This document shows positions 1-51,382 of a stretch of DNA of 51,382 nucleotides, one piece after another (the stretch's first letter is position 1; each line of letters begins with the position of its first letter). Origin of the DNA: Chloroflexi bacterium ADurb.Bin180 (GTDB lineage: Bacteria; Chloroflexota; Anaerolineae; UBA2200). The stretch covers positions 1-51,382 of the forward strand of contig MWCV01000017.1 in assembly GCA_002070215.1 (NCBI GenBank), read 5' to 3'. The translations under genes were made by a program, and so were the position numbers. Under the pieces are notes generated by a model, which did no database searches, was not told where the DNA came from, and was given only the letters and a program-made list of their open reading frames with translations.

Positions 1-121
1 CAACATCCAGATGCGTGTCGAGCTGATCGTGCCCGTGGCTCTGGAGCAGGGTTCGCGCTTTGCCATCCGCGAGGGCGGGCGCACCGTGGCTTCGGGCGTG
101 GTAACCAAGATCATCGAGTAA
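1..121 (+). CDS. tuf: Elongation factor Tu, C-terminal end (partial)
   Basis: Only the last 39 codons are in the window (frame starts at base 2, TAA at 119-121). They read as the C-terminal beta-barrel of EF-Tu, with the hallmark [11 protein letters not shown] followed by VTKIIE at the very end. EF-Tu brings aminoacyl-tRNA to the ribosome as a GTP complex. A tuf gene directly before rpsJ is the classical str/S10 junction, so fusA, rpsG and rpsL are expected just outside the left edge. The partner domains cannot be seen. Confidence 0.95.
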
Positions 122-183
122 TCTAGACCAAGCGCAGGGGGCGAGTGCTGACCGGCTCGTTACCCGGCGCTGGTGGAGGACAG

Positions 184-495
184 ATGCCAAAGAAACAGCG
201 CATTCGCATCAAGATGAAGGCTTACGACCATCGGCTGCTGGACCAATCAGCGCGGCGGATCGTGGACACGGCGGAGCAGACAGGGGCAGCGGTAGTGGGG
301 CCCGTTCCGCTGCCGACGCAGATAGAAAAGTTCTGCGTGCAGCGCGCCGCTTTCATCGACAAGGACTCGCGTGAGCAGTTCGAGATTCGAACTCATCGAC
401 GTCTCATTGATGTCTTGGAGCCAAACACCAAGACCACTGAGGCCCTGATGAAGCTCAATCTACCGGCTGGCGTCGATATCGAGATCAAGATCTAG
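184..495 (+). CDS. rpsJ: 30S ribosomal protein S10
   Basis: Protein of 103 residues, normal for S10 (also the NusE antitermination factor). It begins [20 protein letters not shown], the conserved S10 start, and contains the [11 protein letters not shown] segment near residue 80. The ATG at 184 is chosen over an in-frame start at 145 because GGAGGA (175-180) sits just upstream of it. First gene of the S10 cluster; 62 bp separate it from the tuf stop. No promoter is obvious in that gap, so it is probably co-transcribed with tuf. Confidence 0.97.
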
Positions 496-569
496 GCGAA
501 TCCGCCAGGGGTGTGCTCTGCGCGGGGCACTTTCCTCCAAAACGGCGAGATGCGCTAGTTGGAGTTGAC

Positions 570-1232
570 ATGGGAACGAGAGAAGGACTGCTTGGGAAAA
601 AGGTCGGCATGAGCCGCATCTTTGACGACCGTGGCCAGGTCGTGCCGGTGACGGTTATCGAGGCCGGCCCGTGCTACGTGACGCAGATCAAGCGCGAGGA
701 AACCGATGGCTACAACGCCATTCAGCTAGGCTTTGGTGCTGCCAAGCGGCTGAACAAGCCAGAGCGCGGTCACCTGGCCAAGGCCACGCCTGTCAAGCAC
801 CTGCACGAGGTGCGCACGGATGACACGGGGCGATACACAGTAGGCCAGACGGTCAACGTTGGAGTGTTCAAGATCGGCGACCTGGTAGACGTCATCGGGT
901 TGTCCAGGGGACGAGGGTTTGCCGGTGTCATGAAGCGGCATGGCTTTGCCGGCGGACCGGCCACTCGTGGTCAGTCGGACCGGCAGCGCCACCCGGGATC
1001 CATTGGCTCGACCAATACGCCGGGCTGGGTAGAGAAGGGCCGCCGCATGCCCGGGCGTATGGGCAACGCCAAGTCTACAGTGATGAATCTGCGTGTCGTG
1101 CTGGTTGATGCCGAGCGCAACCTGCTGGCGGTCGAAGGCGGGGTTCCTGGTGCACCGGATGGACTGCTGTATATCCGGCGCGCTCTCAAGACGCCCAAGG
1201 TACCCAAGGCGCCGCCGCCAACGAAGAAGTAG
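570..1232 (+). CDS. rplC: 50S ribosomal protein L3
   Basis: 220 residues. The N-terminus GLLGKKVGMSRIFD and the central RGRGFAGVMKRHGFAGGPAT followed by the HPGSIGSTNTPGWVEKGRRM segment are diagnostic of L3, an early-assembly 23S rRNA binder near the peptidyl-transferase centre. The ATG at 570 is preceded by GGAG (561-564); the frame is open back to 513 but those codons do not look like L3. The C-terminus has a short Lys/Pro-rich tail (KVPKAPPPTKK) slightly longer than in most L3 proteins. Confidence 0.96.
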   Translation: MGTREGLLGKKVGMSRIFDDRGQVVPVTVIEAGPCYVTQIKREETDGYNAIQLGFGAAKRLNKPERGHLAKATPVKHLHEVRTDDTGRYTVGQTVNVGVFKIGDLVDVIGLSRGRGFAGVMKRHGFAGGPATRGQSDRQRHPGSIGSTNTPGWVEKGRRMPGRMGNAKSTVMNLRVVLVDAERNLLAVEGGVPGAPDGLLYIRRALKTPKVPKAPPPTKK

Positions 1233-1325
1233 CTTGCCCTGGACCTCCACATTGGCGGGCACCGCTGGGTTGCGAAGGCGGCCAGGTCACGCCGATGGGG
1301 ATGACCGATTCGTGAGGAGAGACTT

Positions 1326-1946
1326 ATGCAGGTAAGTGTGCGAAACATGGCCGGTGAGACGGTCAGCGAATTTGATCTTCCGGAAGCGATTTTCGGGCTT
1401 GAGCCGAACGTGGCGGTAATGCATCAGGCCGTCCTGCGCCAGCTGGCCAATGCTCGCCTAGGAACGGTGGATACCAAGACGCGTGCCGAAGTCCGCGGCG
1501 GGGGCCACAAGCCTTGGCGTCAGAAGCATACTGGTCGCGCTCGCCAGGGCAGCCGGAGGGCCCCTCACTGGAAGGGCGGTGGCGTGGTGTTTGGACCCCA
1601 TCAGCGCTCTTATGAGATGAGGATGCCGCGCAAGATGCGTCGACTCGCGTTGCGCAGTGCTCTCTCGGCCAAGGCGGCTGAGCAACAGATCGTGCTCCTG
1701 GATGAATTGGCCCTGGAGTCGCCCAAGACGCGCGACTTTGAACAAGTTCTGGGCAATCTGAATGTCCAGGCGAGCGCTCTGGTTGTCCTTCCCGAGCGCA
1801 ACGACAATGTTGAGCGGTCTGCGCGGAACCTGTCAGATGTGAAGACTCTTCAGGTTACGTGTCTGAACGTATTCGATATTCTCAAGTTCGACACGCTGAT
1901 CTTGCCGGTCAAGGCACTGCAGGTCATCGAGCAGATTCTGGGCTAG
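1326..1946 (+). CDS. rplD: 50S ribosomal protein L4
   Basis: 206 residues, the usual L4 length. The extended loop region is recognisable around residues 45-80 (TKTRAEVRGGGHKPWRQKH, then GRARQGSRRAPHWKGGG), the part of L4 that reaches into the exit tunnel. GAGGAGA lies just before the ATG. In Escherichia coli L4 autoregulates the S10 operon; no equivalent leader hairpin was identified here. The 93-bp gap behind rplC holds no further reading frame of note. Confidence 0.97.
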   Translation: MQVSVRNMAGETVSEFDLPEAIFGLEPNVAVMHQAVLRQLANARLGTVDTKTRAEVRGGGHKPWRQKHTGRARQGSRRAPHWKGGGVVFGPHQRSYEMRMPRKMRRLALRSALSAKAAEQQIVLLDELALESPKTRDFEQVLGNLNVQASALVVLPERNDNVERSARNLSDVKTLQVTCLNVFDILKFDTLILPVKALQVIEQILG

Positions 1947-1995
1947 CGCTAGCGCAGGCCTCCTAGCGCGTCAGCAGAGGAGATTGAGTCTAGTC

Positions 1996-2283
1996 ATGGA
2001 AGCATATCAGATCTTGAGACGTCCGATTGTGACCGAAAAGACGAACCTGCAGGTGGACAAGCTGAACTGTTACACCTTTGAAGTTGACGTTGCCGCAAAC
2101 AAGGTCGAGATCAAGAACGCGGTCGAGGCAGCTTTTAAGGTGAATGTCGTGGCGGTGAACGTGCGACACATGCGCGGTAAGCAACGCCGAATGGGCCGCA
2201 TCGTCGGTCGCACCAAGGACTGGAAGAAGGCTACAGTTACTCTTGCTGAAGGCCAAACCATCCAGTTCTTCGAAGGGGTATAG
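1996..2283 (+). CDS. rplW: 50S ribosomal protein L23
   Basis: 95 residues if started at the ATG at 1996. It begins [17 protein letters not shown], the conserved L23 opening, and carries the [17 protein letters not shown]-like basic segment (here [18 protein letters not shown]) near residue 68. L23 sits at the exit of the ribosomal tunnel and docks trigger factor and SRP. A TTG at 1984 is an alternative start, but it lies only about two bases from the GAGGAG at 1976-1981, so the ATG is preferred. Confidence 0.95.
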
Positions 2284-2285
2284 TC

Positions 2286-3122
2286 ATGGCTATCAAGACA
2301 CACAAGCCGACATCGGCAGGCCGACGCGGGCTGGCCAGTCTCACCTTCGATGACATAACGTCGGTCAAGGCGGAACGTTCGCTCTGCGTGTCACTGAAGA
2401 AGCACGCCGGCCGCAATGTGCGCGGTGTGGTGACGGTCAGGCACCTTGGCGGTGGCATGAGGAAGCAGTACCGGGTCATCGACTACCGGCGCGAAAAGAC
2501 AGGCGTTCCGGCGCGTGTCGACTCGATTCAGTACGACCCGAACCGCTCCGCTCGCATCGCCCTTCTGGTCTATGCCGACGGGGAAAAGCGCTACATTGTG
2601 GCCCCCCTTGAGGTAGCGGTCGGAGATGTTCTGGTCTCGGGACCAGAAGCCGATATCAAGCCCGGCAACGCTATGACAATCGAGCGCATTCCGCTGGGGA
2701 CCATGATTCACAACATTGAGCTGCAACCCGGCAAGGGTGGGCAGCTGGTCCGCTCTGCGGGTACTTCGGCTCAACTGCTGGCGAAGGAAGGACCTTACGC
2801 TCAGGTGCGTATGCCTTCCGGAGAAGTCCGGAGGATATCGGTGCGTTGCCAGGCTACGATCGGTCAGGTAGGCAACCTCGATCACGGCAATGTCAAACTG
2901 GGCAAGGCCGGCCGAGCTCGCTGGATGGGAAGGCGGCCAATGGTGCGCGGTTCAGCGATGACCCCGCGAGACCATCCGCATGGCGGTGGCGAAGGCAAGT
3001 GCCCGATTGGTTTCCCGGGGCCCAAGACGCCCTGGGGCAAGCCGACGCTGGGGTACAAGACGCGGCGGCGTCACGAGACTGACAGCATGATCGTGCGTCG
3101 ACGGCAGAAGAAGAATCGCTAG
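2286..3122 (+). CDS. rplB: 50S ribosomal protein L2
   Basis: 278 residues, typical length. The C-terminal half has the L2 signature: [19 protein letters not shown] followed by [14 protein letters not shown], which contains the conserved histidine important at the peptidyl-transferase centre. It starts 2 bases after rplW stops, so the two are translationally close. The N-terminus [20 protein letters not shown] is close to the standard KPTSPGRR pattern. Confidence 0.97.
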
Positions 3123-3132
3123 GAGCTAGGAC

Positions 3133-3483
<351 letters not shown>

Positions 3484-3565
3484 GGGGACGCTGCCACCGC
3501 GTGCACGGGCCTGGCCAGTCATTGGCCCGTGTCCAGCTCTCGAGATAGGATTGAGGTGATAGGTT

Positions 3566-3916
3566 ATGGCGCTAGAAGTTAAGGCAGTGGCCAAGTACAT
3601 CAGGATGTCGCCAATGAAGGTGCAGCTCGTTGTGGATATGGTCCGCGGCAAGGGCGTCAACGAGGCACTGGCGATTCTCAAGTACTCCACCAGGGCAGGT
3701 GCTGAGCCTGTTCTGAAGGCGATCAACTCGGCGGCAGCAAATGCAGAAGAGAACTATGGTCTCTCGCGAAACGAGCTGGTGGTGAGTTCGATCTGCGCAG
3801 ATGAGGGCCCGACCTACAAGCGCATGCGCTTTGGTGGTCGCGGGCACATGAAACCGATTCTCAAGCGGTCTACGCACATCACGGTTGTTCTGGCCGGGCC
3901 AGAAGCCGCGCAGTAG
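3566..3916 (+). CDS. rplV: 50S ribosomal protein L22
   Basis: 116 residues, normal for L22. Diagnostic segments are YIRMSPMKVQLVVDMVRGK near residue 10 and the terminal RMRFGGRGHMKPILKRSTHI, where a long hairpin lines the exit tunnel. The ATG is preceded by GAGGTGATAGGTT. An 82-bp spacer separates it from rpsS, one of the longer gaps in this cluster; no separate signal was seen there. Confidence 0.97.
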   Translation: MALEVKAVAKYIRMSPMKVQLVVDMVRGKGVNEALAILKYSTRAGAEPVLKAINSAAANAEENYGLSRNELVVSSICADEGPTYKRMRFGGRGHMKPILKRSTHITVVLAGPEAAQ

Positions 3917-3955
3917 ACCAGGCAATCATAGGCGACTGGTTTTAAGGAGGCGCTG

Positions 3956-4633
3956 GTGGGTCGAAAAGTACACCCGTTGGGCTTTAGGCTCGGCTACAAC
4001 AAGGAATGGGGCGCACGCTGGTACGCTGAAGGCAAGCGCTATCGGGATCTGCTTCACGAGGATATCGCGATTCGGCGCATGATCCGCGAGACGCTTGGCC
4101 AGGCCGCGATTTCCGAACTCGAAGTGGAGCGGTATCCGAAGCAGATTCGGGTAACCATTCACTCGGCGAAACCGGGCGTGGTAATTGGCAAAAAGGGCGC
4201 CAGTGTGAACGCCCTTCGTGAGAACCTCGAGACCCTCACTGGCAAGAAGGCGTGGGTCGAGGTCCAGGAAGTGGAAAAGCCCGAGCTCAACGCCGTGCTG
4301 ATCGCCGAGAGCATCGCCGAGCAACTGGAGAAGCGCGTCTCACACAAGAGAGCCATGAAGCAGGCCGCAACCAGAGCCATGCGGTCCGGTGCCAAAGGCA
4401 TCAAGATTCGCTGCGCCGGGCGTCTGGCTGGTGCCGAAATGGCGCGCCGGGAGTGGGTCAAGGACGGACGCATTCCGCTGCAGACTCTGCGTGCGGACAT
4501 CGATTATGCGTGCCGGGAAGCCCTGACCATCATGGGGCGCATTGGGATCAAGGTGTGGGTCTATCACGGCGAGTTGCTGCCGGAGAGCATCGAAGTGCGT
4601 GAAGCGCCGGCTCCGGTCGCGGAAGAAGCCTAG
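3956..4633 (+). CDS. rpsC: 30S ribosomal protein S3
   Basis: 225 residues beginning with GTG, read as MGRKVHPLGFRLGYNKEWGA, the classical S3 start; TAAGGAGG lies at 3943-3950. The KH domain is visible as PGVVIGKKGASVNALRENLE around residues 63-82, and the C-terminal domain as IKIRCAGRLAGAEMARREW. S3 forms part of the mRNA entry channel and its helicase activity. It ends with a short Ala/Pro tail. Confidence 0.97.
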   Translation: MGRKVHPLGFRLGYNKEWGARWYAEGKRYRDLLHEDIAIRRMIRETLGQAAISELEVERYPKQIRVTIHSAKPGVVIGKKGASVNALRENLETLTGKKAWVEVQEVEKPELNAVLIAESIAEQLEKRVSHKRAMKQAATRAMRSGAKGIKIRCAGRLAGAEMARREWVKDGRIPLQTLRADIDYACREALTIMGRIGIKVWVYHGELLPESIEVREAPAPVAEEA

Positions 4634-4675
4634 CGCTGAGTTTCAACTCAGCATTCTTGTTCAGGAGATAGTTCT

Positions 4676-5110
4676 ATGTTGCAGCCGAAGAGGATCAAGT
4701 ATCGCAAAGTTCATCGCGGACGCATGAAGGGTCGAGACACCAGGGGTGCCGAGGTATCGTTTGGCGAGTTCGGCCTGCAGACCCTGGAGCCCTACTGGTT
4801 GACGGCGCGACAGCTCGAAGCGGCGCGGCGAGCCATCGTGCACTTTATCAAGCGCGGCGGCAAGCTGTGGGTTCGCGTGTTTCCCGACAAGCCGATCTCA
4901 GCCAAGCCGGCCGAAACCCGCATGGGTGGCGGCAAGTGGGCTCTGTCTCACTGGGTGGCGGTCATCAAGCCGGGCCGCGTGCTGTTTGAGCTGGCGGGCG
5001 TGCAGGAAGAAACCGCGCGCGAAGCGTTTCGCCGAGCAGGAAACAAGCTGCCTGTTCGCACGCAGTTCGTGAGCCGCGAGGACTTTGCTGCGGGAGGTGA
5101 GTCGGCATGA
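4676..5110 (+). CDS. rplP: 50S ribosomal protein L16
   Basis: 144 residues. It starts [19 protein letters not shown], the standard L16 N-terminus, and contains the [20 protein letters not shown] loop region that interacts with A-site tRNA. GGAGATAGTTCT precedes the ATG. The stop overlaps the start of rpmC by four bases (ATGA), indicating translational coupling. Confidence 0.97.
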
Positions 5111-5316
5111 TCGCAGCCAAAGACGTTCGTTCGCTCACTGATGTCGAGCTGAATCAAAAGCTACACGAGGCATACCAGGAGTTGTTCAACCTGCGCTTCC
5201 GCCAGGCGACCAAACAGGTAGAGAATACCGGTCGCATCAGGGTGGTGCGCCGCGACATTGCGCGGATGCAGACCGTAGTCCGCGAGCGCCAGCTTCGTGC
5301 GCCGAAGGAGGCATAA
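5107..5316 (+). CDS. rpmC: 50S ribosomal protein L29
   Basis: 69 residues, two predicted helices. The [20 protein letters not shown] core, with the [15 protein letters not shown] continuation, is the L29 pattern. L29 sits beside L23 at the tunnel exit. The ATG overlaps the rplP stop (ATGA) and the gene ends one base before the ATG of rpsQ, so the three are tightly coupled. Confidence 0.95.
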
Positions 5317-5317
5317 C

Positions 5318-5569
5318 ATGCAGGCAGAGCGCAGGACTATGGTAGGCACCGTCATCAGCGACAAGATGGACAAGACAGTGGTCGTGGCAGTCGAGACGCT
5401 CAAACGGCACCGGATGTATGGCAAGACCATCCGTACGGTCAAGAACTACAAGGTGCACAACGAAGACAACAACAGCCACAGCGGCGATGTGGTCCGTATC
5501 GCCGAGTGCCGGCCCATCAGCAAAGACAAGCGGTGGGTGGTGGTGGAGATACTGGAGCGTGCGCAATGA
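5318..5569 (+). CDS. rpsQ: 30S ribosomal protein S17
   Basis: 83 residues. It has the OB-fold S17 pattern: [20 protein letters not shown] at the start, then [17 protein letters not shown], and [18 protein letters not shown] near the end. The start at 5318 is selected because the rpmC stop region provides AAGGAGG immediately before it. The stop overlaps the rplN start codon. Confidence 0.96.
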
Positions 5570-5934
5570 TCCAGACATTCACCCGTCTGCGGGTTGCCGA
5601 CAACACAGGCGCCCGGGAGATCATGTGTATCAAAGTGCTGGGCGGTACGCGACGGCGCTACGCCTATGTGGGCGATATCATTGTTGCGGCGGTCAAGTCA
5701 TCGACGCCTGACAGCGTCGTCAAAAAGGGCGAAGTTGTCCAGGCAGTGGTCGTCCGGACGGCCAAGGAGTACGGCCGGCGAGACGGGTCCTACATCAGCT
5801 TTGACGAGAATGCCGCCGTAATACTGGACAAGGAACACAACCCGCGGGGCACCCGGATTTTTGGGCCTGTGGCCCGCGAGCTGCGCGAAAAGGGCTTTAT
5901 GAAGATCGTGTCCTTGTCTCCGGAGGTTTTGTAG
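5566..5934 (+). CDS. rplN: 50S ribosomal protein L14
   Basis: 122 residues, the nearly invariant L14 length. It starts [20 protein letters not shown], the strongly conserved L14 opening, and ends [14 protein letters not shown]. The ATG overlaps the rpsQ stop (ATGA). The frame is open back to 5506 but the extra codons do not match L14. L14 contributes to the inter-subunit bridge and is the docking site for the silencing factor RsfS. Confidence 0.97.
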
Positions 5935-5935
5935 G

Positions 5936-6310
5936 ATGAAGGTACGAAAAGGCGATACGGTTGAAGTGATCGCCGGGGATGACAAGGGCGAGCGCGGAAC
6001 AGTGCACCGTGTGATTCCCGGCCGCAAGGCCATTCGCGGGCATACACCCAAGGGCGTTCGAGTGGCTGCCCTGGATCCAGAGCGAGACCGCCTGGTGGTT
6101 TCGGGCGTGAACTTGGTCAAGAAGCACCAGCGGCGGACTGGTGATGTGAAGACGCAGGCCGGAATCATCGAACGCGAAGCACCGCTGCGGGTATCCAACG
6201 TGGCTTTCGTCTGCCCTCACTGCCAGAAGGCAACCCGCCTGGGCTACCAGGTGCTGGAGAACGGCGACAAGGTCCGCGTGTGCAAGCGCTGTCGACAGAC
6301 GGTCGACTAG
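5936..6310 (+). CDS. rplX: 50S ribosomal protein L24, zinc-ribbon form
   Basis: 124 residues. The KOW motif is near the N-terminus ([20 protein letters not shown]), as expected for L24, an assembly initiator. The C-terminal part carries a four-cysteine knuckle, C93-x2-C96 and C116-x2-C119, which probably binds zinc; many L24 homologues have lost these residues. It begins one base after the rplN stop and GGAGG at the end of rplN serves as the ribosome-binding site. Confidence 0.96.
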
Positions 6311-6330
6311 CCGGTGGACCAGGAGAACGA

Positions 6331-6885
6331 ATGATGGCTACTATGCCAAGACTCAGAGAGAAATATAACAACGAAGTGGTCCCGGCCATGCGGCGCGAGT
6401 TCGGCTATGACAACGTCATGCAGGTTCCGCGCCTGATCAAGGTGGTGGTCAACATCGGCCTGGGAGAAGCGTTGCAGAACGCCAAGGCCCTGGATGCTGC
6501 AACCAAGGACCTGACGCTGATCAGCGGTCAGAAGCCGATCGTGACCAAGGCGAAGAAATCCATCGCCACATTCCGGCTAAGAGCGGGAAACCCGATTGGC
6601 CTCAAGGTCACCTTGCGCGGCAAGAGGATGTACGACTTTCTGGACCGCTTGTTCAATGTCGCCATGGCCCGTGTGCGTGACTTTCGGGGCATTTCGCCTG
6701 ACTCGTTTGATGGGCGTGGCAGCTACACACTGGGCCTAAAAGAGCAGACCGTATGGCCAGAGCTCAGCTTTGATACGGTTGACAAGGTGCGCGGCATGGA
6801 GATTTCCATCGTCACATCGGCCAAGACGGACGACGAAGCCCGGCAGTTCCTGCGCTTGATGGGCATGCCGTTCAGCAAGGAATAG
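6331..6885 (+). CDS. rplE: 50S ribosomal protein L5
   Basis: 184 residues from the ATG at 6331, which follows AGGAGAACGA. L5 binds 5S rRNA. Recognisable segments are [20 protein letters not shown] at the start, [20 protein letters not shown] around residue 75, and [16 protein letters not shown] near residue 135. The frame is open further upstream but overlaps the end of rplX and is not L5-like there. Confidence 0.97.
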
Positions 6886-6922
6886 ACAGAAGCCTCGGTG
6901 AACAGGGCAAGGGAGAACGAAA

Positions 6923-7105
6923 TTGGCTAAAAAGTCGCTGATCGCTCGCGAACAGAATCGCAAGTACCCAGAGCGGGTACGCAACCGCTGCCAGAAGTGC
7001 GGCCGTTCTCGCGGCTACATCAGGCGGTTTGGGTTGTGCCGTATCTGTTTCCGCGAGCTGGCAAACCGGGGCGAAGTGCCCGGTATTGTAAAGTCGAGCT
7101 GGTAG
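6923..7105 (+). CDS. rpsN: 30S ribosomal protein S14, zinc type
   Basis: 60 residues, the short zinc-binding class of S14. The motif is C23-x2-C26 ... C39-x2-C42, and the C-terminus ends in VPGIVKSSW, as usual. The start is TTG ([11 protein letters not shown]), preceded by GGGAGAACGAAA. This zinc form is the standard copy; a zinc-independent paralogue may exist elsewhere in the genome but none is visible here. Confidence 0.95.
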
Positions 7106-7163
7106 CCACCACGGTCGCCGTGAGAGGATTTCTCTGGGGCGACTGAAAGAGGAGAGAGCTATT

Positions 7164-7562
7164 ATGGTCGTAACCGATCCAATCGCCGATATGCTGGCGC
7201 GAATGAAGAACGCCCTCATCACTCGCAAACGTTATGTGGTGATGCCCTCGTCCAAGCTGAAGGTGGAAGTGGCGCGGGTGCTTCGTGCTGAAGGGTTCAT
7301 CGAGCACTTTGACGTCAGCCGAGACCGGCCGCAGCCGATGCTGCGCATCCAGCTCAAGTACAGCGATGGCAATCATCCGGTTGTGAGCGGAATGGAACGC
7401 GTCAGCAAGCCCGGGAAGCGCGTCTACACCAAGCGTCAGCAAATCCCGCTTGTGCTGAGCGGCATGGGCGTGGCCCTGCTGTCGACGCCCCGCGGTGTGA
7501 TGACCGGGAAGAAGGCGTATCGGCTCGGTCTGGGTGGCGAAGTCCTCTGTTTCGTCTGGTAA
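7164..7562 (+). CDS. rpsH: 30S ribosomal protein S8
   Basis: 132 residues. It begins MVVTDPIADMLARMKNALIT, the standard S8 N-terminus (TDPIADMLTRIRNA family pattern), and ends with GVMTGKKAYRLGLGGEVLCF, where the conserved pattern is GGE-x-L-C-x-V/I-W. S8 is a primary 16S rRNA binder. GAAAGAGGAGAGAGC precedes the ATG. Confidence 0.97.
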   Translation: MVVTDPIADMLARMKNALITRKRYVVMPSSKLKVEVARVLRAEGFIEHFDVSRDRPQPMLRIQLKYSDGNHPVVSGMERVSKPGKRVYTKRQQIPLVLSGMGVALLSTPRGVMTGKKAYRLGLGGEVLCFVW

Positions 7563-7606
7563 GTCCGCTGTAGCCAGGCGAGACAGAAACTGTTGGAGGT
7601 ATTCGA

Positions 7607-8158
7607 GTGTCACGGATAGGTCGCTTGCCAATCAAGCTCCCGAAGGGTGTAGAGGTCAAGCTGGAGGGCGAGACCCTCACGGTCAAGGGCCCCAAGGGAG
7701 TTCTCACACGGATTCTGGATCCGCAGATCAAGGTCGAGCTTGCGGACGGTCAGTTGGTGATGAGCCGCTCCAGCGACGAGCCCTCGGTGAGGGCGCTGCA
7801 CGGCATGACCCGCGCTTTGGTGGCCCTAATGGTCTCCGGGGTAGCGGTGGGTTTCCGCAAGTCGCTGGAGATCGTTGGTGTCGGGTACCGCGGCGAAGTC
7901 CAGGGCGATGACCTGGTGATGCAGCTCGGTTTCTCGCATCCGGTGCGCTATCCGCCGCCGGCCGGAATCAAGATTGTGGTCGAGCAAGGGAACCGCATCA
8001 TTCACGTAGACGGTATCGACAAGGAACTGGTTGGCGAGGTAGCGGCCGAGATTCGAGCCCTTCGGAGCCCGGAACCCTACAAGGGTGTGGGCATTCGCTA
8101 CATGGGCGAGCAGGTGCGGCGCAAGGCGGGCAAGGCCGGCAAGGTAACGGCGGGCTAG
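7607..8158 (+). CDS. rplF: 50S ribosomal protein L6
   Basis: 183 residues beginning with GTG (MSRIGRLPIKLPKGVEVKLE), with TTGGAGG just upstream. L6 consists of two related domains; the C-terminal signature is IRALRSPEPYKGVGIRYMGE, followed by a basic tail ending in GKAGKVTAG. L6 lies near the sarcin-ricin loop. 44 bp separate it from rpsH. Confidence 0.97.
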   Translation: MSRIGRLPIKLPKGVEVKLEGETLTVKGPKGVLTRILDPQIKVELADGQLVMSRSSDEPSVRALHGMTRALVALMVSGVAVGFRKSLEIVGVGYRGEVQGDDLVMQLGFSHPVRYPPPAGIKIVVEQGNRIIHVDGIDKELVGEVAAEIRALRSPEPYKGVGIRYMGEQVRRKAGKAGKVTAG

Positions 8159-8170
8159 GAGGAAGCTATC

Positions 8171-8539
8171 ATGGGTGATCTCAAGCACACGGAACGACAA
8201 CGCCAGATGCGGCATCGCCGTGTCAGGGTAAACGTCAAGGGCACGGCTGAGCGCCCGCGGCTGAATGTGTTTCGGAGCCTCAAACATGTGTACGCTCAGC
8301 TCATCGATGACACTGCCGGCAAGACGCTGGCCGCGGCCTGCACGCTAGAACCAGAGGTGCGCGAGCAGCTCGGTGACAAGAGTAAGAGCGACCAGGCCAA
8401 ACTGGTTGGCGAGGTGCTGGCACGACGCGCTCTGGAAAAGGGCTTGAAGCTGGCTGTCTTTGACCGCGGCGGATACAAGTACCACGGACGGGTCAAAGCG
8501 CTGGCGGAAGGTGCCCGCTCCGCAGGGCTGCAGTTCTAA
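8171..8539 (+). CDS. rplR: 50S ribosomal protein L18
   Basis: 122 residues. It shows the L18 pattern, [20 protein letters not shown] near residue 14, [14 protein letters not shown] next, and [20 protein letters not shown] at the end. L18 binds 5S rRNA together with L5. TAGGAGGAAGCTATC spans the rplF stop and provides a strong ribosome-binding site. Confidence 0.97.
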
Positions 8540-8557
8540 TTCGAAAGCGAGGAACGC

Positions 8558-9112
8558 ATGACAGAAGAGCTAGAGCGTGTCGAACGCGAAGTTGCCGAGC
8601 CAGTAGCTGAAGAAGAGGTTCTTCAGGAACGACTCATCAATATCGACCGTGTTGCCAAGGTTATCAAGGGCGGCCGGCACTTTGGGTTCCGCGCGCTGGT
8701 TGTAGTCGGCGATGGCCAGGGCAGCGTGGGCGTCGGAATCGGCAAAGCCCGCGAAGTGCCCGATGCGATTCGCAAGGGTGTTGAGAGAGCCAAGAAGGAT
8801 ATGAGCAAGGTGCCTGTGGTTGGCACAACCATTCCGCATCCGGTACTGGCCAAGCACGGTGCTGCTCAAGTGATGCTCAAGCCGGCATCGCCCGGCACAG
8901 GCGTGATCGCGGGCGGCGGCGTGCGCGCCGTTCTCGAAGTCGCAGGAATCAAAGACGTTCTGACCAAGTCGTTGGGCAGTTCGAACGCGCTGAACGTGGT
9001 CTTTGCCACGGTTGAGGGACTGCGCTCGCTGAAGAAGATCGATGTTGAGGCGCAGAAACGCGGCAAGACGGTGAAGGACCTGAGCGCGCCGTGGAGGAAG
9101 CAGAATGCCTAA
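8558..9112 (+). CDS. rpsE: 30S ribosomal protein S5
   Basis: 184 residues. An acidic N-terminal extension of about 25 residues (rich in Glu) precedes the S5 core, which starts at [20 protein letters not shown], followed by [21 protein letters not shown]5 contributes to the mRNA entry channel and decoding fidelity. Its 3' end overlaps the rpmD start by 8 bases. Confidence 0.96.
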
Positions 9113-9311
9113 GAAGAGGACAGCCGGCAAGAGGCTGCGCATAACGTACACCAAGAGCTCCATTGGGTACGCCAAGGATCAAAAGGGCACCGTGGTGGCT
9201 CTCGGCCTGAAGCGTGTTGGCGAAGTGGTCGAGTTTGCTGACGGCCCTGTGGTGCGTGGAATGGTCGCCAAGGTCAGCCACCTGGTGAAGGTAGAGGAAA
9301 TCGAGGGGTAG
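9105..9311 (+). CDS. rpmD: 50S ribosomal protein L30
   Basis: 68 residues. After a short basic N-terminus ([10 protein letters not shown]) the L30 fold starts at [20 protein letters not shown], with [20 protein letters not shown] following. It overlaps rpsE by 8 bases; GTGGAGGAAGCAGA upstream of the ATG is a good ribosome-binding site inside the rpsE 3' end. Four bases separate its stop from rplO. Confidence 0.95.
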
Positions 9312-9315
9312 CTGG

Positions 9316-9765
9316 ATGAAACTGAACGATCTACGGTTCCCATCGGGGACGGTCAAACCAAGGAAGAGAGTTGGTCGTGGTACTGCTTCAGGCCATGGCA
9401 AAACGGCCGGTCGGGGCATGAAGGGCCAGAAGTCACGCGCCGGCGGCAACATCAAGCCGGGCTTTGAAGGTGGCCAGTTGCCTCTCTATCGGCGGCTGCC
9501 CCACATGCGCGGTTTTCACAACATCTTTCGCGTTTCCTACAGCGTGATCAATCTGGACCGGCTGGCCGAATTCAAGGCAGGCAGCGAGGTTGATCCACTG
9601 GCCATGGCCGAGGCTGGCCTGGTCAAGTCGCCCGGCGAGCTGATCAAAGTGCTGGGCAATGGGGAACTCAAGAAGGCGCTCAAGGTGTCGGCTCACAAGT
9701 TCTCTGCCAGCGCCAGGCAAAAGATCGAAGCGGCGGGTGGTACGGTCGTGGAGCTGGAGCCCTAG
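9316..9765 (+). CDS. rplO: 50S ribosomal protein L15
   Basis: 149 residues. L15 markers are [20 protein letters not shown] near residue 15, [20 protein letters not shown] next, and the C-terminal [21 protein letters not shown]15 is a late-assembly protein contacting many 23S rRNA domains. It precedes secY, as in most bacterial spc clusters. Confidence 0.97.
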
Positions 9766-9801
9766 CCTGGTCGAGCATTCGCTGGGTGACACGGAGGAAT
9801 C

Positions 9802-11085
9802 ATGCTGAAGGCAATCGCCAATGCCTGGAAACTGCCGGATCTGAGACGCAAGCTGATCTTCACCATGATCATACTGGTGATCTTCCGCCTTGCCGCGCAC
9901 GTTCCGGTGCCTGGCATCTTGCCCGACGAGCTGCGCAAGATCTTTGCCGCGAATCAGTTGTTGGGCTTGCTCGATATGTTCGCTGGCGGCGCCATGTCCA
10001 ACTTTTCAGTCATGGCGATGGGGGTCTACCCCTACATCACCGCCTCGATCATCATCCAGTTGCTTCAGCCTCTCATCCCGGCTCTGGAAGAACTGTCAAA
10101 AGAGGGCGAGGCCGGACAGGCCAAGCTCAACCAGTACATGCTGTTCATCACCATCCCGCTGGCAGCACTGCAGGGATTCAGCCAGGCGACTCTGCTACAG
10201 AGGGCAGGTGCGTTGCGGAACTTTGGCTTTGCCCGGGCGACGCTGCTGCCGACTCTGGCAACGCTGGCCACCCTGACGGCAGGCACCATGTTTGCCATCT
10301 GGCTGGGCGAGCTGATTGACCAGGACGGCATTGGCAACGGCATTTCGCTGATCATCTTTAGCGGCATTGTGTCCGAGATTCCGGCTCGTGTTGGCTCGCT
10401 CATCCTGGGCAATATCGCTGGTCTCATTTTCTTCGTCGCGCTCACGGTGGTGACCATCGTGGTCATCATCTTTATCCAGGAAGGTCAGAGGCGTATCCCG
10501 GTGCAGTACGCCAAGCGAGTTCGCGGAACCAAGGTGTATGGCGGAGCGGCTACGCACATCCCGTTGCAGGTCAACTCGGCAGGCATGATCCCGCTCATCT
10601 TTTCTGTGTCGATCATGCTGCTGCCCGGCGTAATCTCCAGCTACTTTCTTGACTCGCAGGTGGCCTGGGTGGCTGCGGTGGCCAAGGGAGTCTACAAGGT
10701 CTTTGACTCGTCAGGCGTGATCTACTGGATTCTCTACTTCCTGCTGGTGATCGGCTTTAGCTACTTTTATACGGACATGATGTTCCAGCAGCAGAACCTG
10801 GCCGAAATGCTGCAGAAGCAGGGCGGGTTCATCCCCGGGATCCGACCGGGGAAGCGCACGGCTGATTATCTGCAGGGTGTGCTGCGACGTATCACTCTGG
10901 TTGGTGCCCTGTTCCTGGGTGGTGTGGCCATCCTGCCCTTCTTGACCAAAGGCATTACCGGAACGGGCGAGATGCTGGTCACGAGCACGGGCCTGTTGAT
11001 TGTGGTGGGCGTGGTGCTGGACACGATGAAACAACTCGAAGCGCAACTGCTGATGCGCCATTACGAAGGCTTTATCAAGGGTTAG
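9802..11085 (+). CDS. secY: Protein translocase subunit SecY
   Basis: 427 residues with about ten hydrophobic membrane segments. It forms the protein-conducting channel of the Sec translocon. Typical stretches include FRLAAHVPVPGI in the first segment, GVYPYITASIIIQLL in the plug-proximal helix region, GNGISLIIFSGIV, and the cytosolic GGFIPGIRPGKRTADYL loop. The CACGGAGGAATC before the ATG is a strong ribosome-binding site. It supplies the export route for the many signal-peptide proteins found later in this window. SecE and SecG are not nearby. Confidence 0.97.
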   Translation: MLKAIANAWKLPDLRRKLIFTMIILVIFRLAAHVPVPGILPDELRKIFAANQLLGLLDMFAGGAMSNFSVMAMGVYPYITASIIIQLLQPLIPALEELSKEGEAGQAKLNQYMLFITIPLAALQGFSQATLLQRAGALRNFGFARATLLPTLATLATLTAGTMFAIWLGELIDQDGIGNGISLIIFSGIVSEIPARVGSLILGNIAGLIFFVALTVVTIVVIIFIQEGQRRIPVQYAKRVRGTKVYGGAATHIPLQVNSAGMIPLIFSVSIMLLPGVISSYFLDSQVAWVAAVAKGVYKVFDSSGVIYWILYFLLVIGFSYFYTDMMFQQQNLAEMLQKQGGFIPGIRPGKRTADYLQGVLRRITLVGALFLGGVAILPFLTKGITGTGEMLVTSTGLLIVVGVVLDTMKQLEAQLLMRHYEGFIKG

Positions 11086-11090
11086 GGAAC

Positions 11091-11792
11091 ATGGGACTAT
11101 TCATCGTGCTGCTTGGAGCACCTGGTGCTGGCAAGGGCACTCAAGCGGATCTGCTGAGCAAGGCGTTGCAGCTGCCACACGTATCCAGTGGTGAGCTCTT
11201 CCGGGCCGCCCAGGAAGCTCAATCCGAGCTGGGTCGCCAGGTTCAGGGGTACTTGGCGAGGGGTGAACTGGTACCGGACTCGGTGACCATTGCCATGGTG
11301 GCCGAACGCCTGGCGCAGCCCGACTGCGCTCGAGGAGTGGTGCTGGATGGATTCCCGCGCACCATCGAACAGGCGCGGGCGCTAGATCAAGTCCTGAGCG
11401 AGCGGGGCGAACGGGTAGCCATCGCGGCCTATCTGCGGGTGAGTGAGCCGGTGTTGCTGGAGCGGCTGTCCGGCCGCTGGACCTGCGCCAAGTGCCAGGC
11501 GGTGTACCACCTGCCGCACAAGCCCCCGCGGGTCACAGGCAAGTGCGACGTGTGCGGTGGCGAGCTCTACCAGAGGGCGGATGATACGCCAGAGACGCAT
11601 CGACGCAGGATTGAAGTGTACCTGACGCAAACCGCACCGCTGGTGCAGCTCTATCGGGAGCGGCATCTGCTGGTTGAGATCGAAGGTGAAGCCAGGATCG
11701 AAGATGTCCAGTCGCGTGTTCTGGCTGCGGTCCAGAGCGCCGCGCGACAACAGCGGCTTGAGGGTGGCCGCTGCAAAAAGTGCCGGGACTAG
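11091..11792 (+). CDS. adk: Adenylate kinase, zinc-lid type
   Basis: 233 residues. It catalyses ATP + AMP to 2 ADP. The P-loop is GAPGAGKGTQ at residues 9-18, the AMP-binding DGFPRT at 86-91, and the LID domain is the long form with four cysteines (C132, C135, C152, C155) that bind structural zinc. The C-terminus has a short extra CKKCRD pair, beyond the usual end of Adk. Five bases separate it from secY. In many bacteria map and infA follow; here neither does. Confidence 0.96.
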   Translation: MGLFIVLLGAPGAGKGTQADLLSKALQLPHVSSGELFRAAQEAQSELGRQVQGYLARGELVPDSVTIAMVAERLAQPDCARGVVLDGFPRTIEQARALDQVLSERGERVAIAAYLRVSEPVLLERLSGRWTCAKCQAVYHLPHKPPRVTGKCDVCGGELYQRADDTPETHRRRIEVYLTQTAPLVQLYRERHLLVEIEGEARIEDVQSRVLAAVQSAARQQRLEGGRCKKCRD

Positions 11793-11862
11793 GAATTCCC
11801 GCCGCATGCTGAAGCGCACCTATTGCTGGTGGCATCAGCCAGGCTGTTGAGGAGAAGGTACT

Positions 11863-11976
11863 GTGAAAGTCAAGCCGTCTTTGAAGAAGCGATGTGAAAA
11901 GTGCAAGATTATCAAGCGCCGCGGAGTGGTACGCATTATCTGCACCAATCCCCGGCACAAGCAGCGCCAGGGGTAG
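11863..11976 (+). CDS. rpmJ: 50S ribosomal protein L36
   Basis: 37-residue gene, easily missed by length cut-offs. It starts with GTG at 11863 ([20 protein letters not shown]) and ends NPRHKQRQG with TAG at 11974-11976. The zinc ligands C11, C14, C27 and H32 of the L36 zinc ribbon are all present. GAGGAGAAGGTACT precedes the start. Position between adk and rpsM is the classical one. Confidence 0.96.
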
Positions 11977-12079
11977 ACGCCATGGCTCGGCACGGGGCCG
12001 TGGTGCGTGATTCCCCAGTGGGCGGTGACATGTTGTCGAGCACCCTGCGGGCGCTCGGTATGATCACAGGAGGACGATA

Positions 12080-12463
12080 GTGGCGAGAATTGCGGGAGTT
12101 GATATCCCGAGGGACAAGAGGGTAGAGGTTGGCCTGACCTACATTCACGGTATCGGGCCGGCCCGGAGCCGCGAGATACTGGCGGAGACCGGCATAGACG
12201 CTGACACTCGTGTCAAGGATCTCACTGAGGCTGAAGTCAGCAAGATCCGCGATATGATCGATCGCGAGTACAAGGTGGAAGGCGACCTCCGGCGGGAAGT
12301 GACGATGAACATCAAGCGTCTCACCGAGATCGGCTCCTACCGCGGTCAGCGTCACCGTCGCAGTCTGCCGGTACGCGGCCAGCGCACCCGCACCAACGCC
12401 CGCACCAAGCGCGGCGCACGGAAGACGGTGCCCGGTCGCAAGCGCTCACGCGCCAAGAAGTAA
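12080..12463 (+). CDS. rpsM: 30S ribosomal protein S13
   Basis: 127 residues with a GTG start ([20 protein letters not shown]) behind AGGAGGACGATA. It shows [14 protein letters not shown] and the C-terminal [14 protein letters not shown] segment characteristic of S13, which bridges to the 50S subunit. 103 bp separate it from rpmJ; no other gene is apparent in that spacer. Confidence 0.97.
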
Positions 12464-12574
12464 TGAGGGCATGTTCCGGGGCTGAGCCGACGTATTCGGC
12501 GCAGGTCGTGTCGAGATGGCCAGGCCCGGTCCTTACCTTGCACTATCTGAACAGAGTCACGTGTTGGAGGTCAA

Positions 12575-12985
12575 ATGCCACAGGCGAAGAAGGTATCTGC
12601 AACGAGGGCGGGAGCACGGAAGCGTGAGCGCAAGGTCACGCCGCGGGCCCGTGCCTACGTTCAGGCTACGTTCAACAATACCATAGTCACCTTTACGGAC
12701 CCGGAAGGCAATGCTCTGCTCTGGTCGACGCCAGGCGTCAACGAGCAATTCTCCGGATCGCGGCGAAGCACTCCGTATGCCGCGCAGGTCGCTGCTCAGG
12801 AAGCAACCAAGCGCGCGCTGGAGCAGGGAGTTCGCGAGGTGGACTTGTTCATCAAAGGTCCGGGACCCGGCCGAGAGGCTGCAATCCGGGCTATCCAGCA
12901 GGCTGGTCTGCGCGTGCGGTCGATCACCGACGTCACACCGATTCCGCACAACGGCTGCCGGCCGCCAAAGAAACGAAGGATCTAA
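12575..12985 (+). CDS. rpsK: 30S ribosomal protein S11
   Basis: 136 residues. The basic N-terminus is followed by [20 protein letters not shown], the S11 hallmark, and by the end [20 protein letters not shown], which is nearly invariant. S11 forms part of the platform near the mRNA exit. A 111-bp gap after rpsM holds no gene; TTGGAGGTCAA precedes the ATG. Confidence 0.97.
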
Positions 12986-12987
12986 CG

Positions 12988-13623
12988 ATGGCGAGATACA
13001 TTGCTGCAAAGTGCAAACTGTGCCGACGGGAGGGCGAGAAGCTCTTCTTGAAGGGTGACCGTTGCTTCTCACCCAAGTGCGCCTTTGAGCGCCGCGCTTA
13101 TGCGCCAGGTCCCCATGGACAGAAGCGTACCTTCCGTCGCAAGACCTCCGATTTTGGCTTGCAGCTTCGTGAGAAGCAGAAGGCACGTCGGATCTATGGC
13201 GTCCTGGAAGCGCAGTTCCGCAAGTACTTTGCGGATGCTCTTCGCGTCAAGGGTTTGACCGGAGCCAACCTGCTGCAGACTCTGGAGAGAAGACTGGATA
13301 ACGTGGTCTTCCGCCTGGGCTTTGCCGGGTCTCGCCAGCAGGCCAGGCAGCTCGTACTTCACGGGCACTTTGCGGTCAATGGCAAACGCGTGCGCGTGCC
13401 TTCACTGCTAGTCAAGGCCAGTGACCTGGTCACCGTCTGTGAGGGTGGCAGCAAGAAGCCGTACTTTAAGGATATGTCCAAGATCCTGGAGCGTGTGACC
13501 GCACCGGAGTGGTTGTCTCTCGACGCGGCTCAGATGAAGGGTAGTGTGCTGAACCTGCCGTCGCGTGAGCAGATTGATACTCCGCTTCGCGAGCAGTTGA
13601 TCGTAGAATACTATTCTCGCTAG
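12988..13623 (+). CDS. rpsD: 30S ribosomal protein S4, zinc type
   Basis: 211 residues. It has the N-terminal zinc knuckle C9-x2-C12 ... C26-x4-C31, which marks the zinc-containing S4 class, then the S4 RNA-binding domain ([20 protein letters not shown] around residue 96). S4 nucleates 30S assembly and in many bacteria regulates its own operon. It starts two bases after rpsK ends. The 119-bp spacer to rpoA is rich in short GGTCA repeats but holds no clear gene. Confidence 0.97.
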
Positions 13624-13742
13624 TCGTGGGCCAGGAGGTCGTCGGTCAAGGGTCATGGGTCACGGGCGATGATGCGCCGGGTCACTCGGCCCGGCACTCG
13701 TCCCCTGGACCATGTCACTCGTAACGCGACTGGAGGGTCAAG

Positions 13743-14753
13743 TTGTTGAAGATGGTTCTTCCGAAAATCGAATGCGAGGCCAGTACCAAGAACTATGGTC
13801 GCTACAGCATCAGTCCGCTGGAAACCGGCTATGGTGTGACGATTGGTAATGCACTGCGCAGGGTGCTGCTTGCCTCTCTGACAGGCGCAGCGGTCACTTC
13901 GGTGCAGGTGGCCGGGGTCTTTCACGAGTTTTCGCCTATTGCCGGCGCCAAAGAGGATATGACTACTCTGATCCTGAATACGAAAAAGATCCGCGTGCGC
14001 TATTTCGCGGAGAATCCTATCAGGATGAGTGTGAGTACGCACGGCAGGACTGAAGTCACAGCGGCCGACATTGAAGCTCCGCCGGACGTCGAGATCATCA
14101 ACCCCGAGTTGCACCTGCTGACCCTGGACTCGTCGGACACTGACCTCGACATCGAGTTTGTGGTTGAGCGCGGCCGGGGCTACTCGCCGGTAGAGGAACG
14201 GGCAAAGCAGCCCATCGGGCAGATCCCAATCGACGCCGTCTTTAGCCCGATCCTCAAGACCAGCATCTCGGTCGAGCCGACGCGCGTTGGTCAGGTTACC
14301 GATTATGACCGACTGATCCTGGAGATCTGGACTGACGGAACGATCAGGCCTTCCGAGGCCCTCAGTTCAGCAGCGCAGATTCTGGTCAGGCATCTCGCGC
14401 CGGTGGCCGGGTTCAGCGAAGTGCCGGTCGAAGAGTTCAAAGAGGCAGAAGCCTCCAAGCCCGGGCCATCGAGTCAGGTATACGACCGCCCCATCGAAGA
14501 GCTCGAGCTGTCGATGCGGGCCTACAACTGCCTGAAGCGCGCTGGCATCACCAAGGTAGGCGAGATCCTGGACCGCTGGTCCAAGGGGCAGACGAATGAA
14601 CTGCTGGCCATCCGCAACTTTGGCCAGAAATCGCTGGCCGAACTGCTGGGCAAGATGCGCGAGAAGGGTTACCTGCCCGCGGAGGATGTGGACTCGGCCC
14701 GGCTTGATGGGCTAACCGACGGCTCTGCCGAAGACGATGAGGAGACGGCATAG
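13743..14753 (+). CDS. rpoA: DNA-directed RNA polymerase subunit alpha
   Basis: 336 residues. The N-terminal dimerisation domain contains YGRYSISPLETGYGVTIGNA and LRRVLLASLTGAAVTSV; the C-terminal domain (roughly residues 245-320) contains IEELELSMRAYNCLKRAGI and IRNFGQKSLAELLGKM, the UP-element and activator contact surface. The start used is the TTG at 13743, five to six bases downstream of GGAGGG; a TTG at 13746 and an ATG at 13752 are alternatives, so the exact N-terminus is uncertain by three residues. Confidence 0.96.
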   Translation: MLKMVLPKIECEASTKNYGRYSISPLETGYGVTIGNALRRVLLASLTGAAVTSVQVAGVFHEFSPIAGAKEDMTTLILNTKKIRVRYFAENPIRMSVSTHGRTEVTAADIEAPPDVEIINPELHLLTLDSSDTDLDIEFVVERGRGYSPVEERAKQPIGQIPIDAVFSPILKTSISVEPTRVGQVTDYDRLILEIWTDGTIRPSEALSSAAQILVRHLAPVAGFSEVPVEEFKEAEASKPGPSSQVYDRPIEELELSMRAYNCLKRAGITKVGEILDRWSKGQTNELLAIRNFGQKSLAELLGKMREKGYLPAEDVDSARLDGLTDGSAEDDEETA

Positions 14754-14799
14754 CTACTCGCTAGCCGTACTAACCGCTACTGAAAGGGGGGCCTTGGCC

Positions 14800-15153
14800 A
14801 TGAGACACCGTGTGGCGGGCCGAATTCTGAAAAGAACAGTGGGGCAGCGCCGTGCCCTTTTCCGCTCTCTGATCTCGGACCTGATTCGCCATGAGCGAAT
14901 TGAGACGACCGAAGGCAAGGCGCGTGCAGTGCGTGGCGACGCAGAAAAGATCATCACTCTGGCCAAGCAGAACAGCGTGACGGCTCGCCGGCTTGCTGCG
15001 CAGACGATCAGCGATCCCGAGCTGCTGAAAAAGCTCTTTGATGAAGTTGCGCCGAGGTACAAGGATACGCCAGGTGGGTATACGAGGCTGATCAAGGTTG
15101 GGCCCCGCCGGGGAGATGCTGCGCCTCTGGTTCTGCTTGAGCTGGTGAAGTGA
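14800..15153 (+). CDS. rplQ: 50S ribosomal protein L17
   Basis: 117 residues from the ATG at 14800, preceded by GAAAGGGGGG. It begins MRHRVAGRILKRTVGQRRAL, close to the MRHRK-x-GRKLGR-x-x-x-HR L17 pattern, and ends in APLVLLELVK, matching the family end. The upstream extension of the frame overlaps rpoA and is not L17-like. The stop overlaps the first codon of truA. Confidence 0.96.
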   Translation: MRHRVAGRILKRTVGQRRALFRSLISDLIRHERIETTEGKARAVRGDAEKIITLAKQNSVTARRLAAQTISDPELLKKLFDEVAPRYKDTPGGYTRLIKVGPRRGDAAPLVLLELVK

Positions 15154-15956
15154 TTGCAGGAGCGGCGCGGGCGGGCAAGTCGAAATCCTCCGAACTGGAG
15201 GAGGTAGCGCCCAAGAGCCCGGGCCGCCTTACGTTCAAGGCCGTCGTGGAGTATGACGGCACACTGTACCTTGGGTTTCAAATACAGCGTACGGGCCGCA
15301 CCGTACAGGGTGAGCTCGAGCGGGCGCTCGCACAGGTGACCCAGCATGCGGTCAGGGTGGTAGGTGCAGGACGGACCGATACCGGCGTTCACGCTCTGGG
15401 CCAGGTGGTGCACTTTGCCGCCGTATGGCGCCACGAGCCGCAAGAGCTCCAGCGAGCCCTGAATGCCGTTCTGGCGGAGGACGTAGCGATTCGTAAACTG
15501 AGCGTCGCGCCCCCCGGGTTTCACAGCCGGTTCAGCGCTCTCAGCCGGGAGTATCGCTACACCATTCAGAACACCGCCGTTCGGTCGCCGCTGACCCGCC
15601 GGGTGGCCTGCCACGTTGAGCAGCGGCTCGACGAGGCGGCGATGGACCGGGCCTGCCAGTGCCTGATCGGTCAGCACGACCTGATGCCGTTCGGGTGGGC
15701 ACCGCAGGGCGACAACACAGTGCGCAACGTGCTGCGAGCGGGAGTGTACAGGAACGGCGAGCAGGTCATCTTTGAGATCGTTGCCGATGCCTTCTTGCGG
15801 AGGATGGTGAGAAGGTTGGCTGGGAACTTGATTTTGGTCGGTTTGGGGAGACTCAGCGAGGATGACTTCCGAGGGCTGTTATCGCTGAGGAGCAGGCGAA
15901 CCCCGGCGGTGGACGCGCCGCCGCAAGGTCTGTGCCTGGTCAAGGTCAACTACTAG
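15150..15956 (+). CDS. truA: tRNA pseudouridine(38-40) synthase
   Basis: 268 residues with a GTG start that overlaps the rplQ stop (GTGA). It isomerises uridines 38-40 in the tRNA anticodon stem. The catalytic motif is VGAGRTDTGVHALGQVVHF with D77 as the nucleophile. VEYDGTLYLGFQIQ near residue 33 and FLRRMVRRLAGNLILVG near the end are further TruA marks. About 25 residues before the fold look like a non-conserved extension, so the true start could be later. truA between rplQ and rplM is a common arrangement. Confidence 0.95.
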   Translation: MIAGAARAGKSKSSELEEVAPKSPGRLTFKAVVEYDGTLYLGFQIQRTGRTVQGELERALAQVTQHAVRVVGAGRTDTGVHALGQVVHFAAVWRHEPQELQRALNAVLAEDVAIRKLSVAPPGFHSRFSALSREYRYTIQNTAVRSPLTRRVACHVEQRLDEAAMDRACQCLIGQHDLMPFGWAPQGDNTVRNVLRAGVYRNGEQVIFEIVADAFLRRMVRRLAGNLILVGLGRLSEDDFRGLLSLRSRRTPAVDAPPQGLCLVKVNY

Positions 15957-16027
15957 GTAGTTCGGACTTGCCTGCCGGAACGGCGGACATCCCGATGTGG
16001 AAGGTGAACGTCAGGAGGAGTCGGTAA

Positions 16028-16456
16028 GTGAAGACGCATCAGATATCGAAAGAGGCAGTTGAGCGCCGGTGGTACGTAGTGGATGCCGAGGGCAAGACCC
16101 TCGGGCGCCTGGCTACACAGGTCGCGCGTGTGCTCCGTGGCAAGCACAAGCCTACCTACAGCACCTATGTGGACAACGGTGATTTCGTCATCATCGTGAA
16201 CGCAGAAAAGGTGCAGGTTACCGGTGCCAAGTTGGAAACGAAGCGCTATTACAATTACTCTGGTCATATGGGTGGGCTGCGGAGCGTTCTGCTGAGCGAG
16301 CAGTTGCGCAGTCATCCAGACCGCGTACTGCGGCATGCTGTTCGCGGCATGCTCCCCAAGAATCGTCTTGGCCGCCAGATGGTAGAAAAGCTCAAGGTCT
16401 ATGCCGGGCCCAAACACCCGCACGCAGCGCAGAAACCGGAGCTGCTCGAGCTCTAG
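16028..16456 (+). CDS. rplM: 50S ribosomal protein L13
   Basis: 142 residues, standard length, starting with GTG behind CAGGAGGAGTCGGTA. L13 markers are [20 protein letters not shown] around residue 13 and [20 protein letters not shown] around residue 100, ending with the conserved [18 protein letters not shown]13 is an early-assembly 50S protein. 71 bp lie between truA and this gene. Confidence 0.97.
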
Positions 16457-16486
16457 TCAGCAGGATACTGCAAGGAGAATCGCCGA

Positions 16487-16879
16487 ATGTCAAGCAAGTA
16501 TTTCCACGGAACTGGTCGACGCAAGACCTCCATCGCCCGCGTGAGACTCTACCCGGGCGAGGGCGCGATCGTGGTCAATGAAAAGCCCATGGACCAGTAT
16601 TTTTCGCGTGAGGCCGACGTGAGCACGGTGCTCGCGCCGCTGGTTGCTACCAGTACACAGAGCCAGTTTCACGTCTCGGTCAAGGTCAGCGGCGGTGGTG
16701 TGTCGGGACAAGCTGGTGCCGTTTCACACGGCATCGCCCGTGCACTCCAGTCGGCCAATCCAGAGCTCAAGCCAACCCTGCGACAGGGCGGTTTCCTGAC
16801 TCGAGACCCGCGAGCCAAGGAGCGCAAGAAGGCCGGCTTGAAGCGCGCCCGCAAGGCACCTCAGTACACCAAGCGCTAG
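16487..16879 (+). CDS. rpsI: 30S ribosomal protein S9
   Basis: 130 residues. It contains the S9 patterns GTGRRKTSIARVRLYPGEG at the start and the terminal GGFLTRDPRAKERKKAGLKR, with the highly conserved end APQYTKR reaching the P-site tRNA. CAAGGAGAATCGCCGA precedes the ATG. This is the last gene of the superoperon; a strong hairpin terminator follows 46 bases later. Confidence 0.97.
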   Translation: MSSKYFHGTGRRKTSIARVRLYPGEGAIVVNEKPMDQYFSREADVSTVLAPLVATSTQSQFHVSVKVSGGGVSGQAGAVSHGIARALQSANPELKPTLRQGGFLTRDPRAKERKKAGLKRARKAPQYTKR

Positions 16880-16925
16880 AGGTCCGTCGGGACCCTGGCT
16901 GCTCGGTGTGTGGTCAGCAATCAGT

Positions 16926-16960
16926 GCTCCCGCAGGCTATTTGGCCTGCGGGAGCTTGCT
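16926..16960 (+). terminator. Rho-independent terminator after the ribosomal superoperon
   Basis: A perfect 12-bp GC-rich stem (GCTCCCGCAGGC, 16926-16937, with 16944-16955) closes a six-base loop and is followed by TTGCTGTT. It lies directly behind rpsI. Confidence 0.9.
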
Positions 16961-17033
16961 GTTAGCAGCGTGCCCGAGCGCCCGCTGCGGCGACTCCCGC
17001 ACAAAGCGAGTTCCTTCGATTGGAACAGAAGAG

Positions 17034-17067
17034 ACCCCTGGCACTAGGATCAAAGTGCCGGGGGTCC
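17034..17067 (-). terminator. Terminator behind cdaR (possibly bidirectional)
   Basis: A 13-bp stem with one G-U pair (17034-17046 with 17055-17067) and an eight-base loop. On the minus strand it is followed by TCTCTTCTGTT, fitting the end of the argF-cdaA-cdaR operon. Confidence 0.75.
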
Positions 17068-17109
17068 TGCTTTGTTGGGCAGTGCGGTTCGGGCCAGGCT
17101 CGCCAGCGG

Positions 17110-18339
17110 TTACTGGATTACCACCTCCACCACATCAGGTACAACGCGCTTGACTTCGAGCCCCAGGCCTTCAGGGACGGTGATGGTTGGGATGACCTTG
17201 TGAGTTCCTCTGGGCAGACCCAACAGGTCGAGTGCCGCCTGAACGTCCTCCGGCTTGAGCTGCTGAAGCGCTGGCATTGGCCCCGAGAGGATCACATCCA
17301 CGTGCGTGAGCGACGGTGTTGCGGATAGACCTGAACGCAGGTTCTTGACCGTGATCTCGCGGCGCATCGTCTGGCCGCCCAGCAGCGGTTCGACAGTGAC
17401 CCGGACCAGGATGCCTTCTCTGCCGGCGCCGTCTCCCAGCACCAGCACGCCCTCGGGCAGCGCCAGGGCAACGCGTTTGATGACATCCACCGTCGCACCC
17501 CGAACGTCCAGGGTCTGCGTGTCCAGGTAGCCGGGGAGAGCCTCGATGACCGACTGCTGGCCGTATACAGTGACCAATGACGGTTCAACGGTGATATTGC
17601 TGATCCAATAGCCAGAGGCAGGCGTCCCTTCGGTGACTGCTCTCACGGTCACATCGCGGTAACCCACCTGACGCTCGACCTGAACCGTGATCGTCACCGA
17701 TGCCGGCGACATGCCCAGCCCCTGAACTCGGTTGCCCAGCGCGTCGACGAGGCTGGGGGTCTCCTGCCTGATCACCGTCTCGCGCGCGTTCTTGAGGCTG
17801 ACCTCGACCACTGCTTCGGTGACCTGGGCCACAGTGGTGCTGGGGCCGCTGATGGTGATCTGTTCGGGAGTGACCGTCGGGACCCGTGAGACATAGCCCA
17901 GTGGGATAGCTTCCTCATCCAGGAGCTTGACGCGCACACGGACGCGACGCGACTCGGTCTGTTCCAGCAGAACCGTGACCTGAGGCGGCTGAACCGCCAG
18001 CAGGATGACATTCTGGTCAGCAACAGCGACCTTGATCGAGACATCGTGCTCTCCAACGCCGAGCCCGCTCAAGTCGAGGCTGGCGTCAAAGCTGGCCGCT
18101 TTGAGCTGCTGCCACGTGGAGGACAGGGCCCGCAACTGCAGTTTGACCTCGTTCGGCACCTCGCTCGAGATGATCAGCCCCTCACCGAGGTTGACCACTT
18201 TGAGCTGGACGCCAGGCAGCACATCCGTGCGCGGAGGCGATTTCTCATATACGGCTGCCAGCCACGATACCAGTGCCAGCAACAATGCCAGCAAGGCAGA
18301 GCTGATATTCGAGGCGATGGCCCGCCAGATCCTGCCCAT
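17110..18339 (-). CDS. cdaR: YbbR-domain protein, CdaA regulator
   Basis: 409 residues. One N-terminal membrane helix (about residues 12-32, ISSALLALLLALVSWLAAVY) anchors a mostly beta extracytoplasmic part made of about four YbbR repeats of roughly 80 residues, each showing GY-x-V/I ... P-x-x-V/I-x-V/I-x-G-P type sequences (for example YVSRVPTVTPEQITISGPST). YbbR proteins bind CdaA and tune c-di-AMP synthesis. The ATG overlaps the cdaA stop (TGATG), with AAGGAG upstream; a GTG one codon earlier is an alternative. The gene order cdaA-cdaR supports the name. Confidence 0.9.
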   Translation of the reverse strand: MGRIWRAIASNISSALLALLLALVSWLAAVYEKSPPRTDVLPGVQLKVVNLGEGLIISSEVPNEVKLQLRALSSTWQQLKAASFDASLDLSGLGVGEHDVSIKVAVADQNVILLAVQPPQVTVLLEQTESRRVRVRVKLLDEEAIPLGYVSRVPTVTPEQITISGPSTTVAQVTEAVVEVSLKNARETVIRQETPSLVDALGNRVQGLGMSPASVTITVQVERQVGYRDVTVRAVTEGTPASGYWISNITVEPSLVTVYGQQSVIEALPGYLDTQTLDVRGATVDVIKRVALALPEGVLVLGDGAGREGILVRVTVEPLLGGQTMRREITVKNLRSGLSATPSLTHVDVILSGPMPALQQLKPEDVQAALDLLGLPRGTHKVIPTITVPEGLGLEVKRVVPDVVEVVIQ

Positions 18340-19196
18340 CACCCCCGCAACTCCTTCACACCTGCCTGGTCGGCCTCCTCGCGGCGATGATCGTGCAGCC
18401 AGCTTCCCAGGTCGAACTGTGAGGTGTAGGGCCGGTAGAGGCGCTGCAGAATGCTGCGCAGCCTACTCTCGTCCAGATGTCGCACCATCCTGCCATTGTG
18501 AGCGACAGAGATCGAGCCAGTCTCTTCGGAGATCACGACCGCAATGGCATCGCTCTGCTCACTGATGCCGAGGGCCGCGCGATGCCGCGTACCCAGATAG
18601 CGGTCGGCGAGCCTGCCGCTGGACAGCGGGAGAACGGCTGCTGCCGCAATGATCTGGTCTTCGCGGATAATGACCGCGCCATCGTGCAGAGCGGTGTTAG
18701 GGTAAAAGATCGTCAACAGGAGTTCGCTCGAAACCTGAGCATGGATGGGGACGCCACTGTCGGCATAGGCCTGTAGTCCCGTTGTCCGCTCGAGGATGAT
18801 GAGTGCGCCCTGATGCGCCTCAGAGAGCATGCGCGCCGCTCGTGCTACCTGGGTGATGGTTCGGTTGGCGGCCGCTTCGCGCATGGGGCGATCGATCAGG
18901 TTTCCTGCGCGCCCGAGGCGTTCCAGCGCCCTGCGAAGTTCGGGCTGGAAGATGACAGGGATGGAAACCAGGAGCGCGGGGATGGCGTTCTTGAGCAGCC
19001 AGCTAAAAGCAGTCAAGCGCAGCACGCTGCTGAGCAGGATGGCCAGCGCCACAAAGATGATTACTCCTCGCAGGAGCTGAATGGCCTGCGTCCCCCGAAT
19101 GAGCAACAGCAGGGCGAAAAAGATGCAAGCGACCAGAAGGATGTCCACCGCATCGCTGGGGCGCATTCGGGTGATCAACCAGAGTATGTCAGACAC
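18339..19196 (-). CDS. cdaA: Diadenylate cyclase CdaA
   Basis: 285 residues, GTG start with GGAG six bases before. It joins two ATP into the second messenger c-di-AMP. Three hydrophobic segments occupy about residues 17-82, then a DAC domain with the catalytic LHDGAVII (D172-G173-A174) and GTRHRAALG (R204-H205-R206) motifs. CdaA is the membrane-bound DAC that usually governs osmolyte and cell-wall homeostasis. A C-terminal tail of about 30 charged residues follows the domain. It lies 56 bp behind argF on the same strand, so it is probably read from the argF promoter. Confidence 0.95.
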   Translation of the reverse strand: MSDILWLITRMRPSDAVDILLVACIFFALLLLIRGTQAIQLLRGVIIFVALAILLSSVLRLTAFSWLLKNAIPALLVSIPVIFQPELRRALERLGRAGNLIDRPMREAAANRTITQVARAARMLSEAHQGALIILERTTGLQAYADSGVPIHAQVSSELLLTIFYPNTALHDGAVIIREDQIIAAAAVLPLSSGRLADRYLGTRHRAALGISEQSDAIAVVISEETGSISVAHNGRMVRHLDESRLRSILQRLYRPYTSQFDLGSWLHDHRREEADQAGVKELRG

Positions 19197-19252
19197 GTCG
19201 AGCTCCGCCGCCTCCCGCGCTGGCGTTCAGGCAGGGGTGGGCCGCGAGACGA

Positions 19253-20179
19253 TCACTTGTTGGCCAGCAGTACTGCCAGGACGGCTTTTTGTGCGTGCAT
19301 CCGGTTCTCGGCCTGATCCCAGAGAACCGAGTGTGGTCCATCAGCCACCTCGTCGGTGATTTCCTCGCCGCGGTGAGCGGGAAGGCAGTGCATGACGATG
19401 ACATCCGGTTTGGCCTCGGCAAGGAGCGCTGCATTGACCTGGTAGGGAGGAAACACGCGCAGGCGCTGCTCTTTTTCTGCTTCCTGACCCATGCTCGTCC
19501 AGACATCGGTATAGATGACGTCAGCGCCGCGGACGGCGATCTTCGGGTTGTGACCGATTTCGATCTGCGAGTTGTGCTCCTGGGCAAAGCGGAAGGCAAT
19601 CTCCAGCACATCACTGGGCGGCTCATAACCGACAGGGGTGGCCACTGAGACATCGATGCCCAATCGTGACGCTCCGAAGAGCAGCGAGGTAAGTACATTG
19701 TTGCCATCACCGCACCAGGCCAGTTTCAGGCCACGCAGGTTGCCTTTGTGTTCGACAATGGTGAGCAGATCTCCCAGACCCTGGCAGGGGTGCGAGTAAT
19801 CCGACAATCCGTTGATCACGGGCACGCGCGAGAATGTCGCGAGGGTCTTGACGTCGTTGTGCGAGAACACACGGGCCATAATGCAGTCCACGAAGCGGCT
19901 CAGAACGCGGGCGACATCGGGAACGCTTTCGCGCTTGCCGAGCTGGATTTCCTCGGGGGAGAGGTACATTGCCTTTCCGCCCAGGTGGTGCATGGCCATC
20001 TCAAACGAGACCCTGGTCCGCAGAGACGGTTTCTGAAAGATCATGGCGAGGGTCTTGCCGGTGAGAATTGGCTGATTGCCCCCGCCTTTCCACTCATCCT
20101 TGAGCTCCTGGGCGACGTTCAGGAGGTGCCAGAGCTCGTCGGAGGTGAGATCAGCAAGGCTCAGCAGGTCCTTCTTCAT
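19253..20179 (-). CDS. argF: Ornithine carbamoyltransferase
   Basis: 308 residues, the usual length. It makes citrulline from ornithine and carbamoyl phosphate in arginine biosynthesis. The carbamoyl-phosphate site is [11 protein letters not shown] near residue 50, the ornithine-side motif is [12 protein letters not shown] near residue 272, and [16 protein letters not shown] lies near residue 127. The HCLPAHRG motif distinguishes OTC from aspartate carbamoyltransferase. GAGGAGGCTGCTCC precedes the ATG. No other arginine genes are adjacent, and cdaA-cdaR follow instead. Confidence 0.96.
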
Positions 20180-20197
20180 GGAGCAGCCTCCTCATTG

Positions 20198-20237
20198 TGC
20201 TGAGCGCCATTATAGCTCAGCAGCACCTCATTGTCCA
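20198..20237 (-). promoter_or_regulatory. argF promoter with overlapping inverted repeat
   Basis: On the minus strand TGGACA (20237-20232), a 17-base spacer and a perfect TATAAT (20214-20209) lie about 30 bp before the argF start. The -10 box sits between the arms of an 8-bp perfect inverted repeat (TGCTGAGC, 20198-20205 and GCTCAGCA, 20215-20222), a plausible repressor site. It does not resemble the standard ArgR box. Confidence 0.7.
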
Positions 20238-20487
20238 AGAGTCAAACGCCCGTCTGCCGCATAGCGTGAGCACGACGCAGTCGGGAGTCGGTATCGAACA
20301 AATGCGGCGTGCTATCGAGTCCTGGCGTAGCCGGGTAGCTCGCCCTGGCAGCGACGCACGAACGCCAAGTGCCCACCGAACTGCTTGCTGGCGGGACGGC
20401 CGCAGGCGGACGACTCGCTGGTGAGAGCGAGCAGACGCTCACAGGGAACTGCGGCGGTTTCTGGTGTTGATGCCAGATTCGTTTCTC

Positions 20488-20528
20488 TTGACAGCTTTGG
20501 TATCGCTGTGCATAATGTTCGTACATTA
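20488..20528 (+). promoter_or_regulatory. Promoter and palindromic operator of the GntR-kinase operon
   Basis: TTGACA (20488-20493), a 17-base spacer and CATAAT (20511-20516) form a near-consensus sigma-70 promoter. Overlapping and directly behind the -10 box is a perfect inverted repeat, TAATGT-TCGT-ACATTA (20513-20528), whose core GT-n4-AC fits the GT..AC pattern of GntR-family operators. This suggests autoregulation by the gene that follows. The rest of the 400-bp interval between argF and this operon has no recognisable gene. Confidence 0.8.
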
Positions 20529-20579
20529 CGCGGGGGAGGCATACCCCCTGGCGCGGACAACGGATCAGGAGGCTCACAG

Positions 20580-21335
20580 TTGGAGCTTTCAGTTGACACC
20601 TCAAGCCATGTTCCGCTTTACATCCAGATCTATGAGGGGCTGCGCATTCTCATCGAGGGAGGCAGGCTCAAGGCAGGCGATCAGCTCCCCACAGAATCCG
20701 AACTGCGCGATCAACTGGGGGTGAGCCGCATGACTGTGCGGCAGGCGCTGTCCGAACTGGTCAAAGATGGCCTGATTGTACGCAAACGTGCAAAAGGCAG
20801 CTTTGTGGCCAGGTCACGGCGTGAGGTCACGCTGGTCAGGGATATCCTGAGGAGCTTTACTGAGGAGGCTGTCAGCTACGGCGCTCACCTGGAGACGCGC
20901 GTCCTGGCGCAAGAAGTCGTCCCCGCCGGGGGGAGAGTGGCCCAGGAGCTGCAAGTGGCGTCGGGCACAAAGGTGGTCATGCTGCGCCGCCTGCGGATCC
21001 TCGACGGCGAGCCAATTGCGCTTGAGACTTCACACCTCAGGTACGACCGCTTTCCACTTCTAGCAACGAAGGACCTCACTGACGCGTCGCTGTACCGAGT
21101 GCTGAAGGAGCAATACGGCGTGTCACCTTGCGAGTCGGTGGACTCTTACGCGGCGGGTCCTCCAACCGCTGGTGAGAGCCAGACTCTTGACCTCGAGCCC
21201 GGCGGCACAGTCTGGCACTGCCAGCGCACGAGCTTGGACGGGGACGGGGGTGTGATCGAATACACCGAATCGACCTTCCGCCTGGGCCGTTTCCGCTTCA
21301 CGGTCAGGAGGAGAGCTATTGCTGAGGGAGAATAG
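20580..21335 (+). CDS. GntR-family repressor, HutC/UTRA subfamily
   Basis: 251 residues from the TTG at 20580, chosen because CAGGAGG lies eight bases upstream; the frame is open earlier but those codons cross the promoter. An N-terminal winged helix (about residues 10-75, YIQIYEGLRILIEGGRLKAG, then LRDQLGVSRMTVRQALSELV) is followed by a UTRA effector domain (about 95-240) of the chorismate-lyase fold that usually binds a phosphorylated sugar or metabolite. It is the first gene of the catabolic operon and probably represses it from the palindrome at 20513-20528. Its effector is unknown, most likely a substrate or intermediate of the pathway. Confidence 0.88.
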   Translation: MELSVDTSSHVPLYIQIYEGLRILIEGGRLKAGDQLPTESELRDQLGVSRMTVRQALSELVKDGLIVRKRAKGSFVARSRREVTLVRDILRSFTEEAVSYGAHLETRVLAQEVVPAGGRVAQELQVASGTKVVMLRRLRILDGEPIALETSHLRYDRFPLLATKDLTDASLYRVLKEQYGVSPCESVDSYAAGPPTAGESQTLDLEPGGTVWHCQRTSLDGDGGVIEYTESTFRLGRFRFTVRRRAIAEGE

Positions 21336-21465
21336 CCGTCCGTAAGTGCAGGGCCGAGCGTAGCACATGAACGGGATGGGCGTCGCGTTTCGCCGGCTCA
21401 GCCTGGTGAGACAGAGCGGCCAAGCACTCGGCGCACCTTGTGGAGACAGGGAGGCTCGACTATCT

Positions 21466-23004
21466 ATGTCTGAACAGTACCTGATGGCTTTGGATGCTGG
21501 TACAGGCGCCGGCCGGTGCTTCCTGATTGACACAAACGGCCGCAAGGCTTTCTCCGCCTATCGCGAGTGGGGGCAAATCGAGGTCGAGGACCTGGCTCCG
21601 CTCGGTCGAGCCTTTGATGCCGCCTACTACTGGAAGTGCCTGGCCGAAGCTGCTCGTGAGGCGATGAGCAAAGGCAACGTCAAGCCCGAGCAAGTCATCG
21701 CCGTCAGCTCCACCAGTCAGCGCGAGGGTGCTGTCTTTCTCGACCAAGGGGGACAGGTCCTCTACGCTGGGCCGAACCAGGACGCACGGGCGCTGGTTGA
21801 AGGCATGGGGCTGGCGTCCGAGTTCGGCCAGCGTGCCTATGAGGTCTCCGGCCACTATCTGAACCTCATCTTTGTGCCGGCCCGACTGCTCTGGCACAAG
21901 AACAATGCCCCGGAGGTCTATGAACGCATCGCCCACGTTCTGATGATCAACGACTGGATGCTGTACCAGTTGTGCGGGGAGATAGCCTGCGAGCCAACTA
22001 ACGCCAGCGAGACGGCCGTCTACAATCTGCGCTCGGGCGACTGGGACAGGCAACTCATCGCCGACATCGGTCTGCCGCAAGAGATCTTTCCTCCGGTCAG
22101 ACCAGGCGGGTACCTGCTGGGCCAGGTCAGTGCGCGTGCTGCTGAGGAGACGGGACTCAAAGCAGGAACGCCGGTGATTGTCGGGGCTGCCGACACCCAG
22201 TGCGGCGTGATCGGCGCTGGCGCGATTCGCGACGGAGACATCGCGGCAGTGGCCGGGACCACCACGCCGGTGCAGATGGTCTTGAACGAGGTGATCATCG
22301 ATCCTCAGACCAGGCTGTGGACCGGGGCGTTCATCCCGCCCAGGAGCTGGGTCCTGGAGAGCAACGCCGGTGCCACCGGTATCATCTATCGCTGGATGAG
22401 AGACACCTTCTGTCACGCCGAGTGCGTTGAAGCACAGGAAAAGGACCAGGATCCGTTCGTGATCATGTCCGCCGAAGCGGCGCTGTCACCCATCGGGGCG
22501 AATGGCGTGCAGGCCTTTCTGGGTTCGAACATCATGGACGCCAAGAACCTCATGGGCGTTACCAGCGGTCTAATCATGAACGCCTACAGCATGCTCAGTG
22601 ACTCGCAGAGCCGCTACCATCTCCTGCGGGCTCAGCTCGAAGGTATGGCTTTTGCCATCAGGGCCAACGCGGAGCAGATCAGCGAAGTATCCGGGCGCAC
22701 GGTAACCAGGCTGTTCGCTTGCGGCGGCTCGACCCAAAGCGCGCTCTTTGTGAACATTCTGGCGAATGTGATGAACGTGCCGGTAGTGGTCCCCAGGTTC
22801 CGAGAGGGAACTGCACTGGGCGCTGCGATCTGCGCGGGAGTCGGCTCGGGTTCGTACGGTGACTTTGAACAGGGGATGCATGCTCTGGCTCAGCCGGAAC
22901 GGACAGTAGAGCCAGTGCGGGACGACGCGAGTCAGTATGAGGGGCATTATCGGCAATGGATGAGGACCCGCCAGGTACTGGCGCAAGTGCCAAGTTTGTT
23001 CTAG
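21466..23004 (+). CDS. FGGY-family carbohydrate kinase, LsrK-like
   Basis: 512 residues from the ATG at 21466. It begins YLMALDAGTGAGRCFLID, the FGGY phosphate-1 motif, and has VGAADTQCGVIGAG (phosphate-2 region) and LFACGGSTQSALFVNILANV (adenosine motif) later. The length, the opening and the AVSSTSQREGAVF segment resemble the autoinducer-2 kinase LsrK more than glycerol or xylulose kinases. There are no lsr transporter genes, so an AI-2 role is doubtful. With a dehydrogenase and a class II aldolase behind it, the likely job is to phosphorylate a short-chain sugar or sugar acid before cleavage. Substrate unknown. Confidence 0.85.
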   Translation: MSEQYLMALDAGTGAGRCFLIDTNGRKAFSAYREWGQIEVEDLAPLGRAFDAAYYWKCLAEAAREAMSKGNVKPEQVIAVSSTSQREGAVFLDQGGQVLYAGPNQDARALVEGMGLASEFGQRAYEVSGHYLNLIFVPARLLWHKNNAPEVYERIAHVLMINDWMLYQLCGEIACEPTNASETAVYNLRSGDWDRQLIADIGLPQEIFPPVRPGGYLLGQVSARAAEETGLKAGTPVIVGAADTQCGVIGAGAIRDGDIAAVAGTTTPVQMVLNEVIIDPQTRLWTGAFIPPRSWVLESNAGATGIIYRWMRDTFCHAECVEAQEKDQDPFVIMSAEAALSPIGANGVQAFLGSNIMDAKNLMGVTSGLIMNAYSMLSDSQSRYHLLRAQLEGMAFAIRANAEQISEVSGRTVTRLFACGGSTQSALFVNILANVMNVPVVVPRFREGTALGAAICAGVGSGSYGDFEQGMHALAQPERTVEPVRDDASQYEGHYRQWMRTRQVLAQVPSLF

Positions 23005-23023
23005 CCCGAGTCTGGAGACAGGT

Positions 23024-24082
23024 ATGAGGATACTCGCCACAGCCACGCTCGAAGAAGCCGGTCTGGAGAGACTGCGCCAGCATGCGGAGGTGCTCTACGA
23101 ACCGATGAGGGAGGGGCATGCCTTCCTCTCCGGCGAGGAGATGATCGAAAAGCTGCACGGTGTTGAGATACTGATCACCGAGGCGGACCTGGTGACGGCC
23201 GAGGTGTTCGAAAAGGCCCGGTCATTGAAAGTGGTCGTCTCCTGTCGTGGCTGGGCGGTCAATATCGATGTCCCAGCGGCGACGGCCAACGGGGTACTGG
23301 TGTTGAATACGCCGGGGCGAAACGCCGATGCGGTGGCTGATTTGACGGTGTGTATGATGATCATGCTGGCGCGCAAAGTACCGCAGATCATGAAGCTGAT
23401 GGCTGACCCGGCGGTAGCGGAGAATCCCCTGCTGCTATTGATGCAGGTGTACTTTGGTCTTCAAGGAAGCGAGTTGTGGGACAAGACGGTCGGATTGATC
23501 GGCTTTGGTGCTGTGGGTCAGAAGGTGGCGGCAAGACTGGCTGGCTTCGAAGCCAGGGTCATTGCCTTTGATCCGTACCAGCCTGACGAGGTCCTGGCAC
23601 ACCACAACGTACGCCAAGTCGATCTCCATACCCTGCTCCGCGAGTCTGACTATGTCTCGCTTCATGCCAGGGTGACCCCGGAAACGACCGGCCTGCTGGG
23701 CGAGGCCGAGTTCGCTCTTATGAAGCCCACTGCCTATTTCCTGAACCTGGCACGCGCGGCCCTGACGGACGAAGATGCACTGGTGCGGGTTCTGCAGCAG
23801 GGGAAGATCGCCGGTGCCGGCCTGGACGTGTTCACGCAGGAGCCGCCCCCGGCCGATCACCCACTGCTCAAACTGGACAACGTGCTGGCCTTGCCCCACA
23901 TTGGAGGGAACACCGCGGAGGTGGCGGTGCACCAGACCCGGGTGCTGGTGCCCGAGATCGAAAGGTTGCTGGCCCGACAGAAACCGCTGTATATGCTGAA
24001 TCCCGAGGTCTGGCCGGGTTTTGATCTGCGCGAACCCAGGCAGGCTGCAGCGCAGGACGTGACTCTACAGGAGAGACCATGA
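23024..24082 (+). CDS. D-isomer-specific 2-hydroxyacid dehydrogenase (SerA-like)
   Basis: 352 residues. NAD-binding fold with VGLIGFGAVGQKVAARL (G160, G162, G165) and the catalytic triad at R244 (NLARAALTDE), E273 (QEPPPADHP) and H292 (LPHIGG). These enzymes interconvert 2-hydroxy and 2-keto acids with NAD(P)H. It lacks the C-terminal ACT domain of biosynthetic phosphoglycerate dehydrogenase, and the context is catabolic, so it probably oxidises a phosphorylated or free hydroxyacid in this pathway. It starts 19 bases behind the kinase and its stop overlaps the aldolase start (ATGA). Confidence 0.88.
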   Translation: MRILATATLEEAGLERLRQHAEVLYEPMREGHAFLSGEEMIEKLHGVEILITEADLVTAEVFEKARSLKVVVSCRGWAVNIDVPAATANGVLVLNTPGRNADAVADLTVCMMIMLARKVPQIMKLMADPAVAENPLLLLMQVYFGLQGSELWDKTVGLIGFGAVGQKVAARLAGFEARVIAFDPYQPDEVLAHHNVRQVDLHTLLRESDYVSLHARVTPETTGLLGEAEFALMKPTAYFLNLARAALTDEDALVRVLQQGKIAGAGLDVFTQEPPPADHPLLKLDNVLALPHIGGNTAEVAVHQTRVLVPEIERLLARQKPLYMLNPEVWPGFDLREPRQAAAQDVTLQERP

Positions 24083-24747
24083 GCAAAGAGACCGCTTACC
24101 AGGAAGCTGCACTCAAACAGCAGATCGTCGACATCACCAATGAGCTGTTCCAGGCAGACATTGTGACGCCCTCGGGCGGTAATGTGAGCGGGCGAATCGA
24201 AGGCGCAGACACCGTCTGGATCACCCCGACGCGCATGTTCAAGGGCAGCCTCACTGTCGACGACCTGATCCGGGTCGACCTGGAAGGCAACATGCTGGAG
24301 GGCAGAACCCAGCCATCCATTGAAACTCCGATGCATACTGGCATCATGCGCGCGCGGCCTGGGGTGTTAGCGGTAGTGCACAGCCACGCCCCCCACGCAA
24401 CGGCGATGGCTGTGTGCGGAGTATGCGTTCCGCCGATTAGCTTTGATGCCTTCTTGGTATCCAAACTGCCGGTCGTGCCGTTCGCCATGAGCGGCGCAGA
24501 GCTGGCCGAGGCGGTGCTGGAGCGCATTGGCGACTGGCCGGGCGCCTTTCTGCAAAACCATGGCCTGCTGGCCGTTGGCAAAAGCCTGCGTTCCGCTGCC
24601 AATCTGACACTGACAGTAGAGCATATCGGCAAGATTCTGTGCATTGCCAGAACTCTGGGCGGCAGCAACGAGCTGCAAACCCTGCCGGCGGACCTGATCG
24701 TTGGACTCGAGGGCCTGGGAGCACAGTTCGCGCAGATGATCGTCTAG
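24079..24747 (+). CDS. Class II aldolase / fuculose-phosphate aldolase family
   Basis: 222 residues, normal for the zinc-dependent AraD/FucA family. Zinc ligands are H101 and H103 (VHSHAPHAT) and H161 (QNHGLLAVG); the catalytic acid is likely E82 (IETPMH). PSGGNVSGRI near residue 31 is the phosphate-binding loop. Members cleave sugar 1-phosphates to dihydroxyacetone phosphate and an aldehyde, or decarboxylate sugar-acid phosphates. It overlaps the dehydrogenase by four bases and is the last gene of the operon. Whether it acts as an aldolase, epimerase or decarboxylase cannot be told from sequence. Confidence 0.88.
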   Translation: MSKETAYQEAALKQQIVDITNELFQADIVTPSGGNVSGRIEGADTVWITPTRMFKGSLTVDDLIRVDLEGNMLEGRTQPSIETPMHTGIMRARPGVLAVVHSHAPHATAMAVCGVCVPPISFDAFLVSKLPVVPFAMSGAELAEAVLERIGDWPGAFLQNHGLLAVGKSLRSAANLTLTVEHIGKILCIARTLGGSNELQTLPADLIVGLEGLGAQFAQMIV

Positions 24748-24767
24748 CTCGCACCTGGCTGGCACAT

Positions 24768-24808
24768 GCCCCTGCGGAGTTGATCATGCCGCAGGGGCTT
24801 GTTTGTTG
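24768..24808 (+). terminator. Terminator after the aldolase operon
   Basis: A perfect 10-bp stem (GCCCCTGCGG, 24768-24777, with 24789-24798) and an eleven-base loop are followed by TTGTTTGTTG. Confidence 0.88.
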
Positions 24809-24831
24809 CTGGGCGTCCGCGATGGTACAAT
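24803..24831 (+). promoter_or_regulatory. Candidate promoter of the papain-like protease gene
   Basis: TTGTTG (24803-24808), 17 bases and TACAAT (24826-24831) are spaced correctly and lie about 105 bp before the protease start. The -35 box overlaps the T-rich tail of the preceding terminator. Confidence 0.45.
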
Positions 24832-24935
24832 CGTTAGGTCCGCGGGAGTCAGAACCCACGTGTGCGCGGAGCAGATCCTCCGGTTGGTTGTAGGTTCCCT
24901 TCGGGGGCAGCCTGGATTGAAAGGAGACCGTGCCG

Positions 24936-27569
24936 ATGTTCCGCCGGTGCGTCGTTGTGCCTGTCCTCTGTCTGATGCTCATCGTAGCGTCGCTCAGCCC
25001 ACTGTCGACTCGAACGTGCCTGGCTCAAGGCGGAGCTGCCCTGGCCCCCATTGAGCATCGGGGGCCCATCGTGTCTGTCCCGATGGCCGACAGACCCCCT
25101 CGTGCTGGCTACGTGCCCATGCAGGTAGACCTGTCTCACCTCAAGGCAGAACTCCCGGCTGGCGTTGACCTGTCCGCTTTGCCTTCGCGTTGGGACTGGC
25201 GTGAGACGGGCAAGGTCAGCCCGGTAAAGGATCAGGGTGCTTGCGGGGCATGCTACGCGTTTGCTCTCAACGCGGCCTTTGAGTCGCGGTTGCTTATCGA
25301 CGGGGCCGGGCTTTTCGACTGGTCTGAGAACAATGCGAAAGAATGCTTCTGGGAGGAGTTGAACGACTCCCGCCCTTGGGGCTGGCCCGTGGGTAGCTGC
25401 GATGGCGCCAATTGCTCTGTGGTAGCCAATCAATATGCGCGTTTTGGCACCGTGAATGAGGCCTGCGACCCATACATACCCAGTGATGTCAACTGCAAGA
25501 CCGACTGCCCCTATCAGAAAACTCTGCTCGGGTGGAGCCTGATCAATGGCAGCACTATCCCTGATCCCAGCATCATCAAGGCGTACATCCAGGCCGTGGG
25601 GCCGGTTCACACCTCGCTCTACGCCGGCAATGGCGACGCGTGGGATACCGAGTTCAACAACTATGACGGGTCCTACACGCTGTACTACCCGGGCACGCGG
25701 GCAACCAACCACGCCGTGCTCATTGTTGGATGGGACGACAATCTGACTCACGCCGGCGGCAAGGGGGCCTGGATCGTCAAGAATAGCTGGGGCGCGGGCT
25801 GGGGCAGCGGTGGGTTTTTCACCATTGCCTATGGCTCGGCGAGGATCGGCACGGATACTGGCTTTGTCTCGGCGTGGATGAATTATGACTCGTCCGGCGG
25901 TCTGCTTCACTACGATGAGGCAGGCATGAATGACACCGTCGGCTGGGCCGGCAGCAAGACAGACTGGGGGTTGGCCGCCTTCACGCCGCCCCGAAACACC
26001 AGGGCAACCCGGTTCGAGTTTTGGACTACCGATGCCACGACCGATGTCGACCTCTACGTGTACGATACCTTTGACGGCAACAGCCCCAGCGGGTTGCTGT
26101 GGAGCCAGTTGAACCTATCCTACAACGAAGCTGGCTATCATTCGGTGCCGATCAATCCTAGCCTTGCGCTCTATGCCGGCAAGGATGTGTTCCTGGTGGT
26201 GCAGTTCACCAATGCGGCCACGAACTATCCTCTGCCGGTCGATAGATTCAGTCCGTATCAGTGGAATCGTACCTTTCACAGCTATGATGGTAGCCCTGGA
26301 TCGTGGAACGATGTCGGGGCGCGGTTTCACGCCGACGTGGCCATTCGGCTGCGAACCGGCGATCCGGTTGTCGTGCCGACGGCCACACCGACCATTACCA
26401 GGACGCCCACTCGTACGCTGACTCTCACGCGCACCCTGACTCCGTCGCCTACGTGGAAGCCGTTCACCCCGGCGGCATGGGTGCGCATTCCGGTGCTGCT
26501 AAAGAGGGTTGACGTTAGAGCGCTGCCAACGATGCAGGCTACCGCCACGCGCACGCCAACGGGAGGAGCGCCGAGTGCGATGCCCACTGGCACCAGGACG
26601 GCGACTCCTACGGCAACTGGATCGGCCGTGCCGCCGACTGCTACGCCTACGCCAACAGCGACGGGCCAGGCTCCCGCGGTGGTCAAGGTGGGCCTGCCAG
26701 GAGGTCCGGCAAGCCTGGCGGTGAACGCAGCCAATGGGCGGCTCTATGTTGCCAGAGAGAGCGCATCGGATGTGGCGGTGTTGACCCTCAGCAATCTGCA
26801 GTGGGTGACCAACCGACCGCTCGACGTAGCGCCAATCGCAGTGCGAGTCGATGGCGGTCTCGGTCGGGCCTATACTGGCTGGGGAGAGCCGCTCTATGTG
26901 TTCTCGTGCAGTGACAACTCGTTCCAGGGCGAGCTGCCGGTGGGGCCCTATGAGATCAGCGAGCTCGCGGTGAACGCGGCGAATCACAGGGTGTACGTGG
27001 GCGAAACGGCGGTGCTCGTTGATCAGCAGGACAAGGTCTATGTCTTTGACGGCACGAACCAGACGCTGATTGGTTCCGTTGACCTTGGCGTAAGCCCGCA
27101 CTATGAGAGCCTGGGATTGGCGGTGAATCCTGCCAGCGGTCTGGGCTATGCCGCCTACTCGGGAGATCACAAGGTGGCGATCATCGACGCTAGCGGCAAC
27201 CTGCTCGGCCGGATAACCTCCAGCCAGATGGCACGGTGGCCAGACGATCCCTGGCTGGCCTTGAATCCGGCGACCGGCCGTCTGTACCTGCGGGGCGAGA
27301 CGGCAACGGTGGTCATTGGCCTTGCCGCCAACGTTGAGCTCGGTACCCTGAATCGAACAGGCCTGATCGCCATCGACGAGGGCCGCAACAGGATCTATGT
27401 TCACGACGGGGACAGGGTCTATGTGTTCGACGGCGTGACCAGTACCAGAGTGCGTGAAACCGACCTCGGCGCCTGGTACGCCGTCACCGACATTGCCTTC
27501 GACCCGGTCAATCGACGGGTGCTCCTGGCGGCGCCGGATGACGACCTGATTCTCGTTGTGCCCGACTAG
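24936..27569 (+). CDS. Exported papain-like (C1) cysteine protease with beta-propeller tail
   Basis: 877 residues from the ATG at 24936, nine bases behind AAGGAG; a GTG two codons earlier is possible. A signal peptide covers about residues 1-30. The C1 peptidase domain (about 80-300) has the oxyanion Gln and catalytic Cys in KDQGACGACYAF (C106), the His in ATNHAVLIVGW (H259) and the Asn in VKNSWGAGWG (N283). A beta-sandwich resembling the lectin-like domain that often follows such proteases comes next (about 320-475), then a Pro-Thr-rich linker (about 480-580), and a seven-blade type propeller with YVTN-like repeats (about 585-877). No propeptide of papain type is evident. It is probably surface-bound or secreted and degrades proteins. 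Confidence 0.88.
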   Translation: MFRRCVVVPVLCLMLIVASLSPLSTRTCLAQGGAALAPIEHRGPIVSVPMADRPPRAGYVPMQVDLSHLKAELPAGVDLSALPSRWDWRETGKVSPVKDQGACGACYAFALNAAFESRLLIDGAGLFDWSENNAKECFWEELNDSRPWGWPVGSCDGANCSVVANQYARFGTVNEACDPYIPSDVNCKTDCPYQKTLLGWSLINGSTIPDPSIIKAYIQAVGPVHTSLYAGNGDAWDTEFNNYDGSYTLYYPGTRATNHAVLIVGWDDNLTHAGGKGAWIVKNSWGAGWGSGGFFTIAYGSARIGTDTGFVSAWMNYDSSGGLLHYDEAGMNDTVGWAGSKTDWGLAAFTPPRNTRATRFEFWTTDATTDVDLYVYDTFDGNSPSGLLWSQLNLSYNEAGYHSVPINPSLALYAGKDVFLVVQFTNAATNYPLPVDRFSPYQWNRTFHSYDGSPGSWNDVGARFHADVAIRLRTGDPVVVPTATPTITRTPTRTLTLTRTLTPSPTWKPFTPAAWVRIPVLLKRVDVRALPTMQATATRTPTGGAPSAMPTGTRTATPTATGSAVPPTATPTPTATGQAPAVVKVGLPGGPASLAVNAANGRLYVARESASDVAVLTLSNLQWVTNRPLDVAPIAVRVDGGLGRAYTGWGEPLYVFSCSDNSFQGELPVGPYEISELAVNAANHRVYVGETAVLVDQQDKVYVFDGTNQTLIGSVDLGVSPHYESLGLAVNPASGLGYAAYSGDHKVAIIDASGNLLGRITSSQMARWPDDPWLALNPATGRLYLRGETATVVIGLAANVELGTLNRTGLIAIDEGRNRIYVHDGDRVYVFDGVTSTRVRETDLGAWYAVTDIAFDPVNRRVLLAAPDDDLILVVPD

Positions 27570-27588
27570 GAAGCTGTCGGCGTTCTGT

Positions 27589-27618
27589 TTGACAAACGGA
27601 CCTGGTCTATGTTAGGAT
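27589..27618 (+). promoter_or_regulatory. serS promoter
   Basis: TTGACA (27589-27594), an 18-base spacer and TAGGAT (27613-27618) lie just before the T-box leader, placing the transcript start near 27625. Confidence 0.7.
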
Positions 27619-27624
27619 AGGCCT

Positions 27625-27864
27625 TGAGGCGTTGACGGAGACAAGTAGACGCTGCGGAGTTCAGCAGAGAGTCGCCGGGGGTGGGAGGCGACGAACCAGC
27701 GGCGTCGAAATCCACTCCAGAGCCGCAAGCGGGCGCACTCGCCCGGTTTGCCGGTTGGCCACCGATAACGGGCCGCGAGGCTCGGGAGATTCTTCCCGGG
27801 CAAAGAAAGGTGGCACCACGAACGCCCTCCTTCGTCCTTTCGAGGTAAGGGGGGCGTTTCTATT
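27625..27864 (+). ncRNA. T-box riboswitch leader (serine, UCC specifier)
   Basis: A leader that reads uncharged tRNA and controls serS. Stem I features are the AGTAGACG segment (27646 on) and the AGAGAGTCGCC ... GGCGAC distal part. The specifier loop reads GAAATCCACTCC, so the specifier codon is UCC at 27711-27713 (serine). The T-box itself is TGGCACCACG (27811-27820; consensus UGGNACCGCG); its variable base C pairs with discriminator G73, as required for tRNA-Ser. The alternative terminator is AACGCCCTCCTT pairing with AAGGGGGGCGTT (27821-27858), followed by TCTATT. Low charged tRNA-Ser should favour read-through into serS. Confidence 0.88.
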
Positions 27865-27881
27865 CCCTCAGGAGGTGCGAG

Positions 27882-29150
27882 ATGTTGGATTTGCGGTTGA
27901 TACGAGAGAAACCCGATTTCGTCAAGGCGGCGATGGCTTCGCTGGGCAGCGATGCGCCCATCGACCAGATTCTCCGGCTGGACGAGAGACGCCGTGGAAT
28001 CCTCGCCGAGGTAGAGCTGCTGAAGGCGCAGCGCAATGAGGTGTCCAAGGAGATTGGCCGCCTGCGTGGTGGAGAGGGGTCTGAGCAACTGAAAGAGCAG
28101 AGCCGCACTATCGGCGAGCGAATCAGGGCGTTGGACGAGGAGGTCAAGGACGTCGAGGCCAGACTGAACGCGGCGATGTACGAAGTGCCGAACATCCCTC
28201 ACGAGTCGGTTCCCCCGGGCAAAGATGACCGTGAAAACGTGGTGGTGCGTACGGTTGGCGAGCCGCGCCACTTTGATTTCACCCCACTGGCACACTGGGA
28301 CCTTGGTCCAGCGCTGGGCCTCATCGATTTCGAGCGCGGAGTGCGTATGTCGGGGACTCGCTTCTACCTGCTCAAGGGCATGGGCGCCAGACTCCAGAGG
28401 GCGCTGATCACCTGGATGCTTGACCTGCACGTGGCCAAGCACGGCTATACCGAAATCTATCCGCCCTACATGGTTCGCGAGGACTGCCTGTGGGTCGACG
28501 GCAAGCTGCCCAAGTTCCGCGACAACATCTACCACGATGCGGAAGAGAACCTGTGGTGGGTTGGCACAGCGGAAACGCCGCTCACCAACCTGCATCGCGA
28601 CGAAACGCTACTGCTGGCCGACCTGCCGCGCAACTATGTGGCCTACACTGCCTGCTTTCGCCGGGAAAAGATGAGCGCCGGTCGTGATGTCAGGGGCATC
28701 AAGCGCGGCCACCAGTTCGATAAGGTTGAGATGTTCAAGTTCACTACGCCCGAGTCCAGCTACGAAGAGTTAGAGAAGATGGTGGGTCAGGCGGAAGAGG
28801 TGGCGACGCTGCTGGGTATCCCGCACCGCGTCATTCTGATGTGCACGGGCGATCTCGGCTTTGTTGCGGCGAAGAAGTACGACGTCGAGATGTGGGCGCC
28901 TGGCTGCGGTGAATGGCTGGAAGTGTCAAGCATCTCCAACTGCACGGACTTTCAGACCAGGCGCGGTAACATGCGCTTTCGTCGCGAACCAGGGGCCAGG
29001 CCCGAGTACATGCATACTCTCAATGGCTCTGGGCTGGCACTGCCGCGTACTCTCATTGCCGTGATGGAGAACTATCAGCAAGCGGATGGCAGTGTAGTAG
29101 TGCCAGAGGTCTTGCGACCCTATATGGCTGGTGTGGACGTCATTCGCTGA
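27882..29150 (+). CDS. serS: Seryl-tRNA synthetase
   Basis: 422 residues, standard length. It attaches serine to tRNA-Ser (and to tRNA-Sec where present). The N-terminal coiled-coil arm spans about residues 30-105. Class II motif 2 is FRREKMSAGRDVRGIKRGHQ near residue 263, and motif 3 is NGSGLALPRTLIAVMENYQ near residue 383. TCAGGAGGTGCGAG precedes the ATG, 18 bases behind the T-box terminator. Two tRNA-Ser genes follow immediately. Confidence 0.97.
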   Translation: MLDLRLIREKPDFVKAAMASLGSDAPIDQILRLDERRRGILAEVELLKAQRNEVSKEIGRLRGGEGSEQLKEQSRTIGERIRALDEEVKDVEARLNAAMYEVPNIPHESVPPGKDDRENVVVRTVGEPRHFDFTPLAHWDLGPALGLIDFERGVRMSGTRFYLLKGMGARLQRALITWMLDLHVAKHGYTEIYPPYMVREDCLWVDGKLPKFRDNIYHDAEENLWWVGTAETPLTNLHRDETLLLADLPRNYVAYTACFRREKMSAGRDVRGIKRGHQFDKVEMFKFTTPESSYEELEKMVGQAEEVATLLGIPHRVILMCTGDLGFVAAKKYDVEMWAPGCGEWLEVSSISNCTDFQTRRGNMRFRREPGARPEYMHTLNGSGLALPRTLIAVMENYQQADGSVVVPEVLRPYMAGVDVIR

Positions 29151-29157
29151 CCCTGGT

Positions 29158-29186
29158 TTGACTTGTACCACTGACTCGCTTATACT
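29158..29186 (+). promoter_or_regulatory. Promoter of the tRNA-Ser pair
   Basis: TTGACT (29158-29163), 17 bases, TATACT (29181-29186), starting 33 bp before the first tRNA. It allows the tRNAs to be made independently of the T-box-controlled serS transcript. Confidence 0.75.
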
Positions 29187-29218
29187 TGGCGCGTTCGTAC
29201 AGGCACCGTCGCCGCGCC

Positions 29219-29305
<87 letters not shown>

Positions 29306-29328
29306 AGGATTGATGAGGTGTCTGGCCA

Positions 29329-29419
29329 GGGGAGATGCCAGAGTGGACGATCGGAGCCGCCTGCTAAGCGGTTGAAGGGGGTAATGCCTCTTCCCAGGGT
29401 TCGAATCCCTGTCTCCCCG
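29329..29419 (+). tRNA. tRNA-Ser (anticodon GCU)
   Basis: A 91-base class II tRNA. The acceptor GGGGAGA (29329-29335) pairs with TCTCCCC (29412-29418), discriminator G. The anticodon loop CTGCTAA contains GCT; the variable arm is long and the T loop is TTCGAAT. CCA is not encoded. It lies 24 bases behind the other tRNA-Ser. Confidence 0.95.
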
Positions 29420-29434
29420 CTTCTTCGATTGTGC

Positions 29435-29480
29435 AGAACGCAAGTGCTGGCCACAGCACTTGCGTTCTGGTCTTTCTGGG
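29435..29480 (+). terminator. Terminator after the tRNA-Ser genes
   Basis: A perfect 15-bp stem (29435-29449 with 29454-29468) around a four-base GCCA loop, followed by GGTCTTTCT. Confidence 0.88.
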
Positions 29481-29490
29481 AGCTCGATCG

Positions 29491-29519
29491 TTGACAATTG
29501 ACCGGAAAACGGGTAGAAT
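29491..29519 (+). promoter_or_regulatory. hpf promoter
   Basis: TTGACA (29491-29496), 17-base spacer, TAGAAT (29514-29519); near-consensus. It lies 112 bp before the hpf start, leaving a long untranslated leader with no reading frame of note. Confidence 0.8.
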
Positions 29520-29631
29520 AAAACCGAGATGAGCAAGCACCCCTTCGCTTCAGTCTCTGCCGACCGCCCGCCGCCCGCGTCTGGCCATCATCTTCCTGTG
29601 TTCGAATCCCCAGCAAGAAAGGAGCAGAGAG

Positions 29632-30177
29632 ATGCAGCTAATCATCACGGGCAAGAACATGGAGGTCAGCGAGCCGCTCAAGGACTATGTGCAGAAGAAG
29701 ATCGGCAAACTCGACCGTTTCCTCCCCATGATTGGCGAAGTGCACGTCGAGCTCTCCAGCGAGAAAGTCAAGAGCAACCAGGACCGTCACGTGGTGCAGG
29801 TCACCATGAACAACGACGGCACCATTCTGCGTGCCGAGGAGCGCAGCGCCGATATCCTGGCGGCGGTCGACGAGGTTCGCGACAAGCTGCAGCGTCAGAT
29901 CGAGCGCTTTAAGGATCGGCCAGCTCGCCGGCGCCAGCGAGCCCGTGCCGCGATGCCCGAGCCAGAGGCACCGGTCGAGGAGGAGGCGGCGGCGCCCAGG
30001 ATCGTTCGCACGAAGCAGTTCAACGTCACGCCGATGTCAGATGAGGAAGCCATTGAGCAGATGGAGCTGCTGGGGCACGACTTTTTTGTCTTTTACAACC
30101 CGACCACGGCATCGATGAACGTGCTCTACCGACGCAAAGACGGGAACTATGGTCTGTTGCAGCCGGTGCTCATCTAG
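29632..30177 (+). CDS. hpf: Ribosome hibernation promoting factor, long form
   Basis: 181 residues, the long HPF type that pairs 70S ribosomes into inactive 100S dimers. The N-terminal S30AE domain (about 1-100) begins MQLIITGKNMEVSEPLKDYV. A linker rich in Arg, Glu, Pro and Ala (about 100-122) leads to the C-terminal dimerisation domain with MSDEEAIEQMELLGHDFFVF and VLYRRKDGNYGLLQP, which is strongly conserved. AAAGGAGCAGAGAG precedes the ATG. It has its own promoter and terminator, so it can be tuned separately during starvation. Confidence 0.95.
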   Translation: MQLIITGKNMEVSEPLKDYVQKKIGKLDRFLPMIGEVHVELSSEKVKSNQDRHVVQVTMNNDGTILRAEERSADILAAVDEVRDKLQRQIERFKDRPARRRQRARAAMPEPEAPVEEEAAAPRIVRTKQFNVTPMSDEEAIEQMELLGHDFFVFYNPTTASMNVLYRRKDGNYGLLQPVLI

Positions 30178-30196
30178 CTAGCGGCTCTGTTGTGCG

Positions 30197-30223
30197 GGGG
30201 CGAGTCGATGACTCGCCCCTTTG
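30197..30223 (+). terminator. Terminator after hpf
   Basis: 9-bp perfect stem GGGGCGAGT/ACTCGCCCC (30197-30205, 30211-30219) with a five-base loop, followed by TTTG. Confidence 0.75.
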
Positions 30224-30263
30224 CCTGCCACAACGTCGCGAAACCTGAAGGGGGTCCTGGGCT

Positions 30264-30740
30264 ATGGCCGCAAAGAAGACAGTGCTGTTCGTCTGTACGG
30301 GAAACGTATGTCGTTCTCCAATGGCGGCCGGGCTGTTCTTTGATCGTCTGGTGCGTGACAACGCCCAGCGTGCCGTCAGGGTGCGCTCGGCAGGAACGTG
30401 GGCCCTGGAGGATCAGCCGGCGTCGGCCTACGCCCTTCAGGTCATGGCCGAGAGAGGGCTCGACATCAGTGCGCACCGCGGGCACAACCTCACTCAGACG
30501 ACGGTCGACGAAACCGACCTGATCCTGGTGATGACCCTTCGTCACAAAGAGGCGCTCGTGCAGGATTTCCAGGGAGCAGAGGGAAAGGTGCACCTGCTCT
30601 CCGGCATGGCTGGCCCCACCTACGATGTCCAGGATCCCTACGGCGGCTCCATTGTCGAGTATCGCCAGACGGCGAACGAACTGGACGAGCTGATCGAAAA
30701 GGGCTATCCACGCATCATGGAGCTGCTTGGTCTCAAGTAA
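30264..30740 (+). CDS. Low-molecular-weight protein tyrosine phosphatase family
   Basis: 158 residues. The P-loop VCTGNVCRSPMAAG carries C-x5-R-S at about residues 12-19, and the acid DPYGGS lies near residue 127. Such enzymes dephosphorylate phosphotyrosine or phosphoarginine (YwlE) proteins; a relative class reduces arsenate. The second residue of the loop (Thr in CTGNVCRS) is as in phosphoarginine phosphatases such as YwlE, but no McsB-type arginine kinase is nearby to support that. The ATG follows GGGGGTCCTGGGCT. Confidence 0.85.
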   Translation: MAAKKTVLFVCTGNVCRSPMAAGLFFDRLVRDNAQRAVRVRSAGTWALEDQPASAYALQVMAERGLDISAHRGHNLTQTTVDETDLILVMTLRHKEALVQDFQGAEGKVHLLSGMAGPTYDVQDPYGGSIVEYRQTANELDELIEKGYPRIMELLGLK

Positions 30741-30744
30741 TCAC

Positions 30745-30775
30745 AAGCCCACGCCAGGTTGTCCTGCGTGGGCTT
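30745..30775 (+). terminator. Hairpin after the phosphatase gene
   Basis: 10-bp perfect stem AAGCCCACGC/GCGTGGGCTT (30745-30754, 30766-30775) with a small inner AGG/CCT pairing. It lies between convergent genes and may end transcription from both sides; the T tract is weak. Confidence 0.6.
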
Positions 30776-30812
30776 GCAGTTCCCTTCTTCTCTTCTCCCC
30801 GCTCGTTGCGCC

Positions 30813-31325
30813 CTATTCCCACCAGCCTCTGAGGAACTTGTCCCACTCGGTGTTCTGTTCCAGATACGGTTGAAAGAGATACCGCCCTGTTGCCTTGGGC
30901 TCGACGGGTTGAGTGAGCAGGCTCATCCGGGCCTGCTCCAAGCTCTTGCCGCCCTTGCGCCTGTTGCAGTTCGGGCAGGCACTGACCAGGTTGGTCCACA
31001 CGTGCTCTCCGCCCCGGTGGCGTGGAACGAGATGGTCCATGGTCAGGTTGCGGGTTTGCTTTCCGCAGTACTGGCAGGTGTAGTTATCGCGCCTAAAGAT
31101 CTCTCGCCGGCACAGCCGAACGCGAGGCAGGGGGCGCCGGACCAGGTACTCCAGTCGGATTACCGATGGGGCAGGCCACAAGCGGTTGGCGGAACGTATG
31201 TAACCTCTGCCGTTCTCGAGGATTTCTGCCTTGCCGCCAAAGATCATCCCCAGAGCACGACGCAAAGCACAGACGTTCAGCGGCTCATAATCTTGGTTCA
31301 GGACCAGTACGGCACTGCTATTCAT
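30813..31325 (-). CDS. HNH endonuclease family protein
   Basis: 170 residues from the ATG at 31325. The C-terminal half carries a zinc-finger HNH domain: CQYCGKQTRNLTMDHLVPR, then HRGGEHVWTNLVSACPNCN, with CxxC pairs at both ends and the DH that would bind the metal. The N-terminal segment (SAVLVLNQDYEPLNVCALRR) is shared by a widespread family of single-copy bacterial HNH proteins of unknown role. Neighbours give no function, and there is no restriction methylase nearby. It has its own promoter. Confidence 0.85.
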   Translation of the reverse strand: MNSSAVLVLNQDYEPLNVCALRRALGMIFGGKAEILENGRGYIRSANRLWPAPSVIRLEYLVRRPLPRVRLCRREIFRRDNYTCQYCGKQTRNLTMDHLVPRHRGGEHVWTNLVSACPNCNRRKGGKSLEQARMSLLTQPVEPKATGRYLFQPYLEQNTEWDKFLRGWWE

Positions 31326-31350
31326 GTTGACTCGCCCAGATGACTGGCTA

Positions 31351-31379
31351 AGTATAGCATACGGGCCACGGGAGGTCAA
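31351..31379 (-). promoter_or_regulatory. Promoter of the HNH gene
   Basis: On the minus strand TTGACC (31379-31374), 17 bases and TATACT (31356-31351), 26 bp before the ATG. Confidence 0.75.
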
Positions 31380-31459
31380 CCAGGATTCCACCGGCGGCTC
31401 GACAGGGCACGGTCCAGGGGCCTTGGCCACCGGGCGCAGTTGGCCTGAACGCAGCGCCT

Positions 31460-32635
31460 CTAGCGCGGTTGGAGAAGGCGCCACACCGGATCGTTATTGA
31501 AATAGTCCAGTTCACCGCAAAAGTACTGGATATGGCTGCCCATGTCTACCGGTCCATAGGCGTACTGCCAGAGCAGATAGCCATCGACGCCAGCCTGCAG
31601 GCTTTGAGTCAGGTCGGCGGCAATGGCTTGCGCCCGTGATTGCAGGGCGTCCCCGGATAACGGCTGGCAGCTCTTGTCGTGTCCCTCGAGCTGAACCTCG
31701 CCGAAGAAGATGGGTTTGCCGAGCTCGTGTGCTATGGCCAGCTCCGTATGGGGAAGGCCCCCGACGCGGCGATGAACGGAGACAACGTCAACGGTTGGCA
31801 GGGCGGAGATGCGGCGGAACGCCTCCCTGGCCAAAGGGTCAAAGCGCGCGTCTAGCGTGCCAGCAGAGACCAGATGCTGTGCATCGAGACGCTTGATTTC
31901 GGTTGACGTAACGTCTGCCCAGTGAACCAGTGCGTCCCAGCAATCCGGTCCCGCGTCGCCGTCCGGGCAGAGCGGCTCATTCATCAACTCCCACATCAGG
32001 ATTTCGGGACGGTCGGCGAACAAAGGCACTACACGGCGGATGTGCGGGAGGTCTACCACTTCGTAGCGGCCGCGGAACCACGCTGCGTCCTTCTGTCCGT
32101 AGAAATCCTGCAGCGTGACGATGAAGCGAATCCCGTACTGGCCACCCAGGTCGAGCAGCCGTGCCAGCCGAGTCAGGTCGCACCACGGCTCGACCCAGAC
32201 CCGCACCACCATTACGCCCAGGCCAGCCAACTGCGACATTCCCTCCACCATCTTGCTCTCCGGGAAGAAAGGCCCGGCGAGGAAGGAGGCGTTGGTGCCC
32301 ACAAACACGTATGGTCGACCGTCAACACCCAAGTCCTCGCCCGAGCGAGTTGCCCACCCGAGGCCGGTCGGCGTCTGCTGTGTCAGGTCAGGCGAGAGAC
32401 GCGCTGCGGAGGCCGTGTTTGCTGGCGCGGCCCTCTCCTCGCCGATGAAGAGCGGGAGGCTGAGCCGCTTGGACTCGGGCTGACAGAACAGAGGCACGTA
32501 CGAGGTGTACCGCGACTGGGAGTGCACACGGGGTGCTGGCACGGTCGCGAGCAGGAGTCCCAGGCAGAGCCCAACCAACAGCGAGCTTCTGAGGCGCCTG
32601 ACCCAGACAGGGACGCATTCCAGGTAAGCTGGCAT
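31460..32635 (-). CDS. Exported glycoside hydrolase, GH5-like (mannanase/cellulase superfamily)
   Basis: 391 residues from the ATG at 32635 (a TTG three codons earlier is possible). A signal peptide with a basic start and LLVGLCLGLLLATVPAPRV core lies at about 14-40. A TIM barrel begins near residue 90. The acid/base glutamate is E220 in WELMNEPLCP and the nucleophile E313 in IFFGEVQLEG, the clan GH-A pair; VVSVHRRVGG and WQYAYGP near the end fit later strands. The substrate is probably a beta-mannan or beta-glucan, not determinable here. It lies 22 bp behind the SpoIID-amidase gene on the same strand and probably shares its transcript. Confidence 0.8.
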   Translation of the reverse strand: MPAYLECVPVWVRRLRSSLLVGLCLGLLLATVPAPRVHSQSRYTSYVPLFCQPESKRLSLPLFIGEERAAPANTASAARLSPDLTQQTPTGLGWATRSGEDLGVDGRPYVFVGTNASFLAGPFFPESKMVEGMSQLAGLGVMVVRVWVEPWCDLTRLARLLDLGGQYGIRFIVTLQDFYGQKDAAWFRGRYEVVDLPHIRRVVPLFADRPEILMWELMNEPLCPDGDAGPDCWDALVHWADVTSTEIKRLDAQHLVSAGTLDARFDPLAREAFRRISALPTVDVVSVHRRVGGLPHTELAIAHELGKPIFFGEVQLEGHDKSCQPLSGDALQSRAQAIAADLTQSLQAGVDGYLLWQYAYGPVDMGSHIQYFCGELDYFNNDPVWRLLQPR

Positions 32636-32657
32636 ACGAACCAACCTTCTCAGACCC

Positions 32658-35600
32658 TCAGGAGCACCTGTTAGCCATATTCAGCGACACGAGGATCAGG
32701 TCGAACAGGTCCACCTGACCGTCGTTGTTGATATCGGCCGCGGGGTTGCCGGGCGGTGACTGGCGGTAGTTGATGCTGACCAGCACCAGGTCCATCAGGT
32801 CCACGACACAGTCGCCGTTCACGTCGCCGGCTCGCAGCCCCACCAGCTCCGCTGTGGTCTCGGCGCCTCCAGTGACTGTGGCCCTGATTTTGCTGCTGAG
32901 GTATCCGGGAAGGCCAAGGTCGAGCTCGTAGCTGCCCGGCGGAAGGTCAGCGAGCACATAGGTGCCGTCCGCCAGACTCTCGGCGGAGTGACCGCCTGTC
33001 GCCATTACCGTAACGCCACCATGGTTAGTCCGGCCTTGAAGCAGGACACGCCCCCTGATCGAGCCAGTGGCCGGCGTGGGTGATGCCGTCAGGGTGGGCG
33101 ATGCGGTCACGGTAGGGCTGGCCGTGGCGGTTGGCGGAAGCGGGGACGGCGTCGCTGTGGCCGTAGGTTGCGGCGTTGCCGTCGGTGTTGCTGAAGCGGT
33201 GGGCGTGACCGCAGGAAGGGTTGCCGACGGCATTGGCGACAGGAAGGCATAGGAAGGGCTGTCCGACACGTTGCCTGCGCGGTCCGAGATGCGATAGCGG
33301 ACGTGGGTCCCCACGGGCGTGGTCAGCTTGACCGGTACGGTGGCGGTGGTGCCCTCCGTTGCGGCAAGGGCTAGAGAACGCCACTCGCCGAAGGTGCTGC
33401 CGCCATCGGACGAGATGGCAAACTGAGCACTGCTAACCCGCAGACCGCTGCCCGAGTCGTGCACTGTGGTCGCGCCGTCGCTGCCTTCGCCCCACTGTGG
33501 CCCGCTGGTGTCGAGCAACACGCTCATCGTGTAGATGGGGGAAAGGTTGCCCGCAGCGTCCATATAGCGCACTGCCACCTGCTTGAGCCCGTCTCCGGGC
33601 GTGAGTTGCCACTCCACTTTGCTGGTATAGGGTCGCGGGCTGCGGAACAATGAAATACGGTCCAGGACCAGGTCGCCAGCGCCGCTGAACATCGTCCTGA
33701 ACTCGAGGCCGCTGCTATCGCGCCGATAGTAGGAAAAGTCAAGGGGCAATTCAACATAATCGGACCCGGGAAGATCGTCGCCACTGACCGCGCGTGAGGC
33801 GTAGATGTTGACGCCGGCATTGTCGCTGACATCGAGAGTCGCCAGGTAGTTGCTGCTTCTGTCGGGGCTGCGTAGACGGAAGAAAACGCGGTAGCTACGG
33901 CTGACTGGCAGGTCGCGAAAGTAAGGCCCGTACCAGTAGCCGGCGGCGTCAAGGCCGGCCCTGCCCATCCACGCCAGCCCCTTCGACGCGGCCGGGTCGG
34001 TGGTGGAAACGCCGCTCTGGTGTCGCAGGTCCTCGCCCTCCCATAGCCAGCCGTCTCCGAGGAACGTCCACGCTGCTCCTTCGGCAGAGGTGTTCAGGGT
34101 GACCGTCAGGATGTTGGACAGGCCGGGGCCGTTCAGGCTGCCAGTGGGGGGCGTGTTGTCCACCGTGACGGTGATGCTGTGTTCGGCGGTAAAGCTGGCC
34201 AGTTGCACCCCTGTCCGAAGCACGTGCGTTCCCTCAGGCAGTCCGGCAGTATTCCATTTGAATTGGAAGGGCGCCGTGGTGTCAGCAGACAGATAGCTCC
34301 CGTCGGCATACAGGAGAACCTGGGTCACCGGAGGGCTTGCCGTCACGCTCACGGGCACTACCCCGCTCAGCCTGGACTCGAGCGCGGGAGTTTCGATGCG
34401 AACGTTGGGTGCCACCTGGGCCATGCGTGACCACACCGCCTGGCGAATTGCCGGCAGTCTGGCGTAGACGTACTTGCCCGGGCACGTGGTCTGTGCTCCA
34501 TCGCGGTGCGCCATGATGTTGGGCAGCTCCTTGTCGATGAAGAAGGCGCTCTGCAGGGGATGGACCATGTGCAGGTTGCCCTTCCATGCCAGGAGCTCAA
34601 CCAGGGAGGTCTGCATAGCGGAGGTGATATCAACCTGGTCATAGTCGCCAATGAGCGACACGCCGATCGAACCCCAGGCATACTGCAGGGCATGCCCGCC
34701 GACCACACCCTCGCCGCCGGCTCGGCCCTCGTAAATGCGTCCCTGCGAATCGATGAGATAGTTGTAGCCAATGTCGCCCCAGCCGCGCGTCACGGCATGA
34801 TAGTAGTAGATGGCGCGGACGGTGGCTGCCGGGTCAAGCGCGTTGTTCGGGGTGGCCGTATGGTGCACAACCACCTTGCGGATGGTGCGGTACTCTGGTG
34901 TCCAGGTCATCAGTTTCTCGTCAGCACCCCACGCGGCACGAGAAATGATCACCGGACCGGAGGCAGGAGCGGAGGCGACGGCCAGGGCCTGCGCTTGCTC
35001 GGCGGTGTTGCCGCGGCGCGAGTCGATGAACACAATAGTGATGGCTGAGAGTACCGGGGTCACCCCTGGCGTGGCCGAGGTCAGTGTCACCCGGTACTGG
35101 ACGTACTCGCCGGTGCGATATACCAATTCACCGTACCTGAGGCGAGGTTTTTCACGCTCTGCGTCCATCGGGGGCACGTCGGTCCAAAGGCTCCAGGAAC
35201 TCCCGTCCTGGCTGGTACGCAGCGACAGGGTGATGGCTGTGCCAGCGGGCAGAGTGGACTGCATGATTGAGCCCAGGGCGACGAAAGTCATCGGCGCTGG
35301 CTGCATCACGGAGGCGTACACACCGGTGGTATTGCCCGGTGCCAGGGCCACCTCGCCGTCGCCCGATGCCGTCAGCATGGTGCCGGAGTGAGAACCAAGA
35401 GCAAAGTCAGCCAGGGTGCTCTGGACCCACTGCTCAACGGCCGACGTAGACAGCCTTGGCTCGGGAGTGGGACCTACTCCGGCGTGCACACTCGGTCCCA
35501 GTAAGGTGCCCGCTGCCGGCAGGTTGACGGCCGGGTTGTAGCCATCCTCGAAATGGAAGGCAAAGCGATGCTCACCAACGGGCAGCCGCGTTGCGTAGCG

Positions 35601-36851
35601 ATACAATGTGCCCTGGGACACGGTGCCCGCAGGACTCAACGCGTAGGCATGGTCATCGATGAGCACGTGGGCGGCAATCGGCTTGTCGCTGCCCGAATAG
35701 GTCACTTCGAACCTGAACAGAGTGCCCGAGTCGCCGTTGGAGGGGCTGACTCCGCCGTCCATCAGTCGGTGCGGGGGCAGCTTGAGAACCTGGGCCCGAG
35801 AGTAGTAATGCAGCAGAATGGCGGCATAGTCGCGGCCCTGCTGCGCCAGCACTCTGGCGCCTTCCTGGCACATCCCGACGCCGTGCCCGGCCATCGAGGT
35901 AAAGCCGCAGGGGCAGCTAACGCTGCGGCAGTAGGGCAGAGCCGCATCCCAGACGGCCTCCGAGTTGCGGGTATGACCGTCGCAGTGGGCAAAGAAGTAG
36001 GCATAGATGATGCTGCCAGCGTAGGTGACGGCAACGTTGTGCGTGGCGTCTACTGCGGCGTTGGTCGTCTCGTACTGGATCGGGCTCCAGACCTGGCAAT
36101 GGACCGTGGTGCAGAGGTCAGCATCGGGCAGGTGGCGGCGTGCCGTGGCAGCATAGCACCGTGCGGCCACCGCCTGCGCCTTCAGAGCCTCCGCTGGCCA
36201 GTAGGGAGGGACCTCGCGGGGGAGCACGCCCTTGACGTACTCGTCCAGAGACATAACCACCACAATGCCGTCCGGCATGAGCACGCGGACAGTCGCCGGC
36301 AGGGCAGTCACACCGGTTGGCTGGTAGCCGCTGCTGCGAATCTGGGCCAGCTCCTCAGCAGATAGCTCGTGGGCGGCCTGTGCACGGAAGATGGCGTCCA
36401 GCTCCTTAGCCTGCTCCGCTGTTGGTGCAGAGAGAACCATCTCCATGTCGACCGTGGTCCACGATCCGGCCGAGACAGTGCGTCGGCTGGAAGACATCGT
36501 GATGTGATCCCTGGCTTGAACCCGGATGTCATAAGTGCCTGGAGGAGCGGGCAAGTTGTAGCGTCCCTGGCCATCGGTTCCTGTCTCGAGCGCGCCCACA
36601 CTCACTCGCGCGCCGGCAATGGGCTGGTGAGTCAGCAGGTCGGTGACAACGCCACGGAAACCTGTGGCGTCCGCCCTCGCTCCAGAAGCAGCCCACATTA
36701 TCCAGGCCACGCTCAGAAGCAGAGCCAGGGTCATACGGAACGGCCGAGCCGACAGCGTGGTATCCTGCGTGCCGCGTACCGACGGCGTGGTGCGTTCCGA
36801 AGGCGATGGCCTCCCTGGTGTATTGGTGTCCGTTTCTTGTGCTTGGGTCAT
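32658..36851 (-). CDS. Multidomain wall protein: SpoIID-like, PGRP/amidase_2, Ig-like and dockerin
   Basis: 1397 residues. The order is a cytoplasmic start, a membrane or signal helix (about 39-60), a carboxypeptidase-regulatory beta domain (62-140), a SpoIID/LytB domain (about 185-370) with the catalytic Glu in PREVPPYWPAEALKAQAVAA (E213), and a beta-rich spacer. A PGRP/N-acetylmuramoyl-L-alanine amidase domain follows (about 635-810), with zinc ligands visible in VVVHHTATPN and AHRDGAQTTCPG. Then come Ig-like repeats, a Pro-Thr linker (about 1200-1262), a second carboxypeptidase-regulatory domain and a terminal type I dockerin (two copies of a D-N/I-N-x-D-x-x-V-D-L-x-D-L calcium loop). SpoIID cleaves glycan without stem peptides, which the amidase could produce. 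Confidence 0.88.
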   Translation of the reverse strand: MTQAQETDTNTPGRPSPSERTTPSVRGTQDTTLSARPFRMTLALLLSVAWIMWAASGARADATGFRGVVTDLLTHQPIAGARVSVGALETGTDGQGRYNLPAPPGTYDIRVQARDHITMSSSRRTVSAGSWTTVDMEMVLSAPTAEQAKELDAIFRAQAAHELSAEELAQIRSSGYQPTGVTALPATVRVLMPDGIVVVMSLDEYVKGVLPREVPPYWPAEALKAQAVAARCYAATARRHLPDADLCTTVHCQVWSPIQYETTNAAVDATHNVAVTYAGSIIYAYFFAHCDGHTRNSEAVWDAALPYCRSVSCPCGFTSMAGHGVGMCQEGARVLAQQGRDYAAILLHYYSRAQVLKLPPHRLMDGGVSPSNGDSGTLFRFEVTYSGSDKPIAAHVLIDDHAYALSPAGTVSQGTLYRYATRLPVGEHRFAFHFEDGYNPAVNLPAAGTLLGPSVHAGVGPTPEPRLSTSAVEQWVQSTLADFALGSHSGTMLTASGDGEVALAPGNTTGVYASVMQPAPMTFVALGSIMQSTLPAGTAITLSLRTSQDGSSWSLWTDVPPMDAEREKPRLRYGELVYRTGEYVQYRVTLTSATPGVTPVLSAITIVFIDSRRGNTAEQAQALAVASAPASGPVIISRAAWGADEKLMTWTPEYRTIRKVVVHHTATPNNALDPAATVRAIYYYHAVTRGWGDIGYNYLIDSQGRIYEGRAGGEGVVGGHALQYAWGSIGVSLIGDYDQVDITSAMQTSLVELLAWKGNLHMVHPLQSAFFIDKELPNIMAHRDGAQTTCPGKYVYARLPAIRQAVWSRMAQVAPNVRIETPALESRLSGVVPVSVTASPPVTQVLLYADGSYLSADTTAPFQFKWNTAGLPEGTHVLRTGVQLASFTAEHSITVTVDNTPPTGSLNGPGLSNILTVTLNTSAEGAAWTFLGDGWLWEGEDLRHQSGVSTTDPAASKGLAWMGRAGLDAAGYWYGPYFRDLPVSRSYRVFFRLRSPDRSSNYLATLDVSDNAGVNIYASRAVSGDDLPGSDYVELPLDFSYYRRDSSGLEFRTMFSGAGDLVLDRISLFRSPRPYTSKVEWQLTPGDGLKQVAVRYMDAAGNLSPIYTMSVLLDTSGPQWGEGSDGATTVHDSGSGLRVSSAQFAISSDGGSTFGEWRSLALAATEGTTATVPVKLTTPVGTHVRYRISDRAGNVSDSPSYAFLSPMPSATLPAVTPTASATPTATPQPTATATPSPLPPTATASPTVTASPTLTASPTPATGSIRGRVLLQGRTNHGGVTVMATGGHSAESLADGTYVLADLPPGSYELDLGLPGYLSSKIRATVTGGAETTAELVGLRAGDVNGDCVVDLMDLVLVSINYRQSPPGNPAADINNDGQVDLFDLILVSLNMANRCS

Positions 36852-36869
36852 TGGCCTGGCCTCTCCGGG

Positions 36870-37640
36870 CTACTGCTTCCTGGTCATCTCGACAACGCGG
36901 CGTGCGATGCCGGGCAGCGCCACGGCGACATCCTGATGCAGCACCACCCGGGCCTGCGAGTCGATGTGGGTAGGTTCATAGTTGACGACGATGATTGCCG
37001 CTCCGTTCCTGAGTGCCCTGGCCGGAAGTTCGGCGGCCGGGTAGACCTCGAGCGACGAGCCGGCCACCAGCAGAACATCACAACGGTCCACCTCGCGCTG
37101 AGCCTCGAGGAGCACCTGCACTGGGAGCAGCTCACCAAAGAGGACAACGTCTGGCTTGAGCACGCCCCCGCAGATGCTGCACAGCGGTACCCGGCCTTCG
37201 GCAAGGACCTGCCGCCATGCCTCATCAGGCGGAGAACTTGCCCCGCACTTGGTGCAGGTTACACCGCGAACATTCCCATGCAACTCATAGACGCGTGTGG
37301 AACCTGCTCTCTGATGCAACTGGTCAATGTTCTGTGTGATGACTGCCTTGACAATGCCCATCCTCTCCAGCTCGGCAAGAGCCAGGTGCGCCGGATTCGG
37401 TGCGGCAGCAGCCATCTTGTGGGCCAGAGGCCCGATCCAGTCGTAGAACGCCTTTGGATTGCGTCGAAAGCCATCCAGGGACGCTACCACCATGGGGTCG
37501 GCCTGCTCCCACAGGCCTGAGGCCGGACTGCGAAAGTCGGGGATGCCCGATGGGGTGCTGTGTCCGGCGCCGGTCAGCACCACGGCGTGACTGCTGTGCA
37601 CCAGGATCTGGGCTGCCTGTTCAATGGCGTCAGGAGTCAT
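36870..37640 (-). CDS. NAD-dependent protein deacylase, Sir2 family
   Basis: 256 residues from the ATG at 37640. It removes acyl groups from lysine using NAD+. Motifs are GAGHSTPSGIPDFRS near residue 24, TQNIDQLHQRAGS near 105, ELHGN with the catalytic His near 122, and two CxxC pairs that bind zinc (CTKCG and CSICGG). The first motif has GHST in place of the common GISxxSGI; the rest is intact. An earlier in-frame ATG at 37682 would overlap nfi by 53 bases. It lies between nfi and the wall protein on one strand. Confidence 0.92.
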   Translation of the reverse strand: MTPDAIEQAAQILVHSSHAVVLTGAGHSTPSGIPDFRSPASGLWEQADPMVVASLDGFRRNPKAFYDWIGPLAHKMAAAAPNPAHLALAELERMGIVKAVITQNIDQLHQRAGSTRVYELHGNVRGVTCTKCGASSPPDEAWRQVLAEGRVPLCSICGGVLKPDVVLFGELLPVQVLLEAQREVDRCDVLLVAGSSLEVYPAAELPARALRNGAAIIVVNYEPTHIDSQARVVLHQDVAVALPGIARRVVEMTRKQ

Positions 37641-38406
37641 GGCTTGTTTTGGCGGGCTCGTCGGAGGCCACCGTTGGCTCATCGATTGGCACGGCGGTGG
37701 TCAAACGCAGGTGCTGGCCGGCATCACCGCGAGTCAGTGAGCCGGGCAACTGCTCACCGCCAGCAATACGGTGAGCCCAGCGTATCGGTTCTGGCAAGCG
37801 GTAGTTGCGGCAGCAGCGCAGCACATAGGAAATGGCCGTGGCCAGGTCCACTTTGTGGCCGATGGAGACATAGACTGGCTCTGTGTCCCGTCTGGTGCGC
37901 ACTGCGGCACCGATGGTCTCGCGGTCAGCCACAATCTCGGCGCAGTCTCCCGCCGAAGGTCCGAGATAGCGTATCTTTCCGCACAGGAGCGACTTGGCGC
38001 AGCCGATGGTGGGCCGGTCAAGGAAGAGCCCAACGTGACAGGCCAGGCCCATCCGTCGCGGGTGAGCCAAACCGTGCCCATCAACGATGAACAGGTCCGG
38101 TGCCTTGCGCAGCAGCCCTGCCGCGGCCAGGATAGCCGGCGCCTCGCGAAAGGCTAACAGACTCGGAACATAGGGAAAGGTGAGCGGCAGTTCGGCCTCG
38201 ACCGCCTCGATGGGGTCAAGTTCTGGGAAGCGCAGAACCACGATGGCGGCGTGTGCGCACGCCTGCGTAGTGCTGATGTCTACTCCGGCCACCGAGCGCA
38301 GGTTGTCCAACTCATTGCAGCGTAGCACCCGGGTTCGCAGCCGTTCCTGCAGTGCCCGAGCCTCAGCGGGGGAGAGGTCCCAGTTGTGCAGCGCCCTTAC
38401 CTGCAT
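37630..38406 (-). CDS. nfi: Endonuclease V (deoxyinosine 3'-endonuclease)
   Basis: 258 residues. It nicks DNA near deaminated adenine (inosine). The active site is complete: D43 in AGVDIS, E88 in FREAP and D109 in IVDGHGLAHP, positions nearly identical to those of the Thermotoga enzyme. FPYVPSLLAFRE is the family hallmark. The last 25 residues or so are a non-conserved tail. Its 3' end overlaps the Sir2 gene by 11 bases. Confidence 0.95.
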   Translation of the reverse strand: MQVRALHNWDLSPAEARALQERLRTRVLRCNELDNLRSVAGVDISTTQACAHAAIVVLRFPELDPIEAVEAELPLTFPYVPSLLAFREAPAILAAAGLLRKAPDLFIVDGHGLAHPRRMGLACHVGLFLDRPTIGCAKSLLCGKIRYLGPSAGDCAEIVADRETIGAAVRTRRDTEPVYVSIGHKVDLATAISYVLRCCRNYRLPEPIRWAHRIAGGEQLPGSLTRGDAGQHLRLTTAVPIDEPTVASDEPAKTSHDS

Positions 38407-38432
38407 TGCGGCTCCACAGATGAACGTGACTT

Positions 38433-38461
38433 AGTATAGCTCGTGTGGCCAGTAGGGTCAA
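38433..38461 (-). promoter_or_regulatory. Promoter of the nfi-sir2-wall protein group
   Basis: On the minus strand TTGACC (38461-38456), 17 bases and TATACT (38438-38433), 27 bp before nfi; the same boxes as the HNH promoter. Confidence 0.75.
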
Positions 38462-38730
38462 ACCGGCAGAAGTCGGATCGCAGGTCGGGGCGGAACCCCC
38501 AGACGCAGTGTCGGTTGACCACCTGCATGCAGTGGCTGCTTGGGAGCGGGAGTCCGCTTCCCTTGAGACGGCGGGCGCGGCGTTTCCGTAGCTGAGCGAT
38601 CACCTGTCAGCCGTTTGTAAGTATCCTCGTATGGGGCGGTGTGGCTGGGGGTACCTCTTGCTGTTCTCGAGTTGCCAGACTCGGTGCGAGGCGTCCCCGT
38701 TCGCGTCGCGTCGCGGCTCATCCGGTATTC

Positions 38731-38759
38731 TTGCCTGCCCATCGGCTGGTGGCTATAAT
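38731..38759 (+). promoter_or_regulatory. Promoter of the HAD-like membrane protein gene
   Basis: TTGCCT (38731-38736), 17 bases and a perfect TATAAT (38754-38759), 57 bp before the GTG start. The interval between this and the nfi promoter (38462-38730) shows no recognisable gene. Confidence 0.75.
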
Positions 38760-38815
38760 AGCTGTCACCGTAGATACTGCGAAGCCATCAACTAGCACGG
38801 TTGCTGGAGTTGCCG

Positions 38816-39745
38816 GTGAAGGCTGCATTCATCAAACAAGATTGTCTGGTTCAGACGGATGGCAAGGAGGTCCGCCTTAGACCGGGAGCGGCGGAGGCTC
38901 TCAAGCTTCTGGCAGAGCGCAAGTTGTTTGTCGTTCTGCTTGACGTCAGCTCTTGCTCTGTCGTGCCAGCGGCGATGAAGGCCAAACAAGAGATCAGTCG
39001 CAGCGTGCTGGAAGCGCTGCGAGTTGGCGGAGGCCATGTTGATGCCCTGGTGGAGTGCCCGCACCATCCCGACGAGGGTTGTGGCTGCTGGGGTCTGCAT
39101 CCGGGATTCCTCTACGCGGCGGCAGCCAGGCTGGATATGCGCCTCGACGAGTGCTATTTGCTGTGCGATCAGGCCGACGATGTGCTGCTCGGTTACAGGG
39201 TAGGATGTCGGCCAGTGCTGGTACTCGAGGGGCGGTCGATCGGCGACCTCTATGACGGGCACCAGCCCGAGCCCCATGATTTTCCCATCGCCTTCGACCT
39301 GTGCACCGCGGTCAGCTATGTCCTGACTGAGGAAGACGCCACCGGCGCCTGGGGCCATCCCAGACAGCCAACCCCGCTCTCTCAGGAGGCAGAGTCTCAG
39401 CCGGCGGGCGAGATGCCTGATTTCTCTCCCACGGTGCGACTCTTCACGCCGGTGCCAGGAATCAAAGGTGTTGTGACCGGCTGGTCGACTGACCAGAGTA
39501 CCACCAGACGCTGGCTCGTGACCTTCGTTTTTGGTGGTGTCTGGTTGAGCCTGGGTATCGCCTACCTGCTGACCCATCTGTATCGCACCCATCCCTTCCC
39601 CGCCTATTTCTACTACCTGACCTTGCAGTTCATCCCCCGGCCTCTCCGCGCCGCGCTGTTCATTCTGAGCGGTGTGGTTGTAGTGGGGCTCTCCGTACGG
39701 GCTTTCGCCCGGCTCTCGGCTACCAACGGCGCCAGGAAGCGATAG
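38816..39745 (+). CDS. Degenerate GmhB-like HAD protein fused to membrane helices
   Basis: 309 residues; GTG start at 38816 with GGAG six bases before. The N-terminal half (about 1-170) follows the histidinol-phosphatase/GmhB branch of the HAD family, with the zinc loop CPHHPDEGCGC (C81, H83, C89, C91), the motif IV-like CDQADDVLLG (D118, D121/122) and VGCRPVLV. The catalytic first motif, normally D-x-D-G, reads FIKQDC: the nucleophile Asp is Lys. A phosphatase activity of the usual kind is therefore unlikely. The C-terminal part has two or three hydrophobic segments (about 225-250, 257-270, 275-295). It may be a sensor or scaffold in the membrane. No partner is obvious. Confidence 0.75.
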   Translation: MKAAFIKQDCLVQTDGKEVRLRPGAAEALKLLAERKLFVVLLDVSSCSVVPAAMKAKQEISRSVLEALRVGGGHVDALVECPHHPDEGCGCWGLHPGFLYAAAARLDMRLDECYLLCDQADDVLLGYRVGCRPVLVLEGRSIGDLYDGHQPEPHDFPIAFDLCTAVSYVLTEEDATGAWGHPRQPTPLSQEAESQPAGEMPDFSPTVRLFTPVPGIKGVVTGWSTDQSTTRRWLVTFVFGGVWLSLGIAYLLTHLYRTHPFPAYFYYLTLQFIPRPLRAALFILSGVVVVGLSVRAFARLSATNGARKR

Positions 39746-39842
39746 CAGCGAACCGTCGACGTCGGGTACTGAACCTGAGCGGCACAGGCGACGTAAGGAT
39801 TCTGGAACCGTCTGCCAACGTAGGACCTTCGGGAGGGTTGTA

Positions 39843-40211
39843 GTGAACAATCCAACGGCAGAGCCGCGTGACGGGGAAGGCATCAACCGGCGCCTGGAGA
39901 GCATTGCCTTGCCTGTCTTTCTCCTCATGCTCGGCGCACTGGCCCTTGTGCCTCGCACTGCTGTGCCGCAGGGGGTGTGGGCGACCATCGCCGGGGTTGC
40001 GCTGCTGGCCCTCAACTATGCGCGACACCATTACGGGATCAGGATAAGCCTCGGCAGCACCATCCTCGGTGTGATCCTTTTCGTGTCCGGTGTTGCCAAC
40101 CTGCTGGGCAAGGATCTGCCCATGTTCGAGATCCTGTTTGTGACCGCTGTCGCCAATCTGATCTTTTACTCCCTTGCTGGACGTGGCCGAAAGGGGGACC
40201 CGCGCTGGTGA
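39843..40211 (+). CDS. Small membrane protein of unknown function
   Basis: 122 residues with a GTG start after GGGAGGGTTGTA. Four hydrophobic stretches occupy about residues 22-38, 45-58, 70-88 and 92-110 (for example IALPVFLLMLGALALVP and GSTILGVILFVSGVANLLG). A short polar N-terminus and the basic end GRGRKGDPRW probably face the cytoplasm. I do not recognise a family. Its stop overlaps the NUDIX start (GTGA), and it may belong to the same transcript. Confidence 0.7.
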   Translation: MNNPTAEPRDGEGINRRLESIALPVFLLMLGALALVPRTAVPQGVWATIAGVALLALNYARHHYGIRISLGSTILGVILFVSGVANLLGKDLPMFEILFVTAVANLIFYSLAGRGRKGDPRW

Positions 40212-40696
40212 GCGTTGGCAGGTTCCAGGCCGGGGTGGCGGCGCTCATTCGGCGAGCGTCGGATGGTCAGTATCTCCTGCTCAAGCGGTCCGAGGAGAAG
40301 GACTATGGCCCTGGAACGTGGGAATGCGTCACCGGTCGGGTCGATCAGGGCGAGAGCTTGAGCGCCGCTCTGCACCGGGAGGTCGCGGAAGAACTGGGCG
40401 ACGAGACGCGGGTCCAGGTAGACTGGATCATCGGGACCACCCACTTTTACCGCGGCGAGCCGTCTTTGGACGCCGAGCTGCTCGGAGTACTGTTCGCCTG
40501 CACCCTGACCTCGACCGCGCCCCTGCGTCTCAGCCGCGAACACTCTGCGTCTCGCTGGCTCAGCGCAGAGGAAGCGCTGCAAGAGTTTCCACCAGGCAAT
40601 TGGCTGCACCGCGCGATCCGCAGGGCAGAGACCCTGCGCGCACTTGCTCCAGACGCGTTGCTTGACTGCTTCCACCAGCAAGGTTTTGAGATCTAG
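40208..40696 (+). CDS. NUDIX hydrolase
   Basis: 162 residues from a GTG that overlaps the preceding stop. The Nudix box is complete: GRVDQGESLSAALHREVAEE, then LG, at about residues 38-59 (G-x5-E-x7-R-E-x2-E-E-x-G). Such enzymes cleave nucleoside diphosphates linked to another group, often as house-cleaning. The sequence around the box (LKRSEEKDYGPGTWECVTGR) suggests a MutT-like small hydrolase; the substrate is not evident. Confidence 0.88.
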   Translation: MSVGRFQAGVAALIRRASDGQYLLLKRSEEKDYGPGTWECVTGRVDQGESLSAALHREVAEELGDETRVQVDWIIGTTHFYRGEPSLDAELLGVLFACTLTSTAPLRLSREHSASRWLSAEEALQEFPPGNWLHRAIRRAETLRALAPDALLDCFHQQGFEI

Positions 40697-40741
40697 GCCG
40701 ATCCCAACAGGACCAGGTGCAAAGATAACGGGGGAGGTACC

Positions 40742-41743
40742 ATGCCAAAAATCCTTGAAGTGGACAATCTGGTGAAGAGGTTTGGCGAGTATGAGGCAGT
40801 GAAAGGCGTGAGTTTCGCGGTGGACGAAGGTGAGGTTTTTGGCCTGCTGGGGCCCAATGGCGCTGGAAAGACGACCACGATCTCGATGCTGACCGGCATT
40901 CTGGCGCCCTCCTCTGGTACAGCGCGTATTGGCGGGCACGACATCCTCAAAGAGCCAGGCGCGGTAAAGAAGATGAACGGGTTGGTGCCGCAGGACCTGG
41001 CGCTCTACCCCACGCTCAGCGCGAGAGCCAACCTCAGCTTTTTCGGCAGCATCTACGGACTGAGAGGCAAAGAGCTCAGGGAGCGTGTGGACGATGTGCT
41101 GCGCATCGTCGCCCTGAGCGACCGGGCGGACGGAGTCGTGGACAAGTTCTCCGGGGGAATGAAGCGGCGCCTCAACATCGCGGCAGGGCTGGTGCATCAG
41201 CCGCGGTTGCTCTTCCTTGATGAGCCCACCGTGGGAGTGGACCCGCAAAGCCGCAACCAGATCTTTGAGAGCGTGCTGCGCCTCAATCGTGAGCGAGGGA
41301 TGAGCATCATCTACACCAGCCACTATATGGAGGAAGTAGAGCACCTCTGCAACCGCGTGGCCATCATCGACGGTGGCAAGATCATTGCCCTGGATACAGT
41401 CAAGAACCTGATCAACATGCTTGGCGGTGGGGTGATCTACGTCGGAGTGTCGCAGGTCAATGACGAATTGCTGAAAAAGCTGGCGGCGCTCCAAGCAGTT
41501 GGAGGGGTATCTCTCGTGCCTCGCGAGCCTGCCGCGACAGCGCAGAGGCCAGAGCCAGCAACCGCCGCTGGCTCCTCCGCTGGAGAGATGGTGAAGGTGG
41601 TGGCGAAGCAGAGCCAGCAGGCACTGCTCGATGTGATCAACCTCATTACGGAGAGCGGCCTGAGCATTACCTCGCTGGAGATCCTGCAGCCCAACCTGGA
41701 GAGCGTCTTTTTGCACCTGACCGGAAAAAAGCTGCGGGAGTAG
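40742..41743 (+). CDS. ABC-2 type transporter, ATP-binding subunit
   Basis: 333 residues. Walker A is GPNGAGKTTTISML near residue 38, the signature FSGGMKRRLNIA near 136, Walker B LLFLDEPTVGVDPQSRNQIF near 157, and the switch His in YTSHYMEEVEHL. This is the CcmA/DrrA-like class that drives export of drugs, lipids or polysaccharide. An extra Ala/Pro-rich stretch (about 258-280) precedes the C-terminal part. TAACGGGGGAGGTACC lies before the ATG. Two membrane subunits follow at once (4 and 5 bp spacers). Confidence 0.92.
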   Translation: MPKILEVDNLVKRFGEYEAVKGVSFAVDEGEVFGLLGPNGAGKTTTISMLTGILAPSSGTARIGGHDILKEPGAVKKMNGLVPQDLALYPTLSARANLSFFGSIYGLRGKELRERVDDVLRIVALSDRADGVVDKFSGGMKRRLNIAAGLVHQPRLLFLDEPTVGVDPQSRNQIFESVLRLNRERGMSIIYTSHYMEEVEHLCNRVAIIDGGKIIALDTVKNLINMLGGGVIYVGVSQVNDELLKKLAALQAVGGVSLVPREPAATAQRPEPATAAGSSAGEMVKVVAKQSQQALLDVINLITESGLSITSLEILQPNLESVFLHLTGKKLRE

Positions 41744-41747
41744 CCCG

Positions 41748-42998
41748 ATGAACGCCCTTAATATTGCGCTCAAGGATATGCGTATCTTTCTGAAGGACCG
41801 CGATGCGGCCGTTCAGCTTGTTCTGCTGCCGCTGCTCTTTATCATGATCTACAGCGGGGCGGTAAGCAGTATTGGCAAGGGAAGCCGCCCGGCGGACACG
41901 CGCATCGAACTGGCCGTGGTGGACCTGGACCAAGGCACTGCCTCGGCAGCGCTGCTGGCAGGGATCGACAAGGCGGGAGGTGTCAGGATCAAGGCCTACG
42001 ACCAGGCAACCGTACAGCCCTTGCTGGAGGAAGGTAAGGTGGCGCGGGCACTGTTTGTCCCCGCCGGATTCAGTGCCGGTCTCGCTGACGGCCAACCCCA
42101 GGTCATTCGTCTGGTCAGCCACCCCGACGCCGACAACAAAAAGACCGAGGCCGTGCGGCTGGTTCTTGATGGGGTGGTGAGCGGTATGTCGCTGGAAGCG
42201 CAGATTCTGGCCAGCCTGCAACAAATAGCCGATATGCAGGCCGACTCTCCAGCCGCGGTGCGGGAGGCTTTCACGTACGAGGCCATGGCCGAGCAGGCAA
42301 GGAGCCAGTTCGCCAGCTCCCAGGAGCGGCCTCTCGTGGAGATGGTGCAGCGAGTTCCCGGGCAAGAGGAAGAGCAGGAGCAGGATCCGGACATGTCCCA
42401 GGCCTCTGTTCCGGGTTTTGCGGTTTTGTTTGTTTTTCTGACCGCTCAGGCCACGGCTCGTTCCATCTATGACGAAAAGAAGGCTGGCACTTTCCGGAGG
42501 CTGCTGGCTGCTCCCGTGGCCAAGCTATCGCTGGTGCTGGGCAAGATGCTGCCCAACTTTCTGATTGCTCTGGTGCAATTCGCGGTGATCCTTCTCTTTG
42601 GTGTCTTTGGGTTGAGGCTTCTCGGAATGTCTCCGGTTCCTCTGGGTCACGACCCTCTGGCGCTGGTGGTCTTTGTTGTGATGACGGCCCTGTGCTCAAG
42701 TGCCTTTGGCATCGTCATCGCGGCACTGGCCCGCACGGAGAACCAGATTGGCGGTCTGGGGGCAGTGGTGTTGTGGAGCATGGGTCTGCTGGGCGGCTCC
42801 TTTGTCCCAGTGTTCATTCTGGACCGCGTGCTGGGCCCTGTGCCCAAGGCAGTCCCGCACTACTGGGCCATCAGGGCCTTGACCAACGTGATGCTGCGCG
42901 GCATGCACCTCTATGACCTCCGCCTCGAGCTTGCTGTTCTGGCTGGCTTCACCATGCTCTTTGTCGTGATTGGTCTTTTGCGGTTTGAGTACGACTAG
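41748..42998 (+). CDS. ABC-2 type transporter permease (first)
   Basis: 416 residues with the ABC2_membrane_3 layout: one helix near the N-terminus (about 20-40, VQLVLLPLLFIMIYSG), a large extracytoplasmic domain (about 45-215), and five helices (about 220-415), including VPGFAVLFVFLTAQATARSI and the C-terminal ALTNVMLRGMHLYDL region. The coupling region ARSIYDEKKAGTFRRLLAAP is typical. Together with the next gene it forms the membrane pore. Substrate unknown. Confidence 0.88.
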   Translation: MNALNIALKDMRIFLKDRDAAVQLVLLPLLFIMIYSGAVSSIGKGSRPADTRIELAVVDLDQGTASAALLAGIDKAGGVRIKAYDQATVQPLLEEGKVARALFVPAGFSAGLADGQPQVIRLVSHPDADNKKTEAVRLVLDGVVSGMSLEAQILASLQQIADMQADSPAAVREAFTYEAMAEQARSQFASSQERPLVEMVQRVPGQEEEQEQDPDMSQASVPGFAVLFVFLTAQATARSIYDEKKAGTFRRLLAAPVAKLSLVLGKMLPNFLIALVQFAVILLFGVFGLRLLGMSPVPLGHDPLALVVFVVMTALCSSAFGIVIAALARTENQIGGLGAVVLWSMGLLGGSFVPVFILDRVLGPVPKAVPHYWAIRALTNVMLRGMHLYDLRLELAVLAGFTMLFVVIGLLRFEYD

Positions 42999-43003
42999 GA
43001 GTT

Positions 43004-44278
43004 GTGGCGATGAACAGACTACGCGACGTTCTGACCATTGCCTGGAAAGAAGTGCAGCTCATTGCGCAGGACCGCGGCGGACTGGCGGTCTACTTTCTGC
43101 TTCCTCTGCTGATCGGCTCGATGTTGGCCAGTATGAACCTCTCCCTTGCGGCCAGCGCGCGTGGCGAAAAGGGGGCGATCCTGCTCAACATCGGGCTGGT
43201 GAACCAGGACGGCGGCGTCTTTGGCAGCGAGATCACTAGGGCACTAGAAGGCATCAATGTGCTCAAGGTGGAGCGTGTTGACACGTTGGGCGAGGCGGAG
43301 CAGCAAGTGGCCAGGGGGAAATCTGCTGCGGCGATTCTGCTCCCCAGCGACCTGACCGACCGGGTGAACAACTACGAACCTAGCACCATCCAGGTGACTG
43401 TAGACCCTGCCCAACCAGAAAGCACCAGCATCGTGACGGGCATCATGAAGCAAGTAGCGGGCGAAGTGACCCTCTGGGGTGAGGTGCAATTCGGCGTCCG
43501 CCGCCTCTTTGAGCGCTCCGGCATCCTGGAGGGCGCCACCGCTGACCAACAACGCGCCATTCAGGCACAGAGCCTGGGGGCAATCATGACCACCCTGGGT
43601 GAGCTGCGGCGGAATCCCGCTATCACCGTTGTCAGTGAGGATCTGGAGGGCATTCCGGTCACGGCGGTGTATGAGAGCTATTTTGCCTACCTGTTTCCGG
43701 GGCTGACGGTGATGTTCATCTTCTTCGCCGTGGGGTCGGTTGCCGCCGGTCTCCTGGTGGAGCGCGAGGTTGGCACGCTGCGGCGGTTAGTCGCTGCACC
43801 TATCTCGCCCAGTGCGGTCATCCTGGGCAAAATGCTGGCCTACCTGCTGTTGGCCTGTCTGCAGACAGTGGTTCTGCTGGGGGTGGCTCGAGTAGCCTTT
43901 TCGATGCCGCTGGGCAATTCGCCGGTGGGGCTGGTCATCCTGACTCTGGCGACGGGGCTGGTATCTACGTCGTTTGGCCTGCTGCTGGCCAGCTTTTGCC
44001 GGACATCCAAGCAGGCAGATACTCTGGGCACCCTGGCCGGATTCGTGCTGGGTGGCTTGGGCGGTGCGGTGGCGGTGACTCCAGACCCGCTATGGCGAAC
44101 TCCCGGGGTGATGGGCCTCATCTCCAACCTGACGCCCCATGCCCATGCGCTGGACGGGTTCTACCGCTTGATGGCGGAGAAGCAAAGCCTGACGCAGGTG
44201 CTGCCGCAGGTGGGGATCTTGCTGCTGTTCGCGGCGGTGTTCTTTGCCGTGGCGGTACGCCGGTTCAAGTTCGAGTGA
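43004..44278 (+). CDS. ABC-2 type transporter permease (second)
   Basis: 424 residues, the partner of the previous gene and related to it: helix near residues 26-45, large loop domain (about 48-220), then YLFPGLTVMFIFFAVGSVAAG and further helices, with the equivalent coupling segment LVEREVGTLRRLVAAPISP. The two permeases share this sequence organisation and likely form a heterodimer driven by the ATPase at 40742-41743. AGGAGTTGTGGCG precedes the ATG. Confidence 0.88.
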   Translation: MAMNRLRDVLTIAWKEVQLIAQDRGGLAVYFLLPLLIGSMLASMNLSLAASARGEKGAILLNIGLVNQDGGVFGSEITRALEGINVLKVERVDTLGEAEQQVARGKSAAAILLPSDLTDRVNNYEPSTIQVTVDPAQPESTSIVTGIMKQVAGEVTLWGEVQFGVRRLFERSGILEGATADQQRAIQAQSLGAIMTTLGELRRNPAITVVSEDLEGIPVTAVYESYFAYLFPGLTVMFIFFAVGSVAAGLLVEREVGTLRRLVAAPISPSAVILGKMLAYLLLACLQTVVLLGVARVAFSMPLGNSPVGLVILTLATGLVSTSFGLLLASFCRTSKQADTLGTLAGFVLGGLGGAVAVTPDPLWRTPGVMGLISNLTPHAHALDGFYRLMAEKQSLTQVLPQVGILLLFAAVFFAVAVRRFKFE

Positions 44279-44324
44279 CGTCGGCAGGGCGCCAACGTCA
44301 GGCAAGCTCGCGCATGCAGACAGT

Positions 44325-44353
44325 TTGACGGATTTGCGGTTCCCTGCTATTGT
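44325..44353 (+). promoter_or_regulatory. Promoter of the riboswitch-AOR operon
   Basis: TTGACG (44325-44330), 17 bases and TATTGT (44348-44353), about 60 bp before the structured leader. Confidence 0.65.
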
Positions 44354-44410
44354 ATGGTCAGTCCGCCGCGGTATGGCGAACGAATGGATTCTGACAACTA
44401 GATAACGGTA

Positions 44411-44576
44411 GTTCTAGCAGGCGCTCTGCCGCCGCTGCCATAGCGCTCCGACCCAAAGGCTCCCACGAGGAGGCGAGGGCGTTGGGCGCGGGGAGCGATC
44501 CCCGCACCTGCCGTGCTTGCAAAGGAGACTCGTCGCTCTTCCCTGTAGAAGAGAGACGTGGTCTCCTTTTTGTTTT
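44411..44576 (+). ncRNA. Molybdenum/tungsten cofactor (Moco) riboswitch-like leader with terminator
   Basis: A structured leader ahead of a tungsten-enzyme operon. Pairings visible: GCAGG (44417-44421) with CCTGC (44507-44511); CCCAA (44452-44456) with TTGGG (44482-44486); and a perfect 7-bp hairpin with a GCGA tetraloop (44488-44505). The conserved-looking CTCCGACCCAAAGGCTCCCA and CGAGGGCG stretches resemble the Moco RNA motif. A terminator follows: AAAGGAGAC (44521-44529) with GTCTCCTTT (44561-44569), inner stems, then TTGTTTT. A cofactor-dependent on/off switch is inferred. The family call is from memory of the consensus. Confidence 0.7.
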
Positions 44577-44672
44577 GGGCGTAAATAGCGTCTCAGAGGA
44601 GGTGCTTGAGAACTGAACTGGCCGAGAAGCGTCCGTGTGTCACGTCGCAATACTCATAAGGAGATGAAAGCA

Positions 44673-45452
44673 ATGACGTATGTCACAGAAAGGATGAAGG
44701 AGCTGCAGGAGCAGCTGCTCCAGGGCAAGCTTAGCCGCCGCGAGTTTATGCGCGGCGCGATGCTGCTTGGCCTGTCCGTTGGCGCCGCCGAGGCGCTGGC
44801 GGCCTGCGCCCCCAAGCTGGCGCCTACCGCAGTGCCTCCGACCAAGATACCTCCCACCAAGGTCCCGCCGACAGCGGTGGCACCCACCGAGGTACCTACG
44901 CCTACCGAGGCCCCGGCTGCGCCCGAAGCTCAGCAGGTAGTGATGGATAAGGACTGGCAGCTGGTGATCGACTATGACAAGTGCAGCGGCTGCCGCACCT
45001 GCGAGCTCGAGTGCGCCAAGCGTCACTACGGCGTAATCAATCCGGCGCTGGCGAACATCACCATCTACAAGGTGTATCCCGGCATTGATATCGCGATGTA
45101 CTGCCGCAACTGCTGGACCAGACCTTGCATCGACGCCTGCCCTACCACGCCAAAGGCAATCACGATCAGCGAGATCAGTGGTGCCTGCAAGGTTGATGCC
45201 AAGGTGTGCATCAAGTGCTTCAAGTGCGAGGAGGCCTGCATACAGCAGCATCTTCGCTTCCACCCTACCGAACAATACCCGCTGATGTGTGACCTGTGCG
45301 ACCTGGACCCGGCCTGCGTGGCGGCCTGCCCAGACAAGGCCCTGAGCGTCGTGCCGCCCTCCGTCGCGCCTGACACATGGGCCCAACCACTCGAAGAAGT
45401 CGTGGAGCAGCGCAAGGAAAAGCTCGGCCTGCTCAAGTATATGGAGGCGTGA
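44673..45452 (+). CDS. Four-cluster ferredoxin subunit with twin-arginine lipoprotein signal
   Basis: 259 residues from the ATG at 44673, nine bases behind AAGGAG. The N-terminus has a Tat motif SRREFMRGAM (R22-R23) followed by a hydrophobic stretch and a lipobox LAAC (C45), so it is probably exported folded and lipid-anchored. A Pro-Thr-rich linker (about 48-84) precedes a DmsB/AorA-like ferredoxin domain whose 16 cysteines form four groups: 104/107/110/114, 144/147/152/156, 179/182/185/189 and 206/209/215/219, enough for four [4Fe-4S] clusters. It lies 4 bp before the aldehyde oxidoreductase and should carry its electrons. Confidence 0.9.
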   Translation: MTYVTERMKELQEQLLQGKLSRREFMRGAMLLGLSVGAAEALAACAPKLAPTAVPPTKIPPTKVPPTAVAPTEVPTPTEAPAAPEAQQVVMDKDWQLVIDYDKCSGCRTCELECAKRHYGVINPALANITIYKVYPGIDIAMYCRNCWTRPCIDACPTTPKAITISEISGACKVDAKVCIKCFKCEEACIQQHLRFHPTEQYPLMCDLCDLDPACVAACPDKALSVVPPSVAPDTWAQPLEEVVEQRKEKLGLLKYMEA

Positions 45453-45456
45453 CCCG

Positions 45457-47286
45457 ATGGCAGACACATTGTTTGGATATGCTGGCAAGATCCTCGAAGT
45501 AGACCTGACCACACACAGCACCAAGACAGTCGAGGTTACTCCCGACCTGGCCAAGAAGTACCTGGGCGGCGTGGGCTTTGCCGCGCACTTTCTCTGGAGC
45601 CGGGTCAAGCCCGGCACGGACCCTCTGGGACCAGACAACCTCTTGATGTTTATGACGGGCCCGATGACTGGCACTGGCGCCTCGGGTACTCGCTGGAGCG
45701 CGGCTTTCAAGTCGCCGCACACCGGTGCCTGGGCGCAAACCGCTATGGGCGGCGACATTGGCCCCGAGCTCAAGTACGCCGGCTGGGATGGTATCATCAT
45801 CACCGGCAAGTCGGACGCTCCGGTCTATCTTTCGATCAACAACAGCAAGGTGCAGCTGAAGGACGCCAGGAAGCTGTGGGGAAAGGACACCCACGAGACA
45901 AGTCTGGCAATTGAGAAAGAGCTGAAGGACAGGCTGGTCAAGGTAGCGTGCATCGGTCCTGCTGGCGAGAACAGGGTTGTGATAGCTTCCATCAACAGCG
46001 AGAACTTTCGGGCCTTTGGGCGACTCGGCGGCGGAGCCGTGATGGGCGCCAAGAACCTCAAGGCTGTGGCCATTCGGGGTACCGGCGAGGTCAAGGTAGC
46101 GGACCTGGACGCCTTCTGGAAGCTGGTGGAGCAGCAGCGCGCGAATCTACTGTCGCCCGACAACTACTGGTTCCGCCGCTGGGGTACGCAGACCTACAAC
46201 GAGTGGCTTAACGACGTGGACCAGCTGGGACGCAAGAACTTTCAGGAAGCCTGGCTGGCCCCGGATGAGTTCAGAGAGGTCAGCGCCCAATACCTTGAAA
46301 AGACGTCCGAGCTCGGCCGACGCGCCTGTATTGGCTGCGCGAACCGCTGCTCGACCATGGGGATCGTTCGCAGTGGGCCCCATGCGGGACTGGTGAATGA
46401 AATCGACTATGAGGGCATTTCCAACGTTGGCGTGGGCTGCGGTCACACTGATTTCCGCACCTATATGCCCGTCGAGACCGAGATAGAGAAGCAGGGCCTT
46501 GACCTGATCTCCACCGGTAAGACCATCTCCTTCACCTCGGAGCTCTACCAGCGAGGCGTCCTGACCAAGGCGGACCTGGGCGGGTTGGATCTCACCTGGG
46601 GCAATACTGACGCCCAGATTGAGCTCGTCAAGATGATTGCCACCCGCAAGGGCATTGGCGACACCCTGGCTCTGGGTACGTACGAAGCGGGCCGGAAGAT
46701 CGGCCACGGCGCCGAGCAATACGCTATGGTCGCCGGCTTGCACAATGAGATGTCAGGTAGTGACCCGCGCAGCTCTGCCGCAATGATCAACACCGCGTAC
46801 GTGGCGGCAGAACGCGGCTCTTCCCACAATGCTCCGGCCGGCACCTGGGACGCACCAGACCCAGTCTGGCAGGACAAGATGACCCTCTTTGACTCGCTGG
46901 TGGTGTGCCTGTTTGTTTCGGTGGATGGCTGGGGTTCGGTCAATCCCATCAACCCAGACTATCTGGCTATGCTCAACTCGGCCACCGGCTGGAACATTGA
47001 CGAGAGAGGTTTCCTTCAAATTGGGGAGCGAATCGCCAACCTGGAGCATGCTTTCAACATCCGTGAGGGCTTCCGCAGAGCGGACTGGGAGTACTTGCCC
47101 CCTCGTATGTTTGAAGGCTTGCCCACTGGACCGAACGAGGGAGACAAGCTCACGCCCGAAATCGTCAAGTCCTTCCTTGACGAATTGTACACGCTTCGCG
47201 GCTGGGACGTGGCTACGGGCATCCCAACGCGGGCCAAGCTCGAGTCCCTTGACCTGAAAGACGTTGCCGACGAACTCAAGGTGTAG
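45457..47286 (+). CDS. Aldehyde:ferredoxin oxidoreductase (tungsten/pterin enzyme)
   Basis: 609 residues, normal for the AOR family, which oxidises aldehydes to acids (or the reverse) with a tungsto-bispterin cofactor and one [4Fe-4S] cluster. The N-terminal domain opens GYAGKILEVDLTTHSTKTVE; cofactor-region sequences include TGPMTGTGASGTRWSAAFKS and FGRLGGGAVMGAKNLKAVAI. Cluster cysteines are C291, C294 and C298 (CIGCANRC) and C484 (LVVCLF). No signal peptide is seen. The partner ferredoxin has a Tat signal, so either the enzyme is carried out with it or the ferredoxin works differently. Substrate unknown. Confidence 0.93.
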   Translation: MADTLFGYAGKILEVDLTTHSTKTVEVTPDLAKKYLGGVGFAAHFLWSRVKPGTDPLGPDNLLMFMTGPMTGTGASGTRWSAAFKSPHTGAWAQTAMGGDIGPELKYAGWDGIIITGKSDAPVYLSINNSKVQLKDARKLWGKDTHETSLAIEKELKDRLVKVACIGPAGENRVVIASINSENFRAFGRLGGGAVMGAKNLKAVAIRGTGEVKVADLDAFWKLVEQQRANLLSPDNYWFRRWGTQTYNEWLNDVDQLGRKNFQEAWLAPDEFREVSAQYLEKTSELGRRACIGCANRCSTMGIVRSGPHAGLVNEIDYEGISNVGVGCGHTDFRTYMPVETEIEKQGLDLISTGKTISFTSELYQRGVLTKADLGGLDLTWGNTDAQIELVKMIATRKGIGDTLALGTYEAGRKIGHGAEQYAMVAGLHNEMSGSDPRSSAAMINTAYVAAERGSSHNAPAGTWDAPDPVWQDKMTLFDSLVVCLFVSVDGWGSVNPINPDYLAMLNSATGWNIDERGFLQIGERIANLEHAFNIREGFRRADWEYLPPRMFEGLPTGPNEGDKLTPEIVKSFLDELYTLRGWDVATGIPTRAKLESLDLKDVADELKV

Positions 47287-47340
47287 TATCCGTTAGTTCC
47301 TGGAGCGGTCTGCCGCTCCGCAAGTGACATCTCTCTCTGC

Positions 47341-47382
47341 AGGCTGGTGGGCGCTGGTCTGACGCCCACCAGCCTGCTTGTT
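47341..47382 (+). terminator. Terminator after the AOR operon
   Basis: A perfect 13-bp stem (47341-47353 with 47363-47375) and nine-base loop, followed by GCTTGTT. Confidence 0.85.
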
Positions 47383-47506
47383 CGCTGCCAAGGAAACGCC
47401 GTTTTGTCTGGGAGCAGTGTTCCGAGACCTCGCGTACAGCTGCGCTGTTAGCCAAAGTTGAAAAGTGAACTCATCAAAAGTTGAAAAGTGAACTGGTTGG
47501 CTTTGC

Positions 47507-48754
47507 TCACGAGTTGGGCAAGGCGCGGAGGGGATAGACGGCCGAGTGCGCCACCTTGCCTGCCCACCAGATGCGGATTTCCATCGTGTCTGTGTCAGTG
47601 TTGGGGATGATGTGAACATCAACCTCCTCGCGTAGGGGGACATTGGGTACCTCAATGTCATGGTTGAAGAGAGAGATGCGGCGGTAGCCATTGACGACTC
47701 TGGTCTCGTGCAGGCAGAAGACGTCTTTGGCTTCACGGTAGGGTTTGGGCAGAGCTAGGGGCCGGAAGAGGGTGCAGCCGGACGTTCTAGCCTGGTCGAA
47801 ACGGAGACTGGGGATCTGGCCGGTGGTAGCGTGGACTTGATGGTTGTTGTAGCGGTCCACCTCGTAGCGCAGGACAGCGCGCACTTCGTCAATGGTAGAG
47901 AGGTGATCCAGGGCAGATTGGCGGACGATGCGATCCTGCATCCAGCGGAAGGTTCTCTCCACTTTTCCTTTGGCCTGCGGCGAAAGGGCATAGATTACAT
48001 CCACGCCCAGGGTACGCATGACCTGGCGCCACTGGGGGTCGACATCGTCGGTGGTGAGAACGTGGTTGCGCCAGAAGCTATCCCGTTTCTGTACGAAGCG
48101 GAAGACGCGCAAGTTATCGACATAGTAGCGCAATGGCAAGCCATAGGTTTGCATAAGGGTTTGCGCTGCCTGGATATGTGCCCAGGCAGTCTCGTGCGGG
48201 AAGAAATCGGCGAACAACAGTTTGCGGCTGTAGTCGTCAATGGAGGTGATGAGCGTCCATTTTTCTGCGGCGTAGGGTGACCAGAGGTGCACCGAAGCAT
48301 CATGCTGCACTAGGGCGCCAATAGCGGCGGTCAGGACTTGGCGATCATGAACTTGGCTCTTGCGGTGTGGCCTGTAGCAGCCTAGAGCCTTGGCTCTCGT
48401 GATGATGGTGGTAGTGGAGACGGTGATGCCGTGTTGACTGAGGCGGTCACGCAATGCCGAGTAGTTGTAGTCGGAGATGGGGAGTTGTGGGTCTTCTACC
48501 AGCCCTTTCTCTCGCAGCAACTCTGCTCTGATGCTCTCCTCTGCCTCGGACGAGAGGCGGGCCGGTGTTCGCCGATGGTAGTCAATGGTGAAGCGGTCTG
48601 GCGCACGCCGGAACTCTCTGAGCAGGGCAAAGAAACGCGTCTTTCCCAGATGCAGCATCTCCTCTACTTCGGACCGGCACAGCGTACCTTGGCAGTAGCC
48701 CAACAGCAGCACCCGGATCTGCTCTGCAGTGAAGCGCCGATGTATCTGATCCAT
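47507..48754 (-). CDS. DDE transposase with rve integrase core (IS481/ISNCY-like)
   Basis: 415 residues from the ATG at 48754, with GGGAGGG five bases upstream; the frame continues earlier but without a ribosome-binding site. An N-terminal helix-turn-helix region (about 1-90, TAEQIRVLLLGYCQGTLCRS) leads to an integrase core with Asp in TSIDDYSRKLLFADF, Asp in YYVDNLRVF and Glu in AKGKVERTFRWMQ, the DDE triad. The protein appears full length. Assignment to IS481-like or ISNCY is approximate. Confidence 0.88.
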   Translation of the reverse strand: MDQIHRRFTAEQIRVLLLGYCQGTLCRSEVEEMLHLGKTRFFALLREFRRAPDRFTIDYHRRTPARLSSEAEESIRAELLREKGLVEDPQLPISDYNYSALRDRLSQHGITVSTTTIITRAKALGCYRPHRKSQVHDRQVLTAAIGALVQHDASVHLWSPYAAEKWTLITSIDDYSRKLLFADFFPHETAWAHIQAAQTLMQTYGLPLRYYVDNLRVFRFVQKRDSFWRNHVLTTDDVDPQWRQVMRTLGVDVIYALSPQAKGKVERTFRWMQDRIVRQSALDHLSTIDEVRAVLRYEVDRYNNHQVHATTGQIPSLRFDQARTSGCTLFRPLALPKPYREAKDVFCLHETRVVNGYRRISLFNHDIEVPNVPLREEVDVHIIPNTDTDTMEIRIWWAGKVAHSAVYPLRALPNS

Positions 48755-48809
48755 TGATCCCTCCCATAAGAACTGGAGGAATCTACCACAAATCGTGGGC
48801 GGCAAGGCC
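48671..48809. repeat. 139-bp direct repeat, copy 1
   Basis: Identical by eye to 51040-51178. It contains the first codons and ribosome-binding site of the transposase gene at 47507-48754 and ends exactly where the IS21-type element begins. Confidence 0.9.
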
Positions 48810-48881
48810 TGTCAAAGCCAGCATAGAATTGATCAAAATAGCCAACTTAAAACTGTCCAGCACACATGTCCGACTTGTGGG

Positions 48882-49667
48882 TTAGGCCTCCTTCTGTGGC
48901 TCGGCCAGTTCGGTGAAGACGCCGGCCTTGCGTTTCTCCCGCAGCCGATAGCTCTGGCCGCGGATGTTGATCGTCGTCGAGAAGTGCAGCAGCCGGTCCA
49001 GGATGGCCGCTGCAAGTACCTGGTCGGCGAAGATGTCGCCCCAGTCGCCATAGGACTTGTTCGAGGTGAGGATGATTGAGCCTCGGCCATAGCGGCGACT
49101 GACCAGTTGGAACAGGAACTGAGCAGCCATGCGGTCGAGAGGGAAGTAACCCATCTCGTCCAGGATGAGCAACCTGGGACGGCAGAGCGTGTGCAAGCGG
49201 TGGTCCAGGCGGTCCTCCTTGGCATCGCGGTGCAGTTGCTCGAGCAAGTCGACCATAGTGGTGAAGTAGACGCTGGTGGCATGCTGGATGGCCACCATGC
49301 CCAGGGCAATGGCCAGGTGCGTCTTGCCGACGCCGGGCGGTCCCAGAAAGAGGACATTCTCTCCGTTGGCGATGAAGCTGAGGCTTGCCAGCTCGCGGAC
49401 CTGACGTTCGCTGATGGCCGGTTGGAAGGAGAAGTCGAATTGGTCCAAGGTTTTGGCGAAGGGGAAGTGAGCCAGTTTGCTCTTCATGGCCACGTCCCGC
49501 TCGTAGCGCGCCGAGACCTCGGTGTCGAGGAGTTGCTCCAAGAACTCGCAGTAGGTCCAGTCATGCTTCGCTGCTTCCTGGGCTATGGCATCGATGCACT
49601 CAGCCATTCTGGGCAGCTTGAGCCGGGCCAGATGAGATTGCACGCGAGGATAGGCCACATCGCTCAT
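48882..49667 (-). CDS. istB: IS21 helper ATPase IstB
   Basis: 261 residues. An AAA+ ATPase that helps IstA choose and bend the target. Walker A is LGPPGVGKTHLAIALG near residue 110, Walker B LLILDEMGYFPLDR near 168. It starts on the stop of istA (TGATG overlap), typical of IS21. It ends at TEL-AEPQKEA, seemingly intact. Confidence 0.93.
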   Translation of the reverse strand: MSDVAYPRVQSHLARLKLPRMAECIDAIAQEAAKHDWTYCEFLEQLLDTEVSARYERDVAMKSKLAHFPFAKTLDQFDFSFQPAISERQVRELASLSFIANGENVLFLGPPGVGKTHLAIALGMVAIQHATSVYFTTMVDLLEQLHRDAKEDRLDHRLHTLCRPRLLILDEMGYFPLDRMAAQFLFQLVSRRYGRGSIILTSNKSYGDWGDIFADQVLAAAILDRLLHFSTTINIRGQSYRLREKRKAGVFTELAEPQKEA

Positions 49668-50920
49668 CAGGCCACTCCCAGGAGCTGGTCGTACCAGACG
49701 AGCGGCCTGATCTCGACCTCGGGCGCGGCAGGTAGGTCGGCCAGGCTCTGTGGAGCAGGCAGTTGGACTGCGCTGGGTCGCCGCGCGGGTGGTGAGCTGT
49801 GACCAAGGCGGGCGTAGTGAGCCGCCAGTGCGATACGCTGGTTACGACCCTCTGCCAGGCGGTGACGGGCGATTTCTTCGTCCCGAGCGTCGAGGACAAG
49901 CAGTTGGCCGTCTTCGCTCTCCTTCACTTGGAGCAGTTGCCCGGCATATGCGGCGGGCACCGAGTAGTAGTTGCCGTCGTAGCTCAAGAAGCAGTCTTTG
50001 GTGGAGCGCCGGAAGGCGATCAGGCTGGTGTCATAGTCAGGCTTGCCATCCAGAGGCAGCAGAGGCTCCTGCGCCAAGCGCTCCAATGGCACCTCAGCAG
50101 TCGTACCGTGCACGCGCCGGTTCGCCGTACCGTCCAGCCACGCCTGGCACTGGCGGTTGAGGTCGGCCAGGTCCACAAAGGTCAGTCCGGGCCAGAAGTT
50201 GCCCCGCACGTAGCGCACACTCGACTCGACCTTGCCTTTGGTCTGCGCCCGGTACGGCTGGCAGGCCCGCGGCGTGAAGCCGTAGTAGTCGGCAAAGTCG
50301 AGGTAGCGCGGGTTCCAGTGCACCGCTCCAGCGGCTCTTTCCAAAACCGCTGTCTTGAGGTTGTCGTGCAGCACAACACGCGGCACACCCCCGAAGTAGT
50401 GAAAGGCATGCATGTGGCAGCGCAGCCACCACGCCGCATCCGCCGACACGGTGAACTCCAGGTACAAGCTGCGCGACCAGCCCAGCATCATCAAGAAGGC
50501 ATACAACCGGCGTCGGCAGCCATGGTGCATGATGAACCCAAAGTGCGCCCAGTCCACCTGCGCTTGCTCGCCTGGCTCGGTCTCAAAGCGCACCGTAGCT
50601 TGGTGCCGTCTGGCTTGCCGGTAGGGTTGCACAAAGCTCTTCAGCAGGCTCCAGCTGCCCTGGTAGCCTTGCCTCTGCAGCTCGTCCAACAGCTTCCGGC
50701 AGTTGTAGACCCCCTCTGCCATCCGCTTCTCCAGGTACGCAATGAACGGGTCGATCTTCCTGACCCTGGCCTTGCGCTTTCGTGGCAGCGGGCTGACTGG
50801 GCCATTGACGATGGTGCGAATCGTCGCGCGACCATGCCCACTGCTACGGGCAATCTCGCTGATGGTCACACCTCTGCGGTACAGGTCTTTGATCATGAAT
50901 CGTATCTCCACTTTCAGCAT
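49667..50920 (-). CDS. istA: IS21 transposase IstA
   Basis: 417 residues from the ATG at 50920, with GAGGAG 10 bases upstream (an ATG at 50941 is an alternative). An N-terminal helix-turn-helix (YRRGVTISEIARSSGHGRAT) is followed by the DDE integrase core: Asp in QVDWAHFGF, Asp in VLHDNLKTAV, Glu in TKGKVESSVRYV. The C-terminal Mu-type region follows to residue 417. The gene appears complete, so the element may still be active. Confidence 0.93.
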   Translation of the reverse strand: MLKVEIRFMIKDLYRRGVTISEIARSSGHGRATIRTIVNGPVSPLPRKRKARVRKIDPFIAYLEKRMAEGVYNCRKLLDELQRQGYQGSWSLLKSFVQPYRQARRHQATVRFETEPGEQAQVDWAHFGFIMHHGCRRRLYAFLMMLGWSRSLYLEFTVSADAAWWLRCHMHAFHYFGGVPRVVLHDNLKTAVLERAAGAVHWNPRYLDFADYYGFTPRACQPYRAQTKGKVESSVRYVRGNFWPGLTFVDLADLNRQCQAWLDGTANRRVHGTTAEVPLERLAQEPLLPLDGKPDYDTSLIAFRRSTKDCFLSYDGNYYSVPAAYAGQLLQVKESEDGQLLVLDARDEEIARHRLAEGRNQRIALAAHYARLGHSSPPARRPSAVQLPAPQSLADLPAAPEVEIRPLVWYDQLLGVA

Positions 50921-51039
50921 AGGTGGTCCACTCCTCGGCATTCTGGCTTACCGGGCCATTGTGCCGCCAGCGCGACCACTTGACCAAAGTGGACAGTTTT
51001 ATCCTGGCTTTTTTGGACATTTTAATCCTGGCTGTGACA

Positions 51040-51178
51040 GGACCGGCACAGCGTACCTTGGCAGTAGCCCAACAGCAGCACCCGGATCTGCTCTGCAGTG
51101 AAGCGCCGATGTATCTGATCCATTGATCCCTCCCATAAGAACTGGAGGAATCTACCACAAATCGTGGGCGGCAAGGCC
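51040..51178. repeat. 139-bp direct repeat, copy 2
   Basis: Second copy of 48671-48809, beginning directly at the right end of the IS21-type element. The next bases continue into the right end of the host IS. Confidence 0.9.
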
Positions 51179-51281
51179 CCGGCGGCAGTTCACTTTTCAA
51201 CCCAAAATGGTTCACTTTTGAACTGTAAACAGTTCACTTTTCAACTTTGGATGACAAGGCAGCGATGTCCCACGTGTCCAA

Positions 51282-51333
51282 TCAAATGATAATGTCACTG
51301 GGCGGTGATCGTTCGGTCAAATGATAATGTCAC
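51282..51333. repeat. 17-bp direct repeats, probable end of another mobile element
   Basis: TCAAATGATAATGTCAC occurs at 51282-51298 and 51317-51333, 35 bp apart. Iterated short motifs of this size are what the ends of the IS at 47452-51250 also show, so this is probably the left end of a further insertion sequence that continues past the window edge. No reading frame is visible to base 51382. Confidence 0.55.
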
Positions 51334-51382
51334 CGGGGGCGCCGCTCCTTTCTGATGAGATGTTGGTACAAAGAGAGTTTCG

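Follow-up and report, generated by a model that had tools for sequence, protein, structure and literature searches.

The window (the whole stretch of 51,382 nucleotides from Chloroflexi bacterium ADurb.Bin180 that was analysed) contains at 44325-47382 a two-gene unit that probably encodes an extracytoplasmic tungsten aldehyde oxidoreductase. As predicted from sequence, the catalytic subunit WorL would be exported together with its small subunit WorS and stay attached to the outside of the cytoplasmic membrane. The unit very probably represents a branch of tungsten enzymes with Tat export that has not so far been described as exported. Export is more certain than the function as an aldehyde oxidase or the nature of the electron acceptor.

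The window is one contig (C17) of a draft genome of 3.13 Mb that is 95% complete. The gene order leader, worS, worL was read directly from the sequence. ABC transporter genes are located 5' of the unit, while transposase-like genes, recognised by eye at 47507-50941 on the minus strand, follow directly 3' of it. The following features were defined:

44434..44541, plus strand: Moco/Tuco riboswitch aptamer RF01055 of the P3-lacking (tungsten-cofactor) type (cmscan 27.8 bits, E 1.2e-4, below gathering)
44521..44574, plus strand: intrinsic terminator; its 5' arm AAAGGAGAC contains the 3' strand GGAG of aptamer stem P1 (sequence, folds)
44658..44663, plus strand: Shine-Dalgarno sequence AAGGAG of worS, 9 nt before ATG 44673, same in the ortholog leader
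44673..45452, plus strand: worS, AOR small subunit, predicted Tat lipoprotein with four [4Fe-4S] clusters (ORF, PDB matches)
44733..44750, plus strand: twin-arginine motif SRREFM, residues 21-26
44805..44807, plus strand: lipobox cysteine C45 (LAAC)
44808..44936, plus strand: Pro/Thr-rich linker, residues 46-88 (sequence)
44961..45353, plus strand: ferredoxin domain with 16 Cys, residues 97-227 (domain and PDB matches, conservation)
45457..47286, plus strand: worL, AOR family catalytic subunit without signal (AFOR_N, AFOR_C; 1aor and 9mqx matches)
46186..46188, plus strand: Thr244, position of PfAOR Thr243 (alignment)
46327..46350, plus strand: [4Fe-4S] cysteines C291, C294 and C298 (PfAOR C288, C291, C295; sequence, alignment)
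46411..46413, plus strand: Glu319, position of PfAOR Glu313, absent in clade 41 (alignment)
46825..46827, plus strand: His457, position of PfAOR His448 (alignment)
46906..46908, plus strand: fourth [4Fe-4S] cysteine C484 (PfAOR C494; sequence, alignment)

The worS frame runs from ATG 44673 to the stop codon at 45450-45452, and worL starts with ATG 45457, 4 bp past the end of worS; as the initial annotation had stated, this AOR carries no signal of its own. Family membership of WorL is clear from its AFOR_N (257 bits) and AFOR_C (291 bits) domains and from its PDB matches (9mqx_D, 1aor). WorS matched the AOR-family small subunits 6x6u_B, 6x1o_B, 9mqx_E and 8c0z_C, with E-values from 8e-25 to 1.5e-18 for 6x6u_B, 9mqx_E and 8c0z_C. 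By its relatives the genome belongs to the class Anaerolineae of the Chloroflexota; Anaerolineales bacterium UBA2200 is the closest relative with a name, and its AOR is 87% identical to that of the window.

The N-terminus of WorS (SRREFMRGAMLLGLSVGAAEALAAC) combines a twin-arginine motif, an h-region and a lipobox. The SRREFM motif, the LAAC lipobox with C45, the Pro-Thr linker and the 16 cluster cysteines that had been noticed earlier were all recovered, and the RR pair, C45 and the cysteines, which fall into four groups, are invariant in six WorS relatives. The RR pair and lipobox are also kept in the same-genus ortholog. Comparison with this ortholog gave dN/dS values of 0.27 (signal), 0.053 (ferredoxin part) and 0.074 (AOR); the WorS signal is thus under purifying selection. 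The Shine-Dalgarno sequence 9 nt before ATG 44673 places the signal within the translated part. A strict pattern for Tat motif plus lipobox had no match in 200,000 shuffles of the WorS N-terminus. The same pattern was found in 35 out of 6,483 six-frame ORFs of the fetched loci (repeats included). Apart from one AOR with a signal of its own, all of these were either reductive dehalogenase-like proteins or small subunits of AORs. The Tat filter permits charge in the h-region; a version without charge misses the window's own signal.

With the Tat profiles, the window's signal reached only 10.7 bits in TIGR01409 (cut-off 16.7; ortholog 15.6) and, like every WorS scored, stayed below the cut-off of Pfam TAT_signal. 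Four Anaerolineae paralogs (21-24 bits) and a Desulfobacteraceae WorS (25.7) passed TIGR01409. The low profile scores of the window would fit a cytoplasmic location of both subunits, the signal being a membrane-binding segment or no longer working. This is very improbable in view of the purifying selection on the signal and of the paralogs with the same motif that exceed the cut-off; an N-terminal Tat signal would moreover put the ferredoxin domain outside.

A profile of six Tat-WorS was searched against 298 Anaerolineae genomes. Full-length matches, with signal and ferredoxin part, were obtained at 12 places. They fall in 7 genomes: the window's genome has three (C17 and a pair on C29) and its same-genus relative G106 four (C35, C4 and a pair on C41); G082, G053, G139, G074 and G029 have a single one each. 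An AOR lies directly downstream at all 12 places. A thirteenth match (G074 C13:16633-16863) consists of the signal only and lies inside an AOR reading frame, and the rest, among the matches listed, cover essentially the ferredoxin domain only and have no signal. Two other Anaerolineae genomes, G074 and G087, encode an AOR catalytic subunit that bears a Tat-lipobox signal itself. That of G074 (L208 2128-4368) has an N-terminal region with GRREFMRYATLLGLSLGAAEALAAC followed by a Pro/Thr linker, and that of G087 (L230 412-2631) is 91% identical to it. The signal here stands on the catalytic chain, though the tree puts this AOR lineage nearer to PfAOR than to the window. In the class of a Desulfobacteraceae relative (L044), further AORs follow Tat-WorS genes.

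Besides TatC and, above cut-off, the tungstate-binding protein WtpA, the genome of the window encodes a TatA, located in the C29 cluster that also holds two paralogous pairs. The related genomes include metagenome assemblies, which was counted against the export reading.

Two arrangements had been proposed initially for the unit, namely hitch-hiker export of the leaderless AOR with its lipoprotein partner, or a split in which the ferredoxin serves another enzyme outside. The first is preferred here, because WorS is homologous to small subunits present in AOR PDB entries, because a Tat-WorS adjoins 25 of the 26 AORs of the window's branch (see below) and because two relatives carry the signal on the AOR itself. 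In the split arrangement, WorS would be exported for another enzyme, e.g. a reductive dehalogenase, and WorL would stay in the cytoplasm. The missing signal of WorL and the Tat-exported reductive dehalogenase-like genes adjoining paralogous modules could be understood in this way, yet an AOR stands beside every Tat-WorS checked, with a gap of 4 bp in the window, WorS resembles AOR small subunits, own-signal AORs exist in two genomes and no other exported enzyme is encoded at the window locus. The split is therefore unlikely. Co-translocation of a leaderless catalytic subunit by hitch-hiking with a Tat-signal partner is described for PaoABC of E. coli, which oxidises aldehydes in the periplasm (PMC4273604). 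PaoABC differs from the window unit in being a molybdenum enzyme of the xanthine oxidase family, an unrelated protein family.

The statement that characterised AOR enzymes are cytoplasmic, made when the window was first read, omits the 'Class V WORs', which are predicted to be periplasmic from the Tat signal on WorS (PMC13328260). In that study (June 2026), Tat-exported AORs were assigned to clade 41 (YdhV type) only. In an 84-row AOR tree, the window's AOR and 23 others, from Anaerolineae and Desulfobacterota, formed one branch with support of 98/97, and the representatives of clade 41 (E. coli YdhV, Shewanella and Desulfobacterota relatives) formed another group. Every bootstrap tree recovered each of the two as one side of a split. 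In a 94-row tree the window's branch comprised 26 rows, 24 of them scored as Tat; L186 also has a Tat motif, at the edge of the reading frame, and L020, without Tat signal, is the one row not adjoined by a Tat-WorS. Elsewhere in the tree, away from the Tat groups, a single row (L187) was flagged as Tat; inspection by eye led to its dismissal as a false positive. Forcing the window's branch together with clade 41 was 13.2 log units worse (p-AU 0.059), a value at which one joint clade of Tat-AORs is not formally rejected. The tree places the window's AOR outside clade 41, with this p-value as the limit.

Residues of the active site agree with this placement. Thr243, Glu313, Tyr427 and His448 form the conserved second shell of aldehyde-oxidising members, and Cys336 is a metal ligand of YdhV (PMC12096430). 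The window WorL has all four [4Fe-4S] cysteines and keeps three of the four second-shell residues (Thr, Glu, His); the position of PfAOR Tyr427 is occupied by Ser, and the substrate may therefore differ from an ordinary aldehyde. Across the 26 rows of the branch, the Fe-S cysteines were conserved in 26, Thr243 in 25, Glu313 in 24 and His448 in 24. By contrast, Glu313 was found in none of the 14 clade 41 rows, and Cys336 in 12 of these 14 vs 0/26 in the window's branch. Spare cysteines of WorL, considered as a possible mark of export, are fewer in the window's branch (p 0.011) but more numerous in clade 41, and their count was therefore given no weight.

The window unit shares with the Class V WORs of clade 41 (E. 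coli YdhV/YdhY, C. somerae CsWOR41; PMC13328260) the combination of a signal-less WorL and a four-cluster Tat-WorS, the Tat assignment of the window WorS resting on motif, h-region, lipobox and conservation with a sub-threshold TIGR01409 score. Unlike them, it belongs to another branch, lacks the YdhV-type Cys ligand, keeps Glu313 and Thr243, and combines only two genes, a canonical Tat lipobox and a tungsten-type riboswitch. Class V WORs have at least one further subunit, and inspection of the neighbouring ORFs revealed no third subunit at the window locus. That the unit is nevertheless an ordinary Class V WOR, using molybdenum and not acting as aldehyde oxidase, is highly unlikely: the common Tat-WorS/WorL plan and the p-AU value speak for it, while the separate groups in all bootstrap trees, the missing Cys336, the conserved Glu313, the P3-lacking riboswitch and the two-subunit composition speak against it. 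YdhY itself (L119 6852-7478) has a lipobox-like LLGC after TRLEFLR, without an RR pair.

A WorS with four [4Fe-4S] clusters also accompanies WorL in Class II WORs (PfASOR 6x6u, CbGOR) and in AorAB of Aromatoleum (8c0z), and the window WorS is homologous by sequence to 6x6u_B and 8c0z_C. These enzymes, unlike the window unit, are described as cytoplasmic, with a WorS devoid of Tat signal and with ferredoxin or NAD as acceptor. PfAOR (1aor) resembles the window WorL in family, [4Fe-4S] cysteines and the Thr243, Glu313 and His448 positions; it differs in having Tyr427 in place of Ser, in lacking a WorS and in being cytoplasmic.

The leader (44325-44672) contains a riboswitch that had been missed in the initial annotation. 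An Rfam search at gathering gave no match in this leader, and the e-value mode gave RF01055. The window copy shares the aptamer fold of this Moco/Tuco family as the P3-lacking variant (tungsten cofactor, PMC2408646), its 27.8 bits and the 30.4 bits of the ortholog leader both lying under the gathering score of 36. RF01055 was detected before nine further Tat-AOR operons, i.e. that of the ortholog and eight others at 38-51 bits, above gathering, one of which precedes the own-signal AOR in L208. Among ten aligned leaders, 10 of 28 base pairs were changed on both sides. Stem P3 was missing in all three leaders for which the model alignment was printed (the window and two others). Loss of P3 correlates with use of the tungsten cofactor, whose genes were present in 17 of the 19 organisms whose riboswitch copies lack P3 (PMC2408646). 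Since the 3' strand of P1 is part of the 5' arm of the terminator, the leader appears to be arranged as an ON switch. The nine related leaders likewise show a hairpin formed by the P1 arm and, 3' of it, a U-rich stretch. No riboswitch was detected at gathering in the Desulfobacterota loci and L230. The motif was present at one of eight other AOR loci of the window's genome, where RF01055 (L008 164-276, 44.4 bits) stands before another AOR.

In the mechanism that we infer, which extends to export, lipidation, ligand, substrate and direction of electron flow, the aptamer-bound tungsten cofactor would hold GGAG in P1, so that the terminator could not form. WorL would fold in the cytoplasm around tungstopterin and its [4Fe-4S] cluster and bind WorS, and the folded pair would be exported by the Tat pathway on the WorS signal. 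Lipidation of C45 would then tether the pair to the outer face of the cytoplasmic membrane, where WorL would oxidise an aldehyde to the acid. Electrons would travel along the four WorS clusters and reach an acceptor in the membrane or at the surface; no membrane electron acceptor is encoded at the window locus.

If this is true, these Anaerolineae can oxidise aldehydes outside the cell. Tat-exported AOR-family enzymes have so far been described only in the YdhV clade, whose members are without the aldehyde-oxidising residues and catalyse no known reaction. The window's branch keeps most of these residues; its Anaerolineae members also have a predicted lipid anchor and a riboswitch of the tungsten type. 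Whether a tungsten enzyme oxidises aldehydes outside the cell would become directly testable, and the assignment of the whole exported class to clade 41 alone would need revising.

Reductive dehalogenase-like genes are located near paralogous Tat-AOR modules, but none at the locus of the window unit. They were identified as follows:

L142 5254-6720 and 10601-12193: reductive dehalogenase-like, TIGR02486 passed
L143 1788-3044: reductive dehalogenase-like, TIGR02486 passed
L208 5434-6885: reductive dehalogenase-like, TIGR02486 passed
L208 12182-13609, L205 2060-3577 and L209 6613-8352: reductive dehalogenase-like

The four proteins tested with TIGR02486 (both of L142, that of L143 and L208 5434-6885) scored about 200-210 bits (cut-off 160), and most of the proteins listed carry a Tat-lipobox signal. 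Among ten chosen genomes, TIGR02486 was over cut-off in all seven with Tat-AOR and in none of the three without. It is conceivable, though rather doubtful, that this second exported branch of tungsten enzymes oxidises external aldehydes and in Anaerolineae passes the electrons, at the outer face of the membrane, to the Tat-exported reductive dehalogenases.

A few further observations were made at these loci. In Desulfobacteraceae BB40 (L044 4520-9800), two tandem Tat-WorS/AOR pairs are followed by a third Tat ferredoxin and, by eye, by FAD- and Fe-S-type genes. In the genus relative, similar-looking proteins (L042 3417-4262 with LLFDGGN, L143 3152-3931 with LLLDGGN; by eye) adjoin AOR genes. 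Elsewhere in the window, a T-box leader (27623-27842, 99.7 bits) and two adjacent tRNA genes (29219-29304 and 29329-29419) were found.
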